From a bacterium (GTDB lineage Bacteria; UBP6; UBA1177), in NCBI GenBank assembly GCA_016290135.1, contig JAEESW010000020.1:1-40329 (forward strand): a DNA stretch of 40,329 bases, written 5' to 3'. Shown here one piece after another: positions 1 through 40,329 of this stretch. The stretch's first letter is position 1, and every line of letters starts with the position of its first letter. The notes under the pieces were generated by a model, which saw only the letters and a program-made list of their open reading frames with translations, made no database searches and was not told where the DNA came from. A program made the position numbers and the translations under genes.

Positions 1-2
1 AC

Positions 3-455
3 GCAATGAACGGAGACCTTTTTATTTCTCTTCACGCAAATTCTTTCAAAGACAGGAACGTCGGCGGGATGGAGATCTATCACCTTGACAACACGCGTGA
101 CGACTACGCCTCAAAACTTGCGAGGGTCGAGAACAAGATCTCGGAAAACGTCACGCTCCTCGATACGATCTTAGTCGATATGACGATGAGCTATTATGTC
201 GGCGACAGTCTTGAATATGCCTCCGCAATAGGGAAAGGACTGCGCAAAGACCTCAAAAAATACGGTTCGAAGATCAGAGGCTACAACAAAGGCGCGCTTT
301 TCTATGTCCTTGTCGGCGCGAGGATGCCTTCGCTTCTTTTCGAAATAGGCTATATAACGAACAAAAACGAGCGGGAGCTCCTGCAGAAGGATGAATACCT
401 TGAAAGTATAGCAAGATCGCTGCTCGACTCGATCTCAAAATCGAAGGTCAAGTGA
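3..455 (+). CDS. N-acetylmuramoyl-L-alanine amidase, C-terminal part (5' end outside window)
   Basis: This is the C-terminal part of a zinc-dependent Amidase_3 (AmiC-type) enzyme, which cleaves the bond between N-acetylmuramic acid and the L-Ala of the stem peptide in the periplasm. The sequence shows DLFISLHANS near the left edge, with the family's zinc-binding His, and FEIGYITN about 25 residues before the likely domain end, with the catalytic/metal Glu. The frame is open to the left edge, so the visible Met in this frame is internal and the N-terminus (signal peptide, first His/Glu ligands) is missing. The stop codon TGA overlaps the ATG of the next gene, which indicates one transcript and translational coupling. 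The family assignment is secure; the exact cell-division or recycling role cannot be judged from a fragment. Confidence 0.9.
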   Translation, partial: AMNGDLFISLHANSFKDRNVGGMEIYHLDNTRDDYASKLARVENKISENVTLLDTILVDMTMSYYVGDSLEYASAIGKGLRKDLKKYGSKIRGYNKGALFYVLVGARMPSLLFEIGYITNKNERELLQKDEYLESIARSLLDSISKSKVK

Positions 456-1423
456 TGCGCTCTAAAACTCTCAGACTTTTCCCTATCATGCTTTTTGCTC
501 TGCTTTTGGTCTTTTTTCTGCCGTTTTTCGGTTATGTTTCCGTTCCTTTTCAGGAGATCTTCACTGAAAGTCCAGCATCCGGGATCTTTTGGAACATCCG
601 TGTTCCTCGTACTTTGGGGGCTTTCGTGAGCGGCGCGACTCTCGCTCTCTGCGGAATGGTCTTCCAGTCGATGTTCAAGAACGATCTCGCGACACCTTAC
701 ACGATGGGAGTCAGCAGCGGAGCGGCTTTAGGCGCCATCATCGCTATAATATTCTTTTCCGGTGTGGTTACGTTTGTTCCTATGACGCAGATCCTCGGTT
801 TTGCGGGAGCTGTCGTCACGATACTCTTCATCTACTTCGCAAGTTATATGAAAAGGAGATTCGATGTAGGATTCCTTCTCCTTGCCGGTGTCGCCATAAA
901 TTTCATCTGCAGCGGACTTATCCTCTTCGTCCAGTATCTTGCGGCAGGCAGTGAAAGCACGCTGATAGTCCACTGGATGATGGGAAGCCTTGATTTTATG
1001 GGATTTTCGCCTGTCTTAAAGTCTCTTCCTGCGTTTCTGGCGATGCTTGCAGTCTCTTTTTTCTTTCACAGGGAACTCGATCTGATGAGGATAGATTCCG
1101 ATATAGCCTCGACGCGCGGAGTCAACCTTGAGCGCGTCAGCCGCATCCTCTTTTTTGCGGTCTCTTTTTCGGTCGCAGTCATCGTTTCGCAGACAGGGCC
1201 GATAGGGTTCATCGGCATGACTTCACCGCACATCGCGGGAAAGATCGTCGGCAGGAAACACAGCATCCTCACTGTTGCAACGCTCTTTGTCGGCGCTGTC
1301 ATCCTCATGCTTTCTGACGCCGTTTCGAGAACTATAATCGCGCCTTCGGAGATCCCGGTAGGTGTCGTGACTTCGCTTTTGGGCGGTCCTTTTTTCCTCT
1401 TTATACTGATAAAATCGAAGTAA
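455..1423 (+). CDS. FecCD/BtuC-family ABC transporter permease
   Basis: Inner-membrane permease of the BtuCD/FecCD class, which imports iron-siderophore, heme or cobalamin together with a binding protein and an ATPase. The 322-residue protein is almost wholly hydrophobic with many membrane segments. It carries the family signatures RVPRTLGAFVSGATLALCGM near residue 48 and GPIGFIGMTSPHIA, the cytoplasmic loop that contacts the ATPase, near residue 250. I chose the ATG overlapping the amidase stop (TGATG), with GAAGG upstream; a GTG one codon earlier is also open. Neither the ATPase nor the binding protein lies downstream, where a protein kinase follows after 9 bp, so the partners may lie upstream of the window or elsewhere. 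The substrate cannot be told. Confidence 0.93.
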   Translation: MRSKTLRLFPIMLFALLLVFFLPFFGYVSVPFQEIFTESPASGIFWNIRVPRTLGAFVSGATLALCGMVFQSMFKNDLATPYTMGVSSGAALGAIIAIIFFSGVVTFVPMTQILGFAGAVVTILFIYFASYMKRRFDVGFLLLAGVAINFICSGLILFVQYLAAGSESTLIVHWMMGSLDFMGFSPVLKSLPAFLAMLAVSFFFHRELDLMRIDSDIASTRGVNLERVSRILFFAVSFSVAVIVSQTGPIGFIGMTSPHIAGKIVGRKHSILTVATLFVGAVILMLSDAVSRTIIAPSEIPVGVVTSLLGGPFFLFILIKSK

Positions 1424-1432
1424 AGGTGCGGC

Positions 1433-4400
1433 ATGAAGCAGGTGACGCTGAAAAACGATGTGACGAAAACAGTTTCGCTCGATGCTGTATCTCAGGATTT
1501 TGTGTGTGAGCGGAAAGACTCGGCTACAGGCTGGAAATACGATGTGAAGGAAGAGCTTGGGCGCGGCGGTATCGGCAAGGTCATGGTCGCTTTCGACCGG
1601 ACTGTGGGGCGCGAGATCGCTTTGAAAGAGCTTATAAGCAGCAATGAAGACGGTCATATTCCTTCTCTCGACAAAATGAGGAGCGACGAGGCCCGCTTTT
1701 TGAGAGAGGCCTGCGTCACGGGACAACTCGAGCACCCTGGGATCGTTCCTGTTTACGAGATCGGCAGGAAACCTGATGAAAACCGTTACTACACGATGCG
1801 TCTTGTCCGCGGTGTTACCCTTTCACAGGCGATAAAAGATGCCGGAACACTCGAAAAACGTCTCCGTCTGCTTCCTCATTTCCGCGACATCTGCAACGCG
1901 ATCGCTTATTCGCACAGCCGCGGCGTGATCCACCGCGACATAAAACCGGAAAACATAATGATAGGGGAATTCGGTGAAACAGTCGTTCTTGACTGGGGTC
2001 TCGCGAAAGTCAAAGGCGAAGACGATACCGCAGACAGCGAGCTTCGCGAAGAACTCAACCTCCTCAAAGTCGAAAATATAGGAATGACGGTCAGGGGAAA
2101 GGCGATCGGGACTCCCGCATACATGTCTCCGGAGCAGGCGAGAGGCGACATCTCGGCGATAGACGAACGTAGCGACATATACTCTCTCGGAGCCGTTCTC
2201 TACGAGATACTGACCGGTATCCCTCCGTTCAAAGGGAAGGATGTCCAGGAAACTTTGGATCTGGTAAAAACTTCCGATCCTGTGGATATAACTGTGTATG
2301 AGCCGGCTTCTCCGCCAGATCTCTGCGCAGTCGTCTCAAAAACGCTGACGAAAGATCCCGGATCGCGCTATCAGTCGGCGCTGGAAGTCGCGAAAGAGAT
2401 CGAAAATTTCATGTCAGGCGGCAAGATCGCGGCCTACGAATACAGTTCGTGGGAGATGTTCAAGCGTTTCGTTGCAAAGAACAAGTCGCTTTCGGTGCTT
2501 GCTGCAACGCTTTTTGCCGTTCTGATCTTTGCTTCAGCTGCCGTTTTCGTGGCTTACCGGGATTCTCTCAGCAACGAGAGGGCGGCACACCTCAATCTCT
2601 CTTTGGGATATCTCGAGTATGCCGAAAAACTGCTGAAAGAAGGGAAGTATTCGGATTCCGAGATCTTTGCGGCGGCATCGCTTTATCATTCGCCGTTCAA
2701 TCCGAAGAGCCCGTGGAGTTATTCAGACACCTATCTTGCCGAAAATATTGATGAAAGCCGTGAACACATGCTGAAAATACAGTCTCTGCTCTATCTTTCA
2801 AGAGTTTACGGCAACAACGCTTTCAAAGGTAATGTCACAAGTGTCGGTTTTGATGCCAGAGTCGTCTCGGTTTCGCCTGACGCATCTCTTTTTGCTGTAT
2901 CGGGCAAAAGAAAGGAGGTCAAAGTTTATTCCGCCGACGGGACCGAAAGGTTCACTCTCAGCGGACACAAGGACGAAGTGAGCGCTGTGGAGTTCTCTTC
3001 CGACGGCAGGTTTATCGCTACGGGAAGCTGGGACAACAACCTTATCCTGTGGAACGCTTCCGACGGTTCGCAGATAAAATCCCTGTCGACCCTTGCAGGC
3101 GAGATATACACTCTCGCGTTTTCGCCGGGAAACAGGTTCATTGCGTTCGGAGGAACGGAAAAGACACTTTGGATCGTAAAGACCGATGACCTTACTATTG
3201 CTGCTGCCGGCAGATTCGAACTCGAAAATACGGTCCGCAGCATCGACTGGGCGCCTGACGGGAAAAAGCTCCTTGTTTCCGACAGTTCAGGGAAGATATA
3301 CCTCATCTCGGTAAGCGGGATCGAAAAAATCTTCGAATTCCACAGCGAGCCGACAGTCGCGGTCAAGTTCCTTAACGACGGGATCCACTTCATATCGGCA
3401 AGCTATGACAAAAGGTTTGCTCTCTGGAACCTTCATTTTGACAAACCGCTTACTGTTTACGAGCACTGGGACGCATTTTTCTCGCTTGATGTGTCGAATG
3501 ACGGAACTCTTGCCGCGGTCGCCGCGCGTGACGGATCGATAAAACTTGCGAACCTTGTGACAAGGCAGATCGACGATCTCCGTGACCATACGGGTTCGGT
3601 CTATTCTGTCATGTTTCTTCCGATGGGCAATTCTCTTGTTTCTGTAGGCGAGGACCGTTTCGTAAAGCTGTGGAGGACTGATTTCACAAAGGAGATGCAG
3701 CGGCTTCGCGGACACACGACGTACATTCCTGCGCTTGCATACTCTCCTGACGAGAAGTTTCTTGCATCGTCGAGCTGGGATTTTACGATAAAACTGTGGA
3801 ACATTTCCACGGAATCGGCGGTTTCTTCCTTCGGTATTGAAGGAACTGTGCCTTACAGCCTTGCATTTTCTCCCGACGGACAGTTCCTTGCATCCGGAGA
3901 TTCTGACGGGATGCTCCGTTTCTGGAATCCTATGACTGGCAAGATGATATTTTCGTATCAGCTCCACAGTGACCAGATCTCAGCGATAAAATTCATAGAC
4001 CGCGGCAGGACGGTGATTTCTGCCGGCAAAGACAGGATAGTCAACATTTTCAATTTGTCTGAAAGGCGTGTCGTGAAAGTTCTTGAACACGAAAATCCTG
4101 TGAACACTGTGGCTGTTTCGGCTGACGGAACGCTTGCGGCAAGCGCCGGACGCAACGGAGAGATAAACTTCTGGGCTCTTCCTGAAGGAAAACTCCTCTT
4201 CGGGACGAAAGGGGGCAGCGGAAAGTCTGTCCTTTCTCTCGCGATCTCTCCTGACAACAGTGTCGCCGTTTCAGCCGATGAGGACGGAGTCATCAACAAG
4301 TGGGACATAAGATCCATGAAAATAGCGGAGACATTCCGTGAAAGTTCCGGTTCTGTCAACGCGGTCGCATTTTCGGAAGACGGGGAAATGTTCGTCTCCG

Positions 4401-4648
4401 CCGGAAGGGAGGTCGTTGTCAGAAGAACGTCAGATTCTCAGAAGATCATGGAGTTCGACCTGCAGTATGCGGCTTACAGCGTGGCATTCGAAAAAAGCGG
4501 AAAGTTCTTTGTCGTCAGTGACGGAGCCGTCATCAAGCGTTATCCGGTCATTTCCGAGATGTGGAAGTTCGATCCTGCGGAACTTTTGGAAGAGACGCAG
4601 AAAGAGGCGGGCAAAAGACTCGAAGGCTTTAAACTGATCCCTTTTTAA
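1433..4648 (+). CDS. Transmembrane Ser/Thr protein kinase with C-terminal WD40 repeats
   Basis: A 1071-residue Hanks-type kinase joined to a beta-propeller. The kinase domain covers about residues 35-330: glycine loop GRGGIGKV (43-50), ATP-binding Lys in IALKEL (K65), catalytic loop HRDIKPEN (167-174), metal-binding motif DWG (187-189, instead of the usual DFG) and GTPAYMSPEQARG (226-238). A single hydrophobic segment at about 352-375 should be the membrane anchor, leaving the kinase in the cytoplasm. From about residue 476 to 1045 there are many WD40-like repeats, with recurring SPDG..(L/I)A(S/T)G and D..I.LWN patterns, predicted to face the periplasm. Such kinase-propeller fusions are known in Myxococcota and Planctomycetes. 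Start ATG has AAAGGTG upstream and lies 9 bp after the permease stop; cinA-type pncC starts 9 bp after its end. The input signal and targets are unknown. Confidence 0.93.
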   Translation: MKQVTLKNDVTKTVSLDAVSQDFVCERKDSATGWKYDVKEELGRGGIGKVMVAFDRTVGREIALKELISSNEDGHIPSLDKMRSDEARFLREACVTGQLEHPGIVPVYEIGRKPDENRYYTMRLVRGVTLSQAIKDAGTLEKRLRLLPHFRDICNAIAYSHSRGVIHRDIKPENIMIGEFGETVVLDWGLAKVKGEDDTADSELREELNLLKVENIGMTVRGKAIGTPAYMSPEQARGDISAIDERSDIYSLGAVLYEILTGIPPFKGKDVQETLDLVKTSDPVDITVYEPASPPDLCAVVSKTLTKDPGSRYQSALEVAKEIENFMSGGKIAAYEYSSWEMFKRFVAKNKSLSVLAATLFAVLIFASAAVFVAYRDSLSNERAAHLNLSLGYLEYAEKLLKEGKYSDSEIFAAASLYHSPFNPKSPWSYSDTYLAENIDESREHMLKIQSLLYLSRVYGNNAFKGNVTSVGFDARVVSVSPDASLFAVSGKRKEVKVYSADGTERFTLSGHKDEVSAVEFSSDGRFIATGSWDNNLILWNASDGSQIKSLSTLAGEIYTLAFSPGNRFIAFGGTEKTLWIVKTDDLTIAAAGRFELENTVRSIDWAPDGKKLLVSDSSGKIYLISVSGIEKIFEFHSEPTVAVKFLNDGIHFISASYDKRFALWNLHFDKPLTVYEHWDAFFSLDVSNDGTLAAVAARDGSIKLANLVTRQIDDLRDHTGSVYSVMFLPMGNSLVSVGEDRFVKLWRTDFTKEMQRLRGHTTYIPALAYSPDEKFLASSSWDFTIKLWNISTESAVSSFGIEGTVPYSLAFSPDGQFLASGDSDGMLRFWNPMTGKMIFSYQLHSDQISAIKFIDRGRTVISAGKDRIVNIFNLSERRVVKVLEHENPVNTVAVSADGTLAASAGRNGEINFWALPEGKLLFGTKGGSGKSVLSLAISPDNSVAVSADEDGVINKWDIRSMKIAETFRESSGSVNAVAFSEDGEMFVSAGREVVVRRTSDSQKIMEFDLQYAAYSVAFEKSGKFFVVSDGAVIKRYPVISEMWKFDPAELLEETQKEAGKRLEGFKLIPF

Positions 4649-4657
4649 GGAGGAAAA

Positions 4658-5125
4658 ATGTCGAAGATCAAGGAGCTCGGTGAGATATTGAAGCAAAAAA
4701 ACATAAAGATAAGCGGCGCGGAATCGTGCACCGGAGGCATGGTCGCGGCCGAGATCACATCTGTAGGCGGCATCTCCGCGGTCTTCAGCGAAAGTTTCGT
4801 CACCTATTCAAACGATTCCAAACACCGGAATCTGGGAGTCTCTGAAGAAACTCTTGCAAAATTCGGGGCTGTGAGCGAGGAGTGCGCAGGAGAAATGGCT
4901 GAAGGGGCAGCCGGAAGAAGCGGAGCGGACATTGCCTTTTCTGTTACCGGAATAGCCGGACCGACTGGCGGAACGAAGGAAAAGCCGGTGGGAACAGTCT
5001 GCTTCGGTCTTTTTTTCAAAGGAAAAACAGTCACTGCGACTGCTCATTTCAAAGGTGACCGTGAAAGTATCAGAAAGGCTTCTGTCGATTTTGTGATCGA
5101 TATGATGCTGTCAGCAGTGTCGTAA
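4658..5125 (+). CDS. pncC: CinA C-terminal family protein, nicotinamide-nucleotide amidohydrolase
   Basis: A 155-residue stand-alone CinA C-terminal domain (PncC type). The family deamidates nicotinamide mononucleotide to nicotinate mononucleotide in the pyridine-nucleotide salvage cycle. Signatures seen are AESCTGGMVAAEIT near the N-terminus, VTYSNDSKHRNLGV, and SVTGIAGPTGGTKEKPVGTV in the C-terminal half. The length equals the single-domain form, without the N-terminal MoaB-like domain of full CinA. A strong ribosome-binding site (AAGGAGG) sits 5 bp before the ATG, and the gene follows the kinase by 9 bp, so it is the last gene of the operon before the accessory island begins. Confidence 0.93.
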   Translation: MSKIKELGEILKQKNIKISGAESCTGGMVAAEITSVGGISAVFSESFVTYSNDSKHRNLGVSEETLAKFGAVSEECAGEMAEGAAGRSGADIAFSVTGIAGPTGGTKEKPVGTVCFGLFFKGKTVTATAHFKGDRESIRKASVDFVIDMMLSAVS

Positions 5126-5599
5126 TTTTATTTTCCGGCATTTTCGCCATCTCAACGGAAATGTGTGTTTTGAGGTTTTCTGGATCACCGAATCAATGAT
5201 TTTGATGCAGAAACCATACCCGATGTTCAGCAGTACTTTGTATTTTTTCATGTTTTCCGAATCATCTGGGGAAAAATTCAAGTCTATTTCGGAGTAGAGC
5301 CCCTGTTTGACAGGAATCATTTTTTTATTGATGAAAAATGAAAGATCTCAAAGTCATTTCACGGAAATTCCATGAAAAAATCAGAAACTTATTTTGTGAA
5401 ACTCTGGGAGCTTAGGTCTGCCCGCCCGCAAAAATCAACCCCTTGTTCTGTGAAACGTGCGCTAATCGGAGTTGCGGATTGAGAGTGCTTAGTTTGATGT
5501 TAAAAATTGTTTTGCAAGATTATATGAAACTCGTCTTGACTTTTTTTATATTTAATTCTAAAGTTTTATGTTGTAAGAATCTTGTTTTGGGGTTTTGAA
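5126..5599. other. Intergenic stretch with first interspersed repeat
   Basis: The stretch separates the housekeeping operon from the accessory island. It becomes visibly AT-richer than the flanking genes from about 5130 onward. It contains repeat copy 1 (5389-5478) and the short leader of the AlbA_2 gene. A 69-codon open frame on the minus strand (5111-5320) has no ribosome-binding site and no recognisable product, so I do not call it a gene. No convincing terminator was seen after pncC. Confidence 0.6.
5389..5478 (+). repeat. Interspersed repeat copy 1 (90 bp)
   Basis: This is base-for-base identical over 90 bp to 7104-7193. It starts TTATTTTGTGAAACTC and ends GGAGTTGCGGA. Internally it contains two related blocks, (T/C)TG(T)GAAAC near the start and again about 48 bp later, so it looks like part of a repeating unit. 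Partial copies lie at 8359-8424 and 9211-9261. All four are in the same orientation. Confidence 0.9.
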
Positions 5600-7033
5600 T
5601 TGAGCATTAAAGATTTGATAAAAGATTTGATTGATCACAGATATGAAGAGGAATGGTTTGAATTTAAGGTGAATTGGTTTGAACCGAAGATTTTGGGTGA
5701 ATATGTTTCCGCGCTTTCCAACGCTGCCGCTCTCGCAGGACGGGAAAATGCTTATTTTATCTGGGGAATCGAAGACAAAACACACAAAGTAGTGGGAACG
5801 AATTTTGATTACCGCCGAAATATAAACAACGAACCGCTTCCACATTTTCTTGCCCGGCAGATAAGGCCTGACATAGCTTTATGTTTTCAGGAAACCGCTT
5901 TTCAGGGCAGAAGGCTTGTTGTTTTGACTATTCCGGCAGCTAAAAAAGCTCCTACCGCTTTTGATAAAACAAGATACATGCGTATCGGGTCGAGCAAAAT
6001 CAATTTGATGAATTTTCCTGAGCACGAGGCTCAACTTTTCAGTGTTCTTAGAAACGGAGTTCCGACATTGGAAAATACTGAATCAGAATGTCAGAAACTT
6101 ACTTTTGGAAAACTCATGGTGTATTACGAAGCTAAGGGAGTCCCGCTTAATAAACGGAAATTTAAAGAAAATTTAGGTTTTTTCACTTCAACAGGCAAAT
6201 ACAATATGCTTGCACAGCTTATGTCGGACAACAGCCATATTCCTGTCAGGTTTTCTCTTTTTACCGGAAACGACAAAACATCGCTCATGTATTCTGTTCG
6301 GGAATTCGGCAACACCTGTCTTCTTTATTCTCTTGATGATGTAATTCAATACGGAAACATCCTCAATATTCCGATAGCCGACGAACGGGAGCGCATTGTC
6401 GAGCGCAAAGAAATAATGCGGTTTGACAAAGATGCGTTTCGCGAAGCAGTGATAAATGCTTTTGTTCATAACCGTTGGATTGACGGAAATGCTCCGATGT
6501 TCACTGGCTACGCAAACCGAATAGAAATTTTATCACATGGCAATCTCCCGCCCAAACAGACTTTGGAAGGTTTCTATGCCGGAAGATCCATCCCGGTAAA
6601 CAGCGGATTGTCAGACATCATCCTCCAACTGCATATTTCTGAACGCAGCGGAAGAGGAATTCCCAAAATTATCGGAACATACGGCAGGGAAAACATTCAT
6701 ATCGAGGAAAAATCTATTACTGTCACCATTCCTTATGAAGCAGAAAATGCACCAGTTGAAGCAGAAAATGCACCAGTTGAAGCAGAAAATGCACCAGTTG
6801 AAGCAGAAAATGCACCAGTTGAAGCAGAAAATGAACCAGTTAACAAACAGGAACGGATTCTTTCGTATTGTATGAAACCTAAAAGCATATCTGAAATTGC
6901 TGAGATGCTTGGATATAAAGATAAAAGAAGCGTTCGCAAACTGCTGAATCCTATGCTTGAAATAGGAAGAATCAGCAGAACTATACCAGATAAACCGAAC
7001 AGCAAGAGTCAAAAATATATAACTGTTAAATAA
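5600..7033 (+). CDS. AlbA_2 / HATPase_c_4 protein (putative ATP- and nucleic-acid-binding regulator)
   Basis: The protein has an N-terminal AlbA_2 (Schlafen-like) domain at about residues 10-140: EEWFEFKVNW, ALSNAAALAGRENAYFIWGI, and RYMRIGSSK. The middle/C-terminal part has a GHKL ATPase-like module (REAVINAFVHNRW, IEILSHGNLP, ERSGRGIPKI). A linker of five EAENAPV-type heptapeptides (21-bp repeats, 6737-6841) then leads to a winged-helix-like tail (KSISEIAEMLGYKDKRSVRK). This architecture is common in accessory and defence-type regions, but its biochemical role is not settled. I prefer the TTG at 5600, with TGGGG 8 bp upstream; another TTG at 5582 would add six residues. It lies alone between two identical 90-bp repeats, so it may be gained or lost as a unit. 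Confidence 0.85.
   Translation: MSIKDLIKDLIDHRYEEEWFEFKVNWFEPKILGEYVSALSNAAALAGRENAYFIWGIEDKTHKVVGTNFDYRRNINNEPLPHFLARQIRPDIALCFQETAFQGRRLVVLTIPAAKKAPTAFDKTRYMRIGSSKINLMNFPEHEAQLFSVLRNGVPTLENTESECQKLTFGKLMVYYEAKGVPLNKRKFKENLGFFTSTGKYNMLAQLMSDNSHIPVRFSLFTGNDKTSLMYSVREFGNTCLLYSLDDVIQYGNILNIPIADERERIVERKEIMRFDKDAFREAVINAFVHNRWIDGNAPMFTGYANRIEILSHGNLPPKQTLEGFYAGRSIPVNSGLSDIILQLHISERSGRGIPKIIGTYGRENIHIEEKSITVTIPYEAENAPVEAENAPVEAENAPVEAENAPVEAENEPVNKQERILSYCMKPKSISEIAEMLGYKDKRSVRKLLNPMLEIGRISRTIPDKPNSKSQKYITVK
6737..6841 (+). repeat. Five tandem 21-bp repeats coding for an EAENAPV linker
   Basis: Four copies of GAAGCAGAAAATGCACCAGT(T) are followed by a fifth with one substitution (GCA to GAA, Ala to Glu). 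The 21-bp unit is a multiple of three, so changes in copy number keep the reading frame and only alter the length of the acidic linker between the ATPase-like module and the winged-helix tail. The near identity of the copies suggests recent expansion. Confidence 0.97.
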
Positions 7034-7103
7034 AAACTGGAATCCAAACATTGGGCTTTTTTAGAAGAGTTCTTTTTGTCGAAAATCTTCTGAACCCAAG
7101 CCA

Positions 7104-7193
7104 TTATTTTGTGAAACTCTGGGAGCTTAGGTCTGCCCGCCCGCAAAAATCAACCCCTTGTTCTGTGAAACGTGCGCTAATCGGAGTTGCGGA
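7104..7193 (+). repeat. Interspersed repeat copy 2 (90 bp, identical to copy 1)
   Basis: Perfect 90-bp direct repeat of 5389-5478. Copies 1 and 2 flank the AlbA_2 gene, and recombination between them would remove 1715 bp including that gene. The stop codon of the minus-strand ORF6N gene lies only 6 bp beyond its right end. Confidence 0.95.
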
Positions 7194-7199
7194 CACAGC

Positions 7200-8216
7200 C
7201 TAATTCAATTTCAGCTCTCTATTCAAAAGCAGAGATCCTAGCGTGTTTTTATAATCTGCCAATCCTTTGATTTCTGTTATTGTCGTGATCCTGCTCCCTG
7301 CGTCTTTGCTGGATGCGCCGCAGTGGTAGAGCCTTTCGTTGTTCGTGCCGAAATCAATGGCGATATATCTGTCGTGGATCTTGCCTAAAGAAGCAATGAA
7401 TTTTATTTTAATATCGGGATATTCCTTCAAAAAATCGTTGTATTCATGGAGTTTCAGATGATTTTTTCCTTTGTTGTCACTTATGATTGTGATCTGAATC
7501 CCGCTTTTAGCACTTGCGAGATGGTGCAGAGTTTTAAGTCCCAAATAATCGTCAATCACAATGACGCTTTTTTCTGCAGTGCCGTAGATTTTCTGGTACG
7601 CGAGATCGGCTTTGAACGGCTCTCCGTCAAGAATCAGTATTTCGTCGTTCCTGATTCCGGTGTCGAAAAGTTTTATAAAATCTGACAATTCACCCTTTTT
7701 CACCATGTTTTCTTCAATATCCTGAATTTTGTCGGAAAGTTTTTCCTGCCTGTTTTGAAGCAGTCTCAATTCTTCATAAGGCAAAAGCTGAGTATTTTGC
7801 AGAATATGATGAGCGACTTCAACGAAAACTTCCATTATTAAAATGCTTGCTTCTATCGCTCTGTCTGTGTGAAGCACGGATGTCAGCATCGAAAGTCCGT
7901 GTTCAGTGTAAACATAAGGCAAATATTTTGAGTATTTACCCTGTTCTAATTCTAAGATGCCAATTTGGCATCTTAGAATTTCGTGATACTCCTCTCTTGA
8001 AATTTGAAAGCAGAATTTTGGCGGGAATCGCTTGATATTTCGCTTCATTGCCCTGTTGAGAGCAGCTGTTTCAACCCCGAAATAGGCGGCAATATCGCTG
8101 TCAAGCATGACGCGAAGACCGCGGATTTCGTAAATCTGTGATTTTACTTTTTCCCTGTCGACCTGCTCTAAGATAGAGACTTCGTTTTTGTTAATGATTT
8201 CGAGTCGTTTTGGCAT
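7200..8216 (-). CDS. ORF6N-domain protein with C-terminal PLD-like region
   Basis: A 338-residue protein. Residues about 20-125 form an ORF6N domain (RGLRVMLDSDIAAYFGVE, LNRAMKRNIKRFPPKFCFQI, LPYVYTEHGLSML), a predicted DNA-binding module first described in phage antirepressor-type proteins. A short coiled-coil-like stretch follows (RLLQNRQEKLSDKIQDIEEN). The C-terminal half contains KIHDRYIAIDFG and YHCGASSKDAG, which resemble the active-site strand and following loop of phospholipase-D-like domains, though the classical HxK reads HDR here. Start ATG has AGGATG about 7 bp upstream. The DNA encoding EILRCQIGILE is a perfect 33-bp palindrome (7948-7980). The gene runs opposite to its neighbours. 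The function is unknown; a phage- or transposon-derived regulator is the best guess. Confidence 0.85.
   Translation of the reverse strand: MPKRLEIINKNEVSILEQVDREKVKSQIYEIRGLRVMLDSDIAAYFGVETAALNRAMKRNIKRFPPKFCFQISREEYHEILRCQIGILELEQGKYSKYLPYVYTEHGLSMLTSVLHTDRAIEASILIMEVFVEVAHHILQNTQLLPYEELRLLQNRQEKLSDKIQDIEENMVKKGELSDFIKLFDTGIRNDEILILDGEPFKADLAYQKIYGTAEKSVIVIDDYLGLKTLHHLASAKSGIQITIISDNKGKNHLKLHEYNDFLKEYPDIKIKFIASLGKIHDRYIAIDFGTNNERLYHCGASSKDAGSRITTITEIKGLADYKNTLGSLLLNRELKLN
7948..7980. repeat. Perfect 33-bp palindrome inside the ORF6N coding region
   Basis: Two 16-bp arms, AATTCTAAGATGCCAA and its exact reverse complement, are separated by a single base. On the coding (minus) strand the central base is the first position of the Ile codon in RCQ-I-GIL. 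A matching palindrome with unrelated arms sits on the aligned Ile codon of the other ORF6N gene (8831-8859). In single-stranded DNA or mRNA it would form a long hairpin. Confidence 0.98.
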
Positions 8217-8580
8217 GACAATTCATCCTGTTTATTGTTAGTCATACGTTTCTCAGTGGACAAAAAATGCCACTTTTCCATCTTTGCCAAACCAAAACTT
8301 TGATATTTTATAGATTTGTTTTAAAAAATCTATGATAATTTTGAAAATCGATCCTCTGCCTTGTGATTTCTGTCGGAGCTTAAGTCTGCCCACCTGCAAA
8401 AATCAACCCCTTGCTTTGTGAGACATGGTGCTACTCAGTGCTTCTGACACCATGCTTTATCTTAAATTTTGATAATTTTAAGACTTATTCTTTGGAATTT
8501 TGATAATTGTAAAAATAAATCTTGATTTGTTGACTAAAATATTTATTTTACTTCTCAATAATATTTCTTTGGAGTTTGAA
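8217..8580. other. Divergent intergenic stretch between the two ORF6N genes
   Basis: AT-rich region between two divergently read ORF6N genes, and therefore the likely home of both promoters. It contains a small inverted repeat at 8310-8333 (ATAGATTT arms), repeat copy 3 (8359-8424), and next to it an inverted repeat with CATGGTG/CACCATG arms at 8424-8454. An in-frame upstream extension of the plus-strand ORF6N gene begins at 8500, but the well-placed ribosome-binding site favours the ATG at 8581. No clear consensus promoter was seen. Confidence 0.55.
8359..8424 (+). repeat. Interspersed repeat copy 3 (diverged)
   Basis: It aligns with the first two-thirds of copies 1 and 2 (GGAGCTTAAGTCTGCCCACC and then the shared CAACCCCTTG block) with several substitutions. 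It is immediately followed by a CATGGTG/CACCATG inverted repeat that the other copies lack. The divergence shows this copy is older than the identical pair 1/2. Confidence 0.8.
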
Positions 8581-9195
8581 ATGGAGAAGGAAATTCTGAT
8601 CCGCAGCGAACAAGATTCGCAAGCAAATCAAAGCAGAGATCTGTTGCCTGTTCTATATTCACAGGTAGAAAAGAAGATCGTTATCGTCAGAAATATGCCT
8701 GTGATTTTGGATGCCGATGTCGCTGCACTGTATGGTGTCGAAACAAAGAGGGTAAACGAGGCCATAAAAAACAATCCCGACAAGTTCCCGGAAGATTATA
8801 TGTTTGCGTTGACAAACGAAGATTTACAAGATTTGCGGTCGAAAATTTCGACCGCAAATGTGTCTTCTAAAAGCAGAAGCCTTCCGAAAGTATTTACTGA
8901 AAAAGGCTTGTATATGCTCGCAACGATACTTAAAAGTAAGCGTGCAACAAAGGTGACATTTGCAATTATCGAGACTTTGCCAAGGTAAGAAATTTGAAAC
9001 GCGAACTGGTCAGTTTTCACAAAGAAAAAGACAAGCAGAAACAAAAACGACAAAATGCGGTGCTTTGGAGAAGTTCTTTCCGATATTGTTATGCCTGACT
9101 TGGAAACGTCGGAAACAGAATCTACTTTGGAACTGAATTTTATTATCGGAAAAATAAAGCACAGCGTTAAAAGAGTCAGAAAAAAGCAAAATTGA
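8581..9195 (+). pseudogene. ORF6N-domain protein gene, disrupted by two frameshifts
   Basis: The first open segment (8581-8988, ATG preceded by GGAG) encodes a good ORF6N domain: RNMPVILDADVAALYGVE, FPEDYMFALTNEDL, LPKVFTEKGLYMLATIL. It then ends in ETLPR-stop. Adding one T to the TTT run at 8976-8978 restores ETFAKVRNLKRELVSFHKEK, the normal ORF6N continuation. A second shift between about 9035 and 9070 is needed to reach GEVLSDIVMP, ELNFIIGKIKHSVKR and the stop at 9193-9195, the usual family C-terminus. The gene is therefore a recent pseudogene, or the assembly has two indels. Programmed frameshifting is less likely because two events are needed. A 29-bp palindrome lies at 8831-8859. Confidence 0.82.
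8831..8859. repeat. Perfect 29-bp palindrome inside the ORF6N pseudogene
   Basis: Two 14-bp arms, ATTTGCGGTCGAAA and its exact reverse complement, are separated by one A. That A is the first base of the Ile codon in RSK-I-STA, which aligns with RCQ-I-GIL of the neighbouring intact ORF6N protein. The arm sequence shows no similarity to the 33-bp palindrome at 7948-7980. Confidence 0.98.
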
Positions 9196-9210
9196 AAATC
9201 TCTTGAAAAC

Positions 9211-9261
9211 TCAACCCCTTGTTTTGTGAAACTTGTTGGAGCTTAGGTCTGCTCGCCCGCA
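9211..9261 (+). repeat. Interspersed repeat copy 4 (permuted partial copy)
   Basis: It begins with the CAACCCCTTGTTTTGTGAAA block, which lies in the second half of copies 1 and 2, and then runs into GGAGCTTAGGTCTGC(T/C)CGCCCGC, which lies in their first half. The permuted order suggests that the underlying unit is a tandem repeat of about 50 bp from which different windows survive. Confidence 0.8.
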
Positions 9262-9338
9262 GTCATCTTAAACGATGTGAAAGAACTCAAAATTTTTTTC
9301 CAATATAGCTGGAACTTTTTAAGAGTATGAGTGCTGAT

Positions 9339-9650
9339 TTATCTATGAGATTTTGATCGTTTATGTGGCCCTGAATGTTTTTTTGTTTTATTGGGTTTTC
9401 TGTTTTGAGGTGTCTCAGAAGATCTGTGCGCTTTGTGTTTTTCCAACTCTGCTTCTGCAATAAAAGCACATTTCCCTTTTGGAAAATTCTTAAGATAATT
9501 TTCCCATACCTTTACATCATTGGCCTTTGTTGCGTATTCACAGGCTAAAGAATCAGCTTCCACTCTCTGTTGTAATTGAATTCTATTAGGTCGGCATCCA
9601 ACAAAGAAAAATAGTGTAAAAAGCGTGAAAACAGCACAGAATTTTTTCAT
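9339..9650 (-). CDS. Small lipoprotein, function unknown
   Basis: A 103-residue protein with a typical lipoprotein signal: KK, a hydrophobic run and the lipobox FFVGC, giving Cys19 as the probable lipidated residue. Mature part: a helical segment with the pattern WENYLKNFPKGKCAFIAEAE, which resembles a single repeat of the W..YL..FP.G.CA..A type found in secreted proteins of related bacteria. The tail is very basic (KPNKTKKHSGPHKRSKSHR). Start ATG has GGAG 6 bp upstream. The reading frame stays open upstream through the pentanucleotide satellite, but that satellite has no stops in any frame, so the open frame is not evidence for a longer protein. Changes in satellite length could alter its promoter region. 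Confidence 0.7.
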   Translation of the reverse strand: MKKFCAVFTLFTLFFFVGCRPNRIQLQQRVEADSLACEYATKANDVKVWENYLKNFPKGKCAFIAEAELEKHKAHRSSETPQNRKPNKTKKHSGPHKRSKSHR

Positions 9651-10018
9651 ACTAAACTCCATAAAACAAAAAAAAGTTCCCGAAATTATTAGAAAAATCT
9701 GAAATTTTTCGGCTGAAAAACTTGACTTGGGAGAAACGGGGATACGCTTTTTTAATAATGCGTTGCGTTGCGTTGCGTTGCGTTGCGTTGCGTTGCGTTG
9801 CGTTGCGTTGCGTTGCGTTGCGTTGCGTTGCGTTGCGTTGCGTTGCGTTGCGTGGCGTTGCGTTGCGTTGCGTTGCGTTGCGTTGCGTTGCGTTGCGTTG
9901 CGTTGCGTTGCGTTGCGTTGCGTTGCGTTGCGTTGCGGAATCATTTTGTCTTCAAATGAAATCATCAAAAAAACAACAAATAATAATAAAGAAAGGGGAG
10001 AGAAATGCAAGTTTTTGA
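9651..10018. other. Intergenic stretch holding a pentanucleotide satellite
   Basis: This region lies between the end of cca and the start of the small lipoprotein, both read leftward. It is dominated by the tandem repeat at 9759-9937. The remaining 109 bp next to the lipoprotein start is AT-rich and probably carries its promoter; the 80 bp on the other side holds short A- and T-runs. Apparent open frames across the repeat on both strands are an effect of its composition. Confidence 0.7.
9759..9937. repeat. Pentanucleotide tandem repeat (TGCGT)n, about 36 copies
   Basis: 179 bp of uninterrupted 5-bp units with a single T-to-G change at 9854. It starts 109 bp upstream of the small lipoprotein start codon. 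Units of five bases are typical of contingency loci that change copy number by slipped-strand mispairing. Here the position is upstream of a gene, not inside a proven coding region, so an effect on promoter spacing is more likely than frame switching. Confidence 0.98.
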
Positions 10019-11209
10019 CTATCTTTTTGCTATCTCTTTGTATTTCAAAACTCTGAGCTGGGTAAGGATATCCGAGCTTTTTTTTCCTGCGTTCCAGTAT
10101 TTTTCGGGAAGTTTTACGTCGAGGACGGGAAGCATCTTTCTGATGAAGGCTCTGGCATCGTCATTTTGTCTTGCATTGTCGGCTTTGACTGCGTCCATGA
10201 AACCGTCGAGTCCGCACGAGCATTTAAGTATGTTCTGAATGATGGTGATCGCTTTTTTCGGAGTGATCTTGTCGATCTCCCGGACTATCATGTGGTATTT
10301 TGCGACTGTTTTTGCCGCAAATCTGTAACGCTCCGGGACATTTTTCATTCTTCGGCAGAAGTTTTCGATTATCGGGACCCCCGCTTTGTCGTGTCCGTAG
10401 TGGTGCGGGTAGTTGTCAGGCGAAGATGCTGCCTTTCCCCAGTCGTGGCAGAGCGCGGCAAACATGGCGACAGGGTCGTTATTGCCTGAGTCTTTAAGCC
10501 TGTCCATTGTTTCGATCGTGTGGATGAAGGCGTCTCCTTCGGGATGATACTGGATCGGGCCTGCCGGAACGCCGATGAGATCAGCGACTTCGGGAAAGTG
10601 AAATTTCAGCAAATCCGCCTCTTTCAAGACCTCGAAAAACCGGCCCGGACGGGGGTAGGTGAGCGCCTTTTCAAGTTCTTTCCAGACTCGTTCGTTCGAG
10701 AGAAAAAGAAGCTCCTCTCCGATAGAATCCATGAGCTTTATCGTGCTTTCATCGACTGAAAAATCGGGAAATTTCGCGGCGAAACGTGCTACTCTGTAAA
10801 CACGCAGCGGGTCTTCGGCAAAAGCCTCCGAAACATGGACTATCCTTTTGTTTTTCAGGTCGTTGATACCGCCGAAAGGGTCGATGTATCTGCCCGGAAC
10901 ATCGGGATCTTTTGCGATCGCGTTTATCGTGATGTCGCGCCGTTTCAGATCTTCGTCTAAAGTGACTTTCGGCGAAAAATCGACATCGAAACCAGTGTAG
11001 CCGTGACCGTTTTTGCGCTCACGCCGTGCAAAGGCGTATTCGTCACCGTCGACAATGAAAACGGGAAACGATTTTCCGACTTTCTCCGCTTTCGGAAATT
11101 TTTCCAGAAACTCGGCTTCAGTCGCACCGACGACGACAAAATCCCTGTCGTTTGCTTCAATTCCCAGGATTTCATCGCGGACTGAGCCGCCGACAGCATA
11201 GATTTTCAT
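10019..11209 (-). CDS. cca: CCA-adding enzyme (tRNA nucleotidyltransferase) with HD domain
   Basis: Adds or repairs the 3'-CCA end of tRNAs without a nucleic-acid template. The protein opens with AVGGSVRDEILG and the metal-binding pair in NDRDFVVVGA (D21, D23), then RRERKNGHGY and KRRDITINAIA, the class II nucleotidyltransferase signatures. The C-terminal half has an HD-type phosphohydrolase region (FAALCHDWGKA, HYGHDKAG), as in the E. coli-type multifunctional Cca. Length of 396 aa fits that type (about 410). It follows the nitrilase-family gene by 11 bp on the same strand, which suggests cotranscription. Confidence 0.95.
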   Translation of the reverse strand: MKIYAVGGSVRDEILGIEANDRDFVVVGATEAEFLEKFPKAEKVGKSFPVFIVDGDEYAFARRERKNGHGYTGFDVDFSPKVTLDEDLKRRDITINAIAKDPDVPGRYIDPFGGINDLKNKRIVHVSEAFAEDPLRVYRVARFAAKFPDFSVDESTIKLMDSIGEELLFLSNERVWKELEKALTYPRPGRFFEVLKEADLLKFHFPEVADLIGVPAGPIQYHPEGDAFIHTIETMDRLKDSGNNDPVAMFAALCHDWGKAASSPDNYPHHYGHDKAGVPIIENFCRRMKNVPERYRFAAKTVAKYHMIVREIDKITPKKAITIIQNILKCSCGLDGFMDAVKADNARQNDDARAFIRKMLPVLDVKLPEKYWNAGKKSSDILTQLRVLKYKEIAKR

Positions 11210-11220
11210 TTCAGCAAAGA

Positions 11221-12009
11221 CTATTTTTTGTAAAAAATATTTCTTCTGTCACCTAAAACATCGTTGAAATCGTTGAGCTTTTTGTTTCTTGAAAGGTTAG
11301 TGTCGATTTCAGCCGTGAATACTCCCGTTTTGTCGCTCGGAGCATCGACAAGGTATTTCCCGAGAGGATCGACGATGACGCTTTCACCGGTGTAGGTGAG
11401 CTTTTCTCCGTCACGTGCTTCTGTTCCGATGCGGTTTGATGTTGCGATATAGACTTTGTTTTCGATCGCTCTCGCAAAAGCTGCGCGCTGGAAGTAGGGC
11501 ATTACGATATTCGTGCAGTGCGCGATCAAATCGGCTCCAAGAAGGGCCAGAGTTCTGAAACTTTCCGAGAAATACCAGTCGAAGCATATCGCCTGACCGA
11601 TCTTCACGCCGCGCCATTTGTTGACGAAAAAGCCTGTGTTTCCGGGAGCATAGAAAAGTTTTTCCTTATAAAAAAGGTGCGATTTGCGGTAGATGTGCCT
11701 TTCTCCTTCCGGGGTCACAAAAAGGGAAGAATTGTAAATTTTTCCGTCTTCCGCCGCTTCCGGAAAACCGAATATCACGGCGCTGTTATGTGCTTTTGAC
11801 CATTCAACGAAACGCATGATGTTGTCGGAATCTGCTTTGTCGGCAAGCGTGCGCGCTTCTTCCTCAGAAGTGAGCTGATAGCCTGAATAAGCCATTTCGG
11901 GAAGGATATAGAGCTCTGCTTCCGTTGATTCCATCATTTTAAGCAAGTCGCTGATATTTTTAGATTTTTCGCCGAAAACCGGGCTGTTCTGAACTACTGC
12001 GATCTTCAT
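11221..12009 (-). CDS. Carbon-nitrogen hydrolase (nitrilase superfamily)
   Basis: A 262-residue cytoplasmic amidase-type enzyme with the full catalytic triad: Glu38 in LPEMAYSG, Lys109 in IYRKSHLF and Cys142 in GQAICFDWYFSES. The superfamily hydrolyses small amides or nitriles; close relatives include omega-amidases and N-carbamoyl hydrolases. The sequence alone does not settle the substrate. It lies between pilT (30 bp upstream, which contains its ribosome-binding site) and cca. Confidence 0.9.
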   Translation of the reverse strand: MKIAVVQNSPVFGEKSKNISDLLKMMESTEAELYILPEMAYSGYQLTSEEEARTLADKADSDNIMRFVEWSKAHNSAVIFGFPEAAEDGKIYNSSLFVTPEGERHIYRKSHLFYKEKLFYAPGNTGFFVNKWRGVKIGQAICFDWYFSESFRTLALLGADLIAHCTNIVMPYFQRAAFARAIENKVYIATSNRIGTEARDGEKLTYTGESVIVDPLGKYLVDAPSDKTGVFTAEIDTNLSRNKKLNDFNDVLGDRRNIFYKK

Positions 12010-12039
12010 TGGGACTCCTTTTTTTGAAGTTTTGGAAAA

Positions 12040-13227
12040 CTATTTGTCGAATTCGAAATCGGTCGGCTCATACTGCGGAGTCATACCTTCCGAACCGCTG
12101 TCGAAAGCGCCCCAGTCGCCGCCGCCCGACATACTGACGCCCTTCATTCTGAGAACGAGGTCGTCCGGGCTTGTCGCGTTTTCAAGAGCCTCTTTTTCGG
12201 AAATGTGCCCGTCCTGATAAAGCTGGAAGATCGACTGGTCGAAAGTCTGCATACCGTAGTTCTGATGCCCTTTTTCGATAACGTCGTGAAGTTCTTTGAA
12301 CCTTGTTCCGTCGAGGATTATCTCTTTGACGAGCTGCGATGCGACGAGTATCTCGACTGCCGGAACACGAGCTTTGCCGTCTTTTTTCTTGATAAGACGC
12401 TGGCTTATTGCCGCCGTGAGGACGCTGCCGAGCTGCTGACGGATCTGGCCCTGGTTGTTCGGCGGGAAAACAGCGATGATTCGGTTTATTGTTTCGGCTG
12501 CGTTCAGAGTGTGAAGCGTACTGATGACCAAATGTCCCGTTTCAGCTGCGGTGAGTGCTATCTCTATCGTTTCGAGGTCACGCATTTCGCCGACCATGAT
12601 GACATCGGGATCTTCGCGGAGGGAAGCTCTGAGTGCGGTCGAGAAGGATCTCGTGTCGATGCCGATCTCACGCTGGCTGACGATGCTTTTTTTGTCGCGG
12701 ATGAGGAATTCTATCGGGTCTTCGATGGTTATGATATTGCAGCCTCTTGTTGAATTTATGTAGTCAACGATCGAGGCCATCGTCGTTGATTTACCGCTTC
12801 CCGTCGTTCCTGTTACAAGGATAAGTCCGCGCCTGTTGTCTGCGATCTTTTTGATCGCCGGCGGCAGGACGAGCTCATCGATCGATTTGACGGAGAAGGG
12901 GATCGTTCTGAAGACTGCTCCGAGCGAACTTCTCTGTTTGAAGACATTGACCCTGAACCTGCCGACGCCTGAAACGCTGTGTGAAAGGTCGATCTCGGCA
13001 TTGTCCTTGAGTGCGCGTCTCTGCTCATCGTTGAGGATCCCGGCTATCATCGGGTTGAGCTTTTCGGGGCGCAGGATCCCGTATTTGTCCATTTTGTTGA
13101 GGACGCCGTTGATCCTGAATACCGGCGCACTGTATGTCTTCAAGTGGATGTCTGATGCGCCGAGACCCGCCGCATCGTGCAGAAGTTCATTCAAGAACAG
13201 TATGTATTCCTGAAAATTATCGCTCAT
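12040..13227 (-). CDS. pilT: Type IV pilus twitching ATPase PilT
   Basis: Hexameric retraction ATPase that depolymerises type IV pili at the inner membrane. N-terminal ASDIHLK (24-30), Walker A GTTGSGKST (140-148), Asp box TIEDPIEF, Walker B-region DPDVIMVGEMRD, and the HTLNAAETINRI His box are all present. The tail after the usual QTFDQSIFQLY motif extends by about 60 residues with a Gly/Ser/Asp-rich stretch, as in some PilT relatives. The ATG overlaps the recA stop by one base (TAATG), so the two are translationally coupled. No other pilus gene is in the window. A PilU-type paralogue is possible, but the motifs fit PilT. Confidence 0.93.
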   Translation of the reverse strand: MSDNFQEYILFLNELLHDAAGLGASDIHLKTYSAPVFRINGVLNKMDKYGILRPEKLNPMIAGILNDEQRRALKDNAEIDLSHSVSGVGRFRVNVFKQRSSLGAVFRTIPFSVKSIDELVLPPAIKKIADNRRGLILVTGTTGSGKSTTMASIVDYINSTRGCNIITIEDPIEFLIRDKKSIVSQREIGIDTRSFSTALRASLREDPDVIMVGEMRDLETIEIALTAAETGHLVISTLHTLNAAETINRIIAVFPPNNQGQIRQQLGSVLTAAISQRLIKKKDGKARVPAVEILVASQLVKEIILDGTRFKELHDVIEKGHQNYGMQTFDQSIFQLYQDGHISEKEALENATSPDDLVLRMKGVSMSGGGDWGAFDSGSEGMTPQYEPTDFEFDK

Positions 13228-14297
13228 TATTTACTCCCGGCCTTTTTCTGTTTTTTATCCTCTTCATCGACAGGTTTCGGTTCTTCTTTCGGCTGTTCCT
13301 CGTTCTCTTTGAGAAGATTGTGCTTTTCCTTGATCTTGTAGACGATCTCTTTCATAAGTTCAGGATTTTCCTTCAGAGTTTTAGCCGCATTGGAGATCCC
13401 CTGTCCGAGTTTTTCATCGTTGTATGCATACCAGCTGCCGCTCTTTACGATGATCCCGTCAGCTTCTGCAACGTTTATCATATCGGTGAGACGGTCGATC
13501 CCTTTGCCGTAGATTATATCGAAAACAGCCTCTCTGAAAGGGGGGAACATCTTGTTTTTCTGGATCTTTACTTTGACCTGATTGCCGACGACGACCTCTT
13601 TTTCCTTGATACTTGCGATCTTTCTGATGTCGATCCTTATCGAAGCGTAGAATTTAAGGGCGTTTCCGCCTGTCGTTGTTTCGGGGTTGCCGAACATTAC
13701 GCCGATCTTGCTTCTGAGTTGGTTGATGAAGATGAGGCAGGTCTTCGATTTGCTGACTGCCGCGGTGAGCTTTCTCATTGCCTGCGACATAAGCCTTGCC
13801 TGGACTCCCATCTGGCTGTCGCCCATCTCGCCTTCGATCTCGCTTCTCGGAACGAGTGCCGCGACAGAGTCTATTACAAGAATATCTATAGTGTTGCTTC
13901 TGACCAAAGTCTCTGCAATGTCAAGCGCCTGCTCTGCGTAATCGGGCTGGGAAACCACGAGTGAATCGACCTGAATGCCGAGTTTCTTCGCATAGTTGAG
14001 GTCGAAAGCGTGTTCGGCATCGATGAATGCTGCCGCGCCGCCTTTTTTCTGTGCCTCTGCGATAGCATGAAGGGCAAGTGTCGTTTTTCCCGAAGATTCA
14101 GGGCCGTAGATCTCGATTATCCTTCCTCTTGGATAGCCGCCGATACCCATTGCGATGTCAAGGCTCATCGAACCTGACGGAATGACGGGGATGTCGATGT
14201 TCGTCTCGTCTCCGAGGATCATGATAGAACCTTTGCCGTACTGTTTTTCCACATTTTTGATGACGCTTTCAAGCATCTCTTTTCTGTTGTCTGCCAT
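13227..14297 (-). CDS. recA: Recombinase RecA
   Basis: Homologous-recombination and SOS-activating ATPase. It has Walker [10 protein letters not shown] near residue 64, NLMYAK-type region [26 protein letters not shown], the L2 region [18 protein letters not shown] and [12 protein letters not shown]. The C-terminal tail after about residue 325 is charged (Glu/Lys rich), as usual. The length of 356 aa is normal. pilT overlaps its stop codon. The upstream gap carries a possible promoter (14328-14356); I saw no clear SOS box. Confidence 0.98.
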
Positions 14298-14308
14298 TTT
14301 TTACTCCA

Positions 14309-14337
14309 TTGACAAATATTACATTGAAAATTATGAT
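14309..14337 (+). promoter_or_regulatory. Near-consensus sigma-70-type promoter facing away from recA
   Basis: TTGACA, 17 bp, TATGAT: a perfect -35 hexamer, ideal spacing and a -10 with one mismatch, on the plus strand. It would direct transcription to the right, antisense to the 3' end of the ExbB-like gene, where no plus-strand gene lies. It overlaps the putative recA promoter. This could be an antisense or small RNA start, or chance in AT-rich DNA. Confidence 0.4.
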
Positions 14338-14356
14338 AAAATTATGTAAAAATCAA
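14328..14356 (-). promoter_or_regulatory. recA: Possible recA promoter
   Basis: On the minus strand TTGATT, 17 bp, TAATTT lies about 30 bp upstream of the recA start codon. The hexamers match the sigma-70 consensus only partly, but spacing and position are right. It overlaps the opposite-facing promoter candidate at 14309-14337. Confidence 0.35.
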
Positions 14357-14379
14357 CTTTTTTTAACCTAGGATCAAAT

Positions 14380-14991
14380 TTATTTTTCATCGTTTTCCTT
14401 TTCTCCCCTGAAGACCACGAATTTTTCCAGTGCGAACTCAAGTTCAGCAACGCTTTTTTCGGCGGTGTAGGTGAGGAACCTGTAGATTATGAGACTCGGG
14501 ATCGCAACGGTAAGTCCGGCAGCTGTCGTGATGAGAGCTTCCCAGATGCCTCCTGCCAGGATCATCGGGTTTCCGCCCGCTTCCGTAAATTTGCTGAATA
14601 TCCTGATCATGCCGAGAACTGTTCCCAAAAGGCCGAGCAGAGGCGAAAGTGTTGCCATTACGCCGGGGATCGAAGTGTGGCTGTAGATCTCCTCAGTCAC
14701 TTTTTTTGCGTAGATCTCCGTGATCTTTTCAGTTTCTGATTCGGAGGAAGGATCGTTCAGAGTCATGTAGATCACGCGGGAAAAGAGGTCGTCTCCCTTT
14801 TTTGCCGTCTCCTTGAGTTCGTTCCATGCGTGTTTTTCGGCGAGGTGCATAAGGAGTTCGCCGTTTGAGATGATTCTGCTTTTTCGAAGCGCGAAAAGAC
14901 GCTCCAAAAGTATCGCTACGCTGACTATCGAGCAGAGAAGGATGGGATACATGACGATCCCGCCTTTTGTGAAAATGGTGAAAATATCCAT
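14380..14991 (-). CDS. MotA/TolQ/ExbB-family proton channel protein
   Basis: A 203-residue inner-membrane protein with three predicted membrane segments (about 14-35, 105-130 and 150-172) and the family core GVMATLSPLLGLLGTVLGMI followed by ALITTAAGLTVAIPSLIIY. ExbB/TolQ relatives form proton channels that power energy transfer to the outer membrane, together with an ExbD/TolR partner and a TonB or TolA protein. Neither partner is adjacent here: an NfnA-like flavoprotein lies upstream and recA downstream. Which complex it serves cannot be told; ExbB-like is the closest fit by length and topology. Confidence 0.9.
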   Translation of the reverse strand: MDIFTIFTKGGIVMYPILLCSIVSVAILLERLFALRKSRIISNGELLMHLAEKHAWNELKETAKKGDDLFSRVIYMTLNDPSSESETEKITEIYAKKVTEEIYSHTSIPGVMATLSPLLGLLGTVLGMIRIFSKFTEAGGNPMILAGGIWEALITTAAGLTVAIPSLIIYRFLTYTAEKSVAELEFALEKFVVFRGEKENDEK

Positions 14992-14999
14992 GACTGCCT

Positions 15000-15809
15000 C
15001 TATCTTATCCTACACTGATGGTCTTTGTAAGTTCCTAATTTTTTTGCCAGTTTTTCAAAATCAACAAGCTCGCCGTCAAATTCGGGGCCGTCAACGCAGG
15101 CAAATTTGACATGTCCGCCGATGTTGACTCTGCAGCCGCCGCACATTCCGGTTCCGTCGATCATGAGCGGGTTGAGACTGACGGTCGATTTTATGCCGAA
15201 TTTTGAAGCTTCAGCTACGGTATACTGCATCATTCTGACAGGACCTGCAATGTAAACATGGTCGAATTTGCCGAATTTTTCTATCGCCGGGCCGATAAGG
15301 TCGAGTGCAAGTCCCTGCTCACCGATCGTGCCGTCATCCGATGCTATCATGATGTTGTTTGCGACTTCTTTGACCTCTTCGTTGAGAATAAGGTTCTTTG
15401 CAGTTCTGAAACCCATGAGGACGGTCGTCTGAACACCGAGTTCGTGGTATCTCTGAATCAACGGATAAAGCGGCGTGATGCCGATCCCGCCTGAAACAAA
15501 GAGGACGCTCTTGAAGTTCGCGTCTATGTCACTCGGCATTCCTAAAGGTCCCAAAACGTCGCGGACATCAGTTCCGGCCTGACTTCCGCAGATCTCTCTC
15601 GTGCTTTCGCCGATTGCCTGAACGATGAGAGTCAGTTCCCCTTTTTCGATGTCGCGTTTGCAGATCGTGAGCGGGATCCTTTCGCTGTCCTCGTTTAGGT
15701 GGATGATGAGAAACTGCCCCGGCTGCCACATTTTGGCTATCTGCGGAGCTGTGATGACTATTTTGTGGATCCTCGGAGCTATTTCTTCGGTAGAAATTAT
15801 TTTTTCCAT
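15000..15809 (-). CDS. NfnA/SudB-like FAD/NAD-binding iron-sulfur flavoprotein
   Basis: Belongs to the sulfide dehydrogenase / ferredoxin-NADP reductase alpha-subunit family, related to dihydroorotate dehydrogenase electron-transfer subunits (PyrK). An N-terminal FAD-binding barrel (WQPGQFLIIH, RIPLTI) is followed by the NAD-binding core FVSGGIGITPLYPL. The C-terminal CGGCRVNIGG and KFACVDGPEFDGELVDF supply the [2Fe-2S] ligands. The length of 269 aa is typical. In most genomes the large GltA-like NfnB subunit follows directly, but here the next gene encodes the ExbB-like channel, so the partner must be elsewhere. An electron-bifurcating NADPH/ferredoxin role would suit the anaerobic enzymes further along, but that is inference. 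Confidence 0.88.
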   Translation of the reverse strand: MEKIISTEEIAPRIHKIVITAPQIAKMWQPGQFLIIHLNEDSERIPLTICKRDIEKGELTLIVQAIGESTREICGSQAGTDVRDVLGPLGMPSDIDANFKSVLFVSGGIGITPLYPLIQRYHELGVQTTVLMGFRTAKNLILNEEVKEVANNIMIASDDGTIGEQGLALDLIGPAIEKFGKFDHVYIAGPVRMMQYTVAEASKFGIKSTVSLNPLMIDGTGMCGGCRVNIGGHVKFACVDGPEFDGELVDFEKLAKKLGTYKDHQCRIR

Positions 15810-15819
15810 GTTTCCTCGA

Positions 15820-17199
15820 TTAGTCTGTTACAACGAAGAATTCGACTCTTCTGTTTTTTACCATGTCAGGTTCAGTGTCGCCGTTTGCAACAGGTTCCGC
15901 AGCGCCGATGATTTTGATTTTTATTCTGTTCGCTTCAACGCCGTTTTTGATGAGGACGGCTTTTACTGCATTCGCGCGTTTCTGTGCGAAAGCCTTGTTC
16001 TCATGCTTGTCGGTGTGGGCTTCTATCCTGATCTTCAGCATGAAGTTCCTTGTCAGGATGAGTGCGACTTTTTCGATCTCTACCGGATCTGCGATGTAGT
16101 CGGATTCGTGCATGAAGTGGACTTCATTCGGGAGTTTTTCGCCTGTTTTTACGGGCTGTTGCGGAATGGCCGCCTGTTTGGGAGCCGCTTTCTTCGGAGC
16201 TTTCTTGGCCTTCTTTTCTTCAGGCTTTTTCTCTTCCTGCTTCGGCTGTTCTTCCTGCTTAGCTTCTCTCTTTTTGATTTTGAAGTCGTCTTTGTTGCGC
16301 TCGTCTTCCGGCGGAAGGACATTCATGCTCCACGAAATCCCGGCGTAAATGCGGAACTTGGGAACTGCGACCGCATTGCCGAAACCGCCGAAAGCGCCTG
16401 CAATGACATCAACGTTTGCAGGGGTCTTGAAGCGGACGCCGCCGCCGACTTCGATGTTGTCCTGAGCGTCGTTCTTGAACGGAGATTTTATCGAAGTGGC
16501 CGAATGGAACTCGGCGTTTATGTCAAGCAGTTTTTCGACAGCATGGACGTTGAGGGCGAGTTTGAGCCCGAATTCGTCATCCAGTTTTGATGTCGCGAAA
16601 GTCTGTTTCGGAAGAACATGGTAGAAAAGGTTGAGAGCTGCATCGACCCACTTTGTCTGCGTCCCAAGAGCGATCGCTGGGCGGAACGTGAACTGGCTGC
16701 TGCCCAGAGCCGAGTGTATCTGACTGCCTGTCGGAGCTGTTGCTTCGGTAATGACCGACATAGATATCGCCTTGTCGAAAAGGCTGAAAAGCTGGAATCT
16801 CGGAACGAGCCTGAGGTCGCCGACACCCGCTTTCGCAAGGTTATCGTCTTTGTTCCAGCCGTCGCCGTTCTCGAAAAGTATGACAGGAAGCGAAACGCCG
16901 AGGTCGAACCATTTCACAACGCTGTAGAAAATCGAAACATCTGCTGCGAGCTGGTTTCCGATGACTTTGTTCTTTTTACCTTTGCTGCCGGAAACAACGA
17001 TCGGTTCCTGCTGAAAATTCATAATAAAATCAAGACCGAGCAGCCCTTCTTCAAGTCCTTCCGAACCGTAGACCGTTATGAATCCGTCGGTAAACGGGTT
17101 CGTTTTGAATCTGTTGCCGTCAATGGCGAAGTCGGCGGAAAGATCTGCCGTGAAAAGAAGAAGGATCGCAAAAATCGGGAAAAATCTTTTTATTTTCAT
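15820..17199 (-). CDS. Outer-membrane beta-barrel protein with C-terminal OmpA domain
   Basis: A 459-residue exported protein. It has a signal peptide (MKIKRFFPIFAILLLFTADL, cleavage near LSA-DFA) and a barrel-like part to about residue 290 with alternating aromatic/hydrophobic strands. A strongly charged Lys/Glu/Pro/Ala linker of about 60 residues follows. The OmpA-like peptidoglycan-binding domain includes IEAHTDKHENKAFAQKRANA and ending VKNRRVEFFVV. It should tether the outer membrane to peptidoglycan. It begins 9 bp after trpS and is followed 10 bp later by the flavoprotein gene, so all three appear cotranscribed. Confidence 0.9.
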   Translation of the reverse strand: MKIKRFFPIFAILLLFTADLSADFAIDGNRFKTNPFTDGFITVYGSEGLEEGLLGLDFIMNFQQEPIVVSGSKGKKNKVIGNQLAADVSIFYSVVKWFDLGVSLPVILFENGDGWNKDDNLAKAGVGDLRLVPRFQLFSLFDKAISMSVITEATAPTGSQIHSALGSSQFTFRPAIALGTQTKWVDAALNLFYHVLPKQTFATSKLDDEFGLKLALNVHAVEKLLDINAEFHSATSIKSPFKNDAQDNIEVGGGVRFKTPANVDVIAGAFGGFGNAVAVPKFRIYAGISWSMNVLPPEDERNKDDFKIKKREAKQEEQPKQEEKKPEEKKAKKAPKKAAPKQAAIPQQPVKTGEKLPNEVHFMHESDYIADPVEIEKVALILTRNFMLKIRIEAHTDKHENKAFAQKRANAVKAVLIKNGVEANRIKIKIIGAAEPVANGDTEPDMVKNRRVEFFVVTD

Positions 17200-17208
17200 C
17201 TCAGACTC

Positions 17209-18189
17209 CTAATAAATGTTTCCAACAAGTCCGACTGTTTTTTTGACTTCTTTTATTGTTTCGACCGCGGTCTCACGTGCTTTTGCACTTCCTTCCGCGA
17301 TGACTTTTCTTACATAATCCATGTTTTTTTCAAGCTCCGCCCGTTTTGCCCTCATCGGGTCGAAAAATTCATGTACTGCTGCGAGGAGCTCTTTTTTTGC
17401 GTGACCGTAGCCGTATCCGCCGGCAGAGAGCTTGTCCGCCATTTCCTTCGCTTTTTCCGGCGGAACTATGAGTTTGTAGATGTTGTAGACATTGCATTTT
17501 TCGGGATCTTTCGGCTCTTCAAGCGGAGTGGAGTCGGTGACGATCCCCATGATCTGCTTTTTCAGGACCGGATCCGCCGCGAACATTTCGATCGTGTTGC
17601 CGTAGCTTTTCGACATCTTCTGTCCGTCGGTTCCCGGCACGATCGCCACGCTTTCGGGAATGAAAGGCTCCGGGATCACGAAAAGATCTTTCTGGTAGAA
17701 AAGATTGAACTTTTCCGCGATGTCGCGCGCTATTTCGACATGCTGCTTCTGGTCTTTTCCGACCGGAACGATGTTTGATTTGTAGAGCAGGATGTCGGCC
17801 GTCATCAGCAGCGGATAGTAGAAGAGCCCGACGTTTATCAGTTCGCCTTTCGCCGTTTTCTCCTTGTAGCTGTGGGCGCGCTGCATAAGTCCCATCGGCG
17901 TGTAGTTGCCAAGAATGAAAGCAAGTTCCGCTACTTCCGGGACAAGCGACTGCAAAAAGATCACGCTTTTTTCGGGATCGAGCCCGAAAGCGAGGTAATC
18001 AAGGACGATATTCCAAGTGTTTTCAGTAAGTTTTGCCGGTTCAGGCATAGTGTTGAGAGTGTGATAGTCTGCTATGAAGTAGTATCCTTCGTAGTTTTTG
18101 CTCTGCATTGCCGAAAACTGCTGAGCCGCGCCGAAATAGTTGCCCAAGTGCAGTGTTCCTGTCGGTTTTATACCGGATAAAGCTCTCAT
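17209..18189 (-). CDS. trpS: Tryptophanyl-tRNA synthetase
   Basis: Class I aminoacyl-tRNA synthetase that charges tRNA-Trp. Seen are the N-terminal GIKPTGTLHLGNYFGA (HIGH-type motif LHLGN) and GQKMSKSYGN (KMSKS) near residue 190. Length of 326 aa is normal for the bacterial enzyme. The gene sits inside an envelope gene cluster: a barrel protein gene ends 13 bp upstream and the OmpA gene starts 9 bp downstream. A TrpS is usually not tied to envelope genes, so this is probably just a shared transcript. Confidence 0.97.
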   Translation of the reverse strand: MRALSGIKPTGTLHLGNYFGAAQQFSAMQSKNYEGYYFIADYHTLNTMPEPAKLTENTWNIVLDYLAFGLDPEKSVIFLQSLVPEVAELAFILGNYTPMGLMQRAHSYKEKTAKGELINVGLFYYPLLMTADILLYKSNIVPVGKDQKQHVEIARDIAEKFNLFYQKDLFVIPEPFIPESVAIVPGTDGQKMSKSYGNTIEMFAADPVLKKQIMGIVTDSTPLEEPKDPEKCNVYNIYKLIVPPEKAKEMADKLSAGGYGYGHAKKELLAAVHEFFDPMRAKRAELEKNMDYVRKVIAEGSAKARETAVETIKEVKKTVGLVGNIY

Positions 18190-18202
18190 TTTTCCTCCTT
18201 TA

Positions 18203-19141
18203 TCAGCCGCCGAATGAGGGTTCCCAGACGACGTTTATCGAAAATGTGATGTAGTTCGATTCGTTATACATGAAATTGCCGTAGATCCCGCCTGCTCCCG
18301 GTTTGTAGACTGCGAGAGAGATGGTTTTAGTCGTTGTGTACCATGTCAGTTTCTTGTTGAAAGAGACATTGTTGAAGCCTAATCCCGCCCTGAACAGCGC
18401 GTATCTGAATTCAACACCGGTGTAGAAATCAAAGCCTTTCATCGTCGATCTTTTGTTCGTGAATTTCTCTTTTCCCTGCTGCAGGTGATACTGCCAGCCG
18501 GTATTGATGAAGAACATATCCCTGATGTTGGTCTCAAAATTCCAGCTGAGCTTTCTCGGAATGTCACGGCCGTAGAAAGTCCACACATCGAGAGCTGCGA
18601 AACCCAGATTCACGAAAGGTGTTATCTGTGCTGCGATGCCTACATCGAAAGAGTGCGAGTTCGTATCCTTGTTCTGCGTCGGAGCGAATTTGCCGATGTA
18701 GTTGTTGAGGTTGATGCCTCCGTAAATGAAACCGGGCCAGATCGGGAAGCCGAAATTCGTCTTGATGTGATGGAGCCCGTAGTTGTAGGAATACATTATT
18801 CCGCCGCCTACGACCGATGTCTGGGAGTCGCTGACCGATACCGACATTGCCTCAACGAACTGGTAAAGCGCCGTAACGCTGAACATTTTGTTGATCATCA
18901 AAGCAGCGGGGTTCATCACGAAGTGTGCGTTGTGGCTGAGCAGAGCGCCGCAGCCTTTGCCGCAGTTCTGAGTGTCTATCGCATGTCTGAGCTCACGGGA
19001 GCGGTTTCCCCAGGTCGTATCCGAAACAGGGGAAAGCGGATCTTCCATATACCACTTTTCGTCTTCGTCCGCGAAAAGGGCAGCCGAGATCAGAAGAAGA
19101 GCGATAAAGAAAAATATTTTTCGTCTGCCGATAGATTCCAA
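18203..19141 (-). CDS. Outer-membrane beta-barrel-like protein, function unknown
   Basis: A 312-residue exported protein without a recognised family. The N-terminus has a signal peptide (GRRKIFFFIALLLISAALFA, then DEDEKW). The mature part is rich in Gly, Asn, Phe, Tyr and Trp with amphipathic strand patterns (GVEFRYALFRAGLGFNNVSF, YITFSINVVW), as in outer-membrane barrels, plus a single CGKGC pair near the N-terminus. I chose a TTG start because AAGGAGG lies 6 bp upstream; no ATG fits, and the longer open frame would add a basic leader with no signal function. This start overlaps the 3' end of the histidine-kinase gene by 52 bp in another frame. Confidence 0.75.
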   Translation of the reverse strand: MESIGRRKIFFFIALLLISAALFADEDEKWYMEDPLSPVSDTTWGNRSRELRHAIDTQNCGKGCGALLSHNAHFVMNPAALMINKMFSVTALYQFVEAMSVSVSDSQTSVVGGGIMYSYNYGLHHIKTNFGFPIWPGFIYGGINLNNYIGKFAPTQNKDTNSHSFDVGIAAQITPFVNLGFAALDVWTFYGRDIPRKLSWNFETNIRDMFFINTGWQYHLQQGKEKFTNKRSTMKGFDFYTGVEFRYALFRAGLGFNNVSFNKKLTWYTTTKTISLAVYKPGAGGIYGNFMYNESNYITFSINVVWEPSFGG

Positions 19142-19698
19142 GTGAAACCTCCTTCTTTTGAAGCGAGTTCGATTATATACAGACCGAGTCCCGAACCTTT
19201 TGACGAAGCTCCTTTGACAAACGGTCCTGCAAGTTCTTCTTTGGTGCATCCGGTGTTTTTCAACGACGCCGGGTCATAGTCGTTTTTGAATACGATCGTC
19301 TTTTCATCGGTGATATTTATCGAAAATCCGCCTTTGCCGTGCATTTTCCAGTTCATAAGTATCTCGTCTACCGCATTCGAGAGAGGCGTCTTTCCTTTTA
19401 TCGTGTCGATCGAACTGTAGTTTTTGTTCTCCATCGTTGCGGAAATGCCGAGTTTACGGCATTTTTCCTTGATGTCATATATAAATTCGCTGAAATCGTA
19501 AGGAGCGGCCGCGTTTTCGTTCAAAATCAGCCTGCCGATCCTGCCCAGCTGCCGCCCGAGCCTTTCTCCGCGGGTGACTCTTGCTGCGACCATCTCTTCC
19601 TCGAGGTATTCGATATGTTCGAGCGGCGTCATGATGTTGACGATCTCGTGCCCCGCCTTTATCAGAAAATCGCTGTAGACCTTATTGTCACTTTTCAT
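19090..19698 (-). CDS. Small histidine-kinase-like protein without sensor domain
   Basis: A 202-residue soluble protein. Near the start is an H-box-like motif, AGHEIVNIMTPLEH (His17 as candidate phospho-acceptor). A GHKL ATPase domain follows: N-box region NAVDEILMNWKMHGKGG, and the G2 box GSGLGLYIIELASKEGG from residue 168. A membrane segment, PAS or HAMP domain and a response-regulator partner are all absent. The start ATG at 19698 overlaps the transglutaminase stop by 11 bp, with AGAGG upstream; a TTG at 19716 is an alternative. Its 3' end contains the ribosome-binding site of the following barrel-protein gene. It may act in phosphotransfer or as an anti-sigma-type kinase. Confidence 0.78.
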   Translation of the reverse strand: MKSDNKVYSDFLIKAGHEIVNIMTPLEHIEYLEEEMVAARVTRGERLGRQLGRIGRLILNENAAAPYDFSEFIYDIKEKCRKLGISATMENKNYSSIDTIKGKTPLSNAVDEILMNWKMHGKGGFSINITDEKTIVFKNDYDPASLKNTGCTKEELAGPFVKGASSKGSGLGLYIIELASKEGGFTWNLSADEKYFSLSLFF

Positions 19699-21070
19699 TT
19701 GAAAAGCCTCTTGCAAAGATCCTGGTGTTGTTCAGAAATCTCAGGACCGAAAGGGATACCTGTTCCCGCGATCTGCTGTCGGAACCGCCGTAGATAAGCG
19801 TTATCCTTGAGGAATCGGCCCTTTCCATGTTGAAAGTCGAATCGACCGTGATCCAGATGCCGTCTGCGAAGACCTCGTTCCAGTTGTGGAAGAAAAACTC
19901 TCCGTTCGGGTCCATGACGACGCCGTAGACCATTTTTGCAGGGATCCCCGCCGCACGAGCCAAAGCGGCAAAAAGGGCTGAATGTTCGGTGCAGTCGCCG
20001 CTTTTTTTCCTGAGGACTTCGCTTGCCGACATATTTCCGTGGTCATAGTTCTTGTTGCTTATGTGCTTATAGACGAATCTCGCTATCCGGTTCACCATTT
20101 CCCTCTGGTTCGGTGCGCCGAGGACGATTTTACGGGCCGCCCGGACGATCTCCGGATTGCTGCTGTCTTCGATGATGTTTGACTGAGTGTCCTCCGGTGC
20201 CGGAAGGTTCGTGCACTTCGACGCATCGGAACTGACTGAGAGAGTGTTCCCGTTCACTTTTTTCTGAAAACATGTGTCCGGAATGGATGAAAAATCGGCA
20301 CTTTCGATCTGGAAAGTCGTGCTTCTCGTTTTTCTCGGATATTTTATCGCAATTCCTCCGTTGACAAGTTTCGTGGTCTGCAGGATGTCGATGTTTCCCT
20401 GTCTCTGAACGGTGTCTGCTCCCGGAAGAGATTCGAGCGTGTAGACGATGAGTCCGTTCTGGATCTCGGAGCGCAGCACTTTTTTCCCTGAAACGGTGTA
20501 TTTTATCGGGATCCCCTGAAATACGACGGTCGCCGAAACTGTTCCGTCCGCATTTTTCGAGGCAGAGTAGGAGATCTCGCTCTCAGTGAGACTTTCTTCG
20601 GATATTATCGAGGTCTTTCCGCCTTTAAGAAGCTCTTCGGCGCTCAGTTTTTTGAATATCATCCCGAAAAACGCCGAACTTTTTTTCATTGGAAAACTTG
20701 AAGCCTCTTTGGTTCCGTTTTTTGTCATACCCGTTTCGAAAATGCCGTTTCTGTTCACACCTTCGACGAAGATCTTCGAGCCGCCTTCCGATATTTCGCC
20801 CTTTATCCGCTTAGGTTCAAACGTCCTGCAGTCGGCTGAAAGAGTGGTGTCGGACTTTATCGTCATCGAATCGATCCCGCGGGCGAGACTCATCTCGGAA
20901 ACAGAGTGCAGCGTGATCTCGCAAGAGCCGTCAGGATCTGTCTTTTCCTCCCAAGTCTCGGTGCTTCTGCCTATCTCCGCGCCCATCATGGAAATTTTGT
21001 AGACATTTGTCTCCGCAAAAACAGAGAGTGAAAAAAGCATGAAAAAAACTAAGAAAAACGGCCTGCTCAT
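19688..21070 (-). CDS. Exported transglutaminase-like (papain-fold) protein
   Basis: A 460-residue protein with an N-terminal signal peptide (RPFFLVFFMLFSLSVFA). A long N-terminal part of about 300 residues, beta-rich and with a DUF3108-like feel (YKISMMGAEIGRSTETWEE), has no assigned function. The C-terminal transglutaminase core has the triad Cys360 (GDCTEHSALFAALARAAGIP), His395 (FFHNWNEVF) and Asp410 (WITVDSTFN). Such bacterial periplasmic enzymes are mostly thought to be proteases or peptidases, not true transglutaminases. It is the first gene of a leftward run with the histidine kinase and barrel protein. Confidence 0.85.
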   Translation of the reverse strand: MSRPFFLVFFMLFSLSVFAETNVYKISMMGAEIGRSTETWEEKTDPDGSCEITLHSVSEMSLARGIDSMTIKSDTTLSADCRTFEPKRIKGEISEGGSKIFVEGVNRNGIFETGMTKNGTKEASSFPMKKSSAFFGMIFKKLSAEELLKGGKTSIISEESLTESEISYSASKNADGTVSATVVFQGIPIKYTVSGKKVLRSEIQNGLIVYTLESLPGADTVQRQGNIDILQTTKLVNGGIAIKYPRKTRSTTFQIESADFSSIPDTCFQKKVNGNTLSVSSDASKCTNLPAPEDTQSNIIEDSSNPEIVRAARKIVLGAPNQREMVNRIARFVYKHISNKNYDHGNMSASEVLRKKSGDCTEHSALFAALARAAGIPAKMVYGVVMDPNGEFFFHNWNEVFADGIWITVDSTFNMERADSSRITLIYGGSDSRSREQVSLSVLRFLNNTRIFARGFSNEK

Positions 21071-21094
21071 GTATCCCCCGCCAAAAAACCGCTT

Positions 21095-21122
21095 ATTATC
21101 CCTAAAATAAAATTAAAAGCAA
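21095..21122 (-). promoter_or_regulatory. Possible promoter of the transglutaminase operon
   Basis: Minus-strand TTGCTT, 16 bp, GATAAT about 25 bp before the transglutaminase start. The -10 matches five of six consensus bases and the -35 three of six. The gap of 137 bp after hflX and the AT-rich composition fit a promoter. Confidence 0.35.
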
Positions 21123-21207
21123 ATAAAGCGCGCGCGCAAGGAAAGGGGAAAATCAGTCTGCCGCAGTGAAAATGAACGGCCGGAGGAGGGAAGTGAGCGG
21201 AAACCGG

Positions 21208-22617
21208 TCACTCTTCTTCGTTTTCTGTCAGTTTTTCGTAGATGAACTGCTTGATCTTCGTTATGTCTTCGGGGTCGGACGCATCGTAAAAAAGGCCTTT
21301 TCTCAAAGGGTGCTTTATTTTGATCTTTCCTTTTTTGGAGAAGAGGGGAACTATGCTGTGTTTGTCGCAGCCGTTTCCGATAAGCAGGTCTTCGACTGAT
21401 TTTTTGCGTTCCTCCCAGCCTTTTTCGGTGGAGTCGATTATGTGAAGGATAAGATCGGCCGCTGCGATCTCGGAAAAAGTCGAGTTGAATGCGTCGGTTA
21501 TGTCGTCTGACATATTCGAGATGAATCCTACGGTGTCAAGAAGGAAGACCGGTTTCCCGAAGAGGCTGAATTTCCTGATCTTAGGGTCTATGGAACTGAA
21601 GAACCTGCTGCTTTCCTTAGTCGCTTTCTCGTTCAAAAGGGCGTTGAAAAGAGTCGATTTGCCTGCGTTTGTGTAGCCGACTATGGCGATCGTCCCGATC
21701 CGGCTCCTCTTTCTGAATTTGCGCTGGAAATCAAGGCGCGAAAATTCGTTTTCGAGTTGTTTGCGCACAGTTTTTTCTTTGTTTTTCAGGATACGCTTCC
21801 TTTCTTCCTCTTTTGTTTCGCCCGGACCTTTGAGTCCGATACCGCCCTTTATACGGCTCAGACCGGTGATCTTTTTGCGGAAATTGGCCTTTTCTTTTGC
21901 AACTACGGCGCTTGCGAGTTTCAGTTTTCCCCCTGTTCCTTCGGCGCGCGCATTGAATATCGAAATTATGAGGTCGTCGCGTGAAAGCACGGAACGGCCG
22001 GTCTTTTCCTCGAGTTTTGCGATCAAAGATGCGGATGAGTCGGAAAAAACGATCACTCCTGATTCCTGAGGCACATCTTTCAAAAGTTCCGTCATCCGGT
22101 TTATGCCGTTTTTGAGCGATTGTTCCGAAATCACGAAACTTTCTGAGATGGAAAAGCCGGCGTCTTCGGCAAGTTTTATGTTTTCCGCAATGCTGTCGGA
22201 TGAGCTTTCCGAGGTGAAAAACGCAACTGTCGGATTGTCGCAGATTTCATTTTTTTCCGGTTCTTTGAAAAGGAAAAAAGGAGATGATATTTTTTGCAGT
22301 TTTGTCCGGCTTTTGTAAAAAAGTGTAATATTTTCAGGTATTTTATCGTCGTCGTAAGTTATGAGCCCCAAATATCTCAGCAGCTTTCCGTCCATGAAAC
22401 TTCGTGTTTCGACTATCTTCGGGACAGTTCTGGCCGCTATGAGAAGTGTATCAAAATCGTTTGAAGGTTTGAGTTTTTCCAGAAAATCGAAAAGGTCCCA
22501 GTTCGAAACAAAAATGCGGTTCTGTATGAAAGAGCCTTTGCGGAGAAAGAGCAACTTTATTGTGTTTAAAGGATTTTCTTTAATGATCTTAAGTATTTGA
22601 TTCTGGTCAAAAATCAA
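21208..22617 (-). CDS. hflX: HflX-family GTPase with degenerate G4 motif
   Basis: Ribosome-associated GTPase family that splits or rescues stalled ribosomes. The HflX N-terminal region is recognisable (VLSRDDLIISIFNARAEG, GGIGLKGPGETKEEERKR, the last diverged from the usual RGPGETxLExDRR). The G domain then follows, with G1 GYTNAGKST and G3 LLDTVGFI. The position of the guanine-specifying NKxD motif reads FSKKG, so both Asn and Asp are lost. The total of 469 aa is long for the family because of an extended N-terminus. The start is a TTG overlapping the namZ stop by four bases (TTGA). GTP binding may therefore be weak or nucleotide specificity altered. Confidence 0.85.
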   Translation of the reverse strand: MIFDQNQILKIIKENPLNTIKLLFLRKGSFIQNRIFVSNWDLFDFLEKLKPSNDFDTLLIAARTVPKIVETRSFMDGKLLRYLGLITYDDDKIPENITLFYKSRTKLQKISSPFFLFKEPEKNEICDNPTVAFFTSESSSDSIAENIKLAEDAGFSISESFVISEQSLKNGINRMTELLKDVPQESGVIVFSDSSASLIAKLEEKTGRSVLSRDDLIISIFNARAEGTGGKLKLASAVVAKEKANFRKKITGLSRIKGGIGLKGPGETKEEERKRILKNKEKTVRKQLENEFSRLDFQRKFRKRSRIGTIAIVGYTNAGKSTLFNALLNEKATKESSRFFSSIDPKIRKFSLFGKPVFLLDTVGFISNMSDDITDAFNSTFSEIAAADLILHIIDSTEKGWEERKKSVEDLLIGNGCDKHSIVPLFSKKGKIKIKHPLRKGLFYDASDPEDITKIKQFIYEKLTENEEE

Positions 22618-23789
22618 TTGTAGAACCTGGATCCGCTGAATTGTTCTTCAAAACTTTCTTCACATTTTTGGAGATACGAATCTATTTCCCGGCTTTCTGC
22701 GGAATTTCTGAACATCTCTATTAAAGCCTTGTCGCCCAAAAGGAGATCGATAGCCGGAATTTTGTCAATAAATTCATAAGGTTTTGCTCTGAAAAATCCG
22801 TCGTCTCCCAACATTTTGCGGAAGACACGGATGATGGAAATGTAGGCCCTGAGCGGTCTTGCCTTTTTGCGGTCGGTAAGGGCGATATAGACACCGCCGC
22901 AGCGTTTCATGGAAAGTTTCTGGAACATCGGGCGGAATTCCATAGGAATAAATGTGATCCCGGGGATATTTTCTTTGTCAAGTTCTTTTTTCAGTTTGAA
23001 AGGGTCAAGTCCGTGTGATCCTGCCAGAAGAAAAGGCATCGTCGTCCCGCGGCCTTCCGAAAGTTCGGTCCCTTCAAGGAGGCAGCCGCCCGGGTAGAGC
23101 ACGGCAGTGTCCACTGTCGGCATGTTCGGTGAAGTCGGCAGCCACGGATAGTCGTAGTCGTCAGCGAAAGAATCTCTTTCCCAACCTTGTAACTTAGCGA
23201 TCTTAAATGGAAAATCATATTTTTTCAACTTGCGGTAATATGCCGCTATCTCTCCTGAAGTAAGACCGTGACGATGAAAAAGGGGAATGTATCCGACAAA
23301 ACTTTTGTAGTTTTCATCGTCAAGAAGAGAGCCTTCAAATGATCCGCCGATAGGATTCATTCTGTCAAGAACAACGAGTTCGCGCTGGATTTTCTGAAGT
23401 TTGTCCATAAATATGGCGAGAGTCGCGAGATATGTGTAATAGCGGGACCCGATATCCTGAATGTCGTAGACGACTGTATCGAAAAGATCGAAATATTCAT
23501 CTTTCGGCGCGAGGGTCTCAACGCTGTTCCCGTAAAGTGAAAAAACAGGTATGTCGTTGATCTTATTCTCTGTTCCGACACATTCCATGTCCTGGGCGAC
23601 AGGGAAGAAACCGTGCTCCGGACTGAAGACCGCCGTTACGTTAAGGCCCGAAGCGGTCATTTTTTCAACGAGCGAAACGCCGTCTTTGTCTATCGAAGTA
23701 TAGTTCGCGATGACAGCGACTCTGCGTCCTTTCAGAGAGGAGAAGTCAAAGGTGTCTATGCCCTGAAGCAGTTTTTTGCGGGAACTCAA
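22614..23789 (-). CDS. namZ: DUF1343 / NamZ-type exo-beta-N-acetylmuramidase
   Basis: A 391-residue member of the DUF1343 (YbbC) family. A Bacillus subtilis member, NamZ, was shown to release terminal N-acetylmuramic acid from peptidoglycan fragments. Motifs include VAVIANYTSIDKDG, VFSPEHGFF, VYDIQDIGSRYYTYLATL, VLDRMNPIGG and SPNMPTVDTAVLYPGGCLLEGTE(L)SEGRGTT, the family signature. I see no clear signal peptide, so action in the cytoplasm is possible. The start is a TTG that overlaps the pssA stop (TTGA); AAGGAGG lies 8 bp before it, which supports the unusual start. Confidence 0.9.
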   Translation of the reverse strand: MSSRKKLLQGIDTFDFSSLKGRRVAVIANYTSIDKDGVSLVEKMTASGLNVTAVFSPEHGFFPVAQDMECVGTENKINDIPVFSLYGNSVETLAPKDEYFDLFDTVVYDIQDIGSRYYTYLATLAIFMDKLQKIQRELVVLDRMNPIGGSFEGSLLDDENYKSFVGYIPLFHRHGLTSGEIAAYYRKLKKYDFPFKIAKLQGWERDSFADDYDYPWLPTSPNMPTVDTAVLYPGGCLLEGTELSEGRGTTMPFLLAGSHGLDPFKLKKELDKENIPGITFIPMEFRPMFQKLSMKRCGGVYIALTDRKKARPLRAYISIIRVFRKMLGDDGFFRAKPYEFIDKIPAIDLLLGDKALIEMFRNSAESREIDSYLQKCEESFEEQFSGSRFYN

Positions 23790-24556
23790 TTCTGTTCCTC
23801 CTTTTCGGGGTCGAATTCAGTCATGTTGCTGATGGAGACCGTGATCTTGCGGGTCCTGAGGACACCGATAATGACGTAAAGGATGCTCGTGATGTAGAGC
23901 AGCCACGGAAGACGGCGCATGAAGATCAGACAGCACAAGAAAAGAAAATATGTTATGCTGAAAACACGCACGATTTTGTTTTTCGGCATTTTGAGCTTGG
24001 GATATTTGAACGGAAGGAGCATGAGACATGCCTGGATGAACATCATTCCTGCAACGATGTCCGTCGAGAGGAGGAATCCGAAAGTCTCTGTGTTTTCGAT
24101 CGCGAAAGCCATGTATGCCGCAATCATTCCGCCCGACATCGTCGAGGTGAGGCCGCTGAAGTAGTCGTGGTCATCGCTCTGATACGAGTTGTAGCGCGCA
24201 AGTCTGACGGCGCAGAAAATGACATATATCGGGACTATTGCCACAAAATATGGGTGCTCCATGATCTTGCTGCCCGGGATTATCCTGCTGAAATACGAGA
24301 AGACCAGGATCGCCGGAGCGAGTGAAAATGAGACAAAATCGGAGAAAGAGTCGAATTCTACGCCGAAATCGCTCGAAGCATTGAAAAGCCGCGCTGTCGT
24401 GCCGTCAAGTTTGTCGAGAACAGCCGAGAGCATGATGAGCCATGCCGCATTAAAAAAGTCGCCATTTATCGAGTAGAATATCGAAACCAAGCCGATGAAC
24501 ATGTTCATTCCCGTAAAAAAGTTGGGGATCAGTATTTTCGGATTTCCTTTCAGCAT
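23786..24556 (-). CDS. pssA: CDP-diacylglycerol-serine O-phosphatidyltransferase
   Basis: Membrane enzyme that makes phosphatidylserine, the precursor of phosphatidylethanolamine. The CDP-alcohol phosphatidyltransferase signature D-x2-DG-x2-AR-x8-G-x3-D-x3-D is intact: DKLDGTTARLFNASSDFG and then VEFDSFSD. There are about seven membrane segments; the N-terminus LIPNFFTGMNMFIG is typical of PssA of the non-PLD type. Length of 256 aa is in range. It heads the coupled run pssA-namZ-hflX, with a promoter-like sequence 40-70 bp upstream. Confidence 0.92.
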   Translation of the reverse strand: MLKGNPKILIPNFFTGMNMFIGLVSIFYSINGDFFNAAWLIMLSAVLDKLDGTTARLFNASSDFGVEFDSFSDFVSFSLAPAILVFSYFSRIIPGSKIMEHPYFVAIVPIYVIFCAVRLARYNSYQSDDHDYFSGLTSTMSGGMIAAYMAFAIENTETFGFLLSTDIVAGMMFIQACLMLLPFKYPKLKMPKNKIVRVFSITYFLFLCCLIFMRRLPWLLYITSILYVIIGVLRTRKITVSISNMTEFDPEKEEQN

Positions 24557-24596
24557 ACAAACCTCTTAAAAAGTTGTTAAAAGCGCGAAAACCTGA

Positions 24597-24626
24597 AAAC
24601 TATGCTCAAATAAAGAGTTTTGTCAA
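24597..24626 (-). promoter_or_regulatory. pssA: Possible pssA promoter
   Basis: Minus-strand TTGACA (perfect -35), 18 bp, TAGTTT (weak -10), about 41 bp upstream of the pssA start, just after the obg stop. There is no other place for a start between the two genes. Confidence 0.4.
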
Positions 24627-24633
24627 TTTGTGA

Positions 24634-25656
24634 TCAATCCGCGGATCTTTCGCGGTTTCTGTATTCGATAACTTTCTGACCGACGAAATCCATGAGTTCC
24701 TTCACACCGTTTCTTGTGATGCCGCTGATCTCGAAATATGGCTTTCCTTCAGCGAATTTGCGGAGCTCGTTTCTCAATTTTTCCTCTTCTTCACCGTAGG
24801 AATCGATTTTGTTGAGGACGATTATCTGCTCTCTTTTCGCAAGTTCCGGGTCGAAGAGTTCAAGCTCGCGGTTGATCGTTTTTATATCGTCAACAGGTGA
24901 TTTCCTGACCGGATTTATCTCGACGAGATGGATGAGGAAGCGTGACCTTTCGACATGCCGCAGGAATCTGTGTCCGAGTCCGGCGCCGGTATGCGCTCCT
25001 TCGATAAGTCCCGGAATGTCGGCTACGACAAAAGGTATGAAGTCTTTGCCTTCGACCATGCCTAAGTTCGGAACGAGGGTGGTGAAAGGGTAGTCCGCGA
25101 TCTTCGGACGGGCGTTGCTGATGACGCTGATGAGTGTCGATTTTCCGACTGACGGGAAGCCGATGATGCCGACATCTGCCATAAGTTTGAGCTCGAGGCG
25201 GACTTTTCTGCGCTCGCCCGGAAGCCCTTCCTGCGCGTAGTGCGGCGCTTTGTTGACGCTTGTTTTGAATTTGGCGTTTCCTCTGCCTCCGATGCCGCCG
25301 TGCGCGATGATGACTTTCTGCCGGTGCTTCGTGATATCGGCGATAAGTTCAGATGTTTCGTGGTCGAAGACAAAGGTCCCGAGCGGTATCTTTACGATCG
25401 TGCTTTCCCCGCCGCGGCCGTACATGTTGGAGCCCATTCCTTTCTGTCCGTTTTCGGCTTTGATCGTGCGCTGGTAGCGGATGTCGTAAAGTGTGATGAC
25501 GTTTTCATCTCCTTCAAAAATGACATCTCCTCCTTTGCCGCCGTCGCCGCCGTCGGGACCTCCGAGCGGAATGTAGGGCTCACGCCTGAAACTTACTGCT
25601 CCGGCACCGCCGTTGCCTGCGATGATATCGACTATTGCCTGATCGACGAACTTCAT
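24634..25656 (-). CDS. obg: Obg-family GTPase
   Basis: Essential GTPase linked to 50S ribosome maturation and stress control. The glycine-rich Obg fold is at the N-terminus (IAGNGGAGAVSFRRE, GGPDGGDGGKGGDVIF). The G domain has GFPSVGKST, ADIPGLIEGA and NKID (VLNKIDSY). The length of 340 aa fits the form without the C-terminal OCT extension. It lies downstream of rplU-rpmA, the classic order, but a strong intrinsic terminator sits between rpmA and obg, only 20 bp before the start codon. Ribosome-binding site GAGG. Confidence 0.97.
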   Translation of the reverse strand: MKFVDQAIVDIIAGNGGAGAVSFRREPYIPLGGPDGGDGGKGGDVIFEGDENVITLYDIRYQRTIKAENGQKGMGSNMYGRGGESTIVKIPLGTFVFDHETSELIADITKHRQKVIIAHGGIGGRGNAKFKTSVNKAPHYAQEGLPGERRKVRLELKLMADVGIIGFPSVGKSTLISVISNARPKIADYPFTTLVPNLGMVEGKDFIPFVVADIPGLIEGAHTGAGLGHRFLRHVERSRFLIHLVEINPVRKSPVDDIKTINRELELFDPELAKREQIIVLNKIDSYGEEEEKLRNELRKFAEGKPYFEISGITRNGVKELMDFVGQKVIEYRNRERSAD

Positions 25657-25676
25657 AACGACCTCGTGTTCGGAAT

Positions 25677-25704
25677 AAAAAAAAACTCCCGTCGCCGGGA
25701 GTTT
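25677..25704 (-). terminator. Intrinsic terminator between rpmA and obg
   Basis: On the minus strand a 9-bp perfect stem (AAACTCCCG / CGGGAGTTT, four-base loop) runs directly into nine or ten T residues. It sits 22 bp after the rpmA stop and its T-run ends about 20 bp before the obg ATG, so little room is left for a separate obg promoter. Confidence 0.85.
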
Positions 25705-25726
25705 GAAAAATCCAACGAAACGAAAT

Positions 25727-25993
25727 TTATGCTTCGGTGACTACGGAAACTCTTCTTCTTGCTCTGCCGTTTTTGTAGAATGTTTCATACTTAACGACAC
25801 CTTCGGTAAGAGCGTAGATCGTGTAATCGGTCCCGAGACCTACATTTTCACCGGGGATCCATCTCGTTCCGACCTGACGGACGATGATGTTGCCCGGAAT
25901 GACCGGCTCGCCGCCGAATTTTTTGATGCCGCGTCTCTGACCTGCGCTGTCACGACCGTTTCTTGCACTTCCGCCGCTTTTCTTATGAGCCAT
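25727..25993 (-). CDS. rpmA: 50S ribosomal protein L27
   Basis: An 88-residue L27, which lies near the peptidyl-transferase centre. The sequence has the conserved N-terminus [29 protein letters not shown], though only the first 20 residues are cited in full here: [20 protein letters not shown]. There is no cleaved N-terminal extension of the Firmicutes type. It follows rplU by 14 bp. Confidence 0.98.
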
Positions 25994-26007
25994 AATAACC
26001 CTCCGAA

Positions 26008-26319
26008 TTACTTGACGATTTCAAGGACTTTGAGCTGAGTGAAGCTCTGTCTGAAACCGTTTTTAACTTTGCTGGTTTTTCTTCTTCTTTTCTTGAAAAC
26101 GATAACTTTTTTGCCTTTATAGTTTTTTACAACTTCAAGTTTTACAGTTACATCGCTAAGATAAGGTTTGCCGACCATAACATTTTCGCCGTCTGCAAAA
26201 AGAAGGACATTTTTGTTCTCGACAAGTTCGCCTTCTTTCTTGTCCAAATTGTAAACAGACACTTTTTCTCCGGGGACAGCCTTAAGCTGGTTGCCGCCGA
26301 AATCAATCATTGCGTACAT
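26008..26319 (-). CDS. rplU: 50S ribosomal protein L21
   Basis: A 103-residue L21 with the normal N-terminus [20 protein letters not shown] and a C-terminal [17 protein letters not shown] chose the ATG with GGAGG 6 bp upstream (26319). An upstream in-frame start would add 18 hydrophobic residues that L21 never has. First gene of the rplU-rpmA(-obg) unit. Confidence 0.97.
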
Positions 26320-26362
26320 CAGATCCTCCAATAAAAGAGCACACAAAAAAAATAACGCAGGG

Positions 26363-26390
26363 ATTTTACGCAAACTTATGCGAGTGTCAA
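26363..26390 (-). promoter_or_regulatory. rplU: Promoter of rplU-rpmA
   Basis: Minus-strand TTGACA (perfect), 16 bp, TAAAAT (one mismatch), about 45 bp upstream of the rplU start codon. The spacer itself is an imperfect dyad (CGCATAAGTTTGCG). This is the strongest promoter with a clear gene target that I found in the window. Confidence 0.65.
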
Positions 26391-26426
26391 GATTTTTTTA
26401 CGTTTTTGAGAGGAATGCGATTTTTA

Positions 26427-26454
26427 TTGAAAGTGGACACATTTTAAATAAGAT
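26427..26454 (+). promoter_or_regulatory. Possible promoter of the Cys-rich lipoprotein
   Basis: Plus-strand TTGAAA, 16 bp, TAAGAT, 38 bp before the lipoprotein ATG. It is divergent from the rplU promoter, with the two -35 hexamers about 36 bp apart. Confidence 0.45.
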
Positions 26455-26491
26455 ATAGGCCTTGGTGTGTTGGATACTGAGAGAGGAGAAA

Positions 26492-29400
26492 ATGAAAAAA
26501 TTTATTTTTGTTGCGGTTGCGGTCGCAGCCGTGTTTGTTTTTGTCGCCTGTGGCGGCGGTAAAAAATCAAAACCGGAAGTCGACGTTGATGAAGATCAGA
26601 TCGAACAGGAAGATTCCGATGACAGTGAATCGGTTGTTCCCGGAGGTGACGAAGATTCACCCGAAGGCGAAAATGACAATGACGGTGATTCGGATCAACC
26701 GGGCGGAAACGACGACACTCCGGTCCTTCCGGACAACGACAAGCCGGAAGAAGCAGATCCGTGCGATCCCAATCCCTGCACGGAACCCAACAAAACTGTC
26801 TGCACTGCTACCGGAACAGGCAGCTACACCTGCTCGTGCGACAGACTGACCTGCGAGATAAACGGCGCGTGTATTGCTGACGGCGACAGGAATCCCGCAA
26901 ATTCCTGCGAAGAGTGCAACCGCGATTATTCCAAGACATCGTGGTCAACGGTCGCCGACGGAAGAGACTGCGAAGCCAAAGCGGGGCTCATGGGCAGCGG
27001 AACCTGCCGTGCTGGCGTCTGCGGTGGTTTCGGAACATGCGACAACAGAGCCTACGGACTCAAAGCCGGCGCTCCCTGCAACAAGGATGTCGAGTGCGAG
27101 ACTGGTTACTGCTACACTTGGTATGACTGGTCAGGAAGCGGAAGCTTCAACTATGCAAGAGCTTCCGTCTGCACCGGGACGTGCAAAGAGGACGAGGACT
27201 GTCCGAACAACATGACCTGCCAGTTTATGGAAAGCAAAGGTTATCAGTGCATGCCTCTTTTTGTTGCAGGTGTCGAAAGACCGGCTCCGAAAATGAAGAC
27301 TTTCGGGCCGTGCAATGTGAACGAGGACTGCGAGGGCGGCCTTTGTCTTTCATACGGAGAAGGGGAGAGCTTCTGTTCCGAAGAGTGTACGAAAAACTTG
27401 CTCAGCGATTCCTGCGGTTCGTGCGGAAAGTGCATGGAAGGCGGCTCTGACAAAGGTTTCAAATACGACAAATACTGCGTTCCGAAGGGAAGCGGCGAGC
27501 TTGGCGACCACTGCCAGAGCGGAATGGACTGCTCGAGCGGCGGCTGCTACGACGGATACTGCGTAAAGACGTGCGGAAGCATCTTCAGCAGCTGCGGAGC
27601 AGGCTACGAGTGCGGAACATTGCCGGATTACTTCGGCAGCTCGGAAGTATGCTTCGACCAGAACAGATTCAACCTTCCGAACGGCTCGTACTGCAACTAC
27701 GACGAGCAGTGCGCAAGCGGAGAGTGCATTGAGTTCGAAGGAGACAAGATCTGCGGCTCGCACTGCACCGACAGTGAAGTCACCGATCCGGAAACAGGAA
27801 ATACAACGACCACGAAGACCTGCGCCGGCGGGAGCCAGTGCCTTGCAGTAAAGAAAGTAAGCGACTACGGCAGCACTTATGCAGAATATATCTGTGCACA
27901 GGACAAGATGCTCAAACGTCTCGAATTCGGCCAGGACTGCTACTCAGACTGGCAGTGCGCAGACGGATACTCCTGCTTCGAAGGTCTTTTCTGCAGTAAG
28001 TCCTGCACGAAAAACGAAGAGTGCCCGATAGACAAGACATGCTACATCTACGGCCAGCAGGCAGCAGAAGAAGAGGGCGGCGATCCGCAGCTTTTCGGTG
28101 TCTGCATCTCAAAAGAACAGCAGAGTTTCAAGCCCGGCGAATACTGTCCGTATGTCTGGTCGTGCGAAATGTGCTACACGGACTACACGATCCAGCAGTA
28201 CTACTGCACGAAAGAGTGCGAAAGCGACGATGACTGCTTCGACATAGGCGGCTGCTACAACGGCATCTGCATGAAGGCTGTTCCTTATAGAAGTTACATC
28301 TACGCTTCGTGCCGTTTTGACGACGACTGCGAAAAATATACCGAGTGCGAACACGGTATGTGCACAAGTTCCTGCACATCGGACTCCAACTGCGACGGTA
28401 ACGCTGCTGTCACTCCGACCGGTGATCAGAAGACATGCAGACCGTGCGAAGTCGACACAGACTGCAAGAAAGTTTTCTATGACTACGGAATGTGCCTCAC
28501 CGATTACGACGGCAACAAGTTCTGTGTTGAAGACTGCAGCGATAATTACACTCTCTGCCCTGAAGGGACGAGATGCAACGGCAACTACTGCTATCCGATC
28601 TCCGGCTCGTGCGAATCGGGCAAGGCTTACTGCAACAGCGAAAGCAACTGCGCCGTTCCGACCCTGTCCGACGACTGGATCTGCAGTGAAAACAAAGAGT
28701 GCTACAGCGGAAAATGCAGCGGCAACTACTGTCAGAAACAGGAAGTCTGCACATCAGACGCCGACTGCGGCTGCGGATTCAAAGAGTGCAAGAGCGGAAG
28801 CTGCGTTCCCAAGAAGTCTCTCGGAAAGACGGAAGAAGAACCGAACGATACTTTTGATTCAGCACAGGAAGTCACTGCGGGCTTTGTTTTTGCCGGTTTC
28901 GGACACAAGAACAACGAAGAAGATTTCGACTGGTTCAAGATCAAGGCGAAGTCAGGACAGTTCCTCAAGATCAGGACTCATCCTTACTGCGGCGAGACAA
29001 GAAACGACACCTTCATCGAGCTCTTCAACGAAAACGGCGATAAGCTCGTCGAAAACGAAGATATGAACTATTCATACTTTGCTCAGCAGTACTACTATTC
29101 TGAGATTATGAACTACAAGGCGACATACAACGGATACTACTATGTCTCTGTCCGCCAATCTCCGGCATACCGTCAAGGCCTTTACAATATGCCGTACATC
29201 CTTGAAGTCGATGCTTTCACTCCGGATGAGAACAACACCTGCGACGGAGCGAAAGAGCTCGAGCCCGGGACCTATCACGAAAGTCTCAAAAAGGCGGTCG
29301 ATTCTTCAGACACATCGAGCTGCACCGATTTCTACGGTTTAGGACCGGATCTTTTCTACAAAGTTCATATTCCTGCAGGCAAAGTGATGACCTTCAGGGT

Positions 29401-30397
29401 AACTCCTGAATCGAGCGCGTTTGATCCGACGATAGCGGTCCTCTCCGGCTGCGGCGAGATCGCGGACACATGTCTTGCAGGAAACTCTTTCGGCGGTTTC
29501 GGCGATTCCGAGGAGGTCGTTTACTACAATGATTCCGAATCCGATGCTGATTACATCGTTGTTGTTGACACTTCGGTCGCTCCGATCGAATACAAATTTA
29601 TGATCCAGCTCGACATCGATGACGATCCGCCGGTTCCCGAAAATGACAAAATAGATGGGGCTATTGCTCTCGAAGGAAGAGGGAATATTCAGGGATTCAC
29701 GATCTCGGCTGAGGACGACTTCGCTCCGACGCAAGGTATCTGCAGCGATGCTTCGCTTGTCGGAAAAGATGTCGTTTTTTCGATGGATATGGCTGCAGGA
29801 GATTACTTCCACGCAACAATAACATCTTCTTTTGCGGCTGCGATCTATGTCGTAAAGGCGGATGATCCCGACACATGCATTTACGGCGGCGGACTCATCA
29901 ACGTTGAGACCGACGAAACGACTGCAGGGATCTACTATCTTGTGATTGATTCAAAAGATGCGAATATCTACGGAACATTCTCGATGTCATACATCAAAGA
30001 GGCGACCGACAAAGACTCCTGCAAAGGAATCTGTTCTTCCTCCTACAGAATGTGCCTGCCCGACAAGACCGATCTCTGTATGTGTGACTCTACGCTCGGG
30101 CTGCTTTACACCGCAAACTGCGATTCATACTGCCGCTCTGAGGATGTCGGAGGCTTGAGCGGATCGTGCGAAACGAGCTACACGACAAGCGGAACAGTCG
30201 AAAGAAACGGATGTGTGTGCACCTATGACTGCTCCGACACGGCAAAAGTCGAAGATCTGTGCTCCGCGCACGAACCCTCCAACTGCACATGTGGATCATC
30301 CGACGCATGCTCATGGAAAAACAACGGAAGCTGCGACAAAATGTGCAGCGACTTCTTCCCGCTCGATCATTTCGACGATTCAGCTGACTGCCAATAA
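26492..30397 (+). CDS. Giant Asp/Cys-rich lipoprotein with PPC-like domains
   Basis: A 1301-residue surface or periplasmic lipoprotein. The N-terminus has KK, a hydrophobic run and lipobox FVAC. A Ser/Asp/Glu/Pro/Gly-rich stretch of about 75 residues follows, with DNDGDSD- and PDNDKPEE-type motifs that may bind calcium. An EGF-like module (DPCDPNPCTEP, TGSYTCSCD) leads into a long run of Cys-rich repeats (C..D.DC....C.G.C) to about residue 775. A bacterial pre-peptidase C-terminal (PPC) domain covers about 780-905 (EEEPNDTFDSAQEV, DFDWFKI), two more PPC-like segments about 915-1170, and a Cys-rich tail closes it. The start is the ATG behind GAGAGGAG. Proteins of this plan occur in Myxococcota-like lineages; no catalytic domain is seen, so adhesion or substrate binding is inferred. 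Confidence 0.85.
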   Translation: MKKFIFVAVAVAAVFVFVACGGGKKSKPEVDVDEDQIEQEDSDDSESVVPGGDEDSPEGENDNDGDSDQPGGNDDTPVLPDNDKPEEADPCDPNPCTEPNKTVCTATGTGSYTCSCDRLTCEINGACIADGDRNPANSCEECNRDYSKTSWSTVADGRDCEAKAGLMGSGTCRAGVCGGFGTCDNRAYGLKAGAPCNKDVECETGYCYTWYDWSGSGSFNYARASVCTGTCKEDEDCPNNMTCQFMESKGYQCMPLFVAGVERPAPKMKTFGPCNVNEDCEGGLCLSYGEGESFCSEECTKNLLSDSCGSCGKCMEGGSDKGFKYDKYCVPKGSGELGDHCQSGMDCSSGGCYDGYCVKTCGSIFSSCGAGYECGTLPDYFGSSEVCFDQNRFNLPNGSYCNYDEQCASGECIEFEGDKICGSHCTDSEVTDPETGNTTTTKTCAGGSQCLAVKKVSDYGSTYAEYICAQDKMLKRLEFGQDCYSDWQCADGYSCFEGLFCSKSCTKNEECPIDKTCYIYGQQAAEEEGGDPQLFGVCISKEQQSFKPGEYCPYVWSCEMCYTDYTIQQYYCTKECESDDDCFDIGGCYNGICMKAVPYRSYIYASCRFDDDCEKYTECEHGMCTSSCTSDSNCDGNAAVTPTGDQKTCRPCEVDTDCKKVFYDYGMCLTDYDGNKFCVEDCSDNYTLCPEGTRCNGNYCYPISGSCESGKAYCNSESNCAVPTLSDDWICSENKECYSGKCSGNYCQKQEVCTSDADCGCGFKECKSGSCVPKKSLGKTEEEPNDTFDSAQEVTAGFVFAGFGHKNNEEDFDWFKIKAKSGQFLKIRTHPYCGETRNDTFIELFNENGDKLVENEDMNYSYFAQQYYYSEIMNYKATYNGYYYVSVRQSPAYRQGLYNMPYILEVDAFTPDENNTCDGAKELEPGTYHESLKKAVDSSDTSSCTDFYGLGPDLFYKVHIPAGKVMTFRVTPESSAFDPTIAVLSGCGEIADTCLAGNSFGGFGDSEEVVYYNDSESDADYIVVVDTSVAPIEYKFMIQLDIDDDPPVPENDKIDGAIALEGRGNIQGFTISAEDDFAPTQGICSDASLVGKDVVFSMDMAAGDYFHATITSSFAAAIYVVKADDPDTCIYGGGLINVETDETTAGIYYLVIDSKDANIYGTFSMSYIKEATDKDSCKGICSSSYRMCLPDKTDLCMCDSTLGLLYTANCDSYCRSEDVGGLSGSCETSYTTSGTVERNGCVCTYDCSDTAKVEDLCSAHEPSNCTCGSSDACSWKNNGSCDKMCSDFFPLDHFDDSADCQ

Positions 30398-30402
30398 TGC
30401 TG

Positions 30403-30439
30403 CGACATAGTCGCTGTCAATGAGGACAAGGCCGCCTTC
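30403..30439 (+). repeat. 37-bp duplicate of a korC segment
   Basis: It matches 30798-30834, inside korC, at 36 of 37 positions in the same orientation. This copy lies in non-coding DNA just after the lipoprotein stop codon. The flanking bases do not match. It is a remnant of a larger duplication or of a short templated insertion. Confidence 0.9.
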
Positions 30440-30504
30440 TGCATATTCCAAGCAGAAATCTGCATATAAAATCAGAAAAAATATGCAGAAAACCTTACTT
30501 TATC

Positions 30505-30529
30505 AGAAAAGACGCCATGATATGACGTC
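30505..30529 (-). terminator. Probable terminator of the fumarase-kor operon
   Basis: On the minus strand an 8-bp stem with one G-T pair (GACGTCAT / ATGGCGTC, loop ATC) is followed by TTTT. It lies about 27 bp after the korC stop and has no T-run in the other direction. Confidence 0.55.
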
Positions 30530-30555
30530 CCTATATTTTGATCGATTTTATTGGA

Positions 30556-31095
30556 TTATTTCAGAGTTTTTGCCAGTTCTCTTCCGATCTTTACTGCTTC
30601 CATGTTGAAGTCTTCAGTTCCTTTCGGTGCAGCCTGAAGAACTGCTTTTTCGAGCGAATCTTCGGAAACGAGTTTCGTGACTTCGACAAATGCGGAGAGG
30701 GAAACGATGTTGAGGGCGATGAGTTTGCCCTGTTTGTCGTAGGTCGTTGAAGAAATCGGGAGTTTTACGACTTTGTATTTGCCGTTTTCGGGAACATCGA
30801 CATAGTCGCTGTCAATGAGGAGAAGGCCGCCTTCCTTGAGATCCGGAAGGTATTTGTCGGCAGCTTTCTGCGTAAGGCAGAGCATGAAGTCGATATTTCT
30901 AGCCTTCGGGTATTTTACCGGTTCGTCGCTGATGATGACATCGGCTTTCGATGCACCGCCGCGTGCTTCCGGGCCGTAGGACTGGCTCTGGACTGCGTGT
31001 TTGTTTTCATAAAGTGCAGCCGCCGTTCCCAAGATTACGGATGCAAGGATTACACCCTGACCGCCGCTGCCTGAAAATCTTATCTCTTTTCTCAT
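30556..31095 (-). CDS. korC: 2-oxoglutarate:ferredoxin oxidoreductase, gamma subunit
   Basis: The 179-residue gamma subunit of the four-subunit 2-oxoacid:ferredoxin oxidoreductase. It shows FSGSGGQGVILASVILGTAA at the N-terminus and SQSYGPEARGGASKADVIIS, both diagnostic. The ATG overlaps the korB stop by four bases (ATGA). Last gene of the operon, followed by a terminator-like hairpin. A 37-bp part of it is duplicated downstream. Confidence 0.93.
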   Translation of the reverse strand: MRKEIRFSGSGGQGVILASVILGTAAALYENKHAVQSQSYGPEARGGASKADVIISDEPVKYPKARNIDFMLCLTQKAADKYLPDLKEGGLLLIDSDYVDVPENGKYKVVKLPISSTTYDKQGKLIALNIVSLSAFVEVTKLVSEDSLEKAVLQAAPKGTEDFNMEAVKIGRELAKTLK

Positions 31096-31919
31096 TTTGC
31101 CCCTCCGTTGAAGGAATCGATAAGTCTCTGATATTGTTCGGTAAATTCAGGTTTTTCAACGTTGTGGAGAACACCTGTGATGATTTTGTCCTGAAGTTCT
31201 TCCTCGCTCATTCCTGCCGCCTTTTCAACGGAAACCGCGTGGTCTCTCTGCCATTTGAGCATGTCAAGGTTGCTGGGTCCGTATTTTTTGCGGTTCTTTC
31301 TGCCGTGGGTAGTGAAGCAAGCTTCAGCCGCTTCGATAACGGAGAAACCTTTGTGCATAAGGCCCTGGTAGATGAAGTTGTCAAGCTGCGGAACGCCGTA
31401 GCTCGTGCCTCTTGCAACGAATGTAGCGCCTGCGCCTTTTGCAAGCTCGGCAACGTTGAAGTGAGGTTCGACGTTTCCGAAAGGAGATGTCGCAGTCTTG
31501 TCGCCGCTTGCCGTGGTCGGGGAGTACTGACCGCCCGTCATGCCGTAGATACCGTTGTTGAAGCAGATGAGCGTGATGTTGATGTTTCTTCTGCAAGCGT
31601 GGATGAAGTGGTTTCCGCCGATTGCAAGCGAGTCGCCGTCACCTGAAACTACGATAACGTGCATCTCGGGTTTCGCGAGCTTGATGCCCGTTGCGAAAGC
31701 GAGAGCACGGCCGTGAGCCGTGTGGAGCGTGTTGAAATCAACGTATCCCGGAAGTCTCGAAGCGCAGCCGATACCGCTGACAAGAACGATCTCGTCTTTG
31801 TTCCAGCCTGCCTTTGCGACCGCTCTGATGAGCGACTTCAAAACTATTCCGTGACCGCAGCCGGGACACCAGATGTGCGGAAGTTTTTCATTTCTTAAAT
31901 ATTGCGAATAATCAAACAT
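31092..31919 (-). CDS. korB: 2-oxoglutarate:ferredoxin oxidoreductase, beta (thiamine diphosphate) subunit
   Basis: A 275-residue catalytic subunit. WCPGCGHGIVLKSL gives the first cluster cysteines, SGIGCASR a further one, and GDGDSLAIGGNHFIHACRRN is the thiamine-diphosphate-binding motif with the NNGIYGMTGGQYSPTT stretch typical of this family. The enzyme converts 2-oxoglutarate and CoA to succinyl-CoA with reduction of ferredoxin, reversible in anaerobes. It is 10 bp after korA and overlaps korC. Confidence 0.95.
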   Translation of the reverse strand: MFDYSQYLRNEKLPHIWCPGCGHGIVLKSLIRAVAKAGWNKDEIVLVSGIGCASRLPGYVDFNTLHTAHGRALAFATGIKLAKPEMHVIVVSGDGDSLAIGGNHFIHACRRNINITLICFNNGIYGMTGGQYSPTTASGDKTATSPFGNVEPHFNVAELAKGAGATFVARGTSYGVPQLDNFIYQGLMHKGFSVIEAAEACFTTHGRKNRKKYGPSNLDMLKWQRDHAVSVEKAAGMSEEELQDKIITGVLHNVEKPEFTEQYQRLIDSFNGGAK

Positions 31920-31929
31920 TTTCTACCCC

Positions 31930-33063
31930 CTAAATATTAAGGTGATTAACGGCGGAAAGTATCGTGTCGGGTCCCAAAGGCTCGCCGTTTACAAGGTTGA
32001 TGGGAACGATCTTCGTGCGTTTCGTGAACCTTTCGGCAACCGTCTTGAGCTGGCCGAGGTTCATTTCCGGAACGACGATGTAGTCAGCGTTTGCGGCATA
32101 CTTCGCGAACTCTTCTTTCGGGAAAGGCCAGAGCGTGATCGGTCTGAAAAGCCCTGCTTTGACGCCTCTTTCGCGAAGGACTGTGACAGCTTCTTCAGCA
32201 GCGCGCGCCGCACTTCCTACAGCGAGGAAAAGGACTTTCGCGTCTTCGCATTTGATAGCTTCGAACTTGTCTATCATGCTTCTCTGGTGATAGATCTTTG
32301 ACGAGATCCTCTCGTTTTCTCTTGCAACGATCATCGGATCCATCGTCGGGAAACCTGTGTCGTCGTGGTTGAGACCGGTGACATGGATCCTGCTCTTTCC
32401 GAAGTTAGGAAGGCATACCGGCTTGTTTTGATCCGATGCATACGGATTTTTGCAGACGCCGTCGTTGTTGGGAAGGCTTCTGTTTATAACTTCAAGTTCT
32501 CCCGGTTCGGGGATCCTGATCTTTTCCCTCATGTGGCCGATGATCTCGTCGCCCAGGATTATGACCGGAGTCCTGAAAAATTCGGCAAGGTTGAAAGCTC
32601 TGACAGTCTCAGTGAACATCTCTTCGACTGAATTGGGAACGATCGTGATCGTCGGGTGGTCGCCGTGGGTTCCCCATTTTGCCTGAAGAAGGTCTGACTG
32701 AGCCGGAGAAGTCGGAAGACCGGTAGACGGACCGCCTCTCATTACATCAACGACAACTATCGGAACTTCGGCGATGCATGCGTAACCCAGAAGTTCCTGC
32801 ATAAGAGAGAAGCCGGGGCCGCTTGTCGCCGTCATCGCCTTTGAACCTGTGAGCGAAGCGCCGATGATCGAACCTATCGATGCGATCTCGTCTTCCATCT
32901 GAATGAACTTTCCGCCGTGCTGAGGCTGGTATTCCGACATGAATTCGGCTATTTCGGTCGACGGAGTGATGGGGTATCCGCCGAAAAACTTGCAGCCCGC
33001 GTAAGCCGCGCCTTTTGCACAGGCAAGGTTTCCCTGAATAAATTCGTACTTTGGATTTGCCAT
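31930..33063 (-). CDS. korA: 2-oxoglutarate:ferredoxin oxidoreductase, alpha subunit
   Basis: A 377-residue subunit with GYPITPSTEIAEFMSEY, TATSGPGFSLMQELLGYA, and RGGPSTGLPTSPAQSDLLQA followed by WGTHGDHP. The GPSTGLPT...HGD signature points to the 2-oxoglutarate enzyme and not to the branched-chain (VOR) or pyruvate type, which carry other residues here. It starts 9 bp after the ferredoxin-subunit gene. Confidence 0.93.
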   Translation of the reverse strand: MANPKYEFIQGNLACAKGAAYAGCKFFGGYPITPSTEIAEFMSEYQPQHGGKFIQMEDEIASIGSIIGASLTGSKAMTATSGPGFSLMQELLGYACIAEVPIVVVDVMRGGPSTGLPTSPAQSDLLQAKWGTHGDHPTITIVPNSVEEMFTETVRAFNLAEFFRTPVIILGDEIIGHMREKIRIPEPGELEVINRSLPNNDGVCKNPYASDQNKPVCLPNFGKSRIHVTGLNHDDTGFPTMDPMIVARENERISSKIYHQRSMIDKFEAIKCEDAKVLFLAVGSAARAAEEAVTVLRERGVKAGLFRPITLWPFPKEEFAKYAANADYIVVPEMNLGQLKTVAERFTKRTKIVPINLVNGEPLGPDTILSAVNHLNI

Positions 33064-33072
33064 AGTTCTCTC

Positions 33073-33306
33073 CTACTTTTTCTCAATGTAAATCGCGAAA
33101 TCGGGACATCTCAACTCGCACATTCCGCAAGCGATGCAATTTTCGATGTGCTCTGCAACGACAACCTGCTGTTTTCTTTCGAGTGAAAGAACTTTTTTCG
33201 GACAGAATTCGATGCAGACTTCACAGCCTTTGCAAAGCGCCGGTCTGACCGTAAGCACGCATTTTTCGCTTTCGTACTTCGTTTCCTGAAATTCTTTTTT
33301 ACCCAT
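33073..33306 (-). CDS. korD: 2-oxoglutarate:ferredoxin oxidoreductase, delta (2x[4Fe-4S]) subunit
   Basis: A 77-residue ferredoxin-like subunit with two CxxCxxC...C(P) motifs: CKGCEVCIEFCPKKVL and CIACGMCELRCPDFAI. It passes electrons from KorB to ferredoxin. The ATG at 33306 is preferred (GAGG 8 bp upstream); a TTG two codons earlier is also open. It follows the fumarase beta gene by 16 bp. Confidence 0.93.
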   Translation of the reverse strand: MGKKEFQETKYESEKCVLTVRPALCKGCEVCIEFCPKKVLSLERKQQVVVAEHIENCIACGMCELRCPDFAIYIEKK

Positions 33307-33322
33307 GTTCAAACCTCACAAA

Positions 33323-33814
33323 TTAAAAAAATATGCCTCCGTTTGGATCAACTGATATTACAACCGGAAAATCCGATGTATAAACTTTGTAAACTGCTTC
33401 GGGACCAAGTTCGGGGAAAAGGAGGGGCTCCATTGACTTGACTTTGCTGCCGTAATTCGCCCCGGTTCCGCCGAATGCCTGAAAATAAGCCGCTTTTCCT
33501 TCAACTATGGCTTTTACCGCACTCTCCGGAAGTCCCCCTTTGCCGATAAAATATCTGACGCCCTTTTCGATCAGCTGCGGAATAAAGGCTGCCATCCTCG
33601 CGCTCGTCGTAGGTCCTATGCTCATCCTTCCTTCTTCGAAACCGGGAGTCGGAGCGGCAAAGAAAACAGCCGAATCTTCAAGCTGAAGTCCTGTCTCTTC
33701 ACCGTTTTTGAGCATTCCGGCGAGCATTTTTGCCGAAGAGTCGCGGAGAGTAAACATTTCTCCGCTCAAATTCACGATGCTTCCGGCTTTTATTTCCTTA
33801 TCTGCGCAAATCAT
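33323..33814 (-). CDS. Class I fumarate hydratase (or tartrate dehydratase), beta subunit
   Basis: A 163-residue C-terminal-domain subunit of the oxygen-sensitive [4Fe-4S] hydratase family, which includes two-subunit fumarase and L(+)-tartrate dehydratase. Diagnostic: VFFAAPTPG, GPTTSARMAAFIPQLIEKGV, FIGKGG and FQAFGGTGANYGSKVKSMEP. The ATG overlaps the alpha stop (TGATG). With korDABC in the same operon, fumarate-malate interconversion is the more likely activity. Confidence 0.9.
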   Translation of the reverse strand: MICADKEIKAGSIVNLSGEMFTLRDSSAKMLAGMLKNGEETGLQLEDSAVFFAAPTPGFEEGRMSIGPTTSARMAAFIPQLIEKGVRYFIGKGGLPESAVKAIVEGKAAYFQAFGGTGANYGSKVKSMEPLLFPELGPEAVYKVYTSDFPVVISVDPNGGIFF

Positions 33815-34632
33815 CACAAAACGACCTTTCCTACTCTAAAACTGTGGCAGTTGAGAGCGACTGCGGCCGGCATCATGGCAATATGTGTCGGAGCTTTTTT
33901 CACGAACACAGCCTTTATCGGGCATTTCCCCGGAAATCCGAGGACGCCGAAACCGAGGCTCTTCACTTTTTCTTCAATCATTTCAAGTAGTTCGCTGTCT
34001 TCGCAAACTTGCTCTAAAAGAGCTTTCTTAGCCAGCGCGGCTACAGTATCGAAAGTCCCGCCGACACCTACACCGACAAAATAGGGCGGACATCCTTTTC
34101 CTCCCGCGTTTTTCAGCGTTTCAAAAACGAAATCCGCGACACCTTCACGGCCGACAGCCGGCACAAGCATCTTCTGGGCGCTCACATTCTCGCTGCCGCC
34201 GCCTTTTGCCATGCCGTAGATCTCGAAAGTGTCTCCGTCGCAAAGTTCGCAGTGAATGAAAGCCGGAAGGTTTTTCCCTTCGTTCTTTCGCTCGAAAGGG
34301 TCAGTTACTGTCGATTTACGGAGCATGCCTTCCCCGTAAGCCTCTTCGACTCCTTTGTTTATGAGGATCTCAAGGCTTGGAGCATCGCTGAAAGTGACAT
34401 TTTTGCCGATTTTTACAAAAACCTGCGCGACTCCGCAGTCCTGGCAGAGCGGGCGCGTTTCAGTTTTTGATTTTTGCATGTTTTCGTCAATGATTCCTGC
34501 AAGTTGCCGCTCGAAGTCAGACATCTCCGGACTCACAAAAGAAACCTTTTCCAATGAAACAGGCGAATAGTTGAGCTTTATGAAAAGCTCTTTCACGGCG
34601 TCTTTTATGCGCAGACCTTCGACAATTCTCAT
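33814..34632 (-). CDS. Class I fumarate hydratase (or tartrate dehydratase), alpha subunit
   Basis: A 272-residue catalytic subunit that holds the [4Fe-4S] cluster used to add or remove water from malate. Conserved Cys lie in RPLCQDCGVAQVF, GGKGCPPYFVGVGVGG and GKCPIKAV. SENVSAQKML and HIAMMPAAVALNCHS are further family marks. The ATG at 34632 has GGAG 5 bp upstream; an earlier TTG (five codons up) is less likely. First gene of the fumarase-kor operon, with a promoter candidate just upstream. Confidence 0.92.
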   Translation of the reverse strand: MRIVEGLRIKDAVKELFIKLNYSPVSLEKVSFVSPEMSDFERQLAGIIDENMQKSKTETRPLCQDCGVAQVFVKIGKNVTFSDAPSLEILINKGVEEAYGEGMLRKSTVTDPFERKNEGKNLPAFIHCELCDGDTFEIYGMAKGGGSENVSAQKMLVPAVGREGVADFVFETLKNAGGKGCPPYFVGVGVGGTFDTVAALAKKALLEQVCEDSELLEMIEEKVKSLGFGVLGFPGKCPIKAVFVKKAPTHIAMMPAAVALNCHSFRVGKVVL

Positions 34633-34655
34633 TACAACTCCAAACAACCGCGTGA

Positions 34656-34685
34656 ATTATTAGCCGTGGAGTTTTATAAAGTCAA
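34656..34685 (-). promoter_or_regulatory. Possible promoter of the fumarase-kor operon
   Basis: Minus-strand TTGACT, 18 bp, AATAAT, about 25 bp before the fumarase alpha start, giving a short leader. An inverted repeat (AACTCCA at 34636-34642, TGGAGTT at 34667-34673) flanks the -10 and could be an operator. Confidence 0.45.
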
Positions 34686-34725
34686 ATAAAAAACTATTTA
34701 TTATCTCTATGTATAAGAAAAAATT

Positions 34726-35289
34726 CTATAGAGTGCCGAGACCCAGTTCCTCGGAACTTTCTTTCATTCCTTCGTGAACTATCGTGATGAAATCTTCGAG
34801 CGAGAGAGGAAAATTTTCTGTGGCGCTTGCGATCTGTTCTCTGTTCGCGCCGGCAGCAAAACGTTTTTCCTTAAAGCGTTTCATCATGAAGCCCGTGTCG
34901 AGGAAGTGGATGTTTTTTGTCGGCGACATCAGGACGCATGCCGTCAGAAATCCTGTCGTCGGGTCGACTGCGTAGAGTGCTTTTCCCATTGCTGTCGTTG
35001 CCGGGATATTTCCCGAGTGCATGACTATCGCGTCGAGGATTTCTGTATCGTCGAACCCCTCTTTTTTCAGGATCTCGCCCGTTACAAGACCGTGTTTCGG
35101 GAAGTCGTCTTTCGTTTTTTCGTAATCCAGATCGTGGAGAAGCCCTGACATAGCCCATCTTTCAACATCTTTTTCGCCGAGGAACTCAGCCATTTTTTTC
35201 ATGCCGGCTTCGACGGCGATGCTGTGTTTGATGAGATTTTTGTTCGGCAGATGAAGTTCAAGAAGTTTCAGTGCGTCGTCTCTATTCAT
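34726..35289 (-). CDS. HD-domain protein (putative metal-dependent phosphohydrolase)
   Basis: A 187-residue cytoplasmic protein of the HDIG type. LIKHSIAVEAGMKKMAE supplies the first His, SGLLHDLDYEKTK the HD pair, and AIVMHSGNIPA a further His, with AVDPTTGFLTA after it. The family cleaves phosphate esters of nucleotides or nucleic acids; the substrate here is unknown. Two adjacent ATGs (35292, 35289) follow AAGGAG; the second has the better spacing. It overlaps the CxxC-protein gene by 8 bp, so the two are probably cotranslated. Confidence 0.85.
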   Translation of the reverse strand: MNRDDALKLLELHLPNKNLIKHSIAVEAGMKKMAEFLGEKDVERWAMSGLLHDLDYEKTKDDFPKHGLVTGEILKKEGFDDTEILDAIVMHSGNIPATTAMGKALYAVDPTTGFLTACVLMSPTKNIHFLDTGFMMKRFKEKRFAAGANREQIASATENFPLSLEDFITIVHEGMKESSEELGLGTL

Positions 35290-35677
35290 CATCTTCTCCT
35301 TCCTTTTTCGGTATCGAATCAAGTGCGGCCTTTCCTGATGCGATGATCACGTTTTTTCTCGATCTTTTCCGTTCTTCCAGTTTTTGTTTAGATTCGCACT
35401 CCTTGCACATGATCTTTCCGTTCTCCCTTTTCGGAGCATAGAAAGCGTGCCTGAATTCGCCGCAGATGTCGCAGATGAAGTCGAACATATATTTTTCGTT
35501 TTTCGGGTCGAACACCTTTTTGATTTTCCCCTCTTTCCTGCTTTTGTGCATCTCTTTCAGACATTCGCTGCAGTAATAATTTCTGTGACCGTCTGCAACA
35601 AACGAGACAAAATAGTCTTTTCCGCACTTCGCACAGACGACTTTTGTCGATGTCAGGGTCGTTTTTTCCTTTTTCAT
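35282..35677 (-). CDS. Small CxxC zinc-ribbon-like protein
   Basis: A 131-residue protein with four CxxC pairs: VCAKCGKDY, YYCSECLKE, FICDICGEF and IMCKECESK. This suggests two zinc ribbons in tandem. The C-terminus is charged (LEERKRSRKN, KKEGEDDE). No family was recognised, though relatives of this kind occur as proposed zinc-binding domains in delta-type bacteria. The ATG at 35677 has GGAGGGA upstream. Its TAG stop is inside the HD gene's start region, which suggests a functional pair. Confidence 0.75.
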   Translation of the reverse strand: MKKEKTTLTSTKVVCAKCGKDYFVSFVADGHRNYYCSECLKEMHKSRKEGKIKKVFDPKNEKYMFDFICDICGEFRHAFYAPKRENGKIMCKECESKQKLEERKRSRKNVIIASGKAALDSIPKKEGEDDE

Positions 35678-35702
35678 CGCTCCCTCCAATCAAAAACGGC
35701 AG

Positions 35703-35730
35703 ATGATACGACTTTTTCAGAAATCGGCAA
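35703..35730 (-). promoter_or_regulatory. Possible promoter of the CxxC-HD gene pair
   Basis: Minus-strand TTGCCG, 16 bp, TATCAT, about 25 bp before the CxxC gene start. The -10 matches five of six consensus bases, the -35 three. Confidence 0.35.
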
Positions 35731-35764
35731 GTGAATTTTGTCCAAAACGGATCTGAATTATGTG

Positions 35765-36667
35765 TCAGAACAGAAAAACCGTAGAGAGGGTAAAGTTGTA
35801 GCTCTGCATTTCGTGCCTTGCGCCGAAAAGACCGAGTTCTATGTGGCTTGGCGATACATTGAAAGATGCCGCAAGCTCGAACCACTTTATCCTGTAAGCA
35901 AGTCTGAAAACAAAAAATTCACGGTGGAAAAGGACTCCTTTTGCGCTGTAAAGGGCGATCTCGAAGCCTGACGAAAAGCGGAGATTGTAAATATCGACGA
36001 TGTCGAACTGTATGTTAAGGCTGTATGCCTCCCAGGGAACAGAATTGTCGGCGAGTTTCAGATTTATCCCTTTTTTGAAACGCGCACCGAAGCGCAGGAA
36101 GGAGAATCCTACCGAAAACTTGAGTCCGAAAGCCCATTTTTCTTCCGATGTCGCAAAGAGCGATATCCCGAAACGGTCGCTGTTTTTTGCCCAAGGGAAA
36201 AATTCAATGTTTTCAGCTACTTTTATGCCACTTTTAAGGAAGATATCCGGTTTTGGTTTAACCTCTTCCTCTTTTTTGTCATCTTCGTAGAAACTTTTTT
36301 CAAAATCGTCTTTCTGCCACTTTGACGAGAGGTTTTTGATTTTAGCCAACTTCTCGGAATCTTTGGGGATCTTGTCGAAATTTTCGTCTTTTTCGTATAT
36401 TACGGCAACCATTTCGTCCATGAGATTGCAGACATCTTCCGCGGTTATCTCTTTTATCGGCAGGTTCTTCGCGAAACCGTTCTCCGCGATGATCGAAAGA
36501 GTGTTTTCATCGGGCATTTCGATAAGAAAATTTATGCCGGGACGCTTTTCCTTGTAGAATTCCGTTATTTTGCTCCTCAGCTCTTCGGGGATGTTTTCGT
36601 CAAAGAAGATGTTCCCGAAAAGTGAAAAGGAAAAAAGTAAGCAGAGGGCAAAGAAAAAAGGTCTCAA
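35765..36667 (-). CDS. Exported protein with C-terminal barrel-like region, function unknown
   Basis: A 300-residue protein with signal peptide (RPFFFALCLLFSFSLFG). Residues about 25-140 are charged and helical (KITEFYKEKRPGINF, ITAEDVCNLMDEMVAVIYE, then a Lys/Glu-rich linker). The remainder is amphipathic strands ending in LSTVFLF, that is, with the C-terminal Phe typical of outer-membrane barrels. The start codon is TTG, 11 bp after the lipoprotein gene. No family recognised. The N-terminal half may be a periplasmic peptide-binding domain. Confidence 0.75.
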   Translation of the reverse strand: MRPFFFALCLLFSFSLFGNIFFDENIPEELRSKITEFYKEKRPGINFLIEMPDENTLSIIAENGFAKNLPIKEITAEDVCNLMDEMVAVIYEKDENFDKIPKDSEKLAKIKNLSSKWQKDDFEKSFYEDDKKEEEVKPKPDIFLKSGIKVAENIEFFPWAKNSDRFGISLFATSEEKWAFGLKFSVGFSFLRFGARFKKGINLKLADNSVPWEAYSLNIQFDIVDIYNLRFSSGFEIALYSAKGVLFHREFFVFRLAYRIKWFELAASFNVSPSHIELGLFGARHEMQSYNFTLSTVFLF

Positions 36668-36678
36668 ATCAAATTCCG

Positions 36679-37212
36679 TCAGTTGTCTTCCTGAATAAAT
36701 CCCATGTTTTTCGAAGTTTCAAGAACATCAGGGTTCGTGCGGTCGATCACGAGCATGACGTCGGATGTGAATCTTGCCTTTTCGATGTCCTTTTCTTCGA
36801 TCGCTTTCCTCATCGCAACGAAGGCAATGTGGGGAAAGACCAGTTTGCCTCCGGAGAGCTTGATGTGTTCAATGTTTTTCGTCATGTAAAAAGTGTAGAG
36901 CTCGTTGCTCCCTTTTTTGTATTTTTTGTCGTAATATGTGTATGAGAGAGGAATGTATCCGTTCTCTTCCGGGAGTATCTCGAATTCGGAAGGTTTGAAC
37001 ACAAAGCAGTATTCTTCAAAGTCCTTTTCCGAAAACGCCGCCTGTGTGGTCTTGTCGAGCATAAGGTATGCCTTGTGCGTTTCTCCGTCGATCCTTGCCT
37101 GCATGAATGCCGCGGCTGTGTCGAACGGTCTTGTCTCTTCTTTCTGGCTGGAGCATGAGACGAAAAGAAGAGGAAAAAAGAGAAGGGAAGTAAGGAATTT
37201 TTCTAAAATCAT
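36679..37212 (-). CDS. Lipoprotein, function unknown
   Basis: A 177-residue lipoprotein (lipobox LFVSC, Cys20, then SSQKEET). The mature part begins AAAFMQARIDGETHKAYLMLD, which resembles the start of NTF2-like or DUF4878-type folds that often follow lipobox sequences, so a small cone-shaped domain is plausible. It lies 4 bp after deoC and 11 bp before the barrel-like gene, so the three are probably cotranscribed. Confidence 0.8.
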   Translation of the reverse strand: MILEKFLTSLLFFPLLFVSCSSQKEETRPFDTAAAFMQARIDGETHKAYLMLDKTTQAAFSEKDFEEYCFVFKPSEFEILPEENGYIPLSYTYYDKKYKKGSNELYTFYMTKNIEHIKLSGGKLVFPHIAFVAMRKAIEEKDIEKARFTSDVMLVIDRTNPDVLETSKNMGFIQEDN

Positions 37213-37216
37213 AACT

Positions 37217-37990
37217 TTACCAGTTTTCCATTATTGAAACCGAACTGCTGCAGCCGATCCTGTCGGCGCCTGCTTCCATCATTGCGACAAGGGTCTCTTT
37301 GTCTCTGATCCCGCCGGCTGCTTTGACTCCGAGCCTGTTTCCTGCGACGGCTCTCAAAAGTCTGACATCTTCGACAGCCGCTTTGCCGTTTACCCCTGTC
37401 GAAGTTTTCAGCATATCTGCCCCGGCAAAAACTGCTATGAGTGCCGCATCGATCTTTTCTTCTTCCGAAAGAGCGGAGGTCTCAAGTATTACTTTGACAT
37501 AAATGTCTGTTTTTATTGTGTTTTTCAAAATGTCAAAACATTCTTTCAATTTGCCGCTTTTTATAAGTCCAATGTTTATTACGACATCGATTTCATCAGC
37601 TCCGTCAAGCTCTGCCTGCTTCGATTCAGCCTCTTTCGCCGCCGCGGTCGATGCGCCGAGAGGAAAATCTATGACTGTCGCGATTCTAAACCGCGCCCCT
37701 TTGCTTTTTCTGAAATCTGCCGCTGTCTTTATCCAGACTGGGTTTATGCAGACAGCCTTGAAACCGAAATCCAGAGCCTCTTGACAGATCCTGATGATAT
37801 CACTTTCTGCCGCATTGAAAGAGAGGATCGTGTGGTCGATCGCACCGGCTGCCGTTTCTCTGGTGATCTCAGGCACTGTGTATGCCGCGTTCAGGTCTTC
37901 TTCGAGCCTGGATGTCTCTTCAGGTGAAATTTCGAGGATTTTTACGAGTTCCGCTGCTCTTTTTGCTATTTTTTCTTTTAAAGCGTCCAT
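37217..37990 (-). CDS. deoC: Deoxyribose-phosphate aldolase
   Basis: Cleaves 2-deoxyribose 5-phosphate to glyceraldehyde 3-phosphate and acetaldehyde in deoxynucleoside breakdown. Seen: IDHTILSF, RIATVIDFPLGAS, VKVILETSALSEEEK, the Schiff-base Lys region ADMLKTSTG, and the second active Lys in GVKAAGGIRD. Length of 257 aa is typical of the E. coli-type form. It follows the NodB-family gene by 16 bp on the same strand; other nucleoside-catabolism genes are not in the window. Confidence 0.96.
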   Translation of the reverse strand: MDALKEKIAKRAAELVKILEISPEETSRLEEDLNAAYTVPEITRETAAGAIDHTILSFNAAESDIIRICQEALDFGFKAVCINPVWIKTAADFRKSKGARFRIATVIDFPLGASTAAAKEAESKQAELDGADEIDVVINIGLIKSGKLKECFDILKNTIKTDIYVKVILETSALSEEEKIDAALIAVFAGADMLKTSTGVNGKAAVEDVRLLRAVAGNRLGVKAAGGIRDKETLVAMMEAGADRIGCSSSVSIMENW

Positions 37991-38006
37991 TTTTCCTCCG
38001 ATTCTG

Positions 38007-38945
38007 CTATTTTAAATTTCCGTTCAACTTCATTTCGGCGACTTCTGCAAGAGTCATGAATTTAAAGCCGTTGTTTTTATAAAAATCGATAACGTGCTGG
38101 AATCTTTCGGTTTTTCTTTCGAGTGAAAAGGCGAGGTCGGGCTGCTTTCCCTTCAACGGGCCGAAGTGCGGTGATTCATCTGCACCGCAGAGGTCGATCC
38201 CGTGGGCCTCGATGTTGATGAAACTTCTGCCTTTCGAAATTTTAAGCATCCATTCAAGCAGGAATGAGGGGAAAGCGATTATCGAAGTCCCGATGAGCGG
38301 TATGCTGGCGAGCGGGAAAAGAGTTGTCATCGGAAGTTCGGCGAAAGTTCCCTGCTTTTTTATGTCGCGCACAGTTTTATCAATAAATTCAGGTGTATAT
38401 CTGCCAAAAGCGTCTGCAAAAGATGAAATTATCGACTTTGAATCGTGTCCTGAAAGTTTTTTCAGATTTATGAGGAGCCACTTCGCAAGGTAGTATGAAA
38501 TCGATGGGAAAAGCGATGAATCGTAAGTGTAACCGACTGATCTTAACACTGAGATCAAATCGGCTGAAGAGTTGTAGCCCGGGCTTCTGAACCCTTTGCA
38601 TACTATTCCGGCAGTTTCCTCAAGAAAATCTTTGTTTTTCTTTATTTCCTGAAAGATCTCTTCTTTCGGAAGTCTTGTCAGCCGGTAGTCGTGGGAAAAC
38701 GAATGGTCGGCGATCTCGTGCCCGCTGCTGACGATCTCTTTGAGGATGCCGGTGTTTTTTTCGCTGAAACCGTATGCCGTTATAAAAAACGTCCCTTTTA
38801 TTGAATTTTTGTCAAAAAGTTCGAGAAACCTCCTTATCCCGTTGATGTAGACCGGATCTTCGCTGATCCCCGAAGTTTCGATACCGTGTATCGCGTAGTA
38901 GCAGATCAAAGGATCGACATCGACATTTATGCATGCGGTCTTCAT
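38007..38945 (-). CDS. NodB-type polysaccharide deacetylase family protein
   Basis: A 312-residue protein of carbohydrate esterase family 4. CINVDVDPLICYY carries the metal/catalytic Asp pair, GHEIADHSFSHDYRL the His pair, and KGFRSPGYN the motif 3 Arg. The family removes N-acetyl groups from polysaccharides; the N-terminal VDVDP variant resembles forms found in polysaccharide biosynthesis clusters. No signal peptide is seen, so it may act in the cytoplasm. The ATG at 38945 (GAGG upstream) lies 1 bp after the acetyltransferase stop; a longer frame from 38981 would overlap it and is unlikely. Confidence 0.88.
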   Translation of the reverse strand: MKTACINVDVDPLICYYAIHGIETSGISEDPVYINGIRRFLELFDKNSIKGTFFITAYGFSEKNTGILKEIVSSGHEIADHSFSHDYRLTRLPKEEIFQEIKKNKDFLEETAGIVCKGFRSPGYNSSADLISVLRSVGYTYDSSLFPSISYYLAKWLLINLKKLSGHDSKSIISSFADAFGRYTPEFIDKTVRDIKKQGTFAELPMTTLFPLASIPLIGTSIIAFPSFLLEWMLKISKGRSFINIEAHGIDLCGADESPHFGPLKGKQPDLAFSLERKTERFQHVIDFYKNNGFKFMTLAEVAEMKLNGNLK

Positions 38946-38946
38946 G

Positions 38947-39384
38947 TCAGCCTCGCTCTCCGGAGAGTTTTCCCATTTCAAAGTAGGGAAGGCGGGTCAT
39001 CGGGCAGATCCCGTGTCTTATGATCTCAAAACCGTGCTTTCTGTAAAATCCGACGGCCCTTTCATTGTCTGCATATACTTGCAGCAAAAGATCCTTTTTT
39101 TCGGAGAGCGCCGAATCCAGAAGTGCAGAGCCGATCCCTTCGTTCCAGTGTTCCGGCAGGACGAAAAGCCCTTCGATGTAGTCTTTTGAGCAGGAAACGA
39201 TCCCTACGGCTTTACCGCCGCTTTCGTAGACAAGATTCCGGCAGTTTCTTATGGTCTTTGAAATAAAATCCTTTTTGTCGCGGCTGAAAAAATCCGGTCT
39301 GACTTTTAGAGAGAGGGCTTTGTTCGACTTTTCATAAATGGTTTCGATATCATGTATGTCCGATTCTTTAAAATTCCTTATCAT
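38947..39384 (-). CDS. GNAT-family N-acetyltransferase
   Basis: A 145-residue acetyl-CoA-dependent acetyltransferase. The core is IEGLFVLPEHWNEGIGSALL, in which EGIGSALL is the acetyl-CoA pyrophosphate loop, followed by LQVYADNERAVGFYRKHGFE (motif B, YRKHGF). The N-terminal MIRNFKESDIHDIETIYE is typical of RimI-like members. Substrate unknown. It abuts the deacetylase gene, so both may modify the same glycan or amine, but that is inference. Confidence 0.92.
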   Translation of the reverse strand: MIRNFKESDIHDIETIYEKSNKALSLKVRPDFFSRDKKDFISKTIRNCRNLVYESGGKAVGIVSCSKDYIEGLFVLPEHWNEGIGSALLDSALSEKKDLLLQVYADNERAVGFYRKHGFEIIRHGICPMTRLPYFEMGKLSGERG

Positions 39385-39411
39385 CGGCGTAACAGATTGG
39401 ATTTATTACGG

Positions 39412-40329
39412 TTATTCGTAAGCTCCGGCCCTTTTGAGCAGATCGACGATGTTGTAGTTGCCGGTATACTGAGCTCTTGTGAGAGCTGTCCTTCCTTTGT
39501 CGTCCTTTGCGTTGATATCGGCTTTTTTGGAAATAAGGATCTGGACGACTTTCGCAAAGCCTCTTCCTGCCGCGATCATGAGAGGAGTGCTCTTCTGTTT
39601 GTCGACGATCTTGAAATCGGCTCCTTTTTCGAGGAGCATGACAACTACAGGTTCCTCTCTTTTCGAGCAGGCGTAAAGGAGAACTGTCTCGCCTTCCTTG
39701 TTTTTCGCCTCAAGGTCGGCTCCTGCCGCGAGGAGCATGTCGATCATCTTGCCGTTGCCGTTGCGGACTGCGTACCAAAGCGGGAAGAGACCGTCGGAGA
39801 ATCTGCGGTTTACGGAGATCTGGCGCTGGATAAGGTTCTCGGCGATGTCGAGATAGCTGTTCAATGTCGCATAAGCCATAAGCTCGTCCTGCTCGGAACG
39901 TTTGTCTATGAGGGCCTCTTTGTTCAGGAGATAGAGAACGACGTCGTGCCTGTTTTCGCGTTTTGCGAGGATGAGCGCGGTGTCGCCGTTTTTGTCGGCA
40001 GCATCTATCGAAGCGCCTTTTTCGGTGAATGTCTTGACGAATTTTATGTGGCCTTTCTTAGCCGCGACGATAAGCGGAGTCTCGCCGCTCAGGTTCGCTT
40101 TGTTGAGATCGGCGTCTTTTGAAAGAAGAAGTTCCGTTATGTCGTCGAAATTCTTGTGAAGTGATATGAGAAGCGGCGTGTTGCCGAACATATCCGACGA
40201 GTTTATGAACGAGCCGTGCTCAAGGAAGAGCTTGACAAGACCGGTGTTGCCGCGTGATGCAGCGACGAGGATGGGGGAGTTGCCCTCGCTGTCCTTGATG
40301 TCGATCTTGGCGTCGTTCTTGACGAGCCT
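39412..40329 (-). CDS. Ankyrin-repeat protein (5' end outside window)
   Basis: The frame is open from the right window edge to the stop at 39412 (306 codons), so the N-terminus is missing and the Met at 40191 is internal. At least eight ankyrin repeats follow the pattern G.TPL..A...GH...V..L...GA...., for example GETPLIVAAKKGHIKFVKTF and KSTPLMIAAGRGFAKVVQIL. Ankyrin repeats bind proteins; in bacteria they occur in both secreted effectors and internal proteins, and no signal is visible here to decide. It ends 27 bp before the acetyltransferase gene. Confidence 0.92.
   Translation of the reverse strand, partial: RLVKNDAKIDIKDSEGNSPILVAASRGNTGLVKLFLEHGSFINSSDMFGNTPLLISLHKNFDDITELLLSKDADLNKANLSGETPLIVAAKKGHIKFVKTFTEKGASIDAADKNGDTALILAKRENRHDVVLYLLNKEALIDKRSEQDELMAYATLNSYLDIAENLIQRQISVNRRFSDGLFPLWYAVRNGNGKMIDMLLAAGADLEAKNKEGETVLLYACSKREEPVVVMLLEKGADFKIVDKQKSTPLMIAAGRGFAKVVQILISKKADINAKDDKGRTALTRAQYTGNYNIVDLLKRAGAYE

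Follow-up and report, generated by a model that had tools for sequence, protein, structure and literature searches.

A pure pentanucleotide array that precedes a small lipoprotein gene looks to be downstream of a predicted gene-directed promoter and inside an apparent upstream open reading frame (ORF), in a leader that is common to dozens of loci. We consider it roughly an even bet (probability ~0.5) that the array is the switch in a contingency leader, in which an upstream ORF runs through the array and the number of repeat units sets the frame in which this ORF meets the gene start. The architecture of the leader, its stop-free arrays, its open frames, and the change in array length between species are visible in the genomes themselves. 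The original prediction for this locus was that the copy number of a satellite might tune or switch expression of the lipoprotein. Part of that idea stands, as array length varies between species, a surface-type lipoprotein lies downstream, and the context fits repeat-driven switching. However, the array is neither a promoter spacer nor a plain satellite.

The array lies between cca and a small lipoprotein gene

In the window, which is the whole 40,329-nucleotide stretch of DNA that was analyzed, Tandem Repeats Finder detected 35.8 copies of TGCGT with period 5, 98% matches, and a score of 351, a copy number that may be inexact because the host genome is a draft assembly (66 contigs, 2.47 Mb) and many copies of the element in relatives stop at contig ends. 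Read from the sequence, the sole interior substitution in the array replaces GCGTT with GCGTG at ~9853, in agreement with the ~36 copies and single substitution that had been predicted. The lipoprotein ATG, with its A at 9650 on the - strand, begins 108 nt from the array edge, within one base of the predicted 109 bp. The 103-aa protein behind the array has an N terminus (MKKFCAVFTLFTLFFFVGC, then RPN...) with a lipobox-like end by a simple motif, as expected for the surface-type lipoprotein that had been proposed. Array and lipoprotein gene are downstream of, and in the same orientation as, cca (Table 1), an upstream core gene found in 15/15 genomes of the genus. Searches of the window yielded no Rfam match at gathering scores and no tRNA.

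Table 1 Positions of genes and leader parts at the lipoprotein locus in the window
Feature	Position	Strand	Description
Small lipoprotein, 103 aa	9342..9650	-	No Pfam match
TAG, ends another exit frame 1 nt before lipoprotein ATG	9652..9654	-	Predicted coupled frame, n-1 units
Lipoprotein Shine-Dalgarno (SD) GGAG	9657..9660	-	Read from sequence
L element (ATTATTAAAAAAGCGTATCCCCGTTTCTCCCAAGTCAAG...)	9713..9758	-	On + strand: TTGACT (9722-9727) then TACGCT (9743-9748)
TAA, closes one exit frame 104 nt before lipoprotein	9752..9754	-	Predicted OFF frame, n+1 units
Pentanucleotide array	9759..9937	-	Gene-sense unit AACGC, 35.8 copies; encodes (NATQR)n in every frame
Predicted upstream-ORF start ATG	9942..9944	-	ATG ATT CCG then array; stop-free up to lipoprotein stop
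R element leader	9945..9982	-	Weak SD-like GAAGAC (9953-9948); conserved 'TTTGAAGACAAAATGAT' in 12-sequence alignment
R element promoter	9983..10010	-	-35 TTGCAT (10010-10005), 16-bp spacer, -10 TATTAT (9988-9983)
cca: tRNA nucleotidyltransferase/poly(A) polymerase with HD domain	10019..11209	-	Pfam PolyA_pol, PolyA_pol_RNAbd, HD

The array had also been proposed to mark the right border of an accessory island. This proposal fits in that the lipoprotein side differs among genomes while the cca side is present in 15/15, but this lipoprotein is also present in genome G007, along with one ORF6N gene of the two in the window. These ORF6N-domain genes, at 7200-8216 (-) and 8500-8988 (+), lie between a Schlafen/AlbA_2-type ORF (5582-7033, with five copies of a 21-bp repeat at 6736-6841) and the lipoprotein gene, and the G007 stretch that was compared aligns with the first of them and not with the part of the window that holds the second. 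Elsewhere in the window, at 1433-4648, a protein kinase domain is fused to a long WD40 propeller region.

The runner-up array in the window is a 21-bp repeat within an ORF, with a Tandem Repeats Finder score of 205. An exact four-unit match to the pentanucleotide array is unique within its own genome, and among the arrays listed in a 440-kb sample of this genome (~18%; 20 stretches from five chosen contigs plus the window) there is no further pure 5- or 7-bp array with four or more copies. The sample does contain one 3-copy array of TGAAAGA. Most of its longer arrays are within ORFs, according to a crude ORF call, and have periods that are multiples of 3.

The leader recurs across the genus

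Sequences flanking the array have matches in 15 of 61 genomes, 14 of which belong to the genus (14 of its 15 genomes), often with several matches per genome and often at contig ends. We built two sequence models, R1 for the L element (from the array side to AAGTCAAG) and R2 for the R element (from promoter to array), and scored 150 candidates per genome with each. R1 gave at least 42 matches with E < 1e-3 in 13/15 genus genomes, rising to 14/15 genomes at E <= 0.05, and these counts are lower bounds. R2 gave at least 11-65 matches per genome in all 15 genomes at E <= 0.05, with most of those listed corresponding to the promoter part only. Among 13 genomes from related genera, families, and the phylum, R1 matched in one and R2 in four, all weakly. 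Spread beyond the genus was discarded as an explanation for these matches, as five of the six weakly matched loci were inspected and an array was found in none. As far as these searches reach, the element is restricted to the genus. The relatives that hold the leader pattern come from rumen, reticulum, abomasum, or RUG assemblies, and some of the records carry the unverified label uncultured Spirochaetales.

In most copies with both flanks visible, the order in the direction of the gene is AAAAACTTGCC-N16-TAAAAT, a T-rich leader ending in GAAGACAAAATGAT, the array, ATTATTAAAAAAGCG...AAGTCAAG, an AT-rich stretch, the SD sequence, and the gene. A pure short tandem array thus sits in a conserved leader between a predicted promoter and a gene. 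Units in the pentamer class are AACGC, AACAC, AGCAC, or AACTC, while a heptamer class has the same order with the 7-bp units AATCAGG, AATCAAG, AATCAGA, or CAACAGT. An inward-pointing AAAAACTTGxCTT in both flanks raised the idea of a mobile element with terminal inverted repeats. We set it aside because the right copy is part of the promoter motif with at least 11-65 matches per genome and the left copy is a consensus promoter in the heptamer class. Just upstream of several R elements (L034, L046, L047, and others) there is a palindrome-like repeat (GTCATTCTGAGC...GCTCAACATGAC) and repeats of GCGGGCGG...CCGCCCGC. Long repeats of 9, 12, 24, and 27 bp, unlike the leader arrays, occur in a run of neighbouring ORFs at ~9.7-18 kb of L223 (G000:C44:1-20000).

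The leader precedes 56 genes in our set, of which 34 encode a lipobox by a simple motif, 16 have a Sec-like start by a crude criterion (including G012:C18, apparently a mis-call), and six have neither. Three of the four translated proteins tested contain an Lcl_C domain. Two lipoprotein genes appear to be broken, ending early after 38 aa in G009:C42, where the leader is off, and after 33 aa in G003:C10, where the leader has no start at the usual place.

A predicted promoter precedes the array and, in heptamer loci, an opposing one follows it

In an alignment of 12 sequences, the boxes and spacing of the R promoter are conserved, with relatives having AAAAACTTGCC-N16-TAAAAT. A sigma-70 scan of the window did not list the R copy, and listed one site elsewhere in the region compared with 0.6 expected, whereas in the G000:C52 homologue it did list the R promoter, with 9/12 matches. 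The R promoter is predicted by conservation, and the array would lie between its transcript start and the start codon.

A second predicted promoter, in the L element, points into the array from the opposite direction. The pattern TTGA[CT]T, 16-17 nt, TATAAT (TACAAT once) occurs in 15/15 heptamer loci, including L192-L202, although it was written after the sequences had been seen and without a shuffle control. At G000:C52 the opposing promoter has 11/12 matches, and the scan lists three sites there compared with 1.1 expected. Pentamer loci keep CTTGACT in 28/35 cases and a consensus -10 in 0/35 (the window has TACGCT), and the scan of the window listed no opposing-promoter site. Although the frame in which the L element is read differs among loci, its DNA is conserved, so it must have an additional role. 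The putative opposing promoter is conserved beyond the needs of an upstream ORF.

An upstream frame stays open to the gene start

All eight unit types are stop-free in every gene-sense frame, while 3/8 are stop-free in antisense. This property of the units is weak evidence by itself because tandem copies would contain no stop for ~76% of possible 5-mers and 69% of possible 7-mers anyway. The sequence beyond the array is more informative. In 50/50 loci analyzed by script, one or more frames remain stop-free between the array and a point within 18 nt of the gene start, and six loci that the script could not resolve agree, so that an open frame exists in 56/56. For the 50 loci, dinucleotide shuffles lead to an expectation of 25.1 and the reverse strand of the same stretches gives 23/50. 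Ordinary intergenic leaders of the window genome (90 nt each) have an open frame in 12/46 cases in sense and 24/46 on the reverse strand. Ordinary leaders are thus more open on the reverse strand, and array loci show the opposite bias. Because the loci are homologous, significance drops with clustering: one representative per 80%-identity cluster gives 17/17 open compared with 7.1 expected, 70% clusters give 7/7 compared with 3.1 (P about 5e-4), and 65% clusters give 5/5 compared with 2.1 (P about 2e-3).

Among the 50 scripted loci there is one open frame in 37, two in 12, and three in one, so the switch would not always be one in three. All 15 heptamer loci have exactly one. In the closed frames, a stop mostly follows soon after the array. 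The open frames at 56/56 loci are as expected for a translationally coupled upstream ORF, which in some frame would reach or overlap the start of the next gene. The set of 56 leaves out G009:C20 (gene start off the contig), three heptamer loci truncated by a contig end (L198, L199, L201), loci whose arrays are remnant, fused, or absent (L176, L203, L208, L209, L210), and R-element matches without an L element. For six loci outside the set, the frame is open to the gene start in L176, L203, L170, and L171, to -9 in L159, and past the start in L165, with L170, L171, L159, and L165 saying little because the stretch is only 14-34 nt. At L208 (G013:C28:813-861), the heptamer leader ORF, with SD and TTG, appears by eye to be in frame with a longer non-lipoprotein coding sequence.

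The start of the putative upstream ORF is clearer in one class than in the other. In 10/15 heptamer loci an SD-like GAGGAG, GAGAGG, AAGGAG, or GAGG is found a few nt before a TTG, and of the remaining five, two are truncated at a contig end. Pentamer leaders start with ATG or GTG (TTG in one) behind a weak SD of GAAG or GAGG with 3-4 matching bases, which counts against a frame switch, as do three loci (G009:C55, G003:C10, G000:C21) that have no start at the conserved place despite a visible leader. Some leaders overlap an upstream gene. In three genomes the array immediately follows the same HepT-like gene (PF01934; the G003 copy has E = 7.9e-15); two of these loci share one lipoprotein and the third has a different one. 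At all three loci (G003:C23, G004:C49, G011:C4) the leader start overlaps the HepT-like stop as TGATG. At G009:C52 the leader ATG falls within the final codons of an open frame of 405 codons (GATGAATAA), and the 42-codon leader ORF ends as ATGA on the lipoprotein ATG. The loci with these TGATG or 405-codon overlaps are among those that lack the R promoter.

A permanent N-terminal extension of the lipoprotein was also considered, as the frame is open through in the window, but this explanation was rejected since the gene's own frame is stop-free in only 10/50 loci.

Copy number may switch translational coupling

In the mechanism that we propose, the promoter just behind cca would transcribe the leader, array, L element, and lipoprotein gene as one message. 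Ribosomes would start at the leader ATG and translate through the stop-free array. With units of 5 bp, or 7 bp in sister loci, every unit gained or lost would move the exit frame. For one such frame, and at some loci for two, the upstream ORF would reach the lipoprotein start and end beside it (...GGAG TT TAG TATG; elsewhere an ATGA overlap), which should couple or boost translation of the lipoprotein. In the other frame or frames it would mostly end soon after the array, ~60-200 nt short of the gene. Since most closed frames meet a stop just beyond the array, translational coupling is probably switched by copy number. Three steps of this mechanism are our inference: the promoter and leader ATG would have to be active, coupling would have to set lipoprotein output, and switching would have to occur within a population. 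That periods are only 5 or 7, compared with mostly multiples of 3 for arrays within ORFs, counts in favor of this mechanism.

The frame states predicted from individual loci are less favorable. At the locus in the window, the predicted leader ATG and the lipoprotein ATG are 294 nt apart, a multiple of 3, which puts this locus in a fused state. With 36 units, the upstream ORF would be in frame with the lipoprotein as a 98-codon stop-free extension; one unit fewer would give the coupled TAG frame, and one more the early stop. Predicted starts allowed 37 of the 56 loci to be scored, with 13 coupled, 3 fused, and 21 off, and addition of G011:C58 (coupled) and G008:C66 (off), both missed by the start motif, gives 14 coupled, 3 fused, and 22 off among 39. 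The unscored loci comprise the three with no start at the conserved place, with the rest cut by contig ends or not scored. The on states, at 44% of 39 loci, are close to the expectation for a random frame (64 open frames of 150, 43%), which counts against a frame switch, as does the finding that two of the three HepT-linked loci are off and the third is fused. The lipoprotein locus in the window and the orthologous one in G007 are both fused, the least easily explained state, and the G007 array is probably too short to switch.

Two further ideas about coupling were rejected. Short arrays were coupled in 9/17 cases compared with 4/20 for long arrays (Fisher P = 0.047, with a threshold of our own choosing and the two motif-missed loci excluded), or 10/17 compared with 6/20 when fused loci are counted as on (P = 0.10), so that a tendency of short arrays to be locked ON more often is suggestive at most. 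Sequestration of the SD sequence by the L element was dismissed because pairing is no greater than with shuffled leaders. The gene SD is predicted to be mostly paired, but the mean unpaired value is 0.274 compared with 0.241 with shuffled leaders, and it falls below the shuffle mean in 20/50 loci. This result does not support a need for coupling.

Array length changes and flanks appear to be exchanged between genomes

Array length varies among related genomes, a comparison suggested with the original prediction, with unit counts here coming from draft assemblies and one genome per species. The array in the window has 35.8 units and that in G007 has ~3, with flanks that are 88% identical upstream and 97% identical downstream. 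One lipoprotein has 2.6, 7.4, 16.4, and 3.8 units in four genomes, and G001:C76 and G014:C13 have 9.2 and 7.2 units with 450 nt of identical downstream sequence.

We compared flanks between loci, 41 of the 56 offering >150 nt of upstream sequence. Upstream sequences that are alike to the array or to within ~30 nt of it, with unrelated downstream sequences, were found for G000:C44 and G007:C1b compared with G008:C16 (91%), G003:C23 and G011:C4 compared with G004:C49 (94-95%), and G000:C52 compared with G012:C18b (79%). In a fourth case, G009:C42 and G012:C18 (91%), the likeness ends at least 75 nt short of the array. The reverse arrangement, with downstream sequences alike and upstream sequences different, was found for G009:C52 and G007:C1b (99.6%) and for G011:C4 and G011:C58 (89%), while G004:C3 and G008:C66 are alike downstream (86%) and upstream for only 42 nt. 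Other pairs, such as the window and G007, keep both flanks. From these comparisons the array appears to be a seam for exchange of promoters and genes. Assembly chimeras are unlikely for several of the swaps because the arrays are short (<5 units).

Alternative explanations for the arrays

The array could instead act in a 5' untranslated region, where its length would tune the mRNA or its translation gradually with no upstream ORF. Its place between a predicted promoter and the gene agrees with this idea, as does a similar case reported for the AGAT repeats of Moraxella UspA2 (PMC4679880). However, a gradual tuner does not predict open frames in 56/56 loci, units that lack stops, overlaps of start and stop, or the restriction of periods to 5 and 7, and we consider it unlikely. 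Somewhat less likely still is that the arrays serve chiefly to let lipoprotein cassettes swap behind resident promoters. Flank pairs with shared upstream and unrelated downstream sequence and pairs with the reverse argue for it, and several of their arrays have <5 units, which makes assembly chimeras unlikely there, but the open frames and the constant period that is not a multiple of 3 would be unexplained, other pairs keep both flanks, and some swaps could be assembly joins across long arrays.

Two other readings are improbable to a similar degree. The antisense promoter in the L element could fire through the array, with length setting promoter interference or an antisense RNA being made. 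The consensus promoter in 15/15 heptamer loci, CTTGACT in 28/35 pentamer loci, and 11/12 matches at G000:C52 argue for such a device, while the poor -10 of the 35 pentamer loci, including the window (0/35 consensus), and the unlisted window site argue against it, and it leaves the frame effects unexplained. Alternatively, the microsatellite could be slipping neutrally in a copied leader that tolerates it, with no effect. Loci with remnant arrays or none (G003:C1, G004:C25, G013:C28) and the random look of the predicted ON and OFF states agree with neutrality, but it fits poorly with the preserved open frame and with the eight unit types that occupy one slot in a leader that is conserved elsewhere. 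A frame switch through an upstream ORF remains our preferred reading. An extended form of it, which we put forward tentatively and as doubtful in its entirety, is a genus-wide 'phasome' of tens of mostly exported-protein genes that share a portable leader, with frame-switched coupling, an opposing promoter on the far side of the array, and the array as crossover point for gene swaps behind resident promoters.

Comparison with known repeat-based switches

With a pure array at a functional position and a length that varies between genomes, the locus would work like a slipped-strand contingency locus. Heptanucleotide STRR repeats of cyanobacteria form heptamer arrays between genes, as here, and the CAACAGT unit seen here is one that we take to be the STRR3 unit, but we know of no STRR repeats in translated leaders of lipoproteins. 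In the Beggiatoaceae, TAACTGA heptamers form many intergenic arrays just upstream of genes in one lineage (PMC4679880), a likeness to the heptamer class described here. However, the TAACTGA unit holds TAA and TGA and lies by the start codon in place of an SD sequence, whereas the units here are stop-free and the SD sequence follows ~100 nt later.

In Neisseria opa genes, CTCTT pentamers are inside the gene's own leader-peptide (signal) sequence and expression is set by frame (PMC3745409). Both opa and the loci described here have a pentanucleotide tract, several loci per genome, surface proteins, and expression set by frame, which here is proposed. The opa tract is within the gene, whereas here it would be in an upstream ORF of its own, which finishes at the gene or short of it. 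The locus is not of the Opa type because the array lies upstream of the lipoprotein ATG, outside the regulated gene. The AGAT repeats of Moraxella UspA2 and the G tract of UspA1 are between promoter and start codon and vary in copy number (PMC4679880), and thus resemble the arrays here in lying between a promoter (here predicted) and the start of a surface-protein gene. They are reported to lie in an untranslated region, as a tetramer or homopolymer, and the source passage describes no upstream ORF, whereas here 5- and 7-mers lie in a putative upstream ORF.

Among the papers listed in a literature search, with subscription journals mostly outside its scope, none concerns an upstream ORF that is encoded by repeats and coupled to a phase-variable gene. 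Frame-switching repeats inside coding sequences and repeats in untranslated leaders that act as tuners are both known. If our reading is true, these leaders would be a third arrangement, in which repeats encode an upstream ORF and one of its frames meets the gene start. The surface protein itself would be untouched, so the same leader could be moved before any gene, and the eight unit types found in the same slot fit this possibility. The uncultured rumen genus would then have a multi-locus set of switchable lipoproteins.
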